Assembly (NCBI RefSeq): GCF_000429725.1
Contig: NZ_AUCK01000001.1
Location: 372,001-436,000 of the forward strand
DNA from: Alkalicoccus chagannorensis DSM 18086
Lineage (GTDB): Bacteria > Bacillota > Bacilli > Bacillales > Salisediminibacteriaceae
Length of the DNA: 64,000 bases
Reading direction: 5' to 3'
The notes below the pieces were generated by a model. It was given only the letters and a program-made list of their open reading frames with translations, searched no databases and had not been told where the DNA came from. The position numbers and the translations under genes are program-made. Below are positions 1 through 64,000 of this stretch, piece by piece; positions within the stretch are counted from its first letter, which is position 1, and every line of letters begins with the position of its first letter.

Positions 1-723
1 AAATTCCTGAATACGCTCAAATTCTCCGGTGAAGACGACAACGAGGGCAATCAAATACCGTCTGTTCCGCTCGATGGTCTTTCTACTGACAGCAACACAC
101 CGCATGACTTCATTCATCGGCAGTCTGCCTTTCTTTTTCAGTCTTTCCACCACGTCCGGCTGGCCTGCGATCATCCTCGCTGTCTGCAGCATATTCGACC
201 TGGCATCTACGTGAATAGGACGCTGATCTGCGACGTCCTCCAGACAAATGGAAAACCTGGATAGTTCTCTTTTCAGCTCTTCGATTTCGGCTTCGACTTC
301 CCGCGCTCGGTTCTGCGCAAGGTAGCATGCATAGGCAGCTTCTGCCTCTGCTGGATGTTCTCTCCTTTCCCAGGAAGGTTCCGTAAAGTCCATTGACAGC
401 GCCGTAATGCTCCGCTTGTTTTTCCGGATATAATCAATCAGCCTCCGTTTGATTACGACAGAAGCAAAAGAAGGGAACGCACTCTGCCGGCTCGTATCAA
501 ACTGGTGCAGGGCCTCATGAAAGGCCATCATTCCAACGCTGATTTCCTCATCCCTGCCGGATTCCACGAATCTGCGGCAGACTTTGGATACCATTCTTTT
601 AATAAACGGGCTGTATTCGATGATCAGTTCATTCTCGACTTCTTTATTCCCCTGCTGCACGAGCAGAATTTTCTGCTTCAATGCTGTTTCTGCGTTTGCC
701 TTTTTCCATTCGGTTTTCAGCAT
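1..723 (-). CDS. sigI: RNA polymerase sigma factor SigI (3' end cut by window edge)
   Basis: 241 codons are open from the ATG at 723 to the window edge with no stop, so the C-terminus is missing. B. subtilis SigI is about 251 aa, so perhaps 10 residues are lost. The protein starts MLKTEWKKAN. It carries a sigma-70 region 2-like block near residues 35-100, including the segments YSPFIKRMVSKVCRRFV and VIKRRLIDYIRKNKRS. A C-terminal SigI-type helix-turn-helix follows, with VSRKTIERNRRYLIALVVV near 205-230. In Bacillus, SigI acts in heat and envelope stress and is held by the membrane anti-sigma factor RsgI, whose gene normally follows; that would lie outside the window to the left. Family assignment is from sequence recognition; regulation here is inferred. 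Confidence 0.93.
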   Translation of the reverse strand, partial: MLKTEWKKANAETALKQKILLVQQGNKEVENELIIEYSPFIKRMVSKVCRRFVESGRDEEISVGMMAFHEALHQFDTSRQSAFPSFASVVIKRRLIDYIRKNKRSITALSMDFTEPSWERREHPAEAEAAYACYLAQNRAREVEAEIEELKRELSRFSICLEDVADQRPIHVDARSNMLQTARMIAGQPDVVERLKKKGRLPMNEVMRCVAVSRKTIERNRRYLIALVVVFTGEFERIQEF

Positions 724-1037
724 CTTGACACCTCGGCTCTACTCATTACTGCTACTGTCTCTATCATACCTTCTTGTGATTTTTCTTACAGGGACAATGG
801 TGCTACTGGACGATTACATTTATGTTTAACTTCGTTACAGACTGCAACATAATCCCCCTCCCCGGGGGCATTGTGCGCTGCTTGTCAGCCAGTTGTTATA
901 ATACATCCATTATTTTGTATTTTATGCTGACCCGGCGTTAGTCATTTAGGCCTGTCTTGCTTTTCAGTCTCGAAGAATGGTAGATTAACGTAGGAAATGA
1001 TAAGATATTGGGAGAATGAAATAAATGAGGGATTATA
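724..1037. promoter_or_regulatory. Divergent promoter region between sigI and the orphan 324-aa gene
   Basis: This is a gene-free 314-bp region between two divergent genes. On the plus strand an extended -10 element, TGTTATAAT, lies at 894-902. No good -35 is seen at 17 bp; TTGTGC at 871-876 is 20 bp away. A C/G block, CCCCCTCCCCGGGGG, sits at 853-867. On the minus strand it reads as a C-run followed 29 bases later by CGAA. SigI promoters are described with C-rich -35 and CGAA-like -10 elements, but this spacing is too long for a confident call. No terminator or small ORF was seen here. Confidence 0.4.
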
Positions 1038-2012
1038 ATGAATAGAGAACAAGCATTCAAATGGACCGGTGGACTCGTTACTGTGGATGAAGGTACACAG
1101 GGGATCTATATCGGCGTGCTCGACGATGTCGAGGCAGAGCCCAAAAAACCATGGCAGGGCGTCGTTACCATCAAAGGCATCCTCCAGATTCCATCTTTAA
1201 ACGAGGACATGAACGGACTCCAGTCACTGAAATACGAGAAAGAAGAATCTGTCCGCTTTCCCGGGAGAGCGCTGGCGAGATTTGATGGTGAATTCACGGC
1301 TTCCTACCGGGAGTCCTACGCAGAAGCGTTGAAATACCGCTGGGATATAGAAACAGAAAATCTGGAGCAGAGCGAATATGTACGAACTATCATTCAACAA
1401 GAACTTCGACAGTGGCAGATGGAACATGTCCTGCAGGAGGAAAGCTTCGCCTATTACCACGTGATCCAGGGTGAGCACGGCCTGGCGATCCATGATCAGG
1501 AGCAGGACGATGCATTATCCCTTGACGGGTGCCCTTTTGAATTCCAGATTAAATCAAAAGGCCGGTGGACACCTGCTTATTTTAAAGCAGATTCTACCTT
1601 TGAAACAAAGGAAGGACGGAGCATCCGGGTATCTGAAGGTCAGGAAATCCGCTTGAACAAGGACCAGTTTGACCCTTACAAAATGCTTCGAAACGAGTTG
1701 GAAAAGCCGGCGCTCCAGGCACTTGAACGTGGTCTTTCCCGCCTGCAGTACAGCCATGAGTATCACGTACACTGCCATAATTCGTTATTGATGCAGCTCC
1801 TTTCCTCTTACGATAACGGGTCGTTTGCAGGAGTAAACTTCATTACCTATGGTCACGGCTCGAGTCAGCTTCTCGTGCAGCATCATTATGAGCGCACCAT
1901 TCATGATGATAAAGAGGATGAAACGTTCGACCGATTTGAATTCACCACCGACCAGGGTGAACGGCTGATCACCACGTATGCAACGACGTTGTCGTCAGAC
2001 AGCGAAAGCTGA
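1038..2012 (+). CDS. Uncharacterised acidic protein, 324 aa
   Basis: I do not recognise a characterised function. The start is ATG at 1038, with GAGGG six bases upstream. The product has no signal peptide or membrane segment and is rich in Glu, Asp and Gln, so it is probably cytoplasmic. Residues about 160-230 contain CPFEFQIKSKGRW and LNKDQFDPYKMLRNELEKPAL. The C-terminal third is the most patterned, with YHVHCHNSLLMQLL, GVNFITYGHG and QHHYERT, rich in His. It may belong to one of the Bacillaceae-specific DUF families (a DUF2777-type family came to mind), but I could not confirm this. It is transcribed alone, divergently from sigI, and is followed by two hairpins, the second a strong intrinsic terminator. 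Confidence 0.85.
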   Translation: MNREQAFKWTGGLVTVDEGTQGIYIGVLDDVEAEPKKPWQGVVTIKGILQIPSLNEDMNGLQSLKYEKEESVRFPGRALARFDGEFTASYRESYAEALKYRWDIETENLEQSEYVRTIIQQELRQWQMEHVLQEESFAYYHVIQGEHGLAIHDQEQDDALSLDGCPFEFQIKSKGRWTPAYFKADSTFETKEGRSIRVSEGQEIRLNKDQFDPYKMLRNELEKPALQALERGLSRLQYSHEYHVHCHNSLLMQLLSSYDNGSFAGVNFITYGHGSSQLLVQHHYERTIHDDKEDETFDRFEFTTDQGERLITTYATTLSSDSES

Positions 2013-2035
2013 GTCAAAAAGCAGATATACCAGAG

Positions 2036-2122
2036 GCCCTCCCCTTTTTTAGGGAGGGCAATGAAAACCCTTGTAAGAAGACCGGAAACGTCCCCTTTTG
2101 ACGCTTCCAGTCTTCTTTTTTT
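2036..2122 (+). terminator. Tandem hairpins ending the 324-aa gene
   Basis: The first hairpin has arms GCCCTCCC (2036-2043) and GGGAGGGC (2052-2059) with a T-rich loop and no T tail. The second has 16-nt arms at 2077-2092 and 2100-2115 with two mismatches. It runs straight into a T-run at 2116-2122 and is the likely intrinsic terminator. Confidence 0.8.
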
Positions 2123-2183
2123 ATCCTGTTTCTTTGACAGAAGCTCTAGCCGGCACGCGGGGAGGCTTCAGTTGAACGTCCGA

Positions 2184-2252
2184 TGATAAAAGCGCAAAAC
2201 GCCTTTTGGTCGGAACGGCGTGCGGAAGCGCTGCAAGCCTTTTGAGGGAAGA
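2184..2252. repeat. Diverged intergenic repeat, copy related to 33041-33101
   Basis: This segment shares GGTCGGAACGGC-like sequence (11 identical bases, GTCGGAACGGC), an upstream AAAAG-GC stretch and a downstream TTGAGG-AA stretch with 33041-33101. Read on the minus strand, both copies give AVPTK...ALL in the same frame. A weaker third copy (GCGAACGGCATGCG...CAGCTGCAGCC) is at 2719-2759. The similarity was found by eye; significance was not calculated. Confidence 0.45.
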
Positions 2253-2620
2253 AGACGTTTTTGTTTCTCCCCGTACAGCGCATGAAGACGCCGTCTTCTT
2301 GTATGAAAACTGATCCATTACTATACTTGAACACACAGGCGGACAGCTCCTCCCTCCTTCTTTAACCGCAGGCTTGTTGTTTTTCGCATCAAGCCGATTT
2401 TTTCACGTTTTTTCAGCTCACGTGCAGCCTGCTGCGATCCTGATAGGATCTGGAGGAAATCCGTTTGTTCAACTCGGCTATCTTAAACTTTCTGCACGTG
2501 GATGTGCGTTTCATCAACATGACGGTGAGCAGCAGACAAACGGAGAGGGGTTCTGCACTCATGGCAGGAAGCATGAAGCAGCTCCCTTCCGTGAGCCGGT
2601 TTCGTTATTACTATCTTCAG

Positions 2621-2668
2621 AAAAAACGCTTCCGACAATCCAAGACGGACGATCGGAAGCGTTTTTTT
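2621..2668. terminator. Conserved hairpin, family copy 1 (bidirectional terminator-like)
   Basis: The left arm at 2624-2641 begins AAACGCTTCCGA and pairs with TCGGAAGCGTTT at 2653-2664. The hairpin is flanked by A-run and T-run, so it could terminate on either strand. Its 18-nt left arm is identical to the one at 15120-15137. It lies about 180 bp past the 3' end of ydbT. Confidence 0.75.
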
Positions 2669-2850
2669 ACTCGCTCAGCATCATGCACTTATTCATCAGC
2701 ACCAACCATAGATCCTCTTGGCGAACGGCATGCGCCGCAGCTGCAGCCGTTTCGAATGACCGCCTCTTGTTCGGACCTGTGTGACATGCATGCTTCCAGG
2801 GCAGAGGTACTCTGAACGGCACCCGCTCAGCAGAAATTATCTCGCTGCTG

Positions 2851-4425
2851 TTACCTTTGAGGCGCGTCTTCAGCTTCACTCTCTCCTGTTTCATGCATTG
2901 TTGTATCCAGCATGCGGTTCTCGTCACCCAGACTGTATTGATACGAATACCAAAGCATGTAGCGTTCCTGCTGTGTACGACTGATGTGTTTCAAGGAGAA
3001 GGTTTTCCCAATCACTGTCGTAAGCACCGATACATACAGCGTATGAAGTTCATTCAGCCGCTGCAGGGGGTTCTGAGAGAATCCCATGTCTTGAATTCTT
3101 GGTCTTGGCAGGAGGACTTCACTTCGTGACACTGCTCTTGATTTCAAGCATAAATACTCATCAATCGTCGTCAGTCCTGCTGTCCTATACTGAACATAAC
3201 CGAGCAGCCCTCCAAGAATGGGAAGCAGGAAGCTGATCCAGCCGTAGGAGAACGCATACGTGAGGACGGCGGCTGCTAGCAGCGTAGGTATCATCAGCTT
3301 GATCATATACCTTCTCATACTTTCTTTCGGAAGCCCTTCATAGTCCGGCTGCAGGGCATACTGTGGTGCAAGCTCCTTGAGAACGTCCTGTACCTGACTA
3401 CGCTTGACGAGCGGCAGCAGAATCGTTGATAAATCTTCGTCTTTTGTGCCGCCGCCTGCACTCTCGACATACACGGCACAGTAACCGATCGGCTCACGAA
3501 GCAGATTCTGTACAATCCGGACGGCGTTGATACGGTCTGACTGAATCGTCAGCTGACGCTGTTCCAGGACACCTCGTGAAATATGAATATCCTTCCCCTG
3601 CTTTTTCACGGTAAAGTAGCCATATTTCAACGTAGTGGAGATGATCGTAAACACCCATGCAGACAAGAGGACGGTAACGAAAAACATTCCGACATAAACA
3701 ATACTGGACTGGACAATCCATCCGACAGCCAGATTAAGAATCCAGTCGGGAAGGAATTGCGGAGCCTGGGATACGACAGCAGCAATGAACGTAGCTGCGA
3801 TGCCAACACCGCTGGACGTCACCGCAGCGATGAGAAGCCTTGGTATACCAAGTTCCCATGAATAGGATATTGGCGTTTCCGCGGGTTCCTTCGCTGCAGG
3901 AGCATGATCCTGACGGCTCACCACATGATCCATTCCTTCGCTGATTTCTCCTGCATAGCCAAAAACGTGATTTTCTCTCTTTCTGCGCGTAAGCAGTTCT
4001 CCTTTAATCGCTTCAGCGGTCTCCCGTTTCAAGGCGATCAGACGGAATTCCGGTTCGCTGCCTCCCCCGGCGGTCTCAATTCTAAGCTCGACCAGTCCGA
4101 ACAATCGTTGAAGAATGTTGGCATTAATGTCAATACTCTGTACGCGGTCGCGGCGGATAAAGCGGTTTTTTCGGAAAATCAGCCCCTGCTTCACCTGCAG
4201 TTCTTCAGGCTGCAGATAATACATGAAGCGCCACCAGCTGATGAACCCGTTCAACAGGGCAAAGAGTAGAATCAGACCAAAGACACCGAGCATGACAAAC
4301 AGCGGCATGCCGTCGGATGTCTGCCCGAATATAAATACGACGACAAGCGTGATGAGCAATTGTTTCAAGCTGCTTAAGAAAGAGATAAAAACTGCGGCGG
4401 GGTGCTGCCGCTGCCAGCTATTCAT
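2851..4425 (-). CDS. ydbT: Bacterial PH-domain membrane protein, YdbT family
   Basis: 524 aa. The start is ATG at 4425, preceded by GGGAGG nine bases upstream and overlapping the last codons of ydbS. An upstream in-frame extension lacks a ribosome site. Hydrophobic pairs near residues 15-60, 195-270 and 360-400 separate PH-like (bPH2) domains with patterns such as LQVKQGLIFRKNRFIRRDRVQSIDI and DRINAVRIVQNLLREPIGY. YdbS/YdbT pairs occur throughout Bacillus as an envelope-associated two-gene unit. Their molecular role is not settled, though YdbST is linked to resistance to antimicrobial peptides such as amylocyclicin in B. subtilis (recalled, not checked). Identification as a paired YdbST protein is strong; the function is open. 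Confidence 0.9.
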   Translation of the reverse strand: MNSWQRQHPAAVFISFLSSLKQLLITLVVVFIFGQTSDGMPLFVMLGVFGLILLFALLNGFISWWRFMYYLQPEELQVKQGLIFRKNRFIRRDRVQSIDINANILQRLFGLVELRIETAGGGSEPEFRLIALKRETAEAIKGELLTRRKRENHVFGYAGEISEGMDHVVSRQDHAPAAKEPAETPISYSWELGIPRLLIAAVTSSGVGIAATFIAAVVSQAPQFLPDWILNLAVGWIVQSSIVYVGMFFVTVLLSAWVFTIISTTLKYGYFTVKKQGKDIHISRGVLEQRQLTIQSDRINAVRIVQNLLREPIGYCAVYVESAGGGTKDEDLSTILLPLVKRSQVQDVLKELAPQYALQPDYEGLPKESMRRYMIKLMIPTLLAAAVLTYAFSYGWISFLLPILGGLLGYVQYRTAGLTTIDEYLCLKSRAVSRSEVLLPRPRIQDMGFSQNPLQRLNELHTLYVSVLTTVIGKTFSLKHISRTQQERYMLWYSYQYSLGDENRMLDTTMHETGESEAEDAPQR

Positions 4426-4897
4426 CCGGATCTGCCTCCCTGGCGAGTCTGGCGATCTGATCACGCAGTTCATCCGCCTTTTCCGTTCGCAGCCCCGGGA
4501 TTTCATGAATCGTCGCAGCGGTTGAGACCGTTACCGACGCAAGTTTGTAATGCCTCATAATCGGTCCTTGACGTGTATCGACATGCTGCACCCGGATCAT
4601 AGGAATGATGACGCGCTCTTTCACCAGCACCCCGCGCATCAGTTCCACTTCGTTGTCGTATATCTGATAGCGCCACCTGTTCCATTTTAGTGTCTGCATA
4701 ATAAATATGTTGAACATGGCTGTAAGCAGAAAAAGAGTGGCAAGAGCATAGAGGATCCATGAAGGCAGTTCCCATACCTGCATCAATCCCCAGTAGCCTG
4801 CAGGGATAAACAGTAGAAATAATGATTCAAAGGCCGCGCCTATTTTCCAGACGCGGCGTGTACGCTCCGCGAGCGGCTGATCCGGGAGTGCCCTCAT
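4418..4897 (-). CDS. ydbS: Bacterial PH-domain membrane protein, YdbS family
   Basis: 159 aa. The start is ATG at 4897 with AAAGGAGGAG just upstream. Two transmembrane helices lie near residues 20-70 (FESLFLLFIPAGYWG and ILYALATLFLLTAMFNIF). A bPH2 domain of about 80 residues follows, containing YQIYDNEVELMRGVLVKE and IPMIRVQHVDTRQGPI. It overlaps ydbT by 8 bp, so the two are translationally coupled. The expected partner is YdbT, the two forming a membrane complex. Confidence 0.9.
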   Translation of the reverse strand: MRALPDQPLAERTRRVWKIGAAFESLFLLFIPAGYWGLMQVWELPSWILYALATLFLLTAMFNIFIMQTLKWNRWRYQIYDNEVELMRGVLVKERVIIPMIRVQHVDTRQGPIMRHYKLASVTVSTAATIHEIPGLRTEKADELRDQIARLAREADPDE

Positions 4898-4909
4898 AAG
4901 CCTCCTCCT

Positions 4910-5119
4910 TTACTCATCCGTCTCATCCACATAGATGATTTCGACACCCTGCTCTTCAAGATACTGCAGCACCCGCTTATTGAGATCCTCGTCTCTCAAC
5001 AGTCCAAGCGGTGCTGCCAGTTCCAGTTCCTTCAAGTGCCCTTTTTCTGCGTCCTGTACCAGTTCCAGTACTTCTTCCAGGTTCCGTTCTTCGAGTTCTT
5101 TTTTGATATCATTGTCCAT
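4910..5119 (-). CDS. Small acidic protein resembling sigma-70 region 1.1
   Basis: 69 aa from ATG at 5119, which has AAGGGGG nine bases upstream. A second ATG at 5125 is too close to that site. The sequence is about one third Glu/Asp and predicted all-helical, ending VLQYLEEQGVEIIYVDETDE. That ending recalls the C-terminal part of sigma factor region 1.1 (LEEQGIEVV-type), but no other sigma region is present. Its start lies inside the end of cvfC (11-bp overlap), and ydbS begins 12 bp after its stop, so all four genes form one operon. The function is unknown; the region 1.1 likeness is by eye only. Confidence 0.75.
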   Translation of the reverse strand: MDNDIKKELEERNLEEVLELVQDAEKGHLKELELAAPLGLLRDEDLNKRVLQYLEEQGVEIIYVDETDE

Positions 5120-6245
5120 TCTCATTATCCCCCTTGTCCTGATCAAACGCTTCTGCCATCTGCTTCCATACTGATCCTTTTGCCGCCTCGCCGCCTTCAA
5201 TTCTGGCGGCTGCAAGCTTCGCCTGGAGGGAGACTTCGAATTCAGGATCTTCTTCCGCTTTTTTCAGCGCCGGCAGCGCGGTGTCATCGCCGACTTCATA
5301 CAAAAACATGGCCGCGCGCCAGCGGACGAGCCTGCTCTTATCTTCTAAAGCCCGGATCATAGCCGGTATTCCTTTTTCGCTTCCAATATCCGAGAATGCA
5401 TCGCCTGCTGTTCTGCGGACGGTTACCGACTTGTCTTCCATTGCCTGTTCCAGATACGGAAGAACTTCTTCTGTTTCAATCATCCCGAGATAAACAACCG
5501 CCAGGCGTCGGATCGATGACTTTTCATCGTGAAGTGCTTTCTCCAGTACCGGGAGATCCTCGATTTTTGGATCCATTTTATCCAGATAGGAGAAGCGAGT
5601 ACGCCAGTCTGGTTCATCCAGCATATCCAACGTCACAGTCAGCCAGTCCCGTTCGACTTTTTTCTTCTCCGGTGCTGCTGCTTCCTGGACGAGCTGCCGG
5701 AGTCTTGCCTCATCATAAGACGCTTCAAGTTCCTCTTTCACATCAACCGCTGTCTCGTGAAGATCGCCATACCTGGCACGCTGTTCCTCCCAGCGCCTCA
5801 TCATGACGATATTGTCTTCCGGAAGTGCAGCCTCACCTGCGGCAGCAGCAAACCGGTCAGCAAGAGCTTCCCTTTTTTCTTCCTCTCCATCGGTCACGCG
5901 TACCTGCATCGGAATCGATTTAAACGTCTGTACGAACACCTGAATCTCTCCGTAGTGCTCATCGATTTGTGCTCTCTGCTCTTCCGCTTCTTCACCGAAC
6001 ACCCGCTTCACCTGCGGGAGGATCGTCTGCCAGTCGCTTTTCGGATGACGGTCAACCGCGATGAAGTCCGCCACATGGTAAACACTTTTGACTCCCTCAA
6101 TCTGCAGAATATCTTTCACAAACGACGGTGCCTGATCCGCAGTATCAGGCTTATAGTTGTTTGCATCACCTGAAGGAAGCGCATCACTCAGCGTCAGTTT
6201 CATCGTGTGCGGGCTTGGCGTCGGTTCGATTGCAGTAATTTTCAT
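5109..6245 (-). CDS. cvfC: CvfC/YpgR-family HEAT-repeat protein with NifU-N-like domain
   Basis: 378 aa. The start is ATG at 6245, eight bases after GGAGG; a start at 6260 would overlap that ribosome site. Residues 1-85 match the Nfu/NifU N-terminal fold, with ITAIEPTPSPHTMKLTL and GVKSVYHVADFIAVDRHPKSDW. Residues about 210-360 form HEAT repeats, such as SSIRRLAVVYLGMIETEEVLP and SVTVRRTAGDAFSDIGSE. The family includes conserved virulence factor C of Staphylococcus aureus and YpgR of B. subtilis; the mechanism is unclear, possibly scaffold or Fe-S related. It is the first gene of the cvfC-small gene-ydbS-ydbT unit. Confidence 0.88.
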   Translation of the reverse strand: MKITAIEPTPSPHTMKLTLSDALPSGDANNYKPDTADQAPSFVKDILQIEGVKSVYHVADFIAVDRHPKSDWQTILPQVKRVFGEEAEEQRAQIDEHYGEIQVFVQTFKSIPMQVRVTDGEEEKREALADRFAAAAGEAALPEDNIVMMRRWEEQRARYGDLHETAVDVKEELEASYDEARLRQLVQEAAAPEKKKVERDWLTVTLDMLDEPDWRTRFSYLDKMDPKIEDLPVLEKALHDEKSSIRRLAVVYLGMIETEEVLPYLEQAMEDKSVTVRRTAGDAFSDIGSEKGIPAMIRALEDKSRLVRWRAAMFLYEVGDDTALPALKKAEEDPEFEVSLQAKLAAARIEGGEAAKGSVWKQMAEAFDQDKGDNENGQ

Positions 6246-6342
6246 CAAAAATACCTCCATCTATTAGTAACAGCAGTTTCGACTGGTCCTCTCTGTCCTT
6301 CTCTGATACAGTATCACCAAATGCTTTGAAGGAGAGGATAAC

Positions 6343-7080
6343 ATGAAAACTGCACTTTTATCTGATATTCACGGGAATGAACAGGCCCTGCATGCTGTAT
6401 TAGAAGACGCATCATCCGCGGGCGTATCTGATTACATCTGTCTCGGTGATATTGCTTTTAGAGGACCGAAGCCGAAAGCTTCGCTCGACCTCGTTCGTTC
6501 GGTAACGGATCGTGTCATTGTCGGCAATGCAGATTTATGGACGGTCCGCGGGATCAAGGATGGTGAAGTGCCTGACGCTGCTCTGGAGATGATGAGAGTC
6601 GAACAGACGTTTACTGCTTCGCAGCTGAGCAGTGATGACATCAGCTACCTCCACGCGCTGCCGGTTCATCTCGATATCCCGCTTACAAACAAGCGGCGGC
6701 TGTTCGCCTTTCATGCTGAACCGGAGGATCCATTTCCACCGGTCCGGGCCGACGCACCGTCAGAAGCTTTTGAATCCTGGTTTGATGCCCATCCGCAGGC
6801 AGAGTTTTTTGCCTATGGTCACATCCACACGGCCCATGAGCGTCATATGGCGGGAAGAAAAATCATCAACACAGGAAGCATCGGTCTGCCATTTGATGGG
6901 GACCCTGCCGCTTCCTACGTTATCATCCACCGGACGGACAGCGGGATCCATACGGAACACAGAAGAGTTCAGTATAATGTAGACCAGGCGGTTCAGGACC
7001 TTCACGACACCGGCTATCCGGCCCAGGCAGTCCCTCTGCTCGAACATGTCTACCGGAACGGATCCCTGCCTACATCATAA
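6343..7080 (+). CDS. Calcineurin-like metallophosphoesterase
   Basis: 245 aa. The start is ATG at 6343 after GGAGAGGA. It has the dinuclear metal-site blocks of the YfcE/MJ0936-like class: DxH at D8/H10, GD at 35-36, GNAD at 61-64, and YGHIHTAHER near 158-167. The third block reads GNAD rather than GNHD, as in other members of this class. Members hydrolyse phosphodiesters; the substrate is unknown. It is transcribed divergently from cvfC and its 3' end overlaps the convergent thioredoxin-like gene by 11 bp. Confidence 0.88.
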   Translation: MKTALLSDIHGNEQALHAVLEDASSAGVSDYICLGDIAFRGPKPKASLDLVRSVTDRVIVGNADLWTVRGIKDGEVPDAALEMMRVEQTFTASQLSSDDISYLHALPVHLDIPLTNKRRLFAFHAEPEDPFPPVRADAPSEAFESWFDAHPQAEFFAYGHIHTAHERHMAGRKIINTGSIGLPFDGDPAASYVIIHRTDSGIHTEHRRVQYNVDQAVQDLHDTGYPAQAVPLLEHVYRNGSLPTS

Positions 7081-7489
7081 CATTCGCAATAGCCGGCATC
7101 ATTTCCTGGATGGAGGACTTATCATGGAACTTCGCTTCCAGTCCTCCATTTTTATTCACCACCACGGTCGTCGGCAGCGTCATTGCCTGGTAGGCATCGT
7201 ACGTTTTCTGCCCATCATCCTGTAGAGATAAAAATGGATACTCCTGCTTTTCGTAGTGCTCCAGCCCTGCTTCCCTGCTTCCTTCACGGCCGGGGACATG
7301 AATCATGACGACCTGCAGTTCACTAGACGTCATCGCTTCGTATAATGTACGCTTTGCTTCCAGATCTCTCTGGCAGTCAGGGCACCAGGAGACCCAGAAC
7401 GTCAAAAGAAGCGGCTTCCCCTGAAAGTCTTCGAGCGACCATTCTTGTTCTCCTGTTATTTCCGGCAGCGTAAATGCTGGTACTGTCAT
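7070..7489 (-). CDS. TlpA/ResA-like thiol-disulfide redoxin
   Basis: 139 aa with a thioredoxin fold and the motif WCPDC (C36, C39) after a hydrophobic strand. The loop LPTTVVVNKNG near residue 107 supplies the cis-proline. There is no signal peptide or membrane anchor, so it probably acts in the cytoplasm, unlike ResA proper. The start is ATG at 7489, with GAGGTG five bases upstream. It lies 4 bp after the small thioredoxin-like gene and probably shares its transcript. The partner is unknown; a bacillithiol- or peroxide-related role is only a guess. Confidence 0.85.
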   Translation of the reverse strand: MTVPAFTLPEITGEQEWSLEDFQGKPLLLTFWVSWCPDCQRDLEAKRTLYEAMTSSELQVVMIHVPGREGSREAGLEHYEKQEYPFLSLQDDGQKTYDAYQAMTLPTTVVVNKNGGLEAKFHDKSSIQEMMPAIANVMM

Positions 7490-7493
7490 TTCA

Positions 7494-7745
7494 TCACCTC
7501 GTTAAAAATTCATACATCGCTGTAATATCCTGCATAGCGTACATCCGCGCTTCAGGGATATTGTTTACCGTCTTCATCAGGCAGGGAACACTGGTGATTT
7601 CCCAGTCCACAGCCGTCTGCGGATACTCGCTGATATTTTTTCTTTCTACTTGAATATCCCCCGATGCTTCCAGTATATCAAGCCAGGCTGACGCTGTCGC
7701 GCAGGTGCCGCAGAGCGGGGTATAGAAAAACCAGTACTGTGTCAT
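7494..7745 (-). CDS. Small thioredoxin-like protein
   Basis: 83 aa with an active-site pair CGTC (C12, C15) and the cis-proline segment SVPCL near residue 54, giving a compact thioredoxin fold similar to B. subtilis YusE-type proteins. Its ATG overlaps the kynB stop (ATGA), so translation is coupled. It is followed at once by the TlpA-like gene, forming a two-gene redox pair at the end of the pncA operon. The CGTC motif differs from the classical CGPC, which usually raises the redox potential. Confidence 0.85.
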   Translation of the reverse strand: MTQYWFFYTPLCGTCATASAWLDILEASGDIQVERKNISEYPQTAVDWEITSVPCLMKTVNNIPEARMYAMQDITAMYEFLTR

Positions 7746-8356
7746 ACGGTGACCGGCCTCAATACAGCCCGGACCGGGGCACCGTCTCTACCTTTTAATG
7801 CCAGCGGCTGAGCTGCGAGGTCGTACGTTCCCGCCCGCGCCTCCCGGAAGCGGAGCCCCTCCAGAATAATGATGCGGTTCTCCCGGCAGGCATGATGGGC
7901 CGGCAGCACCTTGCTTTCAAGCGGATCTATGGAAGGACCATCAATGCCGATCAGCCGGATCCCCTCCTCCGCTAAAAGGTGCACGGCCTCTGCCGTCAGA
8001 ACAGGAAATTGTTCGTATCCATGTCCATGATCACTCGTTCGAATCAGCAGCCGTGTTTCGGAGAAAGGCTTGTGGCTCTCCAAATGTGCTGCAGTTATGG
8101 TGTCTTCTCCATACATTTCGATGACCCTGCACGTGCCGATACAGGCATCAAGCGGGACGTCCTCAATGGTTATACCGTCCTGATCATAGTGAAAAGGGGC
8201 ATCCATGTGCGTGCCTGTGTGCGTGCTCATCGTGACAGCAGAGACGTTAACCGCCTCCCCTTCCGAGATGGACATGGTAGTCCGAAACTGTACCGCTTCA
8301 TCCCCAGGCCAGACTTCCATCGCTTCTTCTATGTACTGGCTTATATCAATCAGCAT
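7742..8356 (-). CDS. kynB: Kynurenine formamidase-type cyclase (KynB family)
   Basis: 204 aa, the usual KynB length (about 208). The ATG at 8356 is chosen because AAGGAG lies seven bases upstream; a frame extending to 8572 has no ribosome site. The metal-binding signature STHTGTHMDAPFH (H46, H50, D52, H56) is intact, as is GIDGPSIDPLES near residue 146. KynB hydrolyses N-formyl-L-kynurenine in tryptophan breakdown, but no other kynurenine gene is seen here. The wider cyclase family includes other amidases, so substrate is not certain. The nearby nicotinamidase may point to NAD-related metabolism. Confidence 0.85.
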   Translation of the reverse strand: MLIDISQYIEEAMEVWPGDEAVQFRTTMSISEGEAVNVSAVTMSTHTGTHMDAPFHYDQDGITIEDVPLDACIGTCRVIEMYGEDTITAAHLESHKPFSETRLLIRTSDHGHGYEQFPVLTAEAVHLLAEEGIRLIGIDGPSIDPLESKVLPAHHACRENRIIILEGLRFREARAGTYDLAAQPLALKGRDGAPVRAVLRPVTV

Positions 8357-8456
8357 ATTCATGCTCCTTCCTCTCACACAGCGAGAGCCGTCCCAGTGTC
8401 TGCCAGGGACGGCCGCCGGTGAAGCACCTTGTTTATCTACGTGCAGAAGCAGACGG

Positions 8457-8660
8457 TTATTCTTCTCCGTGCTTACGCTCCAGCTGTGTTTCTGACCATT
8501 CAAAGAGCCTTCTGGCAAGTTCATCCACTTCGACTTCCATGTGGTATCCGATTTTGAATTCCTGTTTCGCATTTTCGTCCAGCCGTAAATAGGAGTTCTT
8601 CAATTCCTGGGCGGCGTGCGCTACATCTTCCAGCTTTTTTCTAGTTCCATGCAGTTCCAT
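8457..8660 (-). CDS. Small hypothetical protein, 67 aa
   Basis: The start is ATG at 8660 with a strong GGAGGG seven bases upstream. The product is charged and helical, with KKLEDVAHAAQELKNSY and DELARRLFEWSETQLERKHGEE, and no Cys or membrane segment. It may dimerise as a coiled coil. I do not recognise it. It lies between pncA (43 bp upstream) and kynB (100 bp downstream). An inverted repeat GCCGTCCC...GGGACGGC at about 8388-8414 sits in the gap before kynB without a T-run. Confidence 0.7.
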   Translation of the reverse strand: MELHGTRKKLEDVAHAAQELKNSYLRLDENAKQEFKIGYHMEVEVDELARRLFEWSETQLERKHGEE

Positions 8661-8703
8661 TCAGCATCCCTCCTACTGCAGACGTACCCTGCCAATCCAT
8701 TGG

Positions 8704-9261
8704 TCAATCCTGTTTTTTTCCTTCCACTACGGCCCCTAGCGTATTTTCAAAATGACGAAGCGCCCAGGCATGTCCTTCCGGATCAAAGCTCTCTACTGCA
8801 TCGGCGTGAATCGTCATATCAAAGCCTTGATTATATGCATCCACCGCGGTATGCAGGATGCAGATATCGGTGCAGACGCCGGCCAGATGGATCGACGTAA
8901 TTCCCCGTTCGCGAAGCTTTTGTGCGAGCGGCGTTCCCGCAAAAGCGCTGTACCTCGACTTATCCATCCAATAATACTGCTCCGGTTCCAGTTCAGCCAT
9001 CGTCTCACCAGTCTGTCCATACAGACGCCGGCCTTTTGTGCCAATAATGTTGTGCGGCGGGAACAAATTCGTTTCAGGATGCCAAGGATCCTGCTGTTCA
9101 TGCGCATCCACTGCAAAAACGAGGAAGTCCTGTTGTTCCACTGCCTGCTCAATGAGCCCTGCCACTGCGGAATCGATGGCTTGACCGCGCTCTCCGCACG
9201 TCAGCCTTCCATCATCCGCAACAAAATCTTCGGTATAATCAATGATGATCCATGCTTCCAT
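8704..9261 (-). CDS. pncA: Nicotinamidase
   Basis: 185 aa of the isochorismatase-like fold. The catalytic triad is visible as D8 (IIDYTEDF), K101 (MDKSRYSAF) and C130 (AGVCTDICI). The metal ligands D52 and H54 lie in VDAHEQQDPW, with H70 following. It converts nicotinamide to nicotinate for NAD salvage. The start at 9261 is chosen since GGAGGAG lies six bases upstream; an ATG at 9276 overlaps that ribosome site. It is the first gene of a five-gene minus-strand unit with the 67-aa gene, kynB and two thioredoxin-fold genes. Confidence 0.92.
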   Translation of the reverse strand: MEAWIIIDYTEDFVADDGRLTCGERGQAIDSAVAGLIEQAVEQQDFLVFAVDAHEQQDPWHPETNLFPPHNIIGTKGRRLYGQTGETMAELEPEQYYWMDKSRYSAFAGTPLAQKLRERGITSIHLAGVCTDICILHTAVDAYNQGFDMTIHADAVESFDPEGHAWALRHFENTLGAVVEGKKQD

Positions 9262-9364
9262 GATCGTCTCCTCCATCCGCAGACTATCTCTGCTTTTTCA
9301 ATCTGCAGCCTCTTCGTTCGACCTGTTCAACAGTACTATCATACCATACAACTGGAAAACAGGT

Positions 9365-9393
9365 TTCCAATGCTGCCTTGTTTGTTCTATAAT
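9365..9393 (+). promoter_or_regulatory. Probable sigma-A promoter of the CBS-ACT gene
   Basis: A perfect -10 TATAAT lies at 9388-9393, with a weak -35 TTCCAA at 9365-9370 and a 17-bp spacer. The gene starts 37 bp downstream. Confidence 0.5.
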
Positions 9394-9430
9394 AGAGAAA
9401 CTCAGGGTAAAAAAGAAAGGGTTGAATAAC

Positions 9431-10060
9431 ATGAAAATTAAGTACAATATCATTCCGGCAGAAAACGTCGTCACCTGCCATGATCAGATGACGGTCGCTG
9501 AAGCAAGAAAAACACTCGAAGAAAGCGGGTACCGCTGTATTCCCGTTCTCGACAAAACCGGCACACAGTTTAAAGGCAATATTTATGCGCAGGTGCTTTA
9601 CAGAGAGCTGCTGTATAACGACAGCAGCGAGACCGACAACATTCTTTCCTTAGTCGAAGATGAATTTGTACATATTGACGAACAGGCATCGTTCTTTCGA
9701 GTGTTCACAAACATTAAACGCTACCCTTACCTTGCGGTCATCGACGAACAGCAGCGTTTTTCCGGCATTTTGACGCACGCTAACGTGATGGAGCTGCTGG
9801 AAGACTCCTGGGGCATTGAGAGAGGAAATTACACAATGACCATTTCCACTCATGAGTATCAAGGTGCATTAAGTACGATTATGGACAGCATCAAAAAGTT
9901 CTCCACTATTCACAGCATGATGACACTCGATAATGACAGCACGTTTTTCAGAAGAGTGATTGTCACGCTGCCGAAAGAAACAACCGAGGCCCTGCTTGAT
10001 CAGCTCGTGCAGCATCTGGAAAAAGAAGGATTCCGCGTCTTCGACATCGAGCGCATTTAA
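9431..10060 (+). CDS. cbpA: CBS-ACT protein, probable cyclic-di-AMP receptor CbpA
   Basis: 209 aa. Two CBS motifs fill residues about 1-125 (VVTCHDQMTVAEARKTLEES and ERFSG-like DEQQRFSGILTHANVME). An ACT-like domain lies at about 128-205 (TMTISTHEYQGALSTIMDSI). Listeria CbpA (Lmo0553) has this CBS-ACT order and binds c-di-AMP; the related but shorter YkuL/DarB lacks the ACT part. The ATG at 9431 follows AAAGAAAGG and a probable promoter. It is monocistronic, closed by a hairpin at 10118-10150. Ligand binding is inferred from the family. Confidence 0.8.
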   Translation: MKIKYNIIPAENVVTCHDQMTVAEARKTLEESGYRCIPVLDKTGTQFKGNIYAQVLYRELLYNDSSETDNILSLVEDEFVHIDEQASFFRVFTNIKRYPYLAVIDEQQRFSGILTHANVMELLEDSWGIERGNYTMTISTHEYQGALSTIMDSIKKFSTIHSMMTLDNDSTFFRRVIVTLPKETTEALLDQLVQHLEKEGFRVFDIERI

Positions 10061-10117
10061 TGCTTCATACGAAACCGGATGACCCGGGACTGCAGCTCCG
10101 CTTCGCTTCGTCCCGGC

Positions 10118-10150
10118 AGGACCGCCCCTGACATCCATCAGGGCGGTCCT
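10118..10150. terminator. Bidirectional terminator between the CBS-ACT gene and the lipoprotein gene
   Basis: The arms AGGACCGCCCCTGA and TCAGGGCGGTCCT pair with one bulged base around a six-base loop. The hairpin is followed on the plus strand by TCTTCTTTATT. It sits between two convergent genes. Confidence 0.75.
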
Positions 10151-10155
10151 CTTCT

Positions 10156-10602
10156 TTATTCGTCCTCATCACTTCTTCTCCCAATTGCTTCGATCACAGG
10201 CTCGCCATCATCTTCGCCGAGATAGAAAAAACGAGTTCTCGTTTCTTCCGTGACCGCTCCGCCTTCTTCAATTTCATACGTGATCGTCATCCGGATCCGC
10301 TCTTCCTCGTACTCATTAACTTCAGGCACTGTCTCTTCTACCGCTGCTACTCTCTCGATGGTTCTCGAGGAAACGAGCTGCTGATGATAGCGGCGTTCGT
10401 TGTGATACCCGTGGTTATTCAGAATGTAATACGGTTCCATGTAGCTGAAGCTGCCACTTTCCAGGCTCTCTTCCCAGTCATCCAGATAGCTGAGAATAAA
10501 CGCTTCTTCATCTTCTGCATTCCGGTTATCATCCTCCCACTCCCCCTGCCCGCCACAGGCAGTGAGAAGCAGCAATAGAATTGCTGCGTTCAACAGCTTC
10601 AT
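10156..10602 (-). CDS. Small secreted lipoprotein, unknown function
   Basis: 148 aa. It has a short signal peptide with lipobox LLTAC (C16), then an acidic linker. A domain of about 100 residues follows, with two aromatic helices (FILSYLDDWEESLESGSFSYMEPYY) and a strand-rich end (IRMTITYEIEEGG, TRFFYLGEDDGEPVIEAIG). This looks like the NTF2-like C-terminal domain of TcaA/YvbJ-type proteins, a tentative comparison. Its ATG overlaps the yppE stop by 4 bp, so it is coupled to yppE. It is expected on the outer face of the membrane. Confidence 0.8.
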   Translation of the reverse strand: MKLLNAAILLLLLTACGGQGEWEDDNRNAEDEEAFILSYLDDWEESLESGSFSYMEPYYILNNHGYHNERRYHQQLVSSRTIERVAAVEETVPEVNEYEEERIRMTITYEIEEGGAVTEETRTRFFYLGEDDGEPVIEAIGRRSDEDE

Positions 10603-10961
10603 GCTTCCACCGCCTGTTCAACCATGGACAGCGTATAATGAATGGATTTATACCGCTCCTGGAATCGTTTCTTCTTCGTATCCTGCTGGAAGCAGGTAAC
10701 AGCTGCCATCTCCATGTTCTCGAGCATCGTATCGATCTGCTGCTCATGCAGATACGCTGGCTTCTCCGTTTGTATCATGCTTCTTACGAGCGGCTCCCAT
10801 TCCTCTACTGTTTGTCTCACGCTGTCGGCGAACGGTTTGACGTCCTGATAAAAGTCTGCTTCTTCCCCACCGAGACGGTGCCGTTCAAAATACGTTTTTG
10901 CCTCATCGGTCTTCTTTTTCAACTCGACCGTTAATTCGATTAATCTGCTATATGTGCTCAT
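10599..10961 (-). CDS. yppE: YppE family protein (DUF1798)
   Basis: 120 aa, all helical, with the family look of YppE: start MSTYSRLIELTVELKKKTDEA, central ADFYQDVKPFADSVRQTVEEW and KRFQERYKSIHYTLSMVEQAVE at the end. The start ATG at 10961 has GAGGTG six bases upstream; GTG at 10970 is too close to it. YppE structures are four-helix bundles of unknown function. Its position divergent from recU-ponA matches B. subtilis gene order. Confidence 0.88.
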   Translation of the reverse strand: MSTYSRLIELTVELKKKTDEAKTYFERHRLGGEEADFYQDVKPFADSVRQTVEEWEPLVRSMIQTEKPAYLHEQQIDTMLENMEMAAVTCFQQDTKKKRFQERYKSIHYTLSMVEQAVEA

Positions 10962-11076
10962 GCTGTTCACCTCAGAGCGATTGTAACAAATTCTCTATTT
11001 TCCTGCGATAGTATTGCCTCCGCTGTTTGTTGTGATACCATTAATGGATGATTCCAGCGGTCTGGAGGGAAGCAAG

Positions 11077-11706
11077 TTGACTATACATTATCCGAATGGA
11101 AAAAAATTTGTTAAAAAGCGTATCTCCACAGATAAAAATAACGTCAAACAACATGAGAACACATTCTCGAACCGGGGAATGCGTTTTGAAGAGGATATTC
11201 AGGAGTCCTGTGCGTTCTATCTTGCCAGAGACAAAGCGGTGATTCACAAGAAACCAACCCCCCTGCAGATTGTGCGGGTGCACTACCCGAAACGGAGTGC
11301 AGCGGTAGTGACGGAAGCGTATTTTCAGCAGCCGTCCACCACAGATTTCAATGGGGTTTACCGGGGCCGCTATGTCGACTTTGAAGCGAAGGAAACGCGC
11401 AACAAAACGAGTTTTCCTCTGAAAAACATTCATGCTCATCAGATTGATCACATGAAGCAGGCAGAAGCCCACGGCGGAACATGCTTTCTGTTGATGCATT
11501 TCCGCGCACACAAAGAAGTCTATCTTGTTCCTGCAGCCGTGATCGTCGACTGGTACGAAAATAAAGATAAAACGAGAAAATCCATTCCGAAAAAAGACAT
11601 TGAAGCGGCAGGCTATCATGTACCTGTCGGTTTTCTGCCGAGGATCGATTTTCTCAAGGCTGTGGATGACTACATCGACAGTCAAGACAGAAAGGAAGAT
11701 GAGTGA
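11077..11706 (+). CDS. recU: Holliday junction resolvase RecU
   Basis: 209 aa from a TTG start at 11077, seven bases after GGAGGG. An upstream ATG frame lacks a ribosome site and would add residues absent from the family. The conserved core VIHKKPTPLQIVRVHYPKRSAAVV and the catalytic cluster TTD (D90) and DFEAKETRNKTSFPL (D101, E103, K105) are intact. RecU cleaves four-way junctions in recombinational repair and chromosome segregation. It overlaps ponA by one base (TGATG), the usual recU-ponA pair. Confidence 0.95.
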   Translation: MTIHYPNGKKFVKKRISTDKNNVKQHENTFSNRGMRFEEDIQESCAFYLARDKAVIHKKPTPLQIVRVHYPKRSAAVVTEAYFQQPSTTDFNGVYRGRYVDFEAKETRNKTSFPLKNIHAHQIDHMKQAEAHGGTCFLLMHFRAHKEVYLVPAAVIVDWYENKDKTRKSIPKKDIEAAGYHVPVGFLPRIDFLKAVDDYIDSQDRKEDE

Positions 11707-14594
11707 TGGCAGAAGAGCTGTCCAGAAAGAAAAGACGGGAAACATCTAAAAAACCGGAAAAGAACAAGAAAAAAAGCCGAGGCCTGATTAAGAAGACGCT
11801 GATAGCCCTGCTGCTGCTTCTTGCCGTCGGTATTGTCGCAGGAGGTATTACCGCATTCGCCATCATTCGGGATGCTCCTCCTCTGGACCATGACCGGCTC
11901 ACACTCGAACAGAATCCAGAGATTCTGGACCGGGAGGGTGAAGTCATTACGACGCTGCAGTCTTCTGAGAACAGACGCTCTGCAGACATAGAAGAAGTGC
12001 CGCAGGTGATGATCGATTCTGTTCTCGCCATTGAAGATGCACGATTCTACGACCACTTCGGTGTTGATATCCGCCGCCTCGGCGGTGCCGTGTTAGCGAA
12101 CGTCCGCGGCGGCTTCGGCGCTGAGGGAGCGAGCACCATTACGCAGCAGGTGGTGAAAAACCTGTTCCTCGATTTCGATAAAACGATGACCAGAAAGCTG
12201 CAGGAACAGTACCTTGCCGTTCAAATGGAACAGCAGTATACAAAAGATCAGATTTTGGAAATGTACATGAATGCGATCTACTTCTCCGACGGCCGTTACG
12301 GTATTGTCGAAGCGTCCAACTATTATTTCAACAAAGATCTGTCAGAGCTTAACATTGAAGATGCTGCTCTGCTTGCAGGAATTCCGCAGCGTCCGAACGC
12401 ACACAATCCGTTCAATCATCCGGAACAGGCAGAGAACCGTCGTAATGTCGTCATCAATCAGATGGTTCACTATGATAAAATCACGGAAGAAGAAGGAGAG
12501 GCCGCAAAAGCGGTGCCTGTCTCCGAACAGCTGGAACAGACCGAACGTGACACGAATGCCTACCAGTCCTATATCGATCAGGTGCTGAATGAAGTGGAAG
12601 CGATTGACGGTATCGAATCGTCCGATATTTATACTGGGGGATTAACGATTCACACGAACCTCGACCAGGACCTTCAGAGCCATGTTGAAGGATTGATTCA
12701 AAGCGGAGAGGTCATTCAGTTTCCTGATGAACTGATGCAGGCCGGTGTTACCGTGATGGATACTGCAAGTGGAGAAGTTCAGGCTATCGGCGGCATCCGG
12801 GAAGCGTCCGAAACCCTGCGCGGCTATAACTGGGCCACGAATCCTTCCAGGTCGGTCGGCTCTACGGCCAAGCCGATTTTTTCCTACGGCCCCGCTATTG
12901 ACGTAGAGCAGTGGTCCACATACGAACAAATTGCAGATGAACCATATCAGTATCAGACCGAAGACAGAGAAGTGCGTAACTTTGACCGCAGTCATCGTGG
13001 TGATGTTTCCATGAGGGAAGCACTCCGGGACTCTTTGAACGTCCCTGCAGTCAAAGCACTGAATGAAGCGGGGATGGACAATAGTGAATCCTTTGCCCGC
13101 GGGCTGGGCATGGATTTCGAGACGATGAATGAATCCTTCGCTCTCGGAACGAATGAAGCCTCCTCCATGGAAATGGCCGGCGCTTATGCAGCCTTCGGCA
13201 GTGGAGGAGTGTATAACGAACCTCATACCGTCACCCGGGTCGAATTTCCGGATGGTCAGGAAATCGATCTGGCACCGGAAGGAACGAATGCGATGAATGA
13301 TTATACCGCCTACATGGTGACCGACATGCTCCGGGATGTCATCACCGATGGAACAGCTGCGAGAATGCAGATGAACGGTTTTGATGTTGCTGGTAAAACC
13401 GGCTCTTCGAACTTCCAGGATGAGGACCGGGAACAATACGGAATTCCGGCGGATGCCGATGCCATTCCTGATGCCTGGTTTGTCGGCTATTCACCAGAAC
13501 TGACGACGTCAGTGTGGACCGGCTATCCGAGCTTTAACGACGGGTATATTGATCGTGCAGCGAACGAACACCATATTTCACAGGACTTGTTCCAGGAAGT
13601 GATGAATTTCGCCCATGATGAAAACAGCAGCAGCTTTACAAGACCGGATTCCGTGATCGAAATGGACATCGAAGCCGCGACGGGCATGCTGCCAAGTGAT
13701 TTTACACCGGAGAGTGAGATTATTCAGGAGCTCTTTGTTCGAGGGACGGAGCCGGGAAGCGTCTCAGAGGAATTCGAAATAGAAGAAGCTTCCGGTATTC
13801 AGAATCTATCAGCCTCCTACAACGAAGCATCTGATTCTATTGAAGCATCGTGGAGTTTCCCGGAAGAAGAGCTTGAATTCTTTAACTTCAACGTAGAAGC
13901 AGTTTCAGATGGTTCGGTACAGGCTGAAGAAAGAACCGATGCCATGTCCTTCTCCTTCACCAATCCGCAGCCGGGAAGCACCTATACGATCAGAGTAACC
14001 CCAGTGGATGCCGATGACGGCAGTTCCGCCGGCGATGCAGCTGAAGTTCAGGTTACCATTCCGGATGATGAGTTAGAAGAAGAAAATGAGAACATGGAAG
14101 AGAACAACGACAACAACAACGAACCAAACGACCTGAATGAAGAAGAGAACGCCAACGAAAACCAGGATAACAACATGAACAATAACAACAACGGTACGAA
14201 CGAGACGGACAATGAGGGAAATAACGTGGAGGCACCGGAAGAAAATACAGCTGAACCCGAAAATAACGGTGCGGACAACGCCCCTCAAAACAACGCACCA
14301 GCGAATAACTCCGGAGGTGAAAACAGCAGTAACGGGCAGACCTCCGGCGTGGAAAACAACGCCACAAACAGTAACAATAATAATAGTAGTAATAACAACG
14401 CTAACGCTTCTACCAGCAGCTCAAATGGTAACAACCAGAATAACAGCAACGCCTCTACCAGCAGCTCAAATGGTAACAACCAGAACAATAGCAGCGCCTC
14501 TACCAGCAGTGCCGATGAAAACAGTCAAAACAACAGCGAAGCCGGCACTAACAACAATTCGAATGAGACTACGAGCAACGGAAACAATCAATAA
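11706..14594 (+). CDS. ponA: Bifunctional penicillin-binding protein 1A/1B with long Asn-rich tail
   Basis: 962 aa class A PBP. A Lys/Arg-rich cytosolic N-terminus (1-30) and one membrane helix (31-52) lead to the GT51 domain. That domain has catalytic EDARFYDHFG (E110) and GASTITQQVVKNLFL. The transpeptidase domain shows STAK (S386), SLN (S443) and KTG (K564). A fibronectin type III-like segment follows at about 690-780. Residues from about 790 to 962 are an Asn/Glu-, then Asn/Ser-rich tail with a 15-residue repeat. The ATG at 11706 follows AAAGGAAG; GTG at 11703 is the alternative. It polymerises and cross-links peptidoglycan outside the membrane. The tail is typical of Bacillus PonA but longer than in B. 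subtilis (about 914 aa). Confidence 0.95.
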   Translation: MAEELSRKKRRETSKKPEKNKKKSRGLIKKTLIALLLLLAVGIVAGGITAFAIIRDAPPLDHDRLTLEQNPEILDREGEVITTLQSSENRRSADIEEVPQVMIDSVLAIEDARFYDHFGVDIRRLGGAVLANVRGGFGAEGASTITQQVVKNLFLDFDKTMTRKLQEQYLAVQMEQQYTKDQILEMYMNAIYFSDGRYGIVEASNYYFNKDLSELNIEDAALLAGIPQRPNAHNPFNHPEQAENRRNVVINQMVHYDKITEEEGEAAKAVPVSEQLEQTERDTNAYQSYIDQVLNEVEAIDGIESSDIYTGGLTIHTNLDQDLQSHVEGLIQSGEVIQFPDELMQAGVTVMDTASGEVQAIGGIREASETLRGYNWATNPSRSVGSTAKPIFSYGPAIDVEQWSTYEQIADEPYQYQTEDREVRNFDRSHRGDVSMREALRDSLNVPAVKALNEAGMDNSESFARGLGMDFETMNESFALGTNEASSMEMAGAYAAFGSGGVYNEPHTVTRVEFPDGQEIDLAPEGTNAMNDYTAYMVTDMLRDVITDGTAARMQMNGFDVAGKTGSSNFQDEDREQYGIPADADAIPDAWFVGYSPELTTSVWTGYPSFNDGYIDRAANEHHISQDLFQEVMNFAHDENSSSFTRPDSVIEMDIEAATGMLPSDFTPESEIIQELFVRGTEPGSVSEEFEIEEASGIQNLSASYNEASDSIEASWSFPEEELEFFNFNVEAVSDGSVQAEERTDAMSFSFTNPQPGSTYTIRVTPVDADDGSSAGDAAEVQVTIPDDELEEENENMEENNDNNNEPNDLNEEENANENQDNNMNNNNNGTNETDNEGNNVEAPEENTAEPENNGADNAPQNNAPANNSGGENSSNGQTSGVENNATNSNNNNSSNNNANASTSSSNGNNQNNSNASTSSSNGNNQNNSSASTSSADENSQNNSEAGTNNNSNETTSNGNNQ
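14403..14537 (+). repeat. Three tandem 45-bp repeats in the ponA tail
   Basis: The units are at 14403-14447, 14448-14492 and 14493-14537. The first two differ at only a few bases; the third diverges in its second half. They encode (N/S)ASTSSSNGNNQNNS-type 15-mers in the extracellular tail. Such in-frame repeats can change copy number by slippage without breaking the gene. Confidence 0.9.
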
Positions 14595-14644
14595 CAGGGC
14601 TTACAGCCAGGAAACGAGCCCAGCACGTCCGCGCAGCTGTCAGC

Positions 14645-14681
14645 ACGCCGGAAGCATTCTGCTTCCGGCGTGTCGTTTTTG
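14645..14681 (+). terminator. Terminator of recU-ponA
   Basis: A perfect 13-bp stem CACGCCGGAAGCA / TGCTTCCGGCGTG with a three-base loop is followed by TCGTTTTT. It lies 50 bp after the ponA stop. Confidence 0.9.
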
Positions 14682-15230
14682 GAGATCCGAACCTGCTTTC
14701 CCTGGAAGCCGATGTCCTGACGAATTACCTGCCATGGGCGCCGGTGATGCAGGAATCCTTTGTTTCTAAACTATCATAAGCGTCACCGGACGCCGATTGA
14801 CCTTATCCCGCTCTTAAAAAAAGAAGATGACATACGGCTTTTGGCGTGCCCGAGCAGAAGGCGACGGTACAGAAGCAGCGACCGGTTTTCTTGCGACGAG
14901 TAAACGCAGGAGCACAGTCCGAACATCCTCATTCGCTCCGCGAATGATCGTTGAGGGCAGCGCCCCTTGACAAGCGTCCGCCGAAAACGAAGGAAATCGG
15001 CGTAAACGTTGTTTCCACACCCCAACATATATTTTAGAACCTTCTTTGACGACGACTCTCGCCAGGAAGCCTGGGAATGATTGGCTATGAGCCTGCTGTG
15101 TTATGTCTATGTAAAAACGAAACGCTTCCGACAATCCACTGGGATCATCGGAAGCGTTTTTTCTTATTTGGAACTTTTGGCGCAAGACTCTGCCTGTCGG
15201 CATGATAGAAGACGAACGAGAGCGTGCAGC
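14682..15230. other. Spacer of about 550 bp with no credible gene
   Basis: Overlapping open frames occur on both strands without ribosome sites or family likeness. The only clear structure is the conserved hairpin at 15113-15163. ypoC, which lies between nth and ponA in B. subtilis, is not here. Confidence 0.55.
15113..15163. terminator. Conserved hairpin, family copy 2 (terminator of the nth operon)
   Basis: The left arm 15120-15137 is identical over 18 bases to copy 1. The right arm 15142-15159 reads GGATCATCGGAAGCGTTT. A-run and T-run flank the stem, so it can act on both strands. It lies 68 bp past the nth stop. Confidence 0.8.
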
Positions 15231-15887
15231 TTATTCACCCGATACGTGCTTCATACGCTTTTTCCCTTCCCGGCAGATGTCCTGGAGCGGACATACCGGA
15301 CAGGACGGCTTTTGGGATTTACAATGATACCTTCCGAAGAAAATCATCCGGTGGTGAGTAGCCGACCATTCTGATTCCGGTATTTTTTTCATCAATGTTT
15401 TCTCTACTTCCAGTACCGAGTCCTTCCACCTGCATAAGCCAAGCCTTTTGCTTACACGTTCTACGTGGGTATCAACGGCGATCGCCGGTTCGTCAAAAGC
15501 CACAGAAGCAACGACGTTCGCCGTTTTCCGGCCGACGCCGGCGAGCTTCATCAATTCGTCCCGCTCCCGGGGTACCTTACCGTCATGGTCATCAAGCAGC
15601 GCACGACAGAGCTTCTGAATGTTCTTCGCTTTACTCCGGAAGAGGCCGATCCGCCGGATGTCGTTCTCCAGTTCCTCTAGCGGCACGGCAAGGTAATCTT
15701 CCGGCGTACGGTATTTTCGGAATAGATCCGGCGTTACTTTGTTCACGAGCGCATCCGTTGCCTGAGCCGACAGAACTACCGCCACAGTGAGCTCCATAGC
15801 ATTGCTGTGCGTCAGTTCACAGTCCGCATCCGGATACATCGACTCAAACGTGTCCAGTACTCTTCTGATCTGTGTCTTGTTCAGCAT
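15231..15887 (-). CDS. nth: Endonuclease III
   Basis: 218 aa DNA glycosylase/AP lyase for oxidised pyrimidines. The helix-hairpin-helix with catalytic lysine (LAGVGRKTANVV), the catalytic aspartate (AVDTHVERVSKRLG) and the 4Fe-4S ligands C189, C196, C199 and C205 in C-x6-C-x2-C-x5-C are all present. It overlaps dnaD by 7 bp at its start, as in the usual dnaD-nth pair. Base-excision repair role is standard for the family. Confidence 0.96.
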   Translation of the reverse strand: MLNKTQIRRVLDTFESMYPDADCELTHSNAMELTVAVVLSAQATDALVNKVTPDLFRKYRTPEDYLAVPLEELENDIRRIGLFRSKAKNIQKLCRALLDDHDGKVPRERDELMKLAGVGRKTANVVASVAFDEPAIAVDTHVERVSKRLGLCRWKDSVLEVEKTLMKKIPESEWSATHHRMIFFGRYHCKSQKPSCPVCPLQDICREGKKRMKHVSGE

Positions 15888-16594
15888 AAGGAGGACCCGC
15901 CCTCCAGCCAGTTGTATCCTGGAGCAGGTTTGACTGATGACTGCTGCGGTGCTTTCTTTTTATGATGACGCCGCACGGATTCCCCGTGTTCTTTTGCCTG
16001 ATCGAGGGTCTGAATACCGCTTCGCTTCCACTCGTGAAGGATGCGGTCGACGTAGCGGAAATTGATTTTCGACGAAATGACGGCTTCGCGAAGAGCGCCT
16101 TCAATCAGCTGAGGAGAATGACCATCCTCATCCAGCCACATCGAGATCATTTCCATTTCCATCGGTGTCAGTGGTCTGGCGAACTCCTCTTCAAAACTAG
16201 AGAAAAGTCGTCCTTCCAGCATGCGCCGCTCTTCGTCCTCCTGCTGCTGATCCTCGCTGCAGAGATAATCGTACAGTTTCTCATAAAGCGGATCGGTCAG
16301 TATGCATTCTGTTCTGCGCTGCTGGATGACCATTTCTTCAATTTGAAGAAAACCAGCAGCACAAAGTCCGTTCAGCAGTCTGGAACACTCCTGTTCGTCG
16401 GCTGTCATCCGCTCTGCCAGGTGATGGGGGGAAGGAAGTTCCACTCCTTCCTCCTTCCACTGAATGACGTGGAGCAGCGCTGTAAATTGAGCGTCATTCA
16501 ATCCCAGCTCCTTGTAATGGCTTATCAGCAGTGCGGGAATCTGTAGATGGCGCTGCTGCATCCATTGAACAGCTTGTGCTCGTTTCATCTGCAT
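15881..16594 (-). CDS. dnaD: DNA replication initiation protein DnaD
   Basis: 237 aa. The N-terminal winged helix covers about residues 1-100 (ALLISHYKELGLNDAQFTALLHVI). The DnaD/DnaB2 C-terminal domain lies at about 130-205, with EEEFARPLTPMEMEMISMWLDEDG and INFRYVDRILHEWKRSGIQT, and ends in a basic tail. It helps load the replicative helicase at oriC and in PriA restart. ATG at 16594 or 16588 could both be used; AAGGAAAGG upstream fits either. Confidence 0.94.
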   Translation of the reverse strand: MQMKRAQAVQWMQQRHLQIPALLISHYKELGLNDAQFTALLHVIQWKEEGVELPSPHHLAERMTADEQECSRLLNGLCAAGFLQIEEMVIQQRRTECILTDPLYEKLYDYLCSEDQQQEDEERRMLEGRLFSSFEEEFARPLTPMEMEMISMWLDEDGHSPQLIEGALREAVISSKINFRYVDRILHEWKRSGIQTLDQAKEHGESVRRHHKKKAPQQSSVKPAPGYNWLEGGSSLC

Positions 16595-16614
16595 CGATCC
16601 TTTCCTTCTTCAGC

Positions 16615-17904
16615 TTACGGGTAGAGACGGTTGAGCAGACGCGGAAACGGAATTGTCTCCCGGACATGCTCTATACCGGCGATCCATGCTACCGTCCTCT
16701 CCAATCCCAGACCAAATCCGGAATGAGGCACGGAGCCGTATTTTCTCAAGTCCATATACCACTGATAAGCATCTGCAGACAGGTTATGTTCATCATACCG
16801 CTGCTGCAGCAGTGCTTCATCATCTATACGCTGAGATCCGCCGATGATTTCTCCGTATCCTTCCGGTGCGATCAAATCTGCACAGAGAACTACATCATCC
16901 CGGTCCGGATGCGGCTTCATGTAAAATGCCTTAATGTCCTTCGGATAATTTGTTATAAAGACAGGTTTCTCATACGCTTCGGCGATCGCTGTTTCATGCG
17001 GAGCGCCGAAATCCTCTCCCCATTCGATCTCATGTCCTTCCTTCTGCAGAAACGCTACTGCATCGTCATAGCTGATGCGCGGAAATGGTGCTTGAATTTT
17101 TTCCAGTGCCCCCGTGTCTCTCTCGAGCGCTTCCAGCTCCTGTGCACAGTTCGCGAGTACTGCTTCCGCGATAAACGAGACATACTGTTCCTGGAGCTCC
17201 AGGCTCTCTTCATGATCCATAAATGCCATTTCGGGTTCTATCATCCAGAACTCGATGAGATGCCGGCGTGTCTTCGACTTTTCAGCTCGAAAAGTAGGAC
17301 CGAACGAAAATACTTTATTAAATGCCATAGCTGCAGCTTCCATATAGAGCTGGCCACTCTGAGACAAATAGGCATCTTCGTCAAAGTATTTCGTATGAAA
17401 CAGATTCGTCGTCCCCTCTGCGGAAGAGCCCGTCAGGATCGGCGGATCAATTTTGACGAATCCTTCCTGATTAAAGAACTCGTAGGTAGCCCGGATAATT
17501 TCATTACGAATTACCATAACCGCATGCTGCTTTTTTGAGCGCAGCCATAGATGGCGGTGGTCCATGAGGAATTCCGTTCCGTGTTCTTTCGGTGTGATCG
17601 GATAATCAACTGCTTCGTGGATCACTTCCACTCCTGTCACCCCGAGTTCATACCCGGAAGGAGCCCGGTCGTCCGCCTTGACCACCCCGGTGACATACAG
17701 CGAGCTTTCCTGGCTGATCTCTTTGATCTGCTGAAACGCTTCCTCTCCTACGTCGCTCTTGACGACAACGCCTTGAATGAAACCCGTCCCATCCCGCAGC
17801 TGCAGGAATGCAATTTTCCCGCTGGATCGTTTATTCGCCAACCAGGCGCCGATCGTGACCTCTTCGTTTTCATGACTGCCAATCTGTTTAATCGTTGTTT
17901 TCAA
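16615..17904 (-). CDS. asnS: Asparaginyl-tRNA synthetase
   Basis: 429 aa class IIb synthetase. The start is TTG at 17904, seven bases after GGAGGG, giving an N-terminus that fits the family; ATG at 17919 overlaps the ribosome site. An OB-fold anticodon domain (about 1-105, [29 protein letters not shown]) precedes the catalytic domain. That domain has motif 2 ([21 protein letters not shown]) and motif 3 ([16 protein letters not shown]). It charges tRNA-Asn. No T-box leader was seen upstream. It lies between aspB and dnaD, as in B. subtilis. Confidence 0.96.
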
Positions 17905-17925
17905 AAAAAGACCCTCCATCCAGCA

Positions 17926-19113
17926 TCATTGATTCATTGTATTTTTCACAAAAGTTTCGATCCGGTCCAGCGCTGCCTCAAACTGATCCAGGCTCGTCGC
18001 GTAGCTCAGTCTGATATTATCCGGAGAACCAAAGCCATCCCCTGGTACGACAGCGACCTTGGCGTCTTCCAGCAGAGCTTCCACCCATTCATTCACATTC
18101 GCGTACGGACTTGCTTCTACCGCTTCACGTACATTCGGGAACAAGTAGAACGCCCCCTGCGGCTTTTGACAGCTGAATCCCGGTATATCATTCACTTTGT
18201 CGATGACGGTGTTCAGCCGCTCTTCAAATGCCTGACGCATCGTCTCGACAGAACCGTCCTCTTTTGTGTAGGCAGCAATCGCTCCGTGCTGAGCCATGAC
18301 CGCCGGGTTCGATGTCGTGTGACTCGCCAGGTTCGACATGCTTTTGATGATATCTGCCCGTCCCGCCGTATAGCCGATTCTCCAGCCGGTCATAGAATGG
18401 GATTTGGATACGCCATTGACGACCAGCGTCTGCTCTTTTAACTCTGGAGAAAGCTGGGCAATTGATATGTGTTTTTGGCCGTCATAAAGAAGCTTTTCGT
18501 AAATTTCATCAGAAATAATCAGGATGTCCTTTTCGAGGCACAACTCCCCAATTTCACGAAGTTCTTCTTCCGAATACGTCATTCCTGTCGGGTTGGACGG
18601 TGAATTGATCACCAACGCCTTCGTGTTCGGTGACAAGGCTCCGGCAATCTGCTCCCTCGTAGCCTTGAACTGATTTTCCTCTTTCCCTTCAACGTATACC
18701 GGAATCCCTCCGGCAATTTTCACCTGTTCTGGATAGCTGACCCAGTAAGGAGTCAGAATAACGACTTCTTCGCCGTCCTGCAGAATCGTCTGAAAAATCG
18801 AGGACAGGGAATGCTTCGCCCCAGTAGAAACAATAATATTCTCCGGTTGATAATCAAGATGGTTATCTTCTTTGAATTTTGTGCATATGGCTTCTTTCAG
18901 CGCGGGCAGTCCTGCAGCCGGCGTATATTTCGTATGACCGTCTTTCATCGACTGACAGCTTGCCTCGATGATGTAGTCCGGTGTATTAAAATCCGGTTCG
19001 CCTGCACCGAGCCCGATGACATCATGACCCTCCTCTTTCAGCTGTTTCGCCTTTGCAGTAATCGCAAGGGTCGACGACGGGGTTATGGATTCAACTTTAC
19101 TGGAAAATTTCAA
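17926..19113 (-). CDS. aspB: Aspartate aminotransferase, class I
   Basis: 395 aa PLP enzyme from a TTG start at 19113 with GGAGGAG eight bases upstream. Visible family blocks are GLGAGEPDFNTPDYI, NSPSNPTGMTYS, SDEIYEKL and VNGVSKSHSMTGWRIGY, whose Lys (about 237) binds PLP. It interconverts aspartate and oxaloacetate with glutamate. Placement just before asnS, 21 bp away, links aspartate supply to asparaginyl-tRNA formation and is conserved in Bacillus. Confidence 0.94.
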   Translation of the reverse strand: MKFSSKVESITPSSTLAITAKAKQLKEEGHDVIGLGAGEPDFNTPDYIIEASCQSMKDGHTKYTPAAGLPALKEAICTKFKEDNHLDYQPENIIVSTGAKHSLSSIFQTILQDGEEVVILTPYWVSYPEQVKIAGGIPVYVEGKEENQFKATREQIAGALSPNTKALVINSPSNPTGMTYSEEELREIGELCLEKDILIISDEIYEKLLYDGQKHISIAQLSPELKEQTLVVNGVSKSHSMTGWRIGYTAGRADIIKSMSNLASHTTSNPAVMAQHGAIAAYTKEDGSVETMRQAFEERLNTVIDKVNDIPGFSCQKPQGAFYLFPNVREAVEASPYANVNEWVEALLEDAKVAVVPGDGFGSPDNIRLSYATSLDQFEAALDRIETFVKNTMNQ

Positions 19114-19155
19114 GTGTATCTCTCCTCCTCATCAGAATAAAATGCCGAAGCAGCT

Positions 19156-19695
19156 CTACAGCGGCTGCTCAGCGAAATGAAAACTGCCGGCATAGGACCC
19201 ATCTTCAAAAGAAACGTACAGGTAGCCGAACTGCTCATCCTCGTTGATGTAGTGTACTTCATAGACCGGTTCTCCTCCACGGATCCCCAGCTTCGTATGA
19301 CGCCATTGGACAGGGGACGCTTCCGCCGCTGCGGTTTCCCTCGCGGCATCCGGGGAAATGCCGGCTTCTGCATCGCGGATCACGACAGACGGTTCCCAGT
19401 CGGATGCTGCTTCCTCTTCGTCCCCTGCTTCCTCTTCCAGGTCATCCGGCTCTTCTTCAACCCAGATAAACTGACGGATCCCCTCTTCATTGGTGATGTC
19501 AAAAACCTGGTAGGAGGCGTCCCCGTGATAAAAATCGACGGCATGCACTTCTGCAACAGCGGCTTCTGCCGATGCGGTTTGCAAAGCCGCTTCCTGACGT
19601 TCTTCCAACGGCGACTGGGATGCCTGGTACGTATAATAGAACATGCCTCCGCCTGCAGCCGTCAGCAGCAGGATGACAAGAATCAGGATTCTCAT
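19156..19695 (-). CDS. ypmB: Cell wall elongation regulator TseB-like protein (YpmB)
   Basis: 179 aa. One N-terminal membrane helix (ILILVILLLTAAGGGMFYYTY) is followed by an external region with two PepSY-like segments. The second is the better preserved (WRHTKLGIRGGEPVYEVHYINEDEQFGYLYVSFEDG). An acidic insert of Asp/Glu/Ala lies near 75-100. In B. subtilis this protein (renamed TseB) interacts with PBP2A. Its ATG overlaps the ypmA stop by 4 bp. Position between ypmA and aspB matches B. subtilis. Confidence 0.88.
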   Translation of the reverse strand: MRILILVILLLTAAGGGMFYYTYQASQSPLEERQEAALQTASAEAAVAEVHAVDFYHGDASYQVFDITNEEGIRQFIWVEEEPDDLEEEAGDEEEAASDWEPSVVIRDAEAGISPDAARETAAAEASPVQWRHTKLGIRGGEPVYEVHYINEDEQFGYLYVSFEDGSYAGSFHFAEQPL

Positions 19696-19880
19696 GAGTC
19701 ATTCGTTCCCTTCGTATCATAGATGGAGAGAATCATCGATTCTTCATCTTCTGGATCGAGTGCCAGTCCAAACATCAGCTCCCGGTCTTTGAGTGTCCGG
19801 TTGAGCACATCGACAATTTTATACGCATCGCTGGACTTTTGAAACGTGGCTCTATTTAACAATTTGATCTCATCATCCAT
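19692..19880 (-). CDS. ypmA: YpmA family small protein (DUF4264)
   Basis: 62 aa from ATG at 19880 after GAAGGAGGAA. It matches YpmA in length, in the sequence VDVLNRTLKDRELMFGLALD and in gene order before ypmB. It is cytoplasmic and of unknown function, and the overlap with ypmB indicates co-translation. Confidence 0.88.
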   Translation of the reverse strand: MDDEIKLLNRATFQKSSDAYKIVDVLNRTLKDRELMFGLALDPEDEESMILSIYDTKGTNDS

Positions 19881-19910
19881 CCTGATTCCTCCTTCGGGCT
19901 TCCTTCTTGA

Positions 19911-21194
19911 TTATAGCAAGCCGGCTGCACTTTTGTCTGCTTCATACAGTACCTTTTCTTCATCCAGAGTTAAAAGTTCCCTCTCCCTCATGAGTTCTCT
20001 TCCGGATATCCAGACACTTTTCACCGCGTCGGACTGCATCGAATAGACAAGGTGCGAAGCAGCTTTCTCCGGTGAAAAAGGGACGGAAAAACTCTGCTGC
20101 GGATCCGCAATCAGAAAATCCGCCGGCGAACCGGGCGCCAGGCTGCCACTCCCGGGAAATCCGAGTATGTCCGCTCCATGGACCGTGGCATCCTGCCAGA
20201 CGGAACCTGCATGTGTCGCGGCAGGGTTCTGTTCGTACGCTTTCGGCAGCATTGCTGTGAACCGCATCTCTTCGATCATACTGAGGTTGTTGTTGCTGGC
20301 AGCAGAATCTGTGCCGAGCCCGGTACGCACTCCTTTTTCTTTCATCTTCACATAAGGCGGGATGCCTGACCCGAGTTTCGCATTGGAAACAGTATTAACA
20401 GCAACAGCCGTTCGGTGTGCAGCCATCAGTTCCAGATGCGAATCCTGCACGTGGACTGCATGAGCAAGAAGAAGCTCGTTATCAAAAAGGCCAAGTTGAT
20501 AGAGATGATCAACCGGATGCAGTCCGTACGACTTGATATGCTGCCGGACTTCCTGCGTCGTTTCTGCGCAGTGTGTATGAAGCAGCACGCCCTCTGTATG
20601 CGCAAGCTCAGAGGCCTGCTGCAGAAAGGCGGGAGGGCAGGTATAAGGGGCATGAGGAGCCACACAGACCCGCAGGCGGTTGTCATATCCATGGAAATCC
20701 TTGATAAGGGAACGGGTTTCCTCCAGTTTCGCCTGATTCGCGCTGTCGCTGCCGAAACTGATCATCCCGCGGCCAATCACCGCCTTCATGCCGATTTCCG
20801 CCGTTTTTTCAGCCAGGCGTCTCACTCCGAGATGATACATGTCCAGGAACGTGGTGGTCCCCGTTTTCAGCATCTCGACCAGCGCAAGATCCTGACCTGC
20901 AGCAGCATGGTGTTCGTTCATCTGCTTTTCTCTCGGCCACATCACTTGTTCAAGCCAGTCCTGCAGCATCATGTCATCCCCAGCCCCCCTCATGAGAGAG
21001 GCCGCCGCATGACCATGTGTGTTCACAAATCCGGGCAGTATCCACCGCCCCTTTCCCTCGTGGACCACAGCCCCTTCAGGGATATCGACATCTCCTGAAC
21101 CTAGAATCGTCTCTTCTTGAATGACAAAGTTGCCGTAAAGAGGAGCTTTGCCGGGTTCCACAATCCAGACATGTTTCCACGCATGTATCGTCAT
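19911..21194 (-). CDS. mtaD: 5-methylthioadenosine/S-adenosylhomocysteine deaminase-type amidohydrolase
   Basis: 427 aa amidohydrolase of the TIM-barrel class. Zinc ligands appear in NTHGHAAAS, LLHTHCAET and LLAHAVHVQ, and the catalytic Asp in LGTDSAASNNN. The match to the MtaD/SAH deaminase group rests on overall pattern (GFVNTHGHAAASLMRGAGDDMMLQDWLEQVMWP split over motifs). Substrate choice among MTA, SAH and adenosine cannot be read from sequence alone. Its ATG overlaps the dinG stop by 4 bp, and ypmA starts 30 bp after its stop, so it sits inside a dinG-mtaD-ypmA-ypmB-aspB-asnS run. Confidence 0.87.
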   Translation of the reverse strand: MTIHAWKHVWIVEPGKAPLYGNFVIQEETILGSGDVDIPEGAVVHEGKGRWILPGFVNTHGHAAASLMRGAGDDMMLQDWLEQVMWPREKQMNEHHAAAGQDLALVEMLKTGTTTFLDMYHLGVRRLAEKTAEIGMKAVIGRGMISFGSDSANQAKLEETRSLIKDFHGYDNRLRVCVAPHAPYTCPPAFLQQASELAHTEGVLLHTHCAETTQEVRQHIKSYGLHPVDHLYQLGLFDNELLLAHAVHVQDSHLELMAAHRTAVAVNTVSNAKLGSGIPPYVKMKEKGVRTGLGTDSAASNNNLSMIEEMRFTAMLPKAYEQNPAATHAGSVWQDATVHGADILGFPGSGSLAPGSPADFLIADPQQSFSVPFSPEKAASHLVYSMQSDAVKSVWISGRELMRERELLTLDEEKVLYEADKSAAGLL

Positions 21195-23845
21195 TCGTTC
21201 TCCTCCCCTCTCCCGAGCCAGGCTTTTGTTTTCAATTCCAATTCATGCAGAGGAGCTGTCTCCACCTGAACGTCTGGAAGGGAATCAATGAATTTTTTCC
21301 CGTAACGTGCCGTTTGAATGCGTCGGTCGAGTACCATGACAATCCCGCGGTCGGATTCCGTACGGATCAACCTGCCGAATCCCTGTTTGAACCGGAGCAC
21401 TGCTTCCGGCAGTGCCAGCTGCATAAAAGGAGAACCGCCTTTTTCTTTGAGCCGCTCGGATTTCGCCTGGAATAAAGGATCATTCGGCGGGGAAAAAGGG
21501 AGCCGTGCCATAATAATCATCTGCAGGTCATCTCCCGGGATGTCGACCCCTTCCCAGAAGCTGCTTGTCCCGAGTAGAATCGTGTGATCAAACTGCTGAA
21601 ACATTTTTACAAGCTTCGACCGGCTCCGGGACTGGATCCCCTGACCGATAACGAGGTAGGATTCATCCATCACCTTGGTCAGCTGCTGGTAGGCGCGGCG
21701 CAGCATCTGGTAGGAAGTAAACAGAACCAGCATCCTCCCGTTTGTTATTTGAGAGAACTGGTAGACAGCATGAGTCAGCGCTTCAATGTACACTTCCTCT
21801 CCATCCTGCTGTATCATCGGCATATCGGTCGGGAGAAATAAGGCAGCCTGATTTTTCCAGTCAAACGGGGAAGCGACGAGCTTCTCGGCGAGCTCAAAAT
21901 CTTCGAGCCCAAGCTCCCGAATCAAATAGGAGAAAGATTGATTGACCGTCATCGTCGCACTCGTTAAGATGACGCTTTTTTTCTTGGAGAAAAAATGGTC
22001 AGCGAGCGTGTCGGAAACATCTGCGGGGCTCGCCGTCAACGTTACCGCTTGTTTCGGTCCTTTGTCCGGACGTTCAATCCAGTACACGAAGGATTCTTCC
22101 CATTCTCCAAAAAACACCTGCAGTGCTGCCGCAAGTGATTCAAATTCCTGCAGAAGCCGGTCTTCTTCATTCGCTCTCAGCATCTCCGTTACGCGCATCA
22201 GTCCACGTTCTGTCCGGCTGCTGACCTCTCGAAGCTCTTCCCAGTCCCCATCACGATGAAGCTGCTTCGTTCTGTCACCGGTGTCCGTCGTACCTTCTCC
22301 GCGTCCCGCTGCAGCGGCAAGCGCGTGAAACAAGTCGTTCCACTCCATCCTTAATGCTCCGGCCGCTTCTTTCCAGTCCGCTTCAGCAGCAGGCAGTTCA
22401 TTAAAAAGTGCAGTACCGTCTGTATAATGAAGCTGAGCACGGTACTGCCGCTCCGCCGCTTTTTTTAAGTGATGAGCTTCATCGATGACAAGAGACTGAT
22501 AAGACGGCATCGAACTCGCCCCGTGCACGACATCCGTAAACAACAGAGCGTGGTTCGTGATGACCAAATCCGCCTGGCGTGCCGACCGGGCCGCCCGTTG
22601 AAAAAAACAACGGGAAAACCAGGGACACTCTGGTCCTGCACAGGAATCTTTGTCACTCGCAATCATGCGGTAAAACCGATCGGACAAAGAAGCCAGCTGG
22701 ATTTCCTCCAGATCCCCCGTTTCTGTTTTCGTCAGCCATATCAGCAGCTGTGCTTTCGAAAGGGTAATCTCGTAACTATCCTCCAGCGTATGCTCCAGCA
22801 CCTGCTCGAGCTTTTGGAGACAGAGATAGTGACTGCGCCCTTTTAACAAAGCGGCTTGAAAGTCGTATGAAAGCATCGTTCGAACAACCGGGATTTCTTT
22901 GTACAGCAGCTGCTCCTGCAGCTGGATGGTTTCTGTGCTGATGACGACCCTTTTGTTGTTTGAAGCAGCATGATGAACGGCGGGCAGCAGATAGGCAAGC
23001 GTTTTGCCTGTACCTGTTCCCGCTTCCACGAGACCAATTTTGTCTTCTGAAAAACTGCGATGCACGAACGACATCATGTCATTCTGTCCCTCCCGGCTCA
23101 CAAACGAGGGAATCGCAGCTGCTGCTTTTTCCTCCCAGGTCTCCAGAAAGGAGGCAAAACTTCCTGGTTTCCTCTCTTCTACTACCCGCTCCAAAGAAGT
23201 CCGGAGCGCGATACCTCGATACTCTTCGAGCCCATCTGCTACCTCTGCTTTGCGATACAAGCTCTCCAGCAGTGGACGCAGGTCACTTTTCAGCGCAGGT
23301 TCCAGCGCAAGCAGATGTTTGATCGCAGCGGGCGGAAGCTCCGACATTGCTTCAATCATCTGCAGCAGCAGCCTGCTTGATGCCCATGCATCGCTTCCTG
23401 CCCGATGCGGATGCTCATGAGTGATCTGCATGGAGGCTGTTAAGTCCGATAGTCGGTAGCTTTCCTCTGAAGGATACATCAGGCGCGCGAGCTCGACGGT
23501 GTCGATGACCGGTCCGGAAAACGCGGTGTATCCAGCTTCCTCCAGCGATTCATTTAGAAAAGCCAGATCGAAGTCTACGTTGTGGGCCACAAAATATGCT
23601 TCTTCTAATTCCTGAAGCAGAATTGGAAGCACGTCATCGACTTGCGGGGCATGATCCAGGTGAGGCTGCTCAATGCCGGTCAGATGCTCGACAAACTCAG
23701 GTATCTGTACGTTTGTGTGTACATACGTATCATAGGAGTGTGTGATCGCTCCTTCCTGCAGCACGCTGTAGGCGAGCTGTATCATCCGGTCTCCCTTTTC
23801 ATGGGAAACGCCGGTTGTCTCCAGATCCACTACGACAAATTTCAT
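21191..23845 (-). CDS. dinG: ATP-dependent helicase/exonuclease DinG
   Basis: 884 aa. Residues 1-165 form a DnaQ-like 3'-5' exonuclease with DLETTG, VDFDLAFLNES and HRAGSD (DEDDh set present). The XPD-like helicase part has Walker A EAGTGTGKT near 282, the DEAH box near 453 and late motifs (SFWEGVDIPGDD, QGFGRLIRTESDRG). Four cysteines placed as in the E. coli DinG Fe-S site are visible: one near 341 (HYLC) and three near 400-412 (SCAGPECPWFSRC). The start ATG at 23845 follows GGAGAGG. It is likely a repair nuclease/helicase. No clear LexA box was seen upstream. Confidence 0.93.
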   Translation of the reverse strand: MKFVVVDLETTGVSHEKGDRMIQLAYSVLQEGAITHSYDTYVHTNVQIPEFVEHLTGIEQPHLDHAPQVDDVLPILLQELEEAYFVAHNVDFDLAFLNESLEEAGYTAFSGPVIDTVELARLMYPSEESYRLSDLTASMQITHEHPHRAGSDAWASSRLLLQMIEAMSELPPAAIKHLLALEPALKSDLRPLLESLYRKAEVADGLEEYRGIALRTSLERVVEERKPGSFASFLETWEEKAAAAIPSFVSREGQNDMMSFVHRSFSEDKIGLVEAGTGTGKTLAYLLPAVHHAASNNKRVVISTETIQLQEQLLYKEIPVVRTMLSYDFQAALLKGRSHYLCLQKLEQVLEHTLEDSYEITLSKAQLLIWLTKTETGDLEEIQLASLSDRFYRMIASDKDSCAGPECPWFSRCFFQRAARSARQADLVITNHALLFTDVVHGASSMPSYQSLVIDEAHHLKKAAERQYRAQLHYTDGTALFNELPAAEADWKEAAGALRMEWNDLFHALAAAAGRGEGTTDTGDRTKQLHRDGDWEELREVSSRTERGLMRVTEMLRANEEDRLLQEFESLAAALQVFFGEWEESFVYWIERPDKGPKQAVTLTASPADVSDTLADHFFSKKKSVILTSATMTVNQSFSYLIRELGLEDFELAEKLVASPFDWKNQAALFLPTDMPMIQQDGEEVYIEALTHAVYQFSQITNGRMLVLFTSYQMLRRAYQQLTKVMDESYLVIGQGIQSRSRSKLVKMFQQFDHTILLGTSSFWEGVDIPGDDLQMIIMARLPFSPPNDPLFQAKSERLKEKGGSPFMQLALPEAVLRFKQGFGRLIRTESDRGIVMVLDRRIQTARYGKKFIDSLPDVQVETAPLHELELKTKAWLGRGEENE

Positions 23846-23939
23846 AATATGTACCCTCTCCTGATGCTGAAATGAACGTTTCTATCACAGGAGGGGAGAG
23901 AATGCAGGGCACTCTCTCCTCTTACTGCTCTTCGAACGG

Positions 23940-24320
23940 CTAGAGAATAGTGGAAGCCGGTTCTGTCCCAATGCGCTGTACCACATTGTTCTCCTCATCA
24001 AGTACCGCCACTTTCGGTACGTGCTCCAGCGCCTGTGCATGGTCCATCCACTGATACGCGATGATAATAACGTGGTCCCCAGGCTGGACATGCCGGGCAG
24101 CTGCTCCGTTCAGACAAATCGTTCTGCTGCCTCTGACACCAGGGATTATATACGTTTCCAGGCGGGCACCGTTGTTATTATTTACCACCTGCACTTTTTC
24201 ATTCTCGAGCATGTCTACTTCCTCCAGCAGCTCGGGATCGATGGTAATGCTGCCGACATACTGCAGATTGGCTTCGGTTACGACTGCACGGTGCAGTTTC
24301 CCACTCATCATTTCTCTCAT
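23940..24320 (-). CDS. panD: Aspartate 1-decarboxylase
   Basis: 126 aa pyruvoyl enzyme that makes beta-alanine for pantothenate. The self-cleavage site Gly-Ser lies in YVGSITID near residue 24, and [21 protein letters not shown] is typical. The ATG overlaps the panC stop by 4 bp and AAAGGAG lies nine bases upstream. It is last in panB-panC-panD. A weak six-pair hairpin follows before dinG, with no T-run. Confidence 0.95.
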
Positions 24321-25168
24321 TCTGTTTCTCTCCTTTGATCTGTGTTCCAGATCACATTATCGATTAATCGCACGTGCTTGTACTTTAATGCGGCGGCAGC
24401 AATCATGGTGCGATCCTGTTCCCGCTTCAGGCTTGGGTACGAACGAATTTCTGCATAGTCAAGTTCTCCCGACAAGGCTTGAAAGGCATCCTGCATCCAC
24501 GATTCTGCCGTCCAGGGACCGTCTTTCTCTGCCAGGGAAGCCCCCTCGTTCAGAATCCTGTAGATTTGAGGCGCTTCCTCCCTCTCCTCGGGCAGCAGCC
24601 GGACATTCCGGGAACTCTCCGCAAGTCCATCTTCTTCCCTGATGGTCGGGATTACGTGAATACGAGTATCAATATCGAAGTCCTCGACCATGTTTGTGAT
24701 CAGTGCCGCCTGCTGCGCGTCTTTTTGTCCAAAAAAAGCAGCATCAGGGGTGACGAGTTGAAACAACTTCATGACAACCGTTGCTACTCCGTCAAAATGA
24801 CCCGGCCTGGAGGCACCGCAGAGGACATCGGCTCCTTCCTGCACGTGCAGGTTAAAACGCATCGGAGATGGATACATTTCTTCCGGGGAAGGCAGGAAGA
24901 GAATATCCGCCCCGGCTTTCCGGGCTTCTCTCTGGTCGTGATCTTCGTCGCGGGGATACGTTGTGAAATCTTCCCCCTCTCCGAATTGCAGAGGATTAAC
25001 GAAAATAGATACAACGGTCACATCGCTTACTGCGGCTGCTTCGTTGATCAGGGACGTATGGCCGGAGTGGAGATATCCCATCGTCGGAACAAAGCCGATC
25101 CGGGATTGCTCCTTCCTTCTTCGCTGCAGGATACTTTTCAATTCGCTTTTTGTGCGGATGACCTCCAT
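24317..25168 (-). CDS. panC: Pantothenate synthetase
   Basis: 283 aa. It joins pantoate and beta-alanine using ATP. The adenylate-forming signature is [17 protein letters not shown] near residue 25, followed by [16 protein letters not shown] and [13 protein letters not shown]. The start ATG at 25168 follows AAAGGAG. It lies 1 bp after panB and overlaps panD, forming the complete pantoate-to-pantothenate branch. Confidence 0.96.
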
Positions 25169-25169
25169 C

Positions 25170-25985
25170 TTAATAGGTCTCCTTTAAAGGTTGAAATGCG
25201 TGTGCCTCCTGCGGAAATTCCCGCTTCTTCACCGCTTCTTTATAAGCAGCCAGTCCTTCTTCGGCAACCGCGCCGGCATCTGAAAACTGCCGGACAAATT
25301 TCGGCTGATGTCCCTGATACATGCCGATAATATCGTGGTATACCAGAACCTGACCGTCTGTCCAGCGTCCTGCGCCAATACCGATCACCGGAATCTGGAG
25401 CTGTTCTGAAGCGAGCTTCGCCGTTTCCTCCGGTACACATTCCAGAACCAGCATGCATGCACCTGCGCGTTCGAGCGCCTCCGCATCCTCCAGCAGCTGC
25501 TTCTGTGCTTCCGGAGTTTTCCCCTGCACTTTATATCCACCTTCCACGCCGACCGTCTGCGGAGTCAACCCGAGGTGGGCCACTACCGGAATGCCTCCGG
25601 CTGTCAGTTCAGCCGTCTCCTGGACGAGGGGGCCGGCGCCTTCCATTTTCACAGCATCCGCACCGCCCTGCTGCATCAGCTGCAGCGCGGCTTTTTTCGT
25701 GTCGGCACTGCTGATCCTTGATGCCATAAATGGCATATCAATAACAATAAATGTCTCCGCAGCTCCACGCTTTACGGCGCTCCCGTGGTGTGTCATATGA
25801 GGGATCGTCACATGAACCGTAGAGTCGAAGCCGAGCACTGTCATGCCAAGTGAATCGCCGACCAGGATGACATCGGCGCCCGCCTTTTCCGCTGCCCCAG
25901 CACCTGGAGCATCGTAGGCAGTCATCATGACAATGGGATCCTTCTCCTGCTTCATCTTCTTCAGAGAAGTTGTTGTATGCTTCAT
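25170..25985 (-). CDS. panB: 3-methyl-2-oxobutanoate hydroxymethyltransferase
   Basis: 271 aa TIM-barrel enzyme that makes ketopantoate. Metal and substrate blocks MTAYDAPGAGAAEKAG, VGDSLGMTVLG and LGLTPQ are visible. The start at 25985 has AAGGAGG five bases upstream; the longer frame to 26084 has no ribosome site. It is first in panBCD, downstream of birA with a 130-bp gap that may hold its promoter. Confidence 0.96.
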   Translation of the reverse strand: MKHTTTSLKKMKQEKDPIVMMTAYDAPGAGAAEKAGADVILVGDSLGMTVLGFDSTVHVTIPHMTHHGSAVKRGAAETFIVIDMPFMASRISSADTKKAALQLMQQGGADAVKMEGAGPLVQETAELTAGGIPVVAHLGLTPQTVGVEGGYKVQGKTPEAQKQLLEDAEALERAGACMLVLECVPEETAKLASEQLQIPVIGIGAGRWTDGQVLVYHDIIGMYQGHQPKFVRQFSDAGAVAEEGLAAYKEAVKKREFPQEAHAFQPLKETY

Positions 25986-26115
25986 GTCAGCCTCCTTCTG
26001 TCCCTGTCCTATAATCAGGATCAAGGCAGTCTTTCCATTGATGGTGTCTTTCCGGTACAGTCCTTCTGGTACTGTCCAGCTCATATTATATCAATTTCCA
26101 GGCATTGTGTCGAAA

Positions 26116-27060
26116 TCATCCAATCGGAACATCTCCGGAGACAACCGGCTGCAGCGTCCCGTCACTCAGACGGAGCAGCAGCCTGCCTGTCTCGTCAATC
26201 CCTTCCATCGTTCCGGTTATGTCACCACGGGGCTGATGGATGGTAATCTCCATGCCGATTCTATATGCTCTTTTCTCCCAACGGTCTTTAAAAGCGGCAA
26301 ATCCCTCGCGCTCAAACAGCTGCAGCTGCTCAAACCAGTGATCAAGCAGCTCTGCCGTCAATGAGGTTCTGTTCCACACGACACCGGTATGCTGATACAG
26401 CGAAACAGCAGGGATGTCTGCAGGAAACGACGTCTCGTTCACGTTCATGCCGATCCCGATGACAATCGACCGGATTTCGTCAGGATCTGACTGCATCTCC
26501 GTCAGAATGCCGCACACTTTTTTCTCCTCGAGCAGCAGGTCATTCGGCCACTTAATCGCAGGATGAACCCCGTGCTTCTCCAGTACTTCGGCTGCAGTGA
26601 CTGCCGCCGCCATCGTAATAGCCGGAGCTTCCGTTATCCCGATATCCGGACGTTCAATAATACTGACCGCCAAACCGGTACCCTCCGCCGTCGCCCATGG
26701 CCTGCCGAGCCGTCCACGGCCGCCTGTCTGCTCATCCGCAGAGACAACGGTGCCGGCTCCGGCTCCTTCAGCCGCCAATTGATTCGCCTTCGTCTGCGTC
26801 GTCGGGATCGAAGCGAAATGCTCAATCCGTCGAGGATGCCGGAGTGCAGCAGCAAGCCCGTGGCTTGAGAACGTGCCGCTGTCGGTAAGCAGCTCATATC
26901 CTTTTCGTCTGACTGCTCGGATCTCATATCCTTCTTTTTCCAGCTGTTGGACGGCTTTCCAGACAGCCGTTCTGGAGCAGTTCAGCTCTGCTGCAGCTGC
27001 TTCCCCGGATACATAGCCCGGTGTCTGCTGCAGCAGTCGCAGCAAGTCTGTCTTAATCAT
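26116..27060 (-). CDS. birA: Bifunctional biotin-protein ligase and biotin operon repressor
   Basis: 314 aa. An N-terminal winged helix (about 1-65, ELNCSRTAVWKAVQQLEKEGYEI) precedes the ligase domain. That domain has the biotinyl-AMP loop GGRGRLGRPW near 118-127, KWPNDLLL and the C-terminal SH3-like part (VVSGDVPIG end). It attaches biotin to carboxylases and should repress biotin genes, none of which are in the window. The ATG at 27060 follows GGGAGG and lies inside the end of cca. Confidence 0.95.
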   Translation of the reverse strand: MIKTDLLRLLQQTPGYVSGEAAAAELNCSRTAVWKAVQQLEKEGYEIRAVRRKGYELLTDSGTFSSHGLAAALRHPRRIEHFASIPTTQTKANQLAAEGAGAGTVVSADEQTGGRGRLGRPWATAEGTGLAVSIIERPDIGITEAPAITMAAAVTAAEVLEKHGVHPAIKWPNDLLLEEKKVCGILTEMQSDPDEIRSIVIGIGMNVNETSFPADIPAVSLYQHTGVVWNRTSLTAELLDHWFEQLQLFEREGFAAFKDRWEKRAYRIGMEITIHQPRGDITGTMEGIDETGRLLLRLSDGTLQPVVSGDVPIG

Positions 27061-28120
27061 CGTATATCCTCCCAGCATTCATCAGGGCCTCTCTGCTGTT
27101 CTGCCGCTGCCCTGTTACTACGTCGTACTCCAGTTTTTTCAGCAGAGTGCCGATATCCCTCCCGGAGAGGTGTTGAAAATCTCTCCCATTCACCTGCAGA
27201 TCAGATGTTTCGTGGATCGGAAGCTGATGATACTTTCCCATCCAATAGTGGACGTCTATACTGCTGCCACACATCCAGAGACAGGTCAGCGTCTCTTCCA
27301 GCCTTTTCTGACCGAGCTGGTATAGTTCCCAGTCCGACCATGGGACTCTGTCAACTGCTCTTCGAATAGACGCAGCTCCTCTGCGCACGTCTGCAGCAAG
27401 TCCCGGCATCGATAATGCCTGCTCCGGGAGCAGAAGTGCCCACCAGACAGCCGCAGGGACCTCCCCCTGCGGGAAGCGCTGCACCTGATCCGGATCGGGA
27501 TGAATCGGCAGGCTGCAGCGGAGAAGCAGTGTGGCTGCCCGTTTCCAAGATGCCTTATGCCAGCGGATTTTTCTCCAGCGGTCCATTTCTTTCACGAGAC
27601 GCTCCGCCGGCACCTCTTCGGTCCGTCGGCAGTCCCTGTTCCAGGCTTCATACAGCACCGGCTCCATCTCTAATTCAAATTCCGTCATCATCCGGACTGC
27701 TCGTAAAATCCTCAGAGGATCCTCTTGAAAAACCGTCTCCGGCACCGGAGAAGCAAGGATGCCTTCCTGCAGGTGTCTGCTTCCGGAATACGGATCTATC
27801 AGTGTACCCTCACGGTCCATAGCCATCGCATTGATGGTAAAGTCCCGCCGCTTTAAATCCTCTTTCAGTCCGGTTCTCATTCTCGTTACTTCCACCGGCT
27901 CTCCAAAAGGGAAGATCAAATACGTATCATGCTGCCTCCCGACGGGCACGACCCGGCCGAAACAGCGCCGTAAATCAGCTTCATCTGCCGCTGCAGCTAC
28001 ATCTAGATCTTGACTGATACTTCCTCTTACATAGTCGCGGACGGCTCCCCCGACAAGAAAGGCCTCGATTCCGCACGCTGAGCATTGATTCAAAATGCTG
28101 CGTCCTCGCTTCATCGTCAT
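27053..28120 (-). CDS. cca: CCA tRNA nucleotidyltransferase
   Basis: 355 aa, somewhat shorter than B. subtilis Cca (about 397). Class II signatures are LVGGAVRDYVRG, the catalytic DLD motif (ISQDLDVA), RRDFTINAMAMD and the template block EDPLRILRAVR. It adds or repairs the 3' CCA of tRNAs. The start is uncertain: ATG at 28120 overlaps the bshA stop (ATGA) and is preferred; 28114 or GTG 28129 are alternatives, and none has a strong ribosome site. Confidence 0.92.
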   Translation of the reverse strand: MTMKRGRSILNQCSACGIEAFLVGGAVRDYVRGSISQDLDVAAAADEADLRRCFGRVVPVGRQHDTYLIFPFGEPVEVTRMRTGLKEDLKRRDFTINAMAMDREGTLIDPYSGSRHLQEGILASPVPETVFQEDPLRILRAVRMMTEFELEMEPVLYEAWNRDCRRTEEVPAERLVKEMDRWRKIRWHKASWKRAATLLLRCSLPIHPDPDQVQRFPQGEVPAAVWWALLLPEQALSMPGLAADVRRGAASIRRAVDRVPWSDWELYQLGQKRLEETLTCLWMCGSSIDVHYWMGKYHQLPIHETSDLQVNGRDFQHLSGRDIGTLLKKLEYDVVTGQRQNSREALMNAGRIYDD

Positions 28121-29238
28121 CGACCGCACGCCTGGAGATACACACGTTCATACTGCTGCACAATCAAATCGCGGTTAAACGTCGTCTGTACCCGCTCAGC
28201 AGCAGCTAATCCCATACGCCGCTGCAGCGGTTGATCTTCGGCCAGCTGCAGCGCAGCTTCTGTAAACGCATCAATATCTCCGAGCGGGCGGATAAAGCCG
28301 CTGATGCCTTCTTCGATTACTTCCGGGATGCCACCTGCATCGGAACCTATGACAGGAACCCCGCAGGCCATCGCCTCCAGAAGAACTAATCCAAAGCTCT
28401 CTTTTGAAGACAGAAGGAGATTCACGTCACTGGCTGCAAGCAGCTCAGCCACTCTTTTTTGACTGCCGGCAAAAATCACATCGTCCTCGACCCCGAGTTC
28501 TTCTGTCAGCCGTCGGATGACGGGCATTTCAGGCCCCTCCCCAATCAGCAGCAGCGCAGCCTTTTGCTCATGTCTAACACGAGCAAACGTATGTACGACG
28601 TCCTCCACCCGTTTCACTTTTCTGAAGTTGGAGACGTGGGACATGATAAACGTGCTTTCATCAAGCCCGATCGATTCCCGTATTTCTTTATCTTCTCTTG
28701 GGTAATATATGTCCGGATCCACAAAATTATAAACCGTTTCAACCGGTCGTTCTACATCCAGCAGTTCTCTCGTCTGGCGGATCAAGTCATGGGATACAGC
28801 AGTGACCGCATCCGATTTTTCGATGCCGAAACGGATAATGTCGGATAGGGAAGGATCGTATCCAAGCACGGTAATATCTGTTCCATGCAGTGTCGTTACA
28901 ATTTTCACATCACTTCCGGCCATTTCTTTCGCCAAGTAGGCGCTCACCGCGTGAGGAACAGCATAGTGAACGTGCAGGACATCGAGTTCCTCCCGCTTAA
29001 TGACATCCGCCATCCGGCTTGCGAGTGCCAGATCGTAAGGTGGGTACTGGAACACAGCATAGGAACTGACCGTTACTTCATGAAAATAAATATTCGATTC
29101 CCCTCCATTCAATCGGTAGGGCATGCTCGAGGTTATAAAGTGAATATCGTGCCCTTTTGCAGCAAGGGCTTTGCCGAGTTCGGTGGCAACCACGCCGGAT
29201 CCGCCGACGGTCGGGTAGCACGTGATTCCTATTTTCAT
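28117..29238 (-). CDS. bshA: N-acetyl-alpha-D-glucosaminyl L-malate synthase BshA
   Basis: 373 aa GT4 glycosyltransferase for the first step of bacillithiol synthesis, joining GlcNAc to malate. N-terminal [30 protein letters not shown] and the C-terminal donor site [23 protein letters not shown] are diagnostic. The ATG overlaps the bshB1 stop by 4 bp. It sits in the conserved mgsA-bshB1-bshA-cca-birA run. Confidence 0.96.
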
Positions 29239-29927
29239 GATGAAAACTCCTCAAATAAGGGCAGTATCGGCAGCCCCTCCACTTGAAACCCTTCTGCTGC
29301 TTCTGTTCCCGCTTCCCGACCGTAAAGACGATCTCTTGCAGCAGTATCATCCAGGTATCCTTTTGTTAGTGGAGTCGCCGTTTGACCAGATCCCCCTTCA
29401 AACTGGGACGCATAACACTGCAGCGCCTCCCGCTTCAACGAAGCCGTACTTGATATATCCACAGCTGTGTCGGGTCTGCCGAGCCCGTTAATCTGATAAT
29501 AATACAGCTTTTCAGGCCGATATGGGGGGCCCGTTCCGATTTTTTTGACACCGGCATCGAAACAAGCGGTACGCACGAGACTGCCGCATGTTTCATGGTC
29601 GGGGTGTCGGTCGGGAGCAGCTGGAGCAAATACAAGACCCGGCCGGAGCGAACGGATCAGTTGAATCAGTTCGGCACGTATGTCCTCCGAATGAAGATGC
29701 AGCCCTCTGTCCGGAAATGTCCATATGGTATGTCCCGCTCCGATACAGGAAGCCGCTTCTGCGGCTTCCTGTCGGCGTATGGACGGATTTCCATTCGAAG
29801 AACATTCTGCCTCCGTCAAGGAGAGAAATTCCACGCTTCTCCCGGACGCTGCAGCTTTAGCAGCGGTTCCTCCCATGCCGATTTCAATGTCATCCGGATG
29901 AGCTCCGACGCAGAGCACATCGGCCAT
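29235..29927 (-). CDS. bshB1: Bacillithiol biosynthesis deacetylase BshB1
   Basis: 230 aa zinc deacetylase (LmbE family) for the second bacillithiol step. The metal motif AHPDDIE (H10, D12, D13) and HPDH near 110 are present. The start ATG at 29927 follows AAGGGGG by eight bases and shares one base with the mgsA stop (TGATG). A longer frame upstream lies in mgsA and lacks a ribosome site. Confidence 0.95.
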   Translation of the reverse strand: MADVLCVGAHPDDIEIGMGGTAAKAAASGRSVEFLSLTEAECSSNGNPSIRRQEAAEAASCIGAGHTIWTFPDRGLHLHSEDIRAELIQLIRSLRPGLVFAPAAPDRHPDHETCGSLVRTACFDAGVKKIGTGPPYRPEKLYYYQINGLGRPDTAVDISSTASLKREALQCYASQFEGGSGQTATPLTKGYLDDTAARDRLYGREAGTEAAEGFQVEGLPILPLFEEFSS

Positions 29928-30343
29928 CAGGAGTTCCCCCTTGCCTCGCCGCGCACAATTTCTCTCCACGCCAGATCTCCCCTCGCGAGACCTGCAATCA
30001 GTACTTCCGCAGTCGCCATATTGGTTGCGAGTGGAATGCTGTATACATCACAGAGACGGATCAAGGCATTGATGTCCGGTTCGTGGGGTTGTGCTGTAAG
30101 CGGATCCCGGAAGAAAAAGACGAGATCCATGCGGTTTTCCGCAATCAGTGCGCCAATCTGCTGGTCTCCACCGAGCGGGCCGGAACGAAAAAGTTCCACA
30201 TGCAGATCTGACGCCTCCATAATCCGCTGCCCTGTTGTTCCAGTTGCAAAAAGGGAATGCGGCTCCAGCACCGGCTCATATGCTGTCAAAAATTGAACGA
30301 GGTCGTCTTTTTTCTTGTCATGTGCAATACATGCAATATTCAT
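29927..30343 (-). CDS. mgsA: Methylglyoxal synthase
   Basis: 138 aa. It converts dihydroxyacetone phosphate to methylglyoxal. Phosphate-binding [17 protein letters not shown] and the FFRDPL segment are intact. AAGGAG lies nine bases before ATG 30343. Its link with the bacillithiol genes is conserved in Bacillaceae; bacillithiol helps detoxify methylglyoxal. Confidence 0.95.
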
Positions 30344-30344
30344 A

Positions 30345-31154
30345 TCACTGATCTCCTTCCAGCGTTATAAGCTGATCCAGTCCGTATACCAGTCCCGTAT
30401 AAGTCTGCACTTCCTCAATCGCGAGTTTAACTCCGGGCATGAACGACGTCCGGTTCAAGGAGTCGTGCCGCAGAGTCAAGGTCTGCCCTTCGCCTCCAAA
30501 CAGAACCTCCTGATGGGCCACCCGCCCAGGAAGACGGACACTGTGCACTTTCATGCCTTCATAGTCTGCACCTCGTGCATGAGCCCATGCTTCCGATTCT
30601 TCAGGGTGTCCCTGCTGTTTTTCCTTCCGCACTTCCGCGATCATCTGCGCTGTTTTCATCGCTGTACCGGAAGGCGCATCGAGTTTCCGGTCGTGGTGCT
30701 GTTCAATGATTTCGACATCTTCCATGTAAGCTGCAGCCATTTTGGAAAATTTCATTAGAAGAATGGCTCCCACTGCAAAGTTGGGAGCGATCAGCGCGCC
30801 CAGCTCTTTCTCTTCTGCAAGACGACCTAGTTCGTCAATATCTTCCTCTGAAAATCCGGTCGTCCCGACGACCGGCCGGACTCGGTGCTCCAATGCTTTA
30901 CGCAGATGAACTTTCCCCGTCTCCGGATTGGTGAGATCTACGAGGACATCGATTTTTTCCGATGTGAAGCAGCTGTCGACGTCCTTGTACACGGGAACAT
31001 CCAGATCCGCCATCCCTTCGGCATCCATCATCTTCCCTTGATTGAAACGATGATCGATCACAGCTGCCAGGGTAAACCCGTCCGTTCGCTCAACCAGCTG
31101 CACCGCTTCCTTCCCCATATTCCCTCTTGGTCCTGCGACTGCAATTCTCGTCAT
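30345..31154 (-). CDS. dapB: 4-hydroxy-tetrahydrodipicolinate reductase
   Basis: 269 aa. An N-terminal NAD(P)H site ([17 protein letters not shown]) and the substrate block [13 protein letters not shown] are present. It acts in lysine and meso-diaminopimelate synthesis. The ATG at 31154 is chosen, nine bases after GGAGG; ATG 31163 touches the ribosome site. It lies 1 bp after the MazG-like gene. Confidence 0.95.
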
Positions 31155-31155
31155 G

Positions 31156-31485
31156 TCAGGCATCCTCCTTCTTTGTCCATCGGTCTTTATCTCTTGTTTT
31201 AAATTTTTCCATCACCAGATCGAACGACTCTTCTAGGTCGATATCGAGCGAATTCGCCAGGCAGATCATCACAAACAGGACATCGCCGATCTCCTGCTCC
31301 ATCGTTTTTTCTCCCTCGGATGCTTTCTTTGGCTTTTCTCCATAAAAATGGTTCACTTCTCTTGCCAGTTCTCCCATTTCTTCAGTTAACCGGGCCATCA
31401 TGGAGAGCGGTCCGAAATAGCCTTCCTTGAACTGTCCGATGTACTGATCTACTTCCTGCTGCATGTCTTCCGTTGATTTCGTCAC
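31156..31485 (-). CDS. ypjD: MazG-like nucleotide pyrophosphohydrolase (YpjD)
   Basis: 109 aa from GTG at 31485, six bases after GGAGGG; ATG at 31491 abuts the ribosome site directly. The MazG metal-site patterns EEMGELAREVN and EQEIGDVLFVMICLAN are present, with the near-universal YpjD text FKEGYFGPLSMMARL. It probably hydrolyses non-canonical NTPs to NMP and PPi. It is first gene of the ypjD-dapB-mgsA-bsh operon. Confidence 0.92.
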   Translation of the reverse strand: MTKSTEDMQQEVDQYIGQFKEGYFGPLSMMARLTEEMGELAREVNHFYGEKPKKASEGEKTMEQEIGDVLFVMICLANSLDIDLEESFDLVMEKFKTRDKDRWTKKEDA

Positions 31486-31691
31486 GTCCATCCCTCCATA
31501 CCTGCTATGTACTCCACCATCATCGTAGCCGATTCGTCTGATTTTGACAAATAGAGCAGACTGCTGCCCGTAAACTTCCCGTATGAGCTTGACGCAGGCA
31601 CATGACTGCGATGTAATAGAGTCGTATGTCTCTTTCCAACGATTGACTGAAACGGACGCACACATCGATTCTCTATACTTGGAGGTGCATC

Positions 31692-32567
31692 ATGAAACCA
31701 TGGCAGCATGCCAAAAATATTGCATTCATTCTTTTAGGTTCGGCGGTAATGTCTTTCGGACTCGTCTATTTTAACATGGAAAACAACTTGGCTGACGGAG
31801 GTTTTACCGGTATTACGCTGCTGCTTTTCTTCATGTTTGAATTGAATCCTGCCTATTCCAACATCTGGCTCAATCTCCCTCTTTTCTTCATTGGCTGGAA
31901 AGTGCTCGGCCGCACTGTCTTTTTGTATACGTTGATTGGTACATTTGCCGTATCTATTTTCCTATGGGTGTTTCAGGAATTCAGGTTCATAGAAATCCCT
32001 CTTCACGATGATATGACCCTCGCAGCCCTTTTTGCCGGCGTCTTCATCGGGACAGGTCTCGGTATTGTTTTCCGTTACGGGGGTACGACCGGTGGCGTCG
32101 ATATTATCGCCAAACTCGGATTCAAATACTACGGCTGGAGCATGGGACGAACCATGTTCGTGTTTGATGCGGGTGTTATTACGACGTCACTGATCTACCT
32201 GAATTACCGCGAAGCGATGTACACCCTGCTCGCCGTGTTTATCGCTGCCAAAGTCATCGATTTTATTCAGCAGGGCGCCTATTCTGGGAAAGCAGCAATG
32301 ATCATTTCAAACAATGCCCCGATTCTGGCAAAATCCATTCTCGAAGAAATGGACCGCGGCGCCACCCTGCTGCAGGGGCGCGGCTCTTTTACCGGTGCTG
32401 ACAGAGAAGTATTGTACTGCGTTGTATCAAGAAATGAAATGGTACGCTTAAAGCAGCTGATTGCACGCACAGACCCTCATGCTTTCGTTACGTTAATGGA
32501 CGTTCAGGACATCATGGGGGAAGGATTCACCCTGGATGAAGATAAGAAGCCAATTCAGGTTCCTTAA
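31692..32567 (+). CDS. ypjC: YitT family membrane protein (YpjC)
   Basis: 291 aa with five or six membrane helices in the first 195 residues and the family signatures NLADGGFTGITLLLFF and YGGTTGGVDIIAKL. A cytosolic DUF2179 domain follows at about 205-285 (RGATLLQGRGSFTGADREVLYCVV). Transport function is suspected but unproven for the family. The ATG follows GGAGG by six bases. It is the only plus-strand gene between 15 and 64 kb and diverges from ypjD. Confidence 0.9.
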   Translation: MKPWQHAKNIAFILLGSAVMSFGLVYFNMENNLADGGFTGITLLLFFMFELNPAYSNIWLNLPLFFIGWKVLGRTVFLYTLIGTFAVSIFLWVFQEFRFIEIPLHDDMTLAALFAGVFIGTGLGIVFRYGGTTGGVDIIAKLGFKYYGWSMGRTMFVFDAGVITTSLIYLNYREAMYTLLAVFIAAKVIDFIQQGAYSGKAAMIISNNAPILAKSILEEMDRGATLLQGRGSFTGADREVLYCVVSRNEMVRLKQLIARTDPHAFVTLMDVQDIMGEGFTLDEDKKPIQVP

Positions 32568-33276
32568 GTACTAAACATGTGCAGGGGTAGGCTTCATGGA
32601 TCAACATCGGGCGCTCCCGCCTTTTTAACCGTCGGCATACCGGGCCGCTCAGGACTGAATCTCTCGGTTTTCACCGCCAGCCGGTCGAAGCAGCACGTTC
32701 TTTCCGAATATAGTTCGGATGGTTTCGAAAAACGGAAGGTGCTGCATGCATTCACAGCGGCAGCTAAAACCAGTCATTGTCCCGCCTCGTCTTCCATCCA
32801 TCCTTTAAAGAAAAAGGCTTGAAAATACCAGAATCGAAAGAAGTCCTCAGCCTGTCTCTGGTGAGGACTTTCTGCATCGCAAGGGTGATTTCCCCCAAGG
32901 AGCATCGCCTGTCGCTGGCAAGCCTTCCGCTGACCGTTGAAAGAACAGCAGCAGGACATCTTCAGCTCTCCCTTTTCCCGAGTGCTTGTCTTTCCATAAT
33001 CAACCCACTGTCCAGACTGTACGGGCTTGATATCTCCAGACCAAAAGTGCCGAGCAGCTTTTCGTCGGAACGGCTTGTATCGCAGGTTCGTTGAGGAAAC
33101 CATGCGGGCATCCTGCTTCCCGCGCAGCCGACATCGCCGCCGTCCCCCTGCAAAAAAACGTACACATTCCTAACGTGTAAAAAAGATCTCCAGGTGAAAC
33201 AGAGGCTGCCCTTCCTGGAGAGAATGTGAGAACGTTCACTGCAGGGGAGGCAGGTTCATGATGATGTTATACAAAC
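32568..33276. other. Long spacer with repeat-like segments, no credible gene
   Basis: About 700 bp follow ypjC before the conserved hairpin. An imperfect hairpin at 32836-32872 (GTCCTCA / TGAGGAC with flanking GAAAG / CTTTC) could end ypjC, but it has no T-run. A segment at 33041-33101 resembles 2184-2252. Overlapping open frames on both strands have no ribosome sites. ypjB, expected near ypjA in B. subtilis, is absent. Confidence 0.55.
33041..33101. repeat. Diverged intergenic repeat, copy related to 2184-2252
   Basis: It shares GTCGGAACGGC and flanking AAAAG / CTTTT and TTGAGG-AA blocks with 2184-2252. The minus strand reads QAVPTKSCSALL, against HAVPTKRRFALL in the other copy, in the same frame. 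The match is short and found by eye. Confidence 0.45.
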
Positions 33277-33277
33277 A

Positions 33278-33320
33278 AAACGCTTTCGACGATCCAATCG
33301 GATCATCGAAAGCGTTTTTA
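33278..33320. terminator. Conserved hairpin, family copy 3 (terminator of ypjA-yugP)
   Basis: Arms 33278-33295 and 33300-33317 pair over 18 positions with one mismatch. Relative to copies 1 and 2, CTTCCGA/TCGGAAG has become CTTTCGA/TCGAAAG, a paired change that keeps the stem. T-runs flank both sides. Confidence 0.85.
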
Positions 33321-33393
33321 ACGTGCTGGAGAACGATGTTGTCCCAGCCTCTTCTTTCTTCGCCCGGGCATCTTTCCATCCCGGTTGTCCTGA

Positions 33394-34080
33394 TTAATCA
33401 TCCATCATGAAGTACATCAGCACGAAACGGATCAGTTCAATGACCGCGACGAGAGCAGATGCTACGTACGTAAGTGCAGCTGCGTTAAGCACTTTTTTCG
33501 TCTCACGCTCTTCGTTGTTCTGAATGACGCCACTGGCCACAACCTGGTCCATGGCCCTGGTGGAAGCATTGAATTCCACCGGCAGTGTCACGAGCTGAAA
33601 TAGAACTGCGAAGGACATGAGCACGATCCCGGCAAGCATTAACTCGGACATCGTCAGCAGCATGCCGCCGATGATGAGGAAAATCGATGCATTTGAACCA
33701 AAACTCGCCATAGGGACGAGAGAAGAACGGAACCGGAGAAAAGCATAATTCTCCGCATCCTGGATGGCGTGGCCCACCTCATGGGCGGCTACGGCTGCAC
33801 CAGCTACTGAGTTACCGTAGTAGTTGCCTTCTGAGAGCCGCACCACTTTAGACTGTGGATCGTAATGATCCGTCAGCTGTCCTTTGACCGGTTCGATCGA
33901 CACATTGTATAACCCGTTGTCATCGAGAATCTTGCGCGCTGTTTCTGCGCCGGTCATTCCGGAAGAGGCACGTACCTGAGAGTACTTTTTATAGGTGCTT
34001 TTCACCCTGGAGCTGGCCCATAGAGGGACAATAAGCAGGATTGCGAAATAAATAATAAACGCTGTCATAGAGCCGAACAT
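33394..34080 (-). CDS. yugP: YugP-like zinc metallopeptidase
   Basis: 228 aa. It has an N-terminal membrane helix (AFIIYFAILLIVPLW), the zinc motif HEVGH at 100-104 (AAHEVGHAIQDAE) and three C-terminal helices. This is the pattern of the DUF2232/YugP membrane zinc peptidases. The ATG at 34080 follows GGGAGG by seven bases. The substrate is unknown. It takes the place where B. subtilis has ypjB. Confidence 0.88.
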   Translation of the reverse strand: MFGSMTAFIIYFAILLIVPLWASSRVKSTYKKYSQVRASSGMTGAETARKILDDNGLYNVSIEPVKGQLTDHYDPQSKVVRLSEGNYYGNSVAGAAVAAHEVGHAIQDAENYAFLRFRSSLVPMASFGSNASIFLIIGGMLLTMSELMLAGIVLMSFAVLFQLVTLPVEFNASTRAMDQVVASGVIQNNEERETKKVLNAAALTYVASALVAVIELIRFVLMYFMMDD

Positions 34081-34115
34081 GTATCTTCCTCCCCTCTCGT
34101 TGTCTAACATCAATT

Positions 34116-34745
34116 TTAGTCAAACTTTTTAGAAGTGTCAATCATTGCGAACTGCTGAAAGAGCGGACGCCACGCCTTATTTCCCCACCAGACTGCCCCG
34201 AGAGAAATCAGGCTGAGCCAGAACGTGAAGTAGCCAATTTCGCTGAGATAGGGGGTCAGCGATCGAGCGACCCAGGGGTGCATCCCGAAGAGGTAGTCAA
34301 TGATATCATTGTGTATCGTCCATACTGCCGTACATATAAGATGCCATGCCTTCAGTTTGAAAAACGGCAGATACAGCAGTGCCTGCAGCGCCATACCCGC
34401 ATGGGAAAAGATCAGCATCCAGCTCACGAGGCTGATCGGCTCCCCGCCTACGACACCTGCTGACACATTCATGACGACTGCCCAAACCCCATATTTGATT
34501 AACGTCACCGCTGCCAGTGCTTCAATCAGCGGCCACTGTTTTCCGAAGATGTAACCGGCAAGTACAATCGTAAAAAATAAACTCGCTGTAGGACTGTCCG
34601 GCACAAAAGGAAGAAAATACCAAGGTGTCTGCATCAGTTGTTGTTCGTACCAGTAATATCCGTATATTGTTCCTGCCGCATTGATGAGAAAAAGCGTCCA
34701 TAATATTGGTTTATCCAGCAGCACTTTTGCTATGTATTCGTTCAA
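34116..34745 (-). CDS. ypjA: YpjA family membrane protein (DUF1405)
   Basis: 209 aa with about six membrane helices. Conserved phrases include FLINAAGTIYGYYWY, FVPDSPTASLFF and WTIHNDIIDYLFGMHP. The start codon is TTG at 34745, nine bases after GGGAGG. It follows qcrC, the same order as in B. subtilis. The function is unknown; the association with the cytochrome bc genes hints at a respiratory or membrane assembly role. Confidence 0.88.
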   Translation of the reverse strand: MNEYIAKVLLDKPILWTLFLINAAGTIYGYYWYEQQLMQTPWYFLPFVPDSPTASLFFTIVLAGYIFGKQWPLIEALAAVTLIKYGVWAVVMNVSAGVVGGEPISLVSWMLIFSHAGMALQALLYLPFFKLKAWHLICTAVWTIHNDIIDYLFGMHPWVARSLTPYLSEIGYFTFWLSLISLGAVWWGNKAWRPLFQQFAMIDTSKKFD

Positions 34746-34771
34746 CGCAGGCTACCTCCCGGACAGACAGA

Positions 34772-34809
34772 GGGAGAGCCGGCGGACACACACATCAGCC
34801 GGCTCTCCC
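34772..34809 (-). terminator. Strong hairpin between qcrC and ypjA
   Basis: A perfect 12-bp stem GGGAGAGCCGGC / GCCGGCTCTCCC starts 6 bp after the qcrC stop. No T-run follows on the minus strand, so it may protect or partly attenuate the qcr transcript rather than end it. Confidence 0.5.
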
Positions 34810-34815
34810 CTCGTT

Positions 34816-35703
34816 TTATTCGTTATTGTTCTCTTCGTTCTCTTGGTTCTCTTCGTTGTTGTCTTCGTCTTCGTCGTTCTCATCATTGTTCTCATCGTCA
34901 TCGTTACCATCGTCTCCGTTACCGCCGCCGTTTTCCGGCTGGCCGTCCGCAGCGATGTACTCAGCAAGGATCTGAAGTTCCTCATCAGACCCGTCAAACT
35001 GGTCTGCCGGCATTTCACCAATACCGTTCTGAATAAGATCGATGATCTCTTCTTCATCGTAGTCACTTTCGAATACGCTCGGGCCGGCTGCTCCGCCCTG
35101 CATATCTCCGCCGTGACAGCCGATACAGGAATCCTGCGATTGATAAATTTCATACCCCTCCGCAGACTCATCTATATCCAGCTCTTCGGCATCTACCGCG
35201 TAGTTATCTGCTGCTGTCCAGTCGTGCTGGTCAACGGATTCCCAGGTAAGGAAAACGATAGCGACAACTGCGAGGAGCATCAGGCCGGTGCCGATCGGCC
35301 GGTTCTGAGGACGTCGGTCTTTCCCGCCGTCGAGCCAAGGGGCCAGCAGCAGAGCGCCGAAGGCAATTCCCGGTATAACAACAGCTCCCATCACTGTGTA
35401 TGGACCTGCAGCGAATTCATATTTCAGCAGCTGATATAAGAAAAGGAAATACCAGTCCGGAATTGGAATGTATCCGGTTTCTGTAGGGTCCGCAATGGTC
35501 TCAAGCGGCGCAGGATGAGCTACGGATAATACAAGGTACCCGATCAGAAATACCGCTCCGACCATCCACTCTCTCAAAAGAAAGTTCGGCCAGAAGGCTT
35601 CTGTTTTACCAGGATACTCAGAATAGTCTTTGGGTATGTTCGGTTTACGTTCCGCCGGAACCCGTGAGTCTCCGACGAACTTCATGCCTTTTCCGCGATG
35701 CAT
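34816..35703 (-). CDS. qcrC: Menaquinol:cytochrome c reductase cytochrome b/c subunit QcrC, with acidic tail
   Basis: 295 aa, about 40 longer than B. subtilis QcrC (255). The N-terminus MHRGKGMKFVGDSR and PIPDWYFLFLYQLLKYEF (b6-f subunit IV-like helices) lead to a c-type haem domain. That domain has CIGCH (C193, C196, H197) and axial Met at about 231. Residues 255-295 are a tail made almost only of Asn, Glu, Asp and Gly. The tail would be exposed outside the membrane. It is last in qcrA-qcrB-qcrC. Confidence 0.95.
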   Translation of the reverse strand: MHRGKGMKFVGDSRVPAERKPNIPKDYSEYPGKTEAFWPNFLLREWMVGAVFLIGYLVLSVAHPAPLETIADPTETGYIPIPDWYFLFLYQLLKYEFAAGPYTVMGAVVIPGIAFGALLLAPWLDGGKDRRPQNRPIGTGLMLLAVVAIVFLTWESVDQHDWTAADNYAVDAEELDIDESAEGYEIYQSQDSCIGCHGGDMQGGAAGPSVFESDYDEEEIIDLIQNGIGEMPADQFDGSDEELQILAEYIAADGQPENGGGNGDDGNDDDENNDENDEDEDNNEENQENEENNNE

Positions 35704-35725
35704 ATTGTCCTCTCCTCCTTTCTTT

Positions 35726-36397
35726 TTACAATGGTCCGGAAATACCCTGCTTACGGATCATGAAGAAGTGGGCTCCCAGCAGTCCAAGCAGCGCTCCCGG
35801 AAGGAAGAAGACGTGGATCGCGAAGAATCGGGCAAGCGTCTGAGCACCTATGACGTCTCCACCGGCAAGCAGTATCCGAGCAAATTCGCCGACGAACGGT
35901 GCTGCCTCCGCAATTTCAAGTCCTACTACTGTCGCATAGTAAGCTTTCATGTCCCATGGCAGAAGGTATCCTGTGAAACCTAGACCAAGAATGACAAAGA
36001 ATAATAGCACACCGACCACCCAGTTCAATTCACGCGGTTTTTTGTAGGAACCGGTAAAGAAAACACGCAGGGTGTGTAAAAACATCATAACGATAACCAG
36101 ACTGGCACCCCAGTGGTGCATGCCGCGTACAATCATCCCGTGCGTTACCTCGTTCTGCAGGTAATAAACAGATTCGTGGGCATGAATGATATCCGGTACG
36201 TAATACATTGTCAGGAACATACCTGACAGAATCTGAATGACGACGACAAAGAATGTCAGCCCGCCGAAACAGTAAACAAAAGCCGAAAAGTGATGGGCCG
36301 GATTGACGTGCTCAGGAACCTCGTGATCGGCGATATCGCGCCAAAGAGGGGTTATGTCGAGCCGTTCATCCACCCAATCGTAGATTTTATTCAGCAA
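35726..36397 (-). CDS. qcrB: Menaquinol:cytochrome c reductase cytochrome b subunit QcrB
   Basis: 223 aa b6-type cytochrome, nearly colinear with B. subtilis QcrB. The start is TTG at 36397, eight bases after AAGGGGGG. Haem-ligand helices carry GMHHWGASLVIVMMFLHTLRVF, HHFSAFVYCFGG and RFFAIHVFFLPG. It oxidises menaquinol in the bc complex together with QcrA and QcrC. Confidence 0.96.
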   Translation of the reverse strand: MLNKIYDWVDERLDITPLWRDIADHEVPEHVNPAHHFSAFVYCFGGLTFFVVVIQILSGMFLTMYYVPDIIHAHESVYYLQNEVTHGMIVRGMHHWGASLVIVMMFLHTLRVFFTGSYKKPRELNWVVGVLLFFVILGLGFTGYLLPWDMKAYYATVVGLEIAEAAPFVGEFARILLAGGDVIGAQTLARFFAIHVFFLPGALLGLLGAHFFMIRKQGISGPL

Positions 36398-36415
36398 AGT
36401 GTTGGCCCCCCTTCA

Positions 36416-36919
36416 TTAACCACGCTGATTGATATCTCCCAGATAAATCATACCGTCCCTGACATCGACTTCATACTCGTCAAGCGGCCTTGTCGGCGGC
36501 GTACCCGCAACGTTTGTTCCGTCCCGTTCAAACCGTCCAAAATGACATGGACAGAAAAATTCTTCCGGATGGTCATCGTTCGTTCCCCAGTCAACCGTAC
36601 AGCCGAGGTGCGTACATATTGGAGACAATGCTAGAATTTCTCCATCTATGCGGACCACCCAGGCAGACTGGTTCTGCTCGGATTCGTACCAGCCGTCTTC
36701 AATTTCTCTCGTGAAGTCCACGCGCTGAGGCTCTTCCGATACCTCGTCTTCACTCAGTCCCACGGACACAAAGTCACCCTCTTCGCCGACTTCCAGCGCG
36801 GGATCCAGTGCCATGCGGACCATTGGAGCGAGCATTCCTGCTGCCATGAAACCACCTACACCGGTCAGTGTATAGGTAAGGAACTGGCGCCTTGACACTC
36901 GGTGTTTTTTCTCGCTCAC
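36416..36919 (-). CDS. qcrA: Rieske iron-sulfur subunit QcrA
   Basis: 167 aa from GTG at 36919, six bases after GGAGGG. A twin-arginine-type start (SRRQFLTYTLTG) and membrane helix precede the Rieske domain. The 2Fe-2S site CTHLGC (C102, H104, C107) and CPCHFG (C123, C125, H126) is complete. It passes electrons from menaquinol toward QcrC. The external domain is strongly acidic. Confidence 0.96.
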   Translation of the reverse strand: MSEKKHRVSRRQFLTYTLTGVGGFMAAGMLAPMVRMALDPALEVGEEGDFVSVGLSEDEVSEEPQRVDFTREIEDGWYESEQNQSAWVVRIDGEILALSPICTHLGCTVDWGTNDDHPEEFFCPCHFGRFERDGTNVAGTPPTRPLDEYEVDVRDGMIYLGDINQRG

Positions 36920-37062
36920 GACCTTCCCTCCTCACTTCCGTTTCTACACACAATAAAAGAAAATATCATACTAAGACATAATCATCATAGCCCATCAAAT
37001 ACTGCCGTGTCAATCGTGAGCAGACAATCACTTTTGAAGAATAATAGTGTGTCCCGCCCAGC

Positions 37063-37512
37063 CTAGGACCACTTTCCGGTCATAAGCGGAATGATCTGCT
37101 GCGCCTGCTGTTCAACAGCCTGTCTGCGCTGGGCTCCATCCAGTCCGGAGACATCAAATGCCGGCAGCCAGACGAGCTCACCTGCATCTTCCATCCGTTC
37201 CTGACGCCATGCCATATCGGCAGTCACAAAAAGGAAATGCTGGAACCCTTCTTCCTCGAAATGGTACGTCCATTCACGGAGGCGGTCTGCAGCACCCGTC
37301 TCCCCCCTCAGGTAAGTAAACGAAGGCAGCAGAAACACCCGTCCTTTATACTGCCGTTCCAGATAATCAGTCAAATGTTCGACAAACTCCCCCATCATAA
37401 TGGATTCTTCCAGTTTCTTTCCACCCGCAGCAGGCACAAGCGGAATAACCGCTGTATCAACATATTCCTTCGCCTTCTGATAGAGATCGGCATCTGCATT
37501 CGTCCATTTCAT
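37063..37512 (-). CDS. ypiF: YpiF family protein (DUF2487)
   Basis: 149 aa soluble protein that matches YpiF by position before qcrA and by the blocks MKWTNADADLYQKAKEYVDT, FLLPSFTYL and ITPLM-like QQIIPLMTGKWS. AAAGGA lies 11 bases before the ATG. The function is unknown; the conserved link with qcrABC suggests a role in making or regulating the bc complex. Confidence 0.88.
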   Translation of the reverse strand: MKWTNADADLYQKAKEYVDTAVIPLVPAAGGKKLEESIMMGEFVEHLTDYLERQYKGRVFLLPSFTYLRGETGAADRLREWTYHFEEEGFQHFLFVTADMAWRQERMEDAGELVWLPAFDVSGLDGAQRRQAVEQQAQQIIPLMTGKWS

Positions 37513-37563
37513 AACAAAATCGTTCCTTTCCTGAGTCTGACTGCGTGCGCAGAAAAAAGAGCC

Positions 37564-38115
37564 CTAGGATTCAAGGGCTTTTAATTGGGAGTACGTTCTG
37601 GAAAGCTCAATAAACCGTTCTTTATCCTGTTCTTCCAGCGCTGCATCAATCTGTTCTTCCAGCTGCAGCATTTTAACCGACCGCATCGATTCATCGAGTA
37701 CCAGTTCGGCCAGAAGCGCATTCACGGACGCTTCCTTTTCATCTTTAGGCAGGTACGGGTTTTCCTCCAGGACAGCGGCATAGTTCGGCAGTGCCAGCTT
37801 ATCCTGAAAATTCAGCTGGATGTAAATATCCTCGTTCCGGTTCAGTCTGATATCATGAAAAGATTTCTCTGCATCCATCGTCACGTGGCGGTGTTTGTGA
37901 AAGGCAAAAGGCACCTGATCGACATCGTTGGATGAAATCATCAATGCTTTCGGACAATGCTCTGCATGTTCAACAAAGTGCACTCGTTCCATCAGCATGT
38001 CATCACTCATCAGAAAATTGAGAAGCCATGCACATTCCCGGCGCTTCAGCTGGTATTTCTCCAGAAACCATTTCAAAAATTCCTTTTTGTCCATCACTGG
38101 TATCGGATTATTCAC
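37564..38115 (-). CDS. reoY: ReoY/YpiB family protein (UPF0302)
   Basis: 183 aa from GTG at 38115, seven bases after GGGAGGG; a frame to 38148 has no ribosome site. The core QLKRRECAWLLNFLMSDD and VHFVEHAEHCPKALMIS is typical. The Listeria orthologue ReoY works with ReoM and ClpCP to degrade MurA and so tune peptidoglycan synthesis. It lies between ypiA and ypiF, as in B. subtilis. Confidence 0.9.
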   Translation of the reverse strand: MNNPIPVMDKKEFLKWFLEKYQLKRRECAWLLNFLMSDDMLMERVHFVEHAEHCPKALMISSNDVDQVPFAFHKHRHVTMDAEKSFHDIRLNRNEDIYIQLNFQDKLALPNYAAVLEENPYLPKDEKEASVNALLAELVLDESMRSVKMLQLEEQIDAALEEQDKERFIELSRTYSQLKALES

Positions 38116-38214
38116 TGCAGATCCCTCCCATGTACTACTGGGTATCATATTTTTGTGCTTACAGTACTTATTCTACGCACGTTCTCGTAATCCTGCAAAA
38201 AAAGCGCTTTCCTG

Positions 38215-39480
38215 CTAAATTTCTTCTTCCTGAAGGCGTTGTCGGATGTCTTCTCGCTCCGGGTCCATTTCGAGCAGTTCTTTCAGCAGCGGCACGGCTT
38301 TTTCTTTCTGCCTGTTCGCAAAAAACATCACGGCCGCCTCTTCCAGAAGACGTTCGTCCCGCGCGAGGCTGGATACGGCGACATCCATTGCCTGAGCAGC
38401 TCCTGCAACATCGTTTTCTTCAAACAGAGCCTTTGCCCGGAAACGTTCGTACAATGGATCAAACTCATGATAATCATCCAGAAAACGAATCAGTTCCAGC
38501 ATCTCTTCGTAATCCTCTTCTTCGTCGTAGTAAAAAAGAGCTTCCTGGACTGCGCCTACGTTGGACGGATTCAGCGCGATCACGCGCTTTAAGAAGTCAC
38601 GCCCTTCTTCATCTGCGCCTCTGGACAGCTGAAGCCGGGCCATTTCAAGGTAGAGCTCTTCGTTGTATTCATCCCGCTGAATCCCTTCCTGCAGCGTTTC
38701 CTGAGCGTCCTCCCACTTCTTCATCGCGAGTTGAGCTTTCGCAAGAGGGCCGTAGCCTGTTGTATAGTCCGGATCCTGTTCCAGCAGCTGCGTAAACGCG
38801 TCAACTGCCGTCTGGTAATCCTGCAGCTGCAGTGAAGTGATGCCGAAACCAAATAAACCGTCAGCCGTCTGTTCTTCTTTGAGTCCTTCTTTATAATGTT
38901 CCAGGGCCTCTTCAAACTGCCCGCTCGCACTATACGCTTCTGCCAGGCGGACTTGAGGGTGGACAGGCAGATCATCCGGCAGGTTCCCCTGATAAATCAC
39001 CTTTTTGTAATAGCTGACTGCCTGCTGATAGTCTCCGCGGTTCAAATAAAATTCCGCAAGACCAAGCTGCAGGACGCTCTCCTCAGGCATGTGGGTTACT
39101 GCTTCCAGCAGCTTCGTCTCTGCTACTTCCTCTAGTCCCTGATGCTCGTACAAATCAGCGAGAAGCAGCCTCGCCTGGACAAAGCTCGGATCTTTTTCCC
39201 CGATTTCATTCAGCATATCGACCGCTTCTTCTTCTCTCCCGAGCTCGATATAGCACTCGGATGCAAAAGCAAACAGTTCACCGTGGTCCGGATACCGGAA
39301 CATTAATTCTTCCGCCAGCTCCAGTGCCTGATCGACCAGCCCAAGCTCGTAATAAAGTTCTGCTGCTGTTCTCTTCGTTTCATCATCGGCCTCTTTAATA
39401 AGCTCATTGACTTTTTGAAGCCCTTCTTCATGATAGCCTTCTTCAATATTTTTAATGGCTTCCTGTAGTTTTTCATTCAT
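38215..39480 (-). CDS. ypiA: Tetratricopeptide repeat protein YpiA
   Basis: 421 aa made of about eleven TPR units such as YYELGLVDQALELAEELMFRYPDH and GDYQQAVSYYKKVIYQGN; no membrane segment. AAAGGAG lies nine bases before ATG 39480. YpiA occurs next to ypiB/reoY across Bacillaceae and may act as its scaffold; the partner is inferred from conserved gene order. It is separated from aroA by a terminator, so it probably starts its own transcript. Confidence 0.9.
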   Translation of the reverse strand: MNEKLQEAIKNIEEGYHEEGLQKVNELIKEADDETKRTAAELYYELGLVDQALELAEELMFRYPDHGELFAFASECYIELGREEEAVDMLNEIGEKDPSFVQARLLLADLYEHQGLEEVAETKLLEAVTHMPEESVLQLGLAEFYLNRGDYQQAVSYYKKVIYQGNLPDDLPVHPQVRLAEAYSASGQFEEALEHYKEGLKEEQTADGLFGFGITSLQLQDYQTAVDAFTQLLEQDPDYTTGYGPLAKAQLAMKKWEDAQETLQEGIQRDEYNEELYLEMARLQLSRGADEEGRDFLKRVIALNPSNVGAVQEALFYYDEEEDYEEMLELIRFLDDYHEFDPLYERFRAKALFEENDVAGAAQAMDVAVSSLARDERLLEEAAVMFFANRQKEKAVPLLKELLEMDPEREDIRQRLQEEEI

Positions 39481-39573
39481 TACGCTTCACTCCTTTACCT
39501 TGTTCATTTTCCCAGAAGCGCTGCCAATTGTACAACTGGAATATCAGGTGGCCCTAGGTTTTTCATGGTGTGG

Positions 39574-39612
39574 AAAAAGAAAGAAGCCGGCTCCTCCTGC
39601 GGGACGGCTTCT
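39574..39612 (-). terminator. Terminator of the aro-trp supraoperon
   Basis: On the minus strand, 30 bp after the aroA stop, arms GAAGCCG and CGGCTTC enclose a GC-rich loop and run into TTTCTTTTT. Confidence 0.8.
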
Positions 39613-39641
39613 TCTGTTTATTCAACTGTGCGGACGTCTGC

Positions 39642-40943
39642 TCACTGTGCTTGCGACGACGACTGAAGAAAAGAAAGGTGTTCGAAAAAGCCCGGATAGG
39701 AAACATTGACTGCTTCGGTATCTTTGACCGTCACTTCTCCATCTGCAATCAGCCCCGCAAGGATCATGGTCATACCGATGCGGTGGTCATGGAAACTCTC
39801 GACTTCGGCACCGGAGAGGGGCGTCGGTCCATGAATGACCATCCCATCTTCAGTAGCCTCACAGGAAGCGCCGAGTTTGTTAAGCTGGTTCACGACCGTG
39901 TCGATACGATTCGTCTCTTTTACCTTCAATTCAGCAGCATCTTTGATCCGCGTCGTTCCCTCTGCCTGCGTTGCTGCGAGAGCCAGCACGGGAATCTCAT
40001 CAATCAGCCGGGGGATGTCTGAACCACTAATTTCGACTGCTTTCAGCCGGCCGGCACGGATACGGAGGTCTGCTGCGGGCTCTCCCCCCAGCATTCGTTC
40101 GTTCTCCACTGTCAAATCCGCCCCCATCCGCTGCAGAACATCCACCACTCCTGTCCGAGTGGGGTTCATCCCTGTATTTGCTGCTGTCACCTCACTGCCG
40201 GAAACGAGCGCTCCAGCTGTCAGCATGAAGGCGGCGGAAGAAATGTCACCGGGGACTTCCACCTCTGCAGCGCGGAGTTCCTGGCCTCCATCAATGGAGA
40301 CAGACCGCCCGCTGCGGGCTACCGTCACGCCGAACGTATCCATCATCCGCTCCGTATGATCTCTCGAAATATCCGGCTCTGTGACCGTTGTCGTACCAGC
40401 TGCATAGAGACCGGCAAGAAGAACGGCGGACTTCACCTGGGCGCTCGCAACCGGGGAAAAGAAATGCACTCCCTGCAGGGAACCTCCACGGATCCAGAGC
40501 GGCGTAAACTGTCCATGGTCCCTGCCGTCAATCGCAGCGTTCATCATCTTCAACGGACCCGTGACCCGCCTCATTGGTCGCTTGGCGATGGAATCATCCC
40601 CCGCCAGCGCTGTTCCAAACGGCTGCCCTGCGAGGATGCCGGACAGCAGGCGGATCGTCGTGCCCGAATTGCCGACATCCAGCAGTGCTTCGGGCTCTTT
40701 CAGGCCGTGCACTCCTCTGCCGTGCACCATGATTTCGTTCTCCGTTTCTTCGATTTCAACTCCAAGAGCCCGCATGCAGCGGATCGTACTCAGACAGTCC
40801 TCGCCACGCAGAAAACCACGTATGACGCTCGTTCCATCGGCAATGGATGCGAACAGTACTGCCCGGTGGCTGATGGACTTGTCCCCTGGAATCGTCACCG
40901 CGCCGCGGAGGGGGTGTTCCGCCTGCTGTATGACTCTATCCAT
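39642..40943 (-). CDS. aroA: 3-phosphoshikimate 1-carboxyvinyltransferase (EPSP synthase)
   Basis: 433 aa (called aroE in B. subtilis). Substrate blocks [30 protein letters not shown] and [13 protein letters not shown] are intact, and the C-terminal [16 protein letters not shown] is typical. It makes EPSP from shikimate-3-phosphate and PEP. It is last in the supraoperon, 23 bp after tyrA. The motif GNSGTT with DKS..R suggests a class II-like enzyme, but this was not tested. Confidence 0.96.
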
Positions 40944-40966
40944 TCGTGCTTCATCCTCTCCTCGGT

Positions 40967-42070
40967 TTATGGTGCATCGTATGTTTCATACATATGTTCT
41001 TTCAGAACTGCTTTCGCGTAGATTAGGTCACTTTCTGAACGGAAACTGAGGCGGAGCACGCCCATGATTCCTTCACGCGCTTCGATAATACGGATATTGG
41101 TAATGCTGATATTCTGTTTCGCCAGGATTGCTGTCACGTCGGAAATCACACCCGGATGGTCCGGAATATCGACATACAAATCATAAAAAGGAAGAATTGC
41201 CCCTTTTTGTTTGGAAGGAAGTCGGTCTCTGGCAGCTTTTGCGTCCGAAAAGAATGCATACACAGCCTGTTCATCTCCGGTTGCGAGGAGGCGCTCTATT
41301 TCTTCCATTCTGCCGCGCCAGTCCGCCATCATCGGAAGCAGCGTATCCTTATTATGCATAAGAATATCGCGCCACATAGCAGGAGAAGCAGACGCGATCC
41401 GGGTGATATCCCGGAAGCCGCCTGCAGCGAGCTGCTGGACGACCGGCTCTTCCTTCCCGGTTTCATCCATCTGATGGACGAGCGCAGAAGCAATGATATG
41501 AGGGAGATGACTGATAAGGCCGGCGTACTTGTCGTGCTGTTCCGGGTCCAGTTCCATGAATTTCGCCTTCGTTCCCCGAAGCAGGTTCTGCAGCTGGATC
41601 AGGGAGCCCGCAGGAGTATCTTCGGTCGGTGTTAAAACATAAAAAGCATTCTCAAACAGCCGTTCCTTGGAAGCTTCCACACCTGTTTTATGGGAACCCG
41701 CCATCGGATGTCCTCCGATGAAAACAGCTCCTTTAGCAGTGAGTTTTCTGCCCGCCTGGACAACGGACTGCTTCGTACTTCCGACATCCGTAATCAGAAC
41801 GCCGGGTTTCAGGTCTGTCTGCTCCAGTTCATGAATCAAACGGATCGTACTTTCAACAGGAGCGGACATAATAATAACATCTGCTTCCGCCGCTCCAGTT
41901 TCCAGGCTCGGAGCCGCTTCATCGATGATCTGCAGGCTGCTGGCCAATTTCACGGCCTGATCATCAATATCAAAACCAGTCACGGTCACTTGAGGATGCT
42001 GCTTTTTTACAGCCAGGGCGAGTGACCCGCCGATCAGGCCGAGGCCGGCAATAAACACCTTTTTGACCAC
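40967..42070 (-). CDS. tyrA: Prephenate dehydrogenase with ACT domain
   Basis: 367 aa from GTG at 42070, six bases after GGAGG. The NAD fold starts [15 protein letters not shown]. Catalytic blocks are [25 protein letters not shown] and [15 protein letters not shown]-terminal ACT domain (about 295-365, [18 protein letters not shown]) probably senses an amino acid such as Tyr. It makes 4-hydroxyphenylpyruvate for tyrosine. Confidence 0.96.
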
Positions 42071-42071
42071 A

Positions 42072-43163
42072 TTAAACCTCCTGCTTCAGCCATTGCAGCA
42101 GTTCATGACGAATGCGTTCGTTCTGGCTGCTGCTGCCGAGGGTAATGCGGACGTAGTCAGGAAAACCGAGTGCTTCCCCGTTACGAACGATGAATCCAGC
42201 CTTCAGCAGCGTTTCAAATACCTCTCCACCGGGTCTGCCGACGCTCATGAGGATGAAGTTCGCTTCTGAAGGATAGTAGGAGAAGCCATGCTCTTCACAG
42301 AACTGCTCCATTTTTTGCCGTTCTTCCGTGTTTTTCGCTACGCAGTCCTGAAGGAAGGCTTCGTCTTCCAATGCTGCGACAGCCGCCGCCTGGGCCGCGC
42401 TGTTCGTATTAAAAGGCTCCCTGCCTGGTTCAATCGACTGGACGAGCGCCTCATGGCCAATGCCGAAACCGACGCGCAGAGAAGCGATGCCGTAAGCTTT
42501 AGAGAACGTACGAAGAATAAGGAGGTTCGTGTACGTGTTCAGCATCGGAATCGTATCCGGGTAGTCATCCGCCTGGACATACTCCACATAAGCCTCGTCG
42601 CTGACGACGAGCACATGAGGCGGAATGTTCTTCATGAAGTCCCGGAAAGCTTCTTCATTTACATACGTTCCCGATGGATTATTCGGATTGCAGACAAAGA
42701 CGATCTTCGTCTTCTCATCTACTGCATCTGCCATGGCATCCAGGTCGTGGACCCCATCCTGCAGCGGTACTTCTTTCACTTCTGTTCCTTCAATCACCGC
42801 ATTGTGTCTGTACTGCGGAAACGTTGGAACCGCGGTTACGATATTATCTTCCGGTCCAAGCATCGCTCGGCAGAGAATCAGGATTACTTCATCCGAGCCG
42901 TTCCCGAAAATGAGCTGCTTTTCGCTCACGCCGAGTTTTTCCGCTGTCCGCATCCGCAGCAGCTTGGCATATCCATCCGGATACACCGCAACATTACCGA
43001 GGGCTTCCTGTACGGCAGGTCCGACAGACGGGGATGCTCCGTACGGATTTTCGTTGGAAGCAAGCTTGATCACTTCTTCCAGACCAAGCTCCTTTTTCAC
43101 TTCTTCTATTGGTTTGCCGGGCTGGTAAGGCGTAAGGCCTACCATCGACTGCTTTACTTTCAT
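42072..43163 (-). CDS. hisC: Histidinol-phosphate aminotransferase
   Basis: 363 aa PLP enzyme (fold I). Blocks SNENPYGASPSV, NPNNPSGTYV, SDEAYVEY and RTFSKAYGIASLRVGFG with the PLP lysine are present. In Bacillus the copy inside the aro-trp operon serves both histidine synthesis and the final transamination to Tyr/Phe. It overlaps trpA by 4 bp. Confidence 0.95.
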   Translation of the reverse strand: MKVKQSMVGLTPYQPGKPIEEVKKELGLEEVIKLASNENPYGASPSVGPAVQEALGNVAVYPDGYAKLLRMRTAEKLGVSEKQLIFGNGSDEVILILCRAMLGPEDNIVTAVPTFPQYRHNAVIEGTEVKEVPLQDGVHDLDAMADAVDEKTKIVFVCNPNNPSGTYVNEEAFRDFMKNIPPHVLVVSDEAYVEYVQADDYPDTIPMLNTYTNLLILRTFSKAYGIASLRVGFGIGHEALVQSIEPGREPFNTNSAAQAAAVAALEDEAFLQDCVAKNTEERQKMEQFCEEHGFSYYPSEANFILMSVGRPGGEVFETLLKAGFIVRNGEALGFPDYVRITLGSSSQNERIRHELLQWLKQEV

Positions 43164-43969
43164 ACAGGCTGCCCTCCTTCAGTCAGTTCTCTTACAAAGT
43201 CCTCAATTTCTTCCAGAGCCTGCTCACGCTGATCGGACAGAAGCGCGCTGCTTCTATCGGTGATGAACTGAACGAGCGCACTGCCGACGATGACGCCGTC
43301 TGCAATCTGCTGAAAGTACTGGACGTGCTCCGCTTTGGAGATGCCGAATCCTGCGAGCACAGGAACATGTGAAGCCTGTTTGAGCTCCTGGATCGACTGT
43401 TCCAGATCTTTGTTGAAGTTTTCCCTTGTACCTGTCACCCCAAGAGAAGTCACGTAGTACAAAAATCCGTCTCCAAGACCGGCTATCTCTTTCATCCTTG
43501 ACTTCGATGTCGGCGCAACCAGATTGATCAGCGAAATTCCCCGGTCACGGCAGCGTGTTCTCAGCTCTGCTGCCTCTTCGTGAGGAAGGTCCGGTATTAG
43601 GATGCCATCCATTTCTGCATCCTGCATCCGGTCCAGTACTTGTTCATATCCGAGAGAGAGCACAGGATTAACATAGGTGAAGAGGACCATCGGAATTGCT
43701 AGTCCGCGTTCCCTCGCTTCTTTTGCTCCGGCAATGGCTGTCTTCAGTCCACCTCCGGCTCTCCGCGCTGCCTCTCCTGCTTTTTGAATCACTGGACCGT
43801 CTGCGAGCGGGTCACTGAATGGCACGCCCCATTCCAGTGCATCCGCTCCGGCTTTTTCCAGCGACAGCGCAATGTCGATCGAAGAATCATAATCAGGGAA
43901 GGAGCTCATGATATAGGGAACAAATTTTTCCCTGCTCTGTTGGAACGTATCATTCGTTAATCGGTTCAT
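43160..43969 (-). CDS. trpA: Tryptophan synthase alpha chain
   Basis: 269 aa. The start ATG at 43969 overlaps the trpB stop (ATGA) with GGAGGG nine bases upstream. The active-site glutamate lies in [33 protein letters not shown] and [15 protein letters not shown] follow. It cleaves indole-3-glycerol phosphate and passes indole to TrpB. Confidence 0.96.
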
Positions 43970-45792
43970 TCGCTGGTGCCCTCCAGTGCTTCCTGAATCG
44001 TATCTACATCTTTGTCTCCACGGCCGGAAAGACAAATCAGCATCGTTTCATCCTTCCCTCGTTTGCCCGCTTCTCTGGCCGCATAGGCCAGTGCATGAGC
44101 GGTCTCGATAGCCGGCAGGATGCCCTCTTTACGGCAGAGGTCTTCAAGTGCTCTCATCGATTCGTCATCGGTCGCCGGTTCATATTTTACTCTTCCCGTA
44201 TCTTTTAAGTGTGCATGCTCCGGACCGATTCCCGGGTAGTCAAGCCCGGCCGAAATAGAATAAGGTTCAATGATATTTCCTTCTTCATCCTGAATCAGGT
44301 AGGAAAGTGAGCCGTGCAGCACCCCTTTGCGTCCATTTGTCAACGTTGCTGCGTTCAACGGCGTATCGATGCCTTTTCCTGCAGCCTCGATACCGACAAG
44401 CTGAACGCTTTGATCATTCAGGAACGGGTAGAACATCCCCATCGCATTGCTTCCCCCGCCGACGCAGGCGACGACTTCATCCGGCAGTCTGCCGAGCTGT
44501 TCGAGCATACCGGCACGGCTCTCCACTCCAATGATGCTTTGAAAATCCCGGACCATCATCGGGTACGGATGCGGACCGACGACACTGCCGATCAGATAAA
44601 AGGTGTCGTTGACGTTCGCAACCCAGTGCCGGATCGCTTCGTTTGTTGCATCTTTTAACGTCTTCCCGCCGGAAGTTACCTCGATTACCTCTGCTCCAAG
44701 CAGACGCATACGGAAGACGTTCAGCTCCTGCCGCTTAATATCCTCTGCACCCATGAACACTTTACAGCTCATACCAAAACGAGCGGCAACCGTTGCGGAG
44801 GCGACCCCGTGCTGACCAGCACCTGTTTCTGCTATAATCTGGGTTTTCCCCATTCGTTTTGCCAGAATGGCCTGCCCCAGCGCATTATTTATTTTATGCG
44901 CGCCGGTGTGGTTTAAGTCTTCCCGCTTCAAATAAATCTGTGCACCGCCGTAATATTCGGAGAGGCGCGGTGCGTGCGTCAAAGCTGTAGGCCGTCCGGA
45001 GTATTCTTTCAGCTCCTTGTCCAGCTCCTCCTGGAACGTTGGATCGTCTTTTACTTCCCGGTACGCATTCTCCAGTTCCTCCAGGGCAAACATCAGCGTT
45101 TCGGGAACATACTTACCACCGAAGTCCCCATAGCGGCCAAGTTTGTCCGGCGCAGCATAACGACTTTTCGCAGCTTTACTCATAGCAGCAATCTTCCCTT
45201 CATCATTTTTTCCATCGGTTTCTATACCGGAAGAAACATCGATTCCCCACGGTGCATAGGCGAGCAGCTCATGAACATTCTCCGGTTTAATTCCTCCAGC
45301 CGTCCAGCAGAAGACACCCTGCCGGGAGGCTTCGTTCGTATAGGCTGGTACTGTCTTCCAATCAAATTGAATGCCGCTGCCGCCCCACTGACTGTCTGTT
45401 TTCGTATCTATGACATACCCGTCTACGAGCCCTTCGAACTGCTGCATCCAACCGAGGGCGTCCGGTCCGTGATGAATCGTCTTCCATATTTTTTTACTCG
45501 TCAACGTACGGAGTGCTAGCACCTGTGCAGGGGTTTCGTTTCCATGCAGCTGAATGACATGCAGTCCGGCAATATCTGCCGTCCGTGCCGCCGTCTCAGG
45601 AGTTTCGTTCACGAACACGCCTGCCAGCAGGACATCCGGTGCAGGGTATTTACGTGTCCACCCTTTTACATCCACTGGGGATACCCGCCGCCTGCTGTCA
45701 GCAAAAATGAAACCGACAGCATCTGGTTGTGCAGAAACGGCTTTTACATAGTCCTCATAGGTTGAGGTTCCACAAAGCTTCAGATTTGTCAT
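43966..45792 (-). CDS. trpFB: Fused phosphoribosylanthranilate isomerase-tryptophan synthase beta chain (TrpF-TrpB)
   Basis: 608 aa in one uninterrupted frame; I retranslated 45121-45300 and found no stop between the parts. Residues 1-about 207 are TrpF: LKLCGTS (C7), VIDTK (D129), GGSG and [10 protein letters not shown]. Residues from about 212 are Trp[21 protein letters not shown] lysine in HTGAHKINN (K300), GGGSNAMG and CLSGRGDKD. The TrpF C-terminal helix ([14 protein letters not shown]) runs straight into TrpB, with almost no linker. An internal ATG at 45183 (M204) with weak AAGGG upstream could also give free TrpB. It overlaps trpC and trpA by 4 bp each. Confidence 0.94.
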
Positions 45793-46559
45793 GCTGAACC
45801 ACCCAGCAGCGTCTGCAGAAAACTGCTCCGGGACTGACTCCGCATAAACCCTTCTCCAATGAGAAGCCCTGAGGCTCCATAGGACTTGAGCCTTTGAGCA
45901 TCTGCAGCGGTGTGGACACCGCTCTCACTGATGAGAAGACTGCCTTCCGGTGTGTATCCTGCCAGCCGTTTCGTCACTTCCAGATCCGTTTCAAACGTAT
46001 TTAAATCCCGGTTATTAACCCCGAAAAGGGCGGGACGGATAACGGAAAGGACTTTCTCCGCCTCTTCTTCGTTGTGAACCTCTACAAGAACTTCCATTCC
46101 CGCTTCAACAGCCTGATCATGAAGCTCCTGGAGCTGTGCACGGTCAAGAATGGCTGCAATCAGCAGGACAGCGTCGGCTCCAATCAAGTCCGCCTCCCGG
46201 ACCTGAATTTCATCTATAATGAAATCTTTGCGCAGCACGGGGAGTCCTACTGTCTGCTTCACTGCAGTCAGATAGGCATTGTCTCCCTGGAAAAAATCAC
46301 GGTCGGTCAACACCGAGATCCCTGCCGCTCCAGCCTCTTCGTACTCGGCAGCAATTGAAGCCGGATGAAAATCTTCTACAATGACGCCTTTGGAAGGAGA
46401 TGCTTTTTTCACTTCGGCGATAACACCCGGCTGCAGGGAAGCACGACGGAGAGAATCTGCAAATGAACGCTTCTCTCTGCTCACATCGGCCCGCTCCGGC
46501 AGATGAAGGCTGCGGATTTCTTCCTTTTTCCGATCTTTAATAGTCGTCAGGATACTCAT
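45789..46559 (-). CDS. trpC: Indole-3-glycerol phosphate synthase
   Basis: 256 aa TIM barrel. Catalytic blocks [43 protein letters not shown] and [12 protein letters not shown] are intact. It is a separate protein here, unlike enteric TrpC-TrpF. It overlaps trpD and trpFB by 4 bp, indicating coupled translation. Confidence 0.96.
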
Positions 46560-47560
46560 GCTTTGTTCCGCTCCTTTGTCTGAAGTGCTTCCATATGCTG
46601 CAGAACGGTAGACCCGAGTGCTTCACTCGCCAGTTCCACACCTTCTTTCCAGGTGGAAGCCCGGCCGGCCGTATAGAGCCCGGCCGCCGCATTCAGCAGC
46701 AGCAGCTGCTCGGCAGCACGGGAGCCTTCCTTGTTGAATACTTGAAGGATGATCGAGGCACTTTCTGCGGCATCCGCAGCAGTGGCACCTTCCAGTGAGG
46801 TTCGTGACATGCCGAAGTCTTCAGGGGTGACATCGTATTCCCTGCGCTGACCGTCGAATACTTCGATAACGTGGGAAACCCCCTGGGTTGTCACTTCATC
46901 AAGGCCGTCTTCTCCTGTGACGAAGAGGACCCGTTCGATATTCAGCAGCCGTGCGGCTTCAGCCATCTTGGAAGCAGCCTCCCTGCTGTATACACCGATG
47001 ACCCGATGCGACGCCTGTGCCGGGTTCGTCAACGGCCCGAGGAGGTTGAAAATCGTTCTTCTTCCAAGTGCCTTTCTGACCGGAGCTACGTGCTTCATGG
47101 CTTCATGATAAAACGGCGCGAAGAAAAAGGTCAGGTGATGTTCCTTAAGCCTCGTTTCCGCCGCCGTCTGACCGGTTTGAAACGGAACGTTCAACTCTTC
47201 CAGCACATCTGCGCTCCCGCTTTTAGATGATACGCTCCGGTTTCCGTGTTTTGCGACAGGAACTCCGAGAGCACTGAGCAGGATCGCTGAAGCTGTTGAA
47301 ATGTTGTACGTTCCAGCCTCGTCTCCTCCCGTTCCGCACGTATCCAGAAGCGGCATCGGCAGTTCTACATTTACCGCTTTGTTGATCATCCCGGATGCAA
47401 ATCCGGCAATCTCCTCCGCTGTTTCTCCGCGGTAGGAAAGCACTGCAAGTACGGCAGCCATCTCTTCTCTGCTTACCGACCCGCTCATCATCGCTTCGAC
47501 AAGCTGCCGGGCTTCTTCTCTGCTCAACTGATCACCTGTCATTACTTTGTGAAGATTCAT
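46556..47560 (-). CDS. trpD: Anthranilate phosphoribosyltransferase
   Basis: 334 aa. The PRPP-binding blocks DTCGTGGDEAGTYNIST, KHGNRSVSSKSGSADVLE and RTIFNLLGPLTNPA are intact. The start ATG at 47560 is ten bases after GGAGGAG and lies 29 bp inside trpE. It adds phosphoribose to anthranilate. Confidence 0.96.
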   Translation of the reverse strand: MNLHKVMTGDQLSREEARQLVEAMMSGSVSREEMAAVLAVLSYRGETAEEIAGFASGMINKAVNVELPMPLLDTCGTGGDEAGTYNISTASAILLSALGVPVAKHGNRSVSSKSGSADVLEELNVPFQTGQTAAETRLKEHHLTFFFAPFYHEAMKHVAPVRKALGRRTIFNLLGPLTNPAQASHRVIGVYSREAASKMAEAARLLNIERVLFVTGEDGLDEVTTQGVSHVIEVFDGQRREYDVTPEDFGMSRTSLEGATAADAAESASIILQVFNKEGSRAAEQLLLLNAAAGLYTAGRASTWKEGVELASEALGSTVLQHMEALQTKERNKA

Positions 47561-49061
47561 AGGACAGGATCTCCTCCTTTGCTGTTCTCTTCTCTGCTAA
47601 CTGAATGGCGTAAAGCAGTGCTTTCGCCTTGTTTCTCGTCTCTTCCCATTCTAAAGCAGGAACCGAATCCTGAACAACTCCTGCGCCTGCCTGAACGTAA
47701 GCTCGGCCATCTTTGAGCACAATCGTACGGATTGCAATACAGGAATCAATCGCCCGGTTGAATCCGTAGTAAGCGACAGCACCGGCATAAACGCCACGAT
47801 GCTGCTTTTCAAGCTCCTGGATGATTTCCACCGCCCGTACTTTAGGAGCACCGGAGACAGTACCTGCTGGATGCGTGGAATAGAGAGCTTCAAACGGGTG
47901 CACGTCTTCCCGCAGCATTCCGGTCACCCGGGTCGTTAAATGCATGACATGGGAGAAATAAGAGACGTCCATCAAGTCATGCACCTCTACACTTCCGTAT
48001 TCGCTGACCCTGCCGATGTCATTTCTGGCAAGGTCCACGAGCATCAGATGCTCCGCCTGTTCTTTTTCATCGGCTGCCAGTTCTGCAGCTAATGCTTCAT
48101 CCTCTTTTTTGTCTGCACCGCGTCGCCTCGTCCCGGCGATAGGATGAATCTCCAGCTTCCGGTCCTGGTCGGCCTTGACCAGTCTTTCCGGTGAACTCCC
48201 GATAATATCCTGATCATCGAATCGAATATAATACAAATACGGACTCGGATTCACTTTCCGGAGCACCCGGTATAAGGAAAATCCGTCCGACTGTACAGGT
48301 AGTTCAAAACGTTGGGATAAGACAGTCTGGAACACGTCTCCCTGGGCGATGTAATCTTTGATTTTCTGTACATCTGCTTCGAATCCTTCTTTTGAATAAT
48401 TCGATGTCACCCCGGCAAAGACGTCATCCGGTACTTCATCCTCCACCGGAATCAGTGGAAATCCGGAGGCCGGGCTTTCCTCGATCCGCTGCATCAAGTC
48501 CCGGAGAATGCCTTCTGCTTCATCGTAGGCCTTGTCCACCCCGGCGGTTGTCTGTTGAAAATGAACGAGCGTCAGCGTTTCTTCTTTATGGTTAAAAGCA
48601 AGAATCGTGCTGCAGAACATAAACCTGGCATCATGTACTCCGGGCTCCGCCCCCCCGGCACGCGGCTCATAATAACGGAACCCTTCAAAACCGAGATACC
48701 CGACAGCTCCGCCGGGAAACGGCAGATCCGGAAGCTTCGGTGACATGTGCAGCTCATCCATGATTCTCTCCCATGCAGTCTGAAGATCCGCTTCCTTCCA
48801 ATAGAATGTGCCGTCTCTTCCGCGGTGTACGAAAGTTTCTTCTTCATCCTGCAGGAACGAAGTCGGCGTCAGACCAATAAAAGAATAATTCGACCACGGG
48901 GAAACAGGATCTTTACTTTCTAACAGGAATGCCGCCTCCTGATCAAACTGTTGAAACAGCTGGATCGGCGTCTTGGTATCTGCAACAACCGTTGCCGACA
49001 GCGGAACTGTCCGGTACACCGCTGCCTCTGTTCGGAATGTTTCTTTTGTCATTGAAAACAT
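47532..49061 (-). CDS. trpE: Anthranilate synthase component I
   Basis: 509 aa. The feedback-site block [18 protein letters not shown] lies near the N-terminus. The catalytic part has [31 protein letters not shown] and [19 protein letters not shown] 49061 follows GAGGTG by five bases. No trpG is in this operon; as in B. subtilis the glutaminase is probably PabA, encoded elsewhere. A TRAP-type triplet array lies just upstream, and two more GAG triplets overlap the ribosome site. Confidence 0.96.
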
Positions 49062-49064
49062 CGT

Positions 49065-49154
49065 CTCACCTCATCAATAGAATGACGAAGCGGATCAGGC
49101 TGTATCAGCTCTTCTCCGCTCAGCTCTGCTATGCTGTTCTTACTGTCTCTGCTC
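49065..49154 (-). promoter_or_regulatory. Probable TRAP-binding site in the aroH-trpE leader
   Basis: On the minus strand, seven NAG triplets follow each other with exact two-base spacers. In transcript order they are AAG (49141-49139), CAG (49136-49134), UAG (49131-49129), and GAG at 49126-49124, 49121-49119, 49116-49114 and 49111-49109. Two more GAGs with a two-base spacer (49154-49152, 49149-49147) lie in the last aroH codons. Two more (49072-49070, 49067-49065) overlap the trpE Shine-Dalgarno. TRAP binds (G/U)AG repeats with two-to-three-base spacers. No terminator hairpin with a U-run lies between the array and trpE, so control of translation looks more likely than attenuation. Confidence 0.75.
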
Positions 49155-49514
49155 AGCCTTTAAATCCGGACGCAGCGATGCTGCCTTTCCGTGATAGACG
49201 TGCTGGACTTCCGCCTGGGAAACGGAAACCTCCGCGGTCACCATCAGACGGATGCACTTTTCCATACTGCCGGGCACCGGAATTTCCTGCGCACACATAA
49301 CGGGTACAAACTGCCACCCTTCCATTTTTCTTACTGCGCCGGCAGGAAATGTTGACGTCAAATCTTCCGTCATGGTGATGATCACTTGAGCGACCTGCTC
49401 GGGATGAAGATCATTAGCGTCAGCCATATCACGCACGACGCGGATGACAGCGTCATGAATCAGTTCAGGACGGTCTTCTTCTACAGTAACCGCTCCGCGG
49501 ATCCCTCTTATCAT
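49140..49514 (-). CDS. aroH: Chorismate mutase, AroH type
   Basis: 124 aa. Active-site residues of the B. subtilis AroH trimer can be matched: R6, C74, E77, R89 and Y107 (GIRGAVTVEED, VPVMCAQEIPVPGSMEKCIRLM). It converts chorismate to prephenate for Phe/Tyr. It overlaps aroB by 4 bp, and its last codons contain two GAG triplets of the putative TRAP site. Confidence 0.95.
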   Translation of the reverse strand: MIRGIRGAVTVEEDRPELIHDAVIRVVRDMADANDLHPEQVAQVIITMTEDLTSTFPAGAVRKMEGWQFVPVMCAQEIPVPGSMEKCIRLMVTAEVSVSQAEVQHVYHGKAASLRPDLKAEQRQ

Positions 49515-50590
49515 GATAAACTCCTTTCAAGCAGATCACGGACGTGGGCTTCATCTACGTGCTTCAGCTCCGGCTTCCCTGCTTCCTGAAGAAGTACAAA
49601 CCGGAGCTCCCCCGCCCCTGCTTTTTTATCCAGTTTCATTTTTTTCATCAATGCATCTGCCGAAAGGCCTGCCGGAAGCGACGTAGTAAAACCAAGTTCT
49701 TCAAGGTAATCCTCAAAGGAGGCAGGATGAAGTTTTGTTTCGTACACTTCTTCGCTCAACCGGAGGGCAAAAAGCATCCCGACCGCGACGCACTCCCCGT
49801 GCGTCAACTCCCCATAGCCGACGGCCGATTCAACTGCATGCCCGAGCGTATGACCGAAATTCAAGTACGCCCTGATCCCGGACTCCCGTTCGTCCTCCTC
49901 CACAATGTCTGCTTTCACTTGAATCGAAGAGAGGAGGAGGTTGTTCAGCTTCTCACCGGAAGTGACAGGCAGATGCTTTATTTCCTGCATCCATGCTTCC
50001 AGTAAGTCCGGGCGGCGGATCCACCCATGTTTCAACACTTCAGCATAGCCGGAGCGCCATTCTTTTAACGGAAGAGAGTGGAGCATGTCCGGATCATAAA
50101 AGACTGCTGAAGGGGCATGAAAGGCACCGATCAAATTCTTCCCAAGTTCATGGTTGATGCCTGTTTTCCCTCCGACGCTGCTGTCATGAGCAAGCAGCGT
50201 CGTCGGCATTTGGATAAAACGGATTCCGCGCATATAGGAGGCAGCAGCAAAGCCGGCAAGATCACCTGTGACCCCTCCGCCGAGACCGATGATGACCGAA
50301 GTTCGATCCAGTCCGCATTCAAGCGCAAATGTTAACAGGCGGCTCCACTCTTCCTCGGACTTCGCCTGTTCTCCCGAAGGAACGACATACACAAACGGCG
50401 GCTGATCGAACGAAGCTTTGATTTCCTCAAGATACAGCGGCGCAGCATGCTCATCTACAGCAATCAGGACGGAGGACGCTCCAGGACAGCTGGATGCCAG
50501 CAGATCTCCTGTGCGGCTCCGAATGCCCGATTCAACGAATACAGGATACTGGTGATGCTGACTTTGGATCCACAAGCTCTCAGCCGTCAT
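49511..50590 (-). CDS. aroB: 3-dehydroquinate synthase
   Basis: 359 aa. The NAD-binding GLGGGVTGDLAGFAAASYMRG is split over motifs, with DSSVGGKTGINHELGKN, EVLKHGWI and LNFGHTLGHAVE. It makes dehydroquinate from DAHP, an early shikimate step. The ATG directly follows the aroC stop, with GAGGGAG upstream. Confidence 0.96.
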   Translation of the reverse strand: MTAESLWIQSQHHQYPVFVESGIRSRTGDLLASSCPGASSVLIAVDEHAAPLYLEEIKASFDQPPFVYVVPSGEQAKSEEEWSRLLTFALECGLDRTSVIIGLGGGVTGDLAGFAAASYMRGIRFIQMPTTLLAHDSSVGGKTGINHELGKNLIGAFHAPSAVFYDPDMLHSLPLKEWRSGYAEVLKHGWIRRPDLLEAWMQEIKHLPVTSGEKLNNLLLSSIQVKADIVEEDERESGIRAYLNFGHTLGHAVESAVGYGELTHGECVAVGMLFALRLSEEVYETKLHPASFEDYLEELGFTTSLPAGLSADALMKKMKLDKKAGAGELRFVLLQEAGKPELKHVDEAHVRDLLERSLS

Positions 50591-51766
50591 TTAAAACTCC
50601 CTCGCTTCTTTCATGTAAGCCTCGTAGGACTTGTGAATATCCTCCATGGTGTCAGATCCGAATTTTTCCAGGAATCCATCAGCAATTTCCCAGGCAACAG
50701 CAGCTTCACATACAACAGCTGCAGCAGGAACAGCACAGCTGTCTGAGCGTTCGATGGAAGCTGTGAACGGCTCTTTTGTATCGATATCTACACTCTGAAG
50801 TGGTTTATACAAAGTCGGTATTGGTTTCATCGCACCATGCACGACAATCGGCATGCCATTCGTCATGCCCCCTTCAAAGCCGCCGAGGCGGTTCGAGCTC
50901 CGTCCGAAACCTGTTTCTTCATCGTACGTGATTTCGTCGTGTACTTCGCTCCCTTTCATCCGGGCAGCATCGAATCCGAGACCAATCTCCACCCCTTTGA
51001 AAGCATTGATACTGAGGACGGACCTGGCTATTTTCCCGTCAAGTTTACGGTCATAATGAACATGGCTGCCAAGACCGATCGGCACATTCTCAGCAATGAC
51101 TTCGACGATCCCGCCGATCGAATCACCATTCTTTTTCGCATCGTCAATGGCTGCTTTCATTTTTTCCGAAGCTTCTTCATCCTGACAGCGCACTTCAGAA
51201 GACTCGGTTACTTCTTTCAGCTTCTCCACGGAGCTGAAATCGAGCTGCGCCGCTTTTACATCGCCGATTTCAAGTACATGCCCGGCGAGCCGGATGCCGA
51301 ATTGACGCAGAATCACCTGAGCGAGCGCACCGACAGCAACACGGACCGTTGTTTCTCGGGCACTGGAGCGCTCCAGTACATTCCGCATATCCCGATGCCG
51401 GTACTTCACTGCTCCATTTAAATCAGCATGACCCGGTCTCGGCCGCGTAATTTTTCGCTTTACTTTCTCTGCTTCTTCTTCAGATAACGGTTCTGCACCC
51501 ATGATTTTCGTCCAATGAGTCCAGTCCTTATTCTCTATTACAAGCGTAATGGGGGCTCCCGTCGTTTTTCCGTGACGGACGCCGCTCATGATCTGTACCT
51601 GATCTTTTTCGATCTGCATGCGGCGCCCTCTGCCATACCCTTTCTGACGGCGGGCGAGATGCTCATTGATATCTTCCGCTGTCAGCGGAAGCTGGGACGG
51701 CACCCCTTCTACAATTGCGGTCAGCTGGGGACCGTGTGATTCTCCTGCAGTTAAAAATCTCATCAT
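50591..51766 (-). CDS. aroC: Chorismate synthase
   Basis: 391 aa (aroF in B. subtilis). Signatures [50 protein letters not shown] and [16 protein letters not shown] are intact. It uses reduced FMN to make chorismate, the branch point for the trp, tyr and mqn genes in this window. ATG 51766 or 51763 both fit AGAGGA upstream. It is the first gene of the supraoperon; I saw no strong promoter in the 106-bp gap before it. Confidence 0.96.
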
Positions 51767-51872
51767 GCATCATCCTCTGCTTTCTTTATCGCTTTTATGC
51801 GTTAAATTGCTGTACATCCATTGTTCATGATATAACAAAGAATTTCAAGAGGAAGACCTCAATTTTCAGAAA

Positions 51873-52649
51873 TCATCCTTGGCTTTTTTGATAAAAAAAC
51901 GTGTCAGCGGTCTTTAATCCATACTGCTCAGGATTAAAGATTTGTTCTGTTGAACCGACGAAAAGAAGGCCTCCAGGCTTCAGCGCACGGCTGAAACGCT
52001 GATAAATCTCTGCTTTCGCCTGTTCCGTAAAGTATATCATCACATTCCGGCAGACAATCAGATCAAAACCCTCCTCGTACGGATCAGCGAGCAGGTTGTG
52101 CCTGCGGAAGGTAATCGGCTGCTGCAGTTCTTTCTTCACCCGGTAGGCGGCGCCTTCGCTGTCAAAGTAGGCGTTCACATGCTGCTCCGTCACTTCCTTC
52201 AGCGCCCGCTCGGTGTAATAGCCGGAACAGGCCCTGTCGAGAATAGACTGATCCAGGTCCGTAGCCAGAATCGAAAAGCGGTCCGACCGCAGATGCTTGC
52301 GGAGAAGAATCGATAAAGAGTAAGGCTCTTCGCCGGTGGAGCATGCTGCAGACCAGACTTTCAGCTTCGGCGTGTTTTTGACAAGTGCAGGTAAGAGCTT
52401 CTGATCCAGAACGTCCCACCTCGGGCGGTTCCGAAAAAATTCAGATACATTGATCGTCATCCGCTGCAGAAACTCTTCAAACAATTCCTGGTCTTTCGTT
52501 AATGCTTGGTAGTAGGCTTCAAAACTGCGAAAGCCACGCTTATCTCTTAATGAGGTCAACCGGCGTTTCATCTGCGCCTCTTTATAAAGAGACAAGTCAA
52601 TACCGGTCTTCTTGTAAATCGCTTGAATGAATGTCTGATAGTCGTCCAT
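51873..52649 (-). CDS. cheR: Chemotaxis protein methyltransferase CheR
   Basis: 258 aa. An N-terminal helical domain (1-70) precedes the SAM-binding domain with [58 protein letters not shown] and [10 protein letters not shown]. It methylates receptor glutamates in chemotaxis. GGGGGAG lies five bases before the ATG. The position between ndk and aroC is the same as in B. subtilis. It suggests that the organism is, or descends from, a motile lineage. Confidence 0.95.
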
Positions 52650-53024
52650 CGTGACTCCCCCAGCAGTGATGTTATTTTCTCTACTCTAAGCCAAATCCCT
52701 TGTTCTGTCCATCCATCCGCAGATAACTTTCATCCGGATGAACCTCTGCATCTGGTGTCCTTGACGTGGCTGGTGCCAGCCGGGACTGCTCCTCTTTTCA
52801 TTTAAGTGGTCCCTTCTCCTTCGTTGATTCGCCACCATCTGCCCTTTTACTCCCCGGTGTGGGGAAGGTGTAGACACGTGATGCCCGCTCACCCGCTCCT
52901 CTTTTTTATACCAAGCAGTCCGATTTGAATGAAACAGACGGAGATTTTGATACATCACCATGATGAACAATGGGACAGCATCTCCACGAAGAAAGAAAAC
53001 CTGGCAGCTGAACAACGACGTGTA
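52650..53024. other. Spacer upstream of cheR, no credible gene
   Basis: About 375 bp without a supported ORF. It holds short inverted repeats (GGCTGGTGCCAGCC near 52770 and ATCCGCAGATAACTTTCATCCGGAT near 52715) and must contain the cheR promoter, which I could not place. Confidence 0.5.
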
Positions 53025-53057
53025 CAAAAAGAATCCGCCTGACGAATGTCAGACGGA
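53025..53057 (-). terminator. Terminator of ndk
   Basis: Arms TCCGCCTGAC (53034-53043) and GTCAGACGGA (53048-53057) pair with one mismatch around GAAT. On the minus strand the stem runs into TTCTTTTTG. It lies 60 bp after the ndk stop. Confidence 0.85.
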
Positions 53058-53116
53058 AACGCAACCCTGCGGGGGAGATGACGGTATCAGCGCATCAACC
53101 GGCAGCTGGTTCAGGA

Positions 53117-53560
53117 TTATTTGACAGATGCTTCTGACCCCTGAGATGGGATCAGCTCTTGAGCCTGAAAGAAAAGATGAATTTCTCTTTCCGCACTTTC
53201 CGGAGAGTCGGAGCCGTGGATAATGTTCTCGGATTTTTTAATCGCAAAGTCTCCACGAATCGTTCCCGGTGCTGCCTCTTTTGGATCGGTACTGCCAATC
53301 ATTTTTCTCGCCTCTGTAATAACATCTTCGCCTTCAAGAACCATAGCGAATACTGGGCCTGACGTAATAAATGCCGTCAGATCACCGAAGAAAGGACGCT
53401 CTTTATGTTCTGCATAGTGCGTTTCAGCAAGCTCCCTGCTCATCTGCATCAGCTTGGCACCACGAACGAGATACCCTTTCTGCTCAAAGCGCTGCATGAT
53501 AGTGCTCGCCAGCCCGCGTCTGACTCCATCTGGTTTTACCATAACAAACGATTGTTCCAT
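53117..53560 (-). CDS. ndk: Nucleoside diphosphate kinase
   Basis: 147 aa. The phospho-accepting histidine is H115 in IIHGSDS, with [12 protein letters not shown] at the N-terminus. The ATG at 53560 is chosen, eight bases after GAGGAG; GTG at 53569 touches the ribosome site. It balances NTP pools. It lies between hepT and cheR, as in B. subtilis. Confidence 0.96.
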
Positions 53561-53714
53561 CAAGTCCACTCCTCATATGCATACATTTTTAATCCTATCT
53601 CACTATAGCAAAAGGGAGAACCGATGACAACGCTTTCAACACACTTTTTACAAATATAAGGTTCTGACATGCTTCAAAGTCTCAGGGAAGCAGAAGAAGA
53701 AAGCAGCCGGACAG

Positions 53715-54680
53715 CTAAAATTTTCTACTGCCGATATAAGCTGCTATCTCTTTGAGGGGTGCAGTATCTCCCGGAAGAGGATGAAGAGCGTCCTGCGCTT
53801 TTTGCACGTACAGATCAGCAAGCTCTTTTGACGCTTCCACAGCACCAGTGCTTCGAATCCGGCTGATAACCTCTTCAATGTCCAGGTCTTCATTATCGGG
53901 ATTCATCATATATCCTGTCACCATTTTACGAAGCTCCTCGTCCCGCTGCATCGCGTACAGCGCCGGATACGTGACATTCCCCTGCACGAGGTCGCTTCCA
54001 GCAGGCTTACCGAGTTCCTTTTCCGTCCCGACAAAGTCCAGAATGTCATCTGTAATTTGAAAAGCCATCCCGACATAATAGCCATACTGACGAAGGGCCC
54101 GGATATACTGCGGTTCTGCTCCGCTTACGACAGCTCCAAGTTCACAGCTGGCTGAAATCAGCAGTGCAGTCTTTCGTTTGATTCTGCGGAGATAATCACG
54201 AAGCTGCTGGTGAATGACAAATTGATCCCGGAGCTGTTCAATTTCCCCGAGACACATTTCCCGCATGGTTCTGGAGAGGATCAGATGAACTTCCGACTGT
54301 CCGCCCGCTGCTGCCATTTCTGTAGCTTTTGCAAACATATAATCGCCCGCGTACATGGCTGTACGATTATCCCATTTCGCTTTAATCGTCATTTTGCCTC
54401 TTCTTTTGTCTGCATCATCAATGACATCATCATGGACAAGGGATGCCATGTGAATCAGTTCAAGCGGTACGGCGACATTTTTTAATCTGTCCAGGTCGTA
54501 TTCCCCGTAGCCGGCACTGAGAAGCACAAACACAGGCCTTATTCTTTTTCCACCGGCTTTGCGGATATGAGAAGATGCCTGCTGCAGTACTGGGTGCTCT
54601 GAAGACGTGTTTTTCTCTATTTCTTTTTCCAAAAAAGCAATATCCCGGCGGTACTGCCGGTATATATCCGTGAGTTTCAT
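53715..54680 (-). CDS. hepT: Heptaprenyl diphosphate synthase component II (HepT)
   Basis: 321 aa trans-prenyltransferase. First Asp-rich motif DDVIDD (D84, D85, D88) with RRGK, and second DDILD near 210 (MAFQITDDILDFVGTEKELGK). It is the catalytic subunit that makes the C35 side chain of menaquinone with HepS. It overlaps mqnA by 4 bp, placing the chain-maker and a futalosine enzyme in one unit. Confidence 0.94.
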   Translation of the reverse strand: MKLTDIYRQYRRDIAFLEKEIEKNTSSEHPVLQQASSHIRKAGGKRIRPVFVLLSAGYGEYDLDRLKNVAVPLELIHMASLVHDDVIDDADKRRGKMTIKAKWDNRTAMYAGDYMFAKATEMAAAGGQSEVHLILSRTMREMCLGEIEQLRDQFVIHQQLRDYLRRIKRKTALLISASCELGAVVSGAEPQYIRALRQYGYYVGMAFQITDDILDFVGTEKELGKPAGSDLVQGNVTYPALYAMQRDEELRKMVTGYMMNPDNEDLDIEEVISRIRSTGAVEASKELADLYVQKAQDALHPLPGDTAPLKEIAAYIGSRKF

Positions 54681-55546
54681 GTTATATCCACCTTATCAGC
54701 CGCATCTCTCTTTTCAGGCTTCCAGAAGGTTAAATCCGGAGCAGTATGAAGAAACCCTTCTTCTTCCAGCATCTGATAAAAGAGTTCCAATCCTTTTCTT
54801 TGTTCTGCAGTGAATCTGTACTGCAGCGTCCGGAAATAACAGCGCCAGAAGTCGAATCCTCCTCCAAACGCTGCATGAGCCCAGCTTGTCAGCTGCTGAA
54901 AATCCTCTGCTTCATTTGATTTCCTGCTTTCCTTAAAAGCTTCATGTATCCGCTCCGTAGATGACGGGTGCCTGGCTGCCGCAGCAGAACGTACAGCAAA
55001 AAGCGCATACGTCATCGGAAAACCGGTGAAAGTTTTCCATTCCCAGCCCAAATCATACTGATACATCTTCTCCTCTGTCTGAAAGGATGCCTGAATAGCG
55101 TCATCTCCTATCAGGAGACAGGCATCACACTCGGAGAGCATCTGTTCCAGATCCGGCTCCATCACCCGATAGTACGGCTGCACACCGTATGACCGCTGCA
55201 GGATCAGCTTGAGAAGATGAACCGATGTTGCAGAACTGGCTGTCAGGGCAACATTTCTGCCCTCCAGCTCCTCAGCGGCAAACCGGCTGAACAGGTAGAT
55301 CGAGCCGACAGCACCATCAGAAGCAACCGAAAGCTCCGGAAGCAGCATATACTCTTCTGCATGACGGGCATACTCAAAAGAGCTGATGCCCCCGACATCC
55401 ACTGTGCCCTGAGCCATTCGCTCATTCAGCTGGGAAGGAACCGCAGTGGAAAAAGAAAATCCTTCATCCTCCAGCGCTTGCTTCGGCAGCTTGGAGAACA
55501 TCGGCTGTATATTTGTATATTTTATTTCACCCACATGAAGAGCCAT
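54677..55546 (-). CDS. mqnA: Chorismate dehydratase MqnA (futalosine pathway)
   Basis: 289 aa with the periplasmic-binding-protein-like fold of the MqnA/MqnD group. N-terminal VGEIKYTNIQPMFSKLP, VDVGGISSFEYARHAEEY, LTASSATSVHLLKLIL and LLIGDDAIQ match. MqnA dehydrates chorismate to 3-enolpyruvylbenzoate, the first futalosine-route step to menaquinone. AAGGAGG precedes ATG 55546. B. subtilis lacks this gene here and uses the classical MenFDHCEB route. Confidence 0.88.
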   Translation of the reverse strand: MALHVGEIKYTNIQPMFSKLPKQALEDEGFSFSTAVPSQLNERMAQGTVDVGGISSFEYARHAEEYMLLPELSVASDGAVGSIYLFSRFAAEELEGRNVALTASSATSVHLLKLILQRSYGVQPYYRVMEPDLEQMLSECDACLLIGDDAIQASFQTEEKMYQYDLGWEWKTFTGFPMTYALFAVRSAAAARHPSSTERIHEAFKESRKSNEAEDFQQLTSWAHAAFGGGFDFWRCYFRTLQYRFTAEQRKGLELFYQMLEEEGFLHTAPDLTFWKPEKRDAADKVDIT

Positions 55547-55564
55547 GCGAGCAGCCTCCTTTAT

Positions 55565-56428
55565 TTACATCCATAAATCTCCGATCGCAAAGGTCAGCAT
55601 CGTGATGCTGATGATCCCGTTCATCGTAAAAAAAGCAACGTTCACTTTAGAGAGATCGTGAGGTTTAACGAGCGTATGTTCATACACCATGATCGCACCG
55701 ACAATCAAAACGCCAGCTCCAAACAACCAGCTGAGAGGAGTAATAAAGACAAGCGCCGTCATCGAAGCGAAACTGACAAGATGGAACATTCTTGCAAACG
55801 TGAGCGCAGGGGCAATGCCAAACCGGCTCGGTATTGAATGCAGATTCACTTCCCGGTCATACTCGGCATCCTGTGTTGCATAGATAACATCAAAACCTGC
55901 GGTCCATAGTGCCACAGCAGTGAAAAGGACGAACGCCTCCCAATTTAATGAGCCTGCCGCGCCGACCCATCCTCCGAGCGGGGCCAGGCCGATGGTACAC
56001 CCGAGAAAAACGTGACAGGCCCATGTGAAGCGTTTCGTATAGGAATAGAAGACAAGGAAAAACACGGCGGCAGGAAGAAGGTACACAGCCAGCATGTTCA
56101 GCTGAAAGGCTGCAAAAATTAAGACGGCAAACGATACGATGATAAACAGCATCGTTTCAGCGATGGACAGCAGTCCTGCCGGTATAGCTCTGCCAGCCGT
56201 GCGCGGATTCTCCTTGTCGATCCGGGCATCAATCACTCGGTTTAACGACATCGCGGCGCTTCTCGCACCAACCATCGCCACCGTAATCCAAAGCAGATCC
56301 ATCCATGCAGGCCACGTGCCGAGAATAGACCAGCTCCCGAGAAGCGCCCCTAAAAAGGCAAAAGGCAGCGCGAAAACCGTATGTTCAAATTTTATCATTT
56401 CAAGAATAATTTTTGTTTTACGAAGCAT
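55565..56428 (-). CDS. mqnP: UbiA-family prenyltransferase, probable MqnP
   Basis: 287 aa with eight to nine membrane helices. The two Asp motifs are NRVIDARIDKENPRTAGRAIP and YATQDAEYDREVNLHSIPSRFG. This pattern is typical of the UbiA-like MqnP group rather than MenA. It would attach the polyprenyl tail to the futalosine-route naphthoate. It lies between menG and mqnA, which supports the assignment. Confidence 0.87.
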   Translation of the reverse strand: MLRKTKIILEMIKFEHTVFALPFAFLGALLGSWSILGTWPAWMDLLWITVAMVGARSAAMSLNRVIDARIDKENPRTAGRAIPAGLLSIAETMLFIIVSFAVLIFAAFQLNMLAVYLLPAAVFFLVFYSYTKRFTWACHVFLGCTIGLAPLGGWVGAAGSLNWEAFVLFTAVALWTAGFDVIYATQDAEYDREVNLHSIPSRFGIAPALTFARMFHLVSFASMTALVFITPLSWLFGAGVLIVGAIMVYEHTLVKPHDLSKVNVAFFTMNGIISITMLTFAIGDLWM

Positions 56429-56431
56429 CTC

Positions 56432-57148
56432 TTACTCTCCCCCAGGTTTGACAGCAAAGTGGGCCGCTGCCGCACCAAGCGCATATGCTTTTACACGGAC
56501 TTTCGTAAACCCTGCCTGAAAGAAGCAGCGGACCAGCCCCCTTCTTCCGGGGAATGCTTTGGTTGACTCCTGAAGCCAGGAATACTGTTCATAGCTGTCC
56601 GCAAACAACCGGCCCATCATCGGCATAACCGTAGAAAAATAGAACCAGTACATCTGTTTAATGACAGGCAGCGTCGGCTTCGACGTATCCAGACATACAA
56701 CAAGGCCGCCAGGTTTGGCGACCCGATTCATTTCTTTAAGCACCTGGACATAGTCGGGGACGTTCCGCAGTCCGAATCCAATAGTGACAAAGTCAAACGA
56801 ATTGTCCTCGAAAGGAAGTTCCATCGCATTTCCCTGTATCAACGATGCTTGAGGGTACCCCTGTATTTTCTTTTCTCCTTCGTTCAGCATGGACCGACTG
56901 AAATCGAGACCGACAACCCGCCCCGTTTCACCGGCTTCATCCGCCAGCTGCCTCGTCCAGTCTGCGGTGCCGCAGCAGACGTCCAGGGCTGACGCTCCGG
57001 GAAATACGCTCATTCTTTCCATCGTATCGATCCGCCAGCGTTCATGCCGCTTGAAACTGATCACTGCATTCATACGGTCGTAATGGCCGGAAATCGATTC
57101 GAATACTTCGTGTACACGCTTTTCTTTATTGGTCTGCAACGAACTCAC
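56432..57148 (-). CDS. menG: Demethylmenaquinone methyltransferase
   Basis: 238 aa UbiE/COQ5-type SAM enzyme from GTG at 57148, overlapping the hepS stop. SAM motif LDVCCGTADWTRQLA and VTIGFGLRNVPDYVQVLKEMNRVAKPGG are clear. It adds the last methyl group of menaquinone, common to both menaquinone routes. Confidence 0.95.
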   Translation of the reverse strand: MSSLQTNKEKRVHEVFESISGHYDRMNAVISFKRHERWRIDTMERMSVFPGASALDVCCGTADWTRQLADEAGETGRVVGLDFSRSMLNEGEKKIQGYPQASLIQGNAMELPFEDNSFDFVTIGFGLRNVPDYVQVLKEMNRVAKPGGLVVCLDTSKPTLPVIKQMYWFYFSTVMPMMGRLFADSYEQYSWLQESTKAFPGRRGLVRCFFQAGFTKVRVKAYALGAAAAHFAVKPGGE

Positions 57149-57879
57149 CCACTCCTGTGCTCCACAAGCGTTCTCAGGCGTTCAGCTTCATACATTAGAA
57201 ATCCCGGAACCGATTCACCGGCTTCGGCTGCTTCGCTCTTAAATCGAAAATAGGCAGCGCTGAGCATGTTTTCCCGTTGAGCTGCGACGAGCGGCTGTAC
57301 ATCTTCAAACAGGACGTCGGTAACCTCTCCTGCCGCTGCCTGCAGTAAAAAGAGCTGCCTGATGGCAGGAGCCAGGCTGCTTTGACCACACGATGCAGCC
57401 GTATGAACAGCCAGAGAACTTCTTGCTGTAATATAGTGCGGGAACGCTTCCCGCATACTTGTGCTGTATTTCATTCTCATCTTCGCTTCGTTTATTTCCT
57501 GTACGGATGCCGAAAAAACGCTGATGAAGTCCGGATCGCCGGATTCCGCTAAAATCGTATAATAAAGACTGCTTAAATAGTCTCCGGCAAGCACGGTCAA
57601 CTGACGTTGTTTCCGGTCAGCCTCGTTCGTTACTTCGATGTTCCCGATCTCGTCATGAATATCCATCGCTGTCTGCACAAGAAGAGCAGCAAGGGCTGTC
57701 GATACTCGTTGATCTTCGTTAAGTTGCTTTCCTTCCAGAACGTTTAATAGGACACCCGCCTGCAATGGGTTCAGCACAGGTTCTGGAATGAACCGCTGCA
57801 CATACGGGTGGGTCACCCGATGACGAAATTCGGATGTCAGCCGGTGTAGAGTATGCACGTTATCATAAATTGCGGTCAT
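57145..57879 (-). CDS. hepS: Heptaprenyl diphosphate synthase component I (HepS)
   Basis: 244 aa helical, low-similarity regulatory subunit that pairs with HepT. Recognised by position after mtrB and by phrases such as LTVLAGDYLSSLYYTILAESG and EINEAKMRMKYS. It has no Asp-rich catalytic motif, as expected. It is first in hepS-menG-mqnP-mqnA-hepT. Confidence 0.9.
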   Translation of the reverse strand: MTAIYDNVHTLHRLTSEFRHRVTHPYVQRFIPEPVLNPLQAGVLLNVLEGKQLNEDQRVSTALAALLVQTAMDIHDEIGNIEVTNEADRKQRQLTVLAGDYLSSLYYTILAESGDPDFISVFSASVQEINEAKMRMKYSTSMREAFPHYITARSSLAVHTAASCGQSSLAPAIRQLFLLQAAAGEVTDVLFEDVQPLVAAQRENMLSAAYFRFKSEAAEAGESVPGFLMYEAERLRTLVEHRSG

Positions 57880-58011
57880 GTCAGCTTCCTCCAGACTGCC
57901 GGTATTCCCGGGGCCGGGCAGTTTCTTTATCGCTTGTTCAGTATAGCATAACCACGTTCCCTCTAGGAAGGAATCGAAGCAGATTGTCGTGACTCCTCTG
58001 TCCTCCGCTGA

Positions 58012-58236
58012 TTATGCACCGTCATCCGTACTCATCTCTCCATGGGACGTCTGGATGACCGCTTTCCCCCTGATTTTCACGGCTGAGGTATGTTCAGTAA
58101 ATTGAGCAATCATCATCTCGTCGCGGTCCAGTTTCTCCGAATGGTGGAACCGTGTATCCGTCCCCCGTGTCAGTCCGATCACGTTGACACCGTCTTCCAT
58201 GGCTTTGATCACTATATAGTCATTATTCTGGCTCAC
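58012..58236 (-). CDS. mtrB: trp RNA-binding attenuation protein TRAP (MtrB)
   Basis: 74 aa from GTG at 58236, nine bases after AAGGAG; this gives the usual 75-residue length, while ATG at 58266 lies inside folE. The core [45 protein letters not shown] and [10 protein letters not shown] is nearly identical to B. subtilis. RNA-contact residues (K/K/R in EKLDR and KIRGK) are kept. The 11-mer binds (G/U)AG repeats when loaded with tryptophan; a candidate target lies before trpE. Confidence 0.96.
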
Positions 58237-58262
58237 AGACAGCCACTCCTTTCCTGCAGCAG

Positions 58263-58838
58263 TCAACGGGCTGTATGTCCGATAAGAGAAAGTACTTCTG
58301 CTCTTGCCGCCTCATTATCTTTAAATGATCCGCGGACAGCCGACGTTACGGTCATGGAACCAGGCTTCTTCACTCCGCGCATCGTCATGCACATGTGTTC
58401 AGCTTCCACAATCACCATAACTCCCCTTGGATCCAGTGTATCAACCATAGAATCAGCAATCGTTGAGGTTATGCGCTCCTGCAGCTGCGGGCGCTTCGTA
58501 ACAGCTTCCACCGCACGCGCCAGCTTGCTCAGTCCGGTGACTTTACCGCCCTGTGGAAGGTAGCCGATGTGGGCCCGGCCGAAAAACGGCACCAGGTGGT
58601 GTTCACACATCGAATAAAACGGGATGTCTTTGACGAGGACCAGCTCTTCATGGTCTTCCCCAAACACTGTGCTGAAATGCTCTTTCGGGTCCTGATGCAG
58701 TCCCTGGAAAACTTCTTCATACATCTTTGCTACCCGTTTCGGCGTATCCTGAAGACCTTCACGGGATGGGTCTTCCCCGACTGCTTCCAGAATCATCGTA
58801 ACCGCCTGCTGAATTTTATCATAGTCAAACTGGCTCAT
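58263..58838 (-). CDS. folE: GTP cyclohydrolase I, FolE (MtrA)
   Basis: 191 aa. Zinc and catalytic residues appear in [21 protein letters not shown] and [11 protein letters not shown]. It makes dihydroneopterin triphosphate for folate. The ATG at 58838 follows GGAGG by eight bases. It forms the mtrAB pair with mtrB, 26 bp downstream. Confidence 0.96.
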
Positions 58839-58885
58839 AGTTTTCAGCCTCCATCGTGGATGTAATTTAGTTTTGTGTCTTTTTG

Positions 58886-58915
58886 AGCATAGCACAACCA
58901 AAAGTGCGCGTACAA
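58886..58915 (-). promoter_or_regulatory. Possible sigma-A promoter of folE-mtrB
   Basis: On the minus strand, -35 TTGTAC (58915-58910), an 18-bp spacer and -10 TATGCT (58891-58886) lie about 48 bp before the folE start. Confidence 0.35.
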
Positions 58916-59227
58916 CAAATCAGCACGGCCGGGATCAAGCTGAAGACCCCTTTCATAAAAGCAGGAAAAGCACGACCATAACCTACTAAAGGCAGCTGCG
59001 CTTCGTTGAACGACACATCCTTCCAGCAAAGCGATTCCCGTGAAAACGCGAGCACTTGTTCCAGTGCAGAATAAGCAGTAACAAAAAGAGCAGAAGCCCC
59101 CTGCCGGAAAATGAACTGCGTTTCTGTTGATGACAAAACAAAAATAGACTGCTTTCTTCTCATGCAGCGGACACAGCCCCCGCCTCCCCCTTTATAAAAA
59201 CGTATCCATTTCCCTCACATAAAAGAA
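58916..59227. other. Spacer between hbs and folE, no credible gene
   Basis: One 98-codon open frame crosses this stretch on the minus strand, but it has no ribosome site and an odd composition. No repeat match was firm enough to report. Only the hbs terminator at its right edge is clear. Confidence 0.5.
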
Positions 59228-59252
59228 AACCCGACAGAGTTTCTGCCGGGTT
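59228..59252 (-). terminator. Terminator of hbs
   Basis: Arms AACCCGACAG and CTGCCGGGTT pair with one mismatch around AGTTT. On the minus strand the stem is followed by TTTTCTTTT, 28 bp after the hbs stop. Confidence 0.85.
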
Positions 59253-59279
59253 CTTTATTACATAAGGAAACTTATGTAA

Positions 59280-59552
59280 TTACTTTACAGCGTCTTTCAG
59301 AGCTTTACCTGGTTTAAATGCAGGGACATTGCTCGCAGGGATTTCAATCTCTTCCCCTGTCTGAGGATTACGGCCTTTACGTGCAGCCCGCTCACGGACC
59401 TCAAAGTTACCGAAACCAATCAGCTGAACCTTCTCTTCTTTCTGGAGAGATTCTGTGATAATGTCAAATACCGCATCTACAGCGCCAGTCGCATCTTTCT
59501 TGGAAAGATCCGTTTTTTCAGCAACTGCATTGATCAGTTCTGTTTTATTCAT
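59280..59552 (-). CDS. hbs: HU nucleoid protein
   Basis: 90 aa from ATG 59552, seven bases after [46 protein letters not shown] and the DNA-binding arm are near-invariant HU sequence. It bends and compacts DNA. Monocistronic, with a promoter and terminator visible. Confidence 0.97.
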
Positions 59553-59632
59553 GCAATTCACCTCCCTGTAAAGTAATCGTTCATGAAAACTCACTTCCAG
59601 GCTACCCGCTTACACACGGTATAACAAGGCTT

Positions 59633-59661
59633 ATGTTAAACGAAAAAGCCCATGAAATCAA
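59633..59661 (-). promoter_or_regulatory. Probable sigma-A promoter of hbs
   Basis: -35 TTGATT (59661-59656), 17-bp spacer and -10 TAACAT (59638-59633) on the minus strand, with an A/T-rich upstream tract. It gives a leader of about 75 nt. Confidence 0.5.
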
Positions 59662-59967
59662 CATTTTTTCAGGATTTCTTCGATTTTTAATTAAATTCCT
59701 GTTAAATATGGGTAATTCAGGATAGATCGGCTTAACCCGCATCATAGAGCTGTTCTAAAGTAAACCCCTCCGGTGAAATCCAAGTCACCGTGTTTTGAAA
59801 GAAGGATGTACCATATTTTAGGATTCACTTATGTTATTATACACAGCGCAGCCGGTATCAGCCCGCTGCCTTAACCAGAGAAGGTTACGCCGGAAAAAAT
59901 GCAGCCGGCATAGCCTCTATGGTTCACGCAGGCCGAACGGATGACACATTGTGTGCACCTGCTCCTG
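59662..59967. other. Spacer where spoIVA would be expected
   Basis: About 300 bp between the hbs promoter and yphF. In B. subtilis the spoIVA gene, about 1.5 kb, lies here. I see no spoIVA remnant. The A/T-rich right side of the hbs promoter and a small hairpin (CGGTG...CACCG near 59771-59790) are the only structures. Confidence 0.6.
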
Positions 59968-60714
59968 TCATTCAGCAGCTTGGGAAATCTCTTCACCTGA
60001 TTCCTCATCGAAAAAGACAATGTCGCCGCCGCTTTGTTTTTGAGGCATCGAATACGCCGGAACGAAAGGCGCGTGCTCAACGAGAAGCCAGCGGAGATCT
60101 TCGTCATCGATACTGTCAGCTCCGTATTCTTCCACATAATATTCAATATCCAGAGAATAGTCAATGATCACATCCCCCTGCGTCGTATACAGGAGCGGAA
60201 GCCGATGGTCAGGGTGAAACGGACTTGCTACTGTTGGTGGCTCCTCATACCCGAGTGCATCGAAATCAAGGAGCAGCAGTTCGTTCCCTACGATTTCATC
60301 AACTGGGGCATAGTCGTGCTGAGCCCGATAATCGTGGATATTTCGTTCCAATTCCTGGATGGTGCTGGTCGTTCCAAGATCAATGAGGCCTGCCTGCGGC
60401 TCTTCTTCCACATGCGTCAGCACATACAGGTAGTCTCCACCATTCTCAAACGCATTTCCCGGTGGTTCACTCATATAGGATGGAACAATTTGTGAAAATT
60501 CGATAGGATACCGCTGGAAAATCGGGGTATCCGCATCTCTTGTGGCGATTGGAAGCACTCCACGGTTTTCATGGAACTGGTCAACAGCTGATTGTACTCG
60601 GTCGAGCTGTTCCTGATTCGGTCCATGATTACGGCTTCGTTCTTCCTGAGGATACATGCATCCTGTAAGAAGAAGGACAGCAGCAAGCAGTGAAGCGGAC
60701 GGCAGGACTTTCAT
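59968..60714 (-). CDS. yphF: YphF-like lipoprotein
   Basis: 248 aa with signal peptide and lipobox LLTGC (C19). The mature part has LDRVQSAVDQFHENRGVLPI and FSQIVPSYMSEPPGNAFENGGDYLYVL, typical of YphF. It is expected on the outer membrane face. The function is unknown. It lies 26 bp after yphE, keeping the B. subtilis yphE-yphF order. Confidence 0.88.
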   Translation of the reverse strand: MKVLPSASLLAAVLLLTGCMYPQEERSRNHGPNQEQLDRVQSAVDQFHENRGVLPIATRDADTPIFQRYPIEFSQIVPSYMSEPPGNAFENGGDYLYVLTHVEEEPQAGLIDLGTTSTIQELERNIHDYRAQHDYAPVDEIVGNELLLLDFDALGYEEPPTVASPFHPDHRLPLLYTTQGDVIIDYSLDIEYYVEEYGADSIDDEDLRWLLVEHAPFVPAYSMPQKQSGGDIVFFDEESGEEISQAAE

Positions 60715-60740
60715 AACTCATCCCTCTGCTTTCTGAAATT

Positions 60741-60944
60741 TTATTCCGGCACCGGACCACTGAAGGTCACCAATATGACAATCAATCCGGAGACGACAAT
60801 GCAGACGAAACTTAAAGACAGCAGTGTATATCGAAAAAAACCTGTCAATTTTTCTTTCGTGAATATAGTAATAACTACGGAGAGAAACATTAGTCCCATC
60901 GCAATAAAGGAAATCCACATTTTGAGTAATGGATCTTCAAACAT
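60741..60944 (-). CDS. yphE: YphE family small membrane protein (DUF2768)
   Basis: 67 aa with two membrane helices (LLKMWISFIAMGLMFLSVVI and LLSLSFVCIVVSGLIVILV). The ATG at 60944 lies nine bases after AAGGGGGG; ATG 60953 abuts that site. The function is unknown. Conserved between gpsA and yphF. Confidence 0.88.
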   Translation of the reverse strand: MFEDPLLKMWISFIAMGLMFLSVVITIFTKEKLTGFFRYTLLSLSFVCIVVSGLIVILVTFSGPVPE

Positions 60945-61155
60945 GTTGTTCATCCCCCCTTCTCGAGCTGTTTGCGCCGCAATTATAGCATATCAGCGCA
61001 GCGGAACGCATGTTCAAACACACTTTGGTATGAAGGAAGCGAGCCTCTTCTGACGAATTGTCACGATTTGTTCATAAAGAAGCATCCTGCCGACGAGGAA
61101 AACAGCGCCCACGCGTGTTTTCAGTCCATGCGGGAACAAGCACGTCTCCACGGAA

Positions 61156-61190
61156 ACCATCGCGCCGGAAGAGACTCCCGGCGCGATGGT
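61156..61190 (-). terminator. Hairpin ending the plsY-gpsA unit
   Basis: Perfect 13-bp stem ACCATCGCGCCGG / CCGGCGCGATGGT with a nine-base loop, 54 bp after the gpsA stop. The T-run after it on the minus strand is short, so termination may be partial. Confidence 0.65.
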
Positions 61191-61243
61191 TCCTGCTTAT
61201 CTTCTTTTGATCCAGCGCCGAATCCGGAGCGGCGTTATCGCAT

Positions 61244-62299
61244 TTATGGTTCAAAATGGTCGAGCGGATCATCTTCCATAACGGCAGGACGACCGAGCAT
61301 AAGCCCTTCTGCCTCCCGTTTTTTCACTCTTCCCATCAGCGCCTCCACGGCTTCTTTTACATCTTTTCGATGAAACAGAACCTGATGGAGCTCTTCGGTG
61401 ATCGGCATCTCGACCTGCAGTTTTTCTGCAAGCTGCGCCGCTGCTTTTGTCGTTCTCATCCCTTCAACAACCATTCCCATTTCCGACTCGACCGCGTCCA
61501 CGGAGTATCCTTTGCCAATCATGTTCCCAGCTCTCCAATTCCGGCTGTGGACGGAGGTGCATGTAACAATTAAATCTCCCAGTCCGGACAAGCCGGAAAA
61601 GGTCAGCGGATCTGCTCCCATGCGTGTTCCGATCCGCGATATCTCCGCGAGCCCTCTCGTCATTAATGCCGCACGCGCGTTATCGCCGAAACCGAGCCCG
61701 TGGGTCATGCCGGAGCCGATCGCGATGATGTTTTTCAACGCACCACCGATTTCAACGCCGATCAGATCCGGGTTCGTATAGACACGGAAGGCCTGATTCA
61801 TGAACAGATCCTGGACCGCCTCGGCTGCTTCCATGTGAAGCGAGGACGCTGTAACCGTCGTCGGCTGCTGCTGCCAGACTTCCTCTGCATGACTCGGTCC
61901 GCTGAGGCAGGCGATCATGTGGTCCGGAGCATACTCATGGATAATCTGGGAAATCCGCAGGTGGGACCCTGGTTCGATTCCTTTACTGGCGTGAATGAGC
62001 AGGGCATCCGGTTCTAGATAAGGGCGCATGCGCTCCATCACATCCCGTATCGCTTTCGTCGGGACGACAAGAACGATATGCGATGCTCCGGATACCGCCT
62101 CTTCTATAGAGGCAGTTGGATGAATGTGGCTCCCAAGAGGTGCTCCCTTCAAATATTTCGGGTTTTCTCTTGTTCGTTTCATCGTTTCAGCATGATCTTC
62201 TGATCTCGTCCATAACCTTACTTCACGATTGTTGTCATGCAGGACACTAGCCAGAGCTGTTCCCCAGCTGCCTGAACCGATTACCGCAGTGCTGCTCAT
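61244..62299 (-). CDS. gpsA: Glycerol-3-phosphate dehydrogenase [NAD(P)+]
   Basis: 351 aa. NAD site AVIGSGSWGTALASVL, SKGIEPGS, SGPSHAEEV and the catalytic lysine region GVEIGGALKNIIAIGSGM are intact. It supplies sn-glycerol-3-phosphate for PlsY, encoded 23 bp upstream. GGAGGAA lies just before the ATG. Confidence 0.97.
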   Translation of the reverse strand: MSSTAVIGSGSWGTALASVLHDNNREVRLWTRSEDHAETMKRTRENPKYLKGAPLGSHIHPTASIEEAVSGASHIVLVVPTKAIRDVMERMRPYLEPDALLIHASKGIEPGSHLRISQIIHEYAPDHMIACLSGPSHAEEVWQQQPTTVTASSLHMEAAEAVQDLFMNQAFRVYTNPDLIGVEIGGALKNIIAIGSGMTHGLGFGDNARAALMTRGLAEISRIGTRMGADPLTFSGLSGLGDLIVTCTSVHSRNWRAGNMIGKGYSVDAVESEMGMVVEGMRTTKAAAQLAEKLQVEMPITEELHQVLFHRKDVKEAVEALMGRVKKREAEGLMLGRPAVMEDDPLDHFEP

Positions 62300-62322
62300 G
62301 ATTATTCCTCCTCCGGTCTGCT

Positions 62323-62919
62323 TTACTGTCCGAGTTTACTCTCCGTTCGGCTCCGTAACCTTTCGATATTGCTTCGATGCTTCCAGATGGATAAAACCGC
62401 AAGCAGGACGACAACGGAAGTGTATTCCCATGGGTATAGATGCCAGAAAGACGACGTCAAGGTGATGACGGCCGTTCCTGATACAAAGATCAAGGATCCC
62501 AGCGACACATAGCGGGTAATAATGATAGAAATTATAGCTGTAATGCCTGCCGCAAGAGCCGGCAGGAATACTAGTGTCGCTAATACACCAATGGTCGTCG
62601 CAACGCCTTTACCGCCGCGGAAACCGAAATAAACAGGCCAGTTGTGCCCAATCACAGCGGCCGCACCTGCAGCTGCTCCGGCCAGTGGGTCGCCTCCTGT
62701 CATGGACCAGCCGATCCAGACAGCGCCGATACCTTTCGCACAGTCCAGAAGCAGCACGATGACAGCCGGGCCTTTCCCGAGTACTCTCAGTGTATTCGTG
62801 GCACCGGCATTGCCACTGCCATGCTCGCGAATATCAAGCTTTTTTAACAACTGCCCCATCAAATAGCTGAAGCTGACCGCTCCAAGCAGATAAGATATCA
62901 CGATAGCTGCAATAATCAT
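62323..62919 (-). CDS. plsY: Acyl-phosphate glycerol-3-phosphate acyltransferase PlsY
   Basis: 198 aa with five membrane helices. The three PlsY motifs are GSGNAGATNTLR, NWPVYFGFRGGKGVATTIG and the C-terminal KHRSNIERL. It makes lysophosphatidic acid, using the product of GpsA. AAAGGAGG precedes the ATG. Order der-plsY-gpsA fits Bacillaceae. Confidence 0.96.
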   Translation of the reverse strand: MIIAAIVISYLLGAVSFSYLMGQLLKKLDIREHGSGNAGATNTLRVLGKGPAVIVLLLDCAKGIGAVWIGWSMTGGDPLAGAAAGAAAVIGHNWPVYFGFRGGKGVATTIGVLATLVFLPALAAGITAIISIIITRYVSLGSLIFVSGTAVITLTSSFWHLYPWEYTSVVVLLAVLSIWKHRSNIERLRSRTESKLGQ

Positions 62920-62955
62920 GCTGATTCCACCTCCTTTCTCTAGTAAAAGGGCTGG

Positions 62956-64000
62956 TTAATCACTTTTCTTTCTCTCGAGAATTCGAATCGGCGTACCGAC
63001 AAAGCCAAAGGCACGGCGCAGGTTATTTTCAATATAGCGTCTGTAGGAGAAGTGCATCAGTTCCGGATCATTGACGAATAGTACGAACGTCGGAGGTGCC
63101 ACGGAAACCTGTGTTGCGTAATTAATCCTAAGCCTTCTTCCGCTGTGTCCCACTGGGGTCGGATTCGATGTGACCGCATCGACGATGACATCGTTGAGTA
63201 CGTTTGTCTTGATCCGCATGTTCTGAGATTCACTCACTTCTTTCACGACCGGAAGAAGGTTGTGAAGTTTCTGCTTTGTCTTCGCGGACAGGAACACAAT
63301 GGGCGCATAATCCATATATTGAAATTCGCCGCGGATTTTCTCTTCAAATTCATTCATGGTCTTGTCGTCCTTCTCGACGGCATCCCATTTGTTCACGACG
63401 ATGACAACCGCTCGCCCTGCTTCGTGAGCGTACCCAGCAATCTTTTTGTCCTGTTCGATAATACCTTCTTCACCATCCAGCACCATCAGAACAACATCCG
63501 AACGGTCGATCGCTTTCAGCGCCCGCAGTACGCTGTATTTTTCCGTGGACTCGTATACTTTCCCTTTTTTCCGCATGCCGGCTGTGTCAATGACGACATA
63601 ATCCTGATCCTCTTTCGTAAATGGCGTGTCTACCGCGTCCCTTGTTGTCCCGGGAATGCTGCTGACGATGACCCGCTCTTCTCCGAGGATGGCATTCACA
63701 AGCGAGGATTTACCCACATTCGGTCGTCCGATCAGACTCATGCGGATCGTATCCTCTTCGTATGGATCATCAGCGTCCAGCGGAAACATACTGCATGCGG
63801 CATCGAGAAGATCACCAAATCCGAGACCGTGGGACCCCGAAACCGGATACACGTCGCCGATACCGAGACTGTAAAACTCGTAAATTTTTTCATGCATCGA
63901 ATGGTCATCCATTTTGTTCACGGCCACGATAACATCTTTATTCGAACGCTGAAGCAGCCTTGCTACTTCTTCATCGGCACTTGTCATGCCCTGCCTGCCA
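62956..64000 (-). CDS. der: Ribosome biogenesis GTPase Der (5' end cut by window edge)
   Basis: 347 residues are visible and the frame stays open to base 64000, so the N-terminal part of the first G domain is outside. Residues read [16 protein letters not shown] at the edge. They then give the end of G domain 1 (VNKMDD) and the full G domain 2 with [20 protein letters not shown] and NKWD. The C-terminal KH-like domain follows ([37 protein letters not shown]). Der assembles the 50S subunit. Full length is usually about 436 aa. Confidence 0.96.

Follow-up and report, generated by a model that had tools for sequence, protein, structure and literature searches.

A compact trp leader in Alkalicoccus chagannorensis that appears to be a TRAP system cut down to its translational half

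TRAP is the textbook RNA-binding protein for the control of both transcription and translation from one leader. In Bacillus subtilis the trp leader is served by its own promoter, Rho and translational coupling both have a part in the trp operon, and ycbK is, like trpG, a target at which TRAP controls translation. The trp operon of Bacillus halodurans was reportedly described by Szigeti in 2004 as TRAP-controlled at the level of transcription only. The B. subtilis trp leader comprises 203 nt with an antiterminator/attenuator pair, TRAP acting by attenuation (PMC3913778), and TRAP can block ribosomes either directly or through a structural change (PMC4347634).

The leader described here precedes trpE of Alkalicoccus chagannorensis DSM 18086, of a genus that favours salty and alkaline habitats, and was analysed within a stretch of 64,000 nt (contig NZ_AUCK01000001.1, positions 372,001–436,000), referred to as the window, from whose first base all coordinates are counted. 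With the B. subtilis trpEDCFBA leader it has in common TRAP, a NAG repeat tract before trpE and a hairpin hiding the trpE ribosome site; it differs in its length of only 78 nt, in the missing attenuator, in that no promoter was found and in a tract running into aroH. Judged by its sequence, it appears to be the known TRAP system cut down to its translational half, promoter and terminator apparently having been lost. In TRAP-controlled translation of trpG (also trpP) the tract is likewise compact and placed at the end of the preceding gene, and control is at translation only, as proposed here; the trpG tract, however, runs into the ribosome site, whereas the trpE tract lies 36 nt upstream and would act via the hairpin. 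Set against the B. halodurans trp operon, both systems would have lost one control arm, the window genome being the mirror image.

The gene upstream of the leader, aroH (49140–49514, minus strand), was assigned as type I chorismate mutase by Pfam (CM_1, E 1.8e-42) together with its sequence, and the putative regulated gene trpE (47532–49061, minus strand) as anthranilate synthase component I (Chorismate_bind and Anth_synt_I_N). Between the last base of the aroH stop codon (49140) and the first base of trpE (49061) lies the gap of 78 nt. Pfam likewise bore out the other gene calls of the initial annotation, i.e. mtrB as TRAP and 'aroC' as chorismate synthase, the gene of which we take to be aroF by B. 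subtilis naming.

The predicted TRAP-binding tract (49109–49154, minus strand) consists of two GAGs in the last codons of aroH (49154–49152 and 49149–49147) and a phased run of seven NAG triplets at 49141–49109, with spacers of exactly 2 nt throughout: AAG (49141–49139), CAG (49136–49134), TAG (49131–49129) and four GAGs (49126–49124, 49121–49119, 49116–49114 and 49111–49109). The trpE Shine-Dalgarno region TGAGGTGA (49066–49073, minus strand) brings two further GAGs, 2 nt apart (49072–49070 and 49067–49065), which make up GAGGTGAG (49072–49065) before the trpE start. The strict five-base phase, the two GAG pairs and the gap length had all been read from the sequence in the initial annotation, base for base as found here. 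Its description of a TRAP target overlapping the trpE ribosome site holds for the two GAGs there and not for the phased tract, the last GAG of which lies 36 nt from the first Shine-Dalgarno GAG and 47 nt from the start codon.

The phased run is not a product of chance. Its exact seven-fold AG pattern occurred a single time in the window; with up to two mismatches allowed, 5 window matches were obtained (4 of them in the trpE-leader tract) against 0.39 expected, and none of 100 shuffles reached 5. The chain score of the tract, with weights set by the analyst, was 7.4 and thus the top of 1276 window tiles, all others scoring at most 5.1; the runner-up of 5.1 lies at about 10200–10400 (minus strand). 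A five-triplet pattern was searched in the whole genome of 3.52 Mb and gave 5 matches at 4 places, two within the trp operon, as compared to 3 matches for the reversed pattern. The third place (C8:951), beside cold-shock-like reading frames with no visible tryptophan link, was discarded as a candidate; the fourth is C1:109123. The best-scoring chain comprises ten triplets, including an AAG at 49160–49158, with spacings of 3, 2, 5, 2, 2, 2, 2, 2 and 2 nt, and seven of the ten are (G/U)AG. Measured against about 9–11 NAG repeats 2–3 nt apart, as in TRAP leaders, this is a borderline match owing to the one spacing of 5 nt and the three weaker triplets (CAG or AAG), with which TRAP binding may be weaker; in the best chains of the Alkalicoccus relatives, 9–10 of 11–12 triplets are (G/U)AG. 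Rfam gave no match at gathering score at the trp leader, its two matches there (E 3.5 and 3.9) being far below. Within the window, an Rfam gathering score was reached once, by a pan motif at 25994–26078 (minus strand, 63.7 bits).

An attenuator hairpin with a U stretch was not found in the aroH–trpE gap: no terminator was listed by the terminator scan, and the best scored candidate reached only −3.2 kcal/mol, which agrees with the earlier reading that no attenuator is visible. The Shine-Dalgarno hairpin described below was considered as a terminator and rejected, as its stem reaches to 49064 and is not followed by the TTTT of trpE until 49058, which would be an unusual form. As to a promoter directly before the leader, the TTGACA that 34/34 other genomes of the family have no more than 60 nt from where the upstream gene ends is absent in the window genome, and a crude consensus scan of the minus strand from the aroF start to trpE gave no promoter-like site of at least 9/12. 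The nearest upstream candidate for aro–trp read-through is a promoter-like TTGAAA-17-AACAAT upstream of aroF (51820–51848, minus strand); of the 14 loci listed, 11, the window genome among them, have TTGAAA-17-(near AACAAT) at positions −80 to −83 relative to aroF. From the lack of promoter-like sites between aroF and trpE in the scan and from the recurrent promoter-like site before aroF we infer one aro–trp transcript. A read-through transcript from 'aroC', as suggested in the initial annotation, fits both the missing TTGACA and the promoter-free scan. Read-through might be lowered by weak terminator-like sites that lie within aroB and aroH on the trp strand (10 sites versus 3.5 expected in the terminator scan of 3.9 kb, both strands).

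Among the 199 genomes of the order, nine carry the CATAAAAGYGATAAAGA of the aroF leader (51783–51799, minus strand), each a single time and always about 3 kb upstream of trpE. The sequence lies beside the aroF promoter region and probably represents promoter plus first transcribed bases. A separate RNA element, as first considered, is less likely, since in many loci the aligned stretch comes, as read by eye, after the −10-like TATGATATAGT; Rfam gave a single match at the aroF leader (E 4.2), far below gathering score.

For the family survey, all leaders of 35 genomes from 8 genera were extracted and scored; mtrB and trpE were each present in 35/35. The genus includes Alkalicoccus saliphilus, A. 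urumqiensis and A. luteus (G003), and trpE of the seven genus relatives is 67–74% identical. The terminator score requires a hairpin with a tail of at least 5 T in 8 and may miss odd forms or pick spurious ones. Outside the genus, a T-tailed hairpin was scored in 27/27 leaders (−12.3 to −23.6 kcal/mol), in many of them in the form CGTCTGCCC..GGCAGACGTTTTT; for G032 the hit differs from the hairpin chosen by eye. Within Alkalicoccus the scores were 0, 0, 0, −2.6, −6.2, −7.4 and −15.7, the last in A. luteus, next to −3.2 in the window genome. The strong hairpin of A. luteus has a poor T tail and could still be an attenuator, and the weak terminators of G005 (−7.4) and G006 (−6.2) are near the −8.4 kcal/mol of the working B. 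halodurans attenuator. What looks like a decayed terminator copy (CGTC/CATC-CGCCC..TTTTTC, in the analyst's reading) was noted in G004–G006.

The leader of 78 nt contrasts with 183–392 nt in the other 34 genomes of the family and is the shortest of the 143 scored. Going by the order of features, not by a deletion alignment, it seems to have lost the promoter stretch and the stretch between tract and hairpin. As regards the comparison with sister species proposed in the initial annotation, triplets and mtrB were both kept in the seven other genus genomes, and loss of the triplets beside a retained mtrB was not found.

The survey was widened to 199 genomes of the order, 114 of which passed the threshold set for a trpE match; the 17 genomes without mtrB all fell outside these 114. 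Besides six leaders already read, the remaining 108 were fetched and scored, with 350 nt taken for the five in which the end of the upstream gene could not be located. Of these 108, 94 had a terminator score of −10 or below and 14 did not. By eye, 22 of the 108 were read, and 13 leaders were examined from 80 named loci, many others of which stop short of trpE. Attenuator loss is probably not unique to Alkalicoccus and may have happened repeatedly. The shortest gap among the 108 further leaders was 143 nt, none coming near the compactness of the window leader. Several of the leaders read by eye have no clear terminator but strong hairpin-like complementarity over the trpE Shine-Dalgarno, CTCATTCTCCAT..ATGGAGAGGTGAG; they belong mainly to family f7 (G040, G085, G122, G151, G177, G201 and G225), in which the TRAP tract is long.

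Folding of the leader, as proposed in the initial annotation, brought out a feature that the annotation had missed, a hairpin common to the genus and predicted to be stronger with TRAP. It spans 49064–49094 (minus strand) in the predicted fold, with 10 bp + 2 bp and a loop at 49082–49077, and takes in the whole trpE Shine-Dalgarno, so that this is hidden in the manner of B. subtilis. The 69-nt fold had a z of −2.5, and 3 of 200 shuffles were as good. In an alignment of the eight genus genomes the hairpin has nine consensus pairs, all nine of which form in the window genome, with one A-U to G-U change and one two-sided U-A to A-U change; the latter is a single event and modest evidence for the hairpin. 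Five of the nine pairs are invariant, partly because the Shine-Dalgarno itself is fixed. At −14.1 kcal/mol the hairpin region of the window genome is the strongest in the genus (others −9.2 to −13.4). The suggestion that TRAP acts here mainly on trpE translation is supported, through folding and comparison, by this genus-wide hairpin as well as by the missing terminator, which all 27 family members outside the genus possess.

Within the tract, folding points to GAGCGG (49116–49121, minus strand) as a predicted anti-anti-Shine-Dalgarno, which would pair without TRAP with CCGCUU (49093–49088) near the base of the 5' arm of the hairpin. For modelling, bound TRAP was represented by barring the tract from pairing, and the cost of opening the eight Shine-Dalgarno bases was calculated with the RNA ends chosen in 28 ways; this model leaves out the ribosome that terminates on aroH and would sit over the 5' side of the tract. 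The mean cost rose from about 4.4 kcal/mol for the free tract (range 2.6–7.4) to 9.6 kcal/mol for the occupied one (range 7.6–12.9), and was higher on occupation in 28/28. In 25 of the 28 minimum-energy free folds, five of the six GAGCGG–CCGCUU pairs were formed and a 6-bp hairpin still lay over the Shine-Dalgarno; the other three had no GAGCGG pairing and 9 or 12 hairpin pairs, and in the free 126-nt fold the full hairpin was already present. Upon shuffling of the tract only, 3 of 40 sequences gave a free opening cost as low as or lower than the native one in the window genome; the corresponding counts were 0 (G001), 3 (G002), 27 (A. luteus, G003), 7 (G004), 0 (G006) and 5 (G007). This control is modest for the window genome and fails for A. 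luteus. The complementarity of the tract to the anti-Shine-Dalgarno arm is suggestive rather than proven. A modelled switch, taken as a rise of at least 3 kcal/mol, was obtained for 7/8 genus members (not A. luteus) and for 13/27 family members outside the genus.

On the basis of sequence and folding, we consider it slightly better than an even chance that TRAP represses trpE translation via a hairpin switch on an aro–trp read-through transcript. Transcription would start upstream, most likely at the aroF promoter, and run through aroF, aroB and aroH into trp. Without tryptophan, GAGCGG in the tract would pair with CCGCUU, only a 6-bp hairpin would remain at the Shine-Dalgarno, and trpE would be translated. 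With tryptophan, TRAP would wrap the tract (49154–49109) and free CCGCUU, which would complete the 12-bp hairpin hiding the Shine-Dalgarno, and trpE translation would fall. Rho would perhaps terminate the untranslated mRNA early and in this way reduce the remainder of the operon; a rho gene is encoded in the genome, and a polar effect of Rho when trpE is not translated is plausible. The fuller picture is put forward tentatively, at somewhat less than an even chance: a natural TRAP trp operon with neither promoter nor attenuator, a single aro–trp transcript on which TRAP shares its site with the ribosome finishing aroH, a translation-only switch at trpE with Rho polarity downstream, and a stepwise shift from a terminator intact in the family to one decayed in the genus and finally deleted along with the promoter. 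The literature searched yielded no description of a trp leader built in this way, which is weak evidence of novelty, most journals lying outside the coverage.

The TRAP gene, mtrB, lies about 9 kb from the trpE leader, as had been annotated (58012–58236, minus strand, GTG start, PF02081 with 132.8 bits), directly after a folE-like gene, and is the single match in the genome. Fifteen distinct solved TRAP sequences match its product, which aligns ungapped to a solved TRAP sequence over residues 2–71. The RNA contacts of TRAP are K37, K56 and R58, and the window protein has both of the stretches aligned there, EKL and K-x-R. Directly behind the mtrB stop codon, AGCGGAGGACAGAGGAG (57993–58009, minus strand) has four AG in 5-nt phase, which may be accidental or mark a weak site close to mtrB itself. 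Exchange of residue 60 of B. subtilis TRAP from E to K has been linked to weaker TRAP-induced termination (PMC3913778), and the window TRAP has K aligned to this Glu60. Among the 80 nearest named loci (L001–L080), with the protein not caught in 16, the 64 TRAPs obtained have 58 K, 3 D, 2 R, 1 N and no E at this position. As an explanation the residue was dismissed, K also occurring at loci with a visible terminator (such as L064 and L072), and it explains nothing here. For anti-TRAP, the PF15777 model gave no match in the window genome, and the model is a poor marker, matching 4 of 14 control genomes, 3 of them above its cut-off.

Elsewhere in the genome, a TRAP-like tract runs into the trpG Shine-Dalgarno, and such a tract stands at or directly before it in 9/9 other genomes as well (scores 4.1–6.3 across the ten). 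Within the trp operon, a second phased NAG run was located at the trpE–trpD junction (47577–47598, minus strand), just before the trpD Shine-Dalgarno. In 23 of the 35 family genomes this junction outscores every other tile of its own trpE, and in genera g5 and g6, with nine genomes, it scores 5.6–8.5 with 8–11 triplets, Glu-rich protein ends and the Shine-Dalgarno itself being confounders of such scores. By its sequence the run may be a second, undescribed TRAP site in the trp operon. Further along the operon, trpF and trpB are fused in one frame of 608 aa (43966–45792, minus strand), with PRAI at residues 5–205 and PALP at residues 266–590.

The main rival to the hairpin switch is that TRAP stops transcription without an attenuator, bound TRAP pushing RNA polymerase off in the gap. 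TRAP still exerts about 12-fold regulation in vivo in B. subtilis with the attenuator deleted, and a weak attenuator of −8.4 kcal/mol works in B. halodurans (PMC3913778); since TRAP can terminate in this way, the missing attenuator is no proof of missing transcription control. The engineered leaders of that study resemble the window leader in having no attenuator and a TRAP tract that is kept, but they are laboratory-made and carry an A+U-rich stretch after the tract. This stretch right after the binding site is the one clear need given in that study, and replacing its 28 nt by G and C nearly abolished attenuator-less termination (PMC3913778). The 28 nt behind the tract of the window leader are 50% A+U, and T runs ahead of the start codon reach a length of 2 at most (4–6 in five genus relatives, also 2 in G002 and G003), which makes TRAP-induced termination less likely here; the tract is moreover only 47 nt from the trpE start codon. 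We regard release of the polymerase as unlikely.

It is also conceivable, though in our judgement rather improbable, that the leader is a relic, promoter and terminator being gone, the tract eroding and trpE free of TRAP control. Two control parts of the relatives are indeed missing, AAG and CAG stand on the 5' side of the phased run, and the chain score of 7.4 is below the 8.3–10.0 of the other seven genus members. Yet five consecutive (G/U)AG triplets persist with exact spacing, the hairpin is kept with a two-sided change and is the strongest in the genus, the tract is complementary to the anti-Shine-Dalgarno arm, and TRAP and the trpG site are intact; the retained trpG tracts suggest that the TRAP regulon is in use, which likewise speaks against a relic. 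A direct block of the ribosome through the two Shine-Dalgarno GAGs, as at trpG and with no hairpin switch, could draw on GAGGTGAG with its GAGs 2 nt apart, on the trpG tract of the window genome running into its Shine-Dalgarno, and on the statement in a review (PMC4347634) that one repeat overlapping the ribosome site suffices. We judge it distinctly improbable: 36 nt lie between tract and Shine-Dalgarno GAGs, these GAGs are paired in the hairpin, and GAGGTGA, which is no more than a good Shine-Dalgarno, is likewise found in relatives whose leaders are different. For the hairpin switch, direct TRAP contact at these GAGs is possible and not needed.

The weight of each TRAP arm has so far been argued from engineered leaders. 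Alkalicoccus chagannorensis and its relatives seem to offer a natural experiment, leading from a full attenuator over a weak or missing one to a 78-nt leader with the translation arm only, by which two questions become testable, namely whether control of translation is enough by itself and whether TRAP in nature requires the attenuator.
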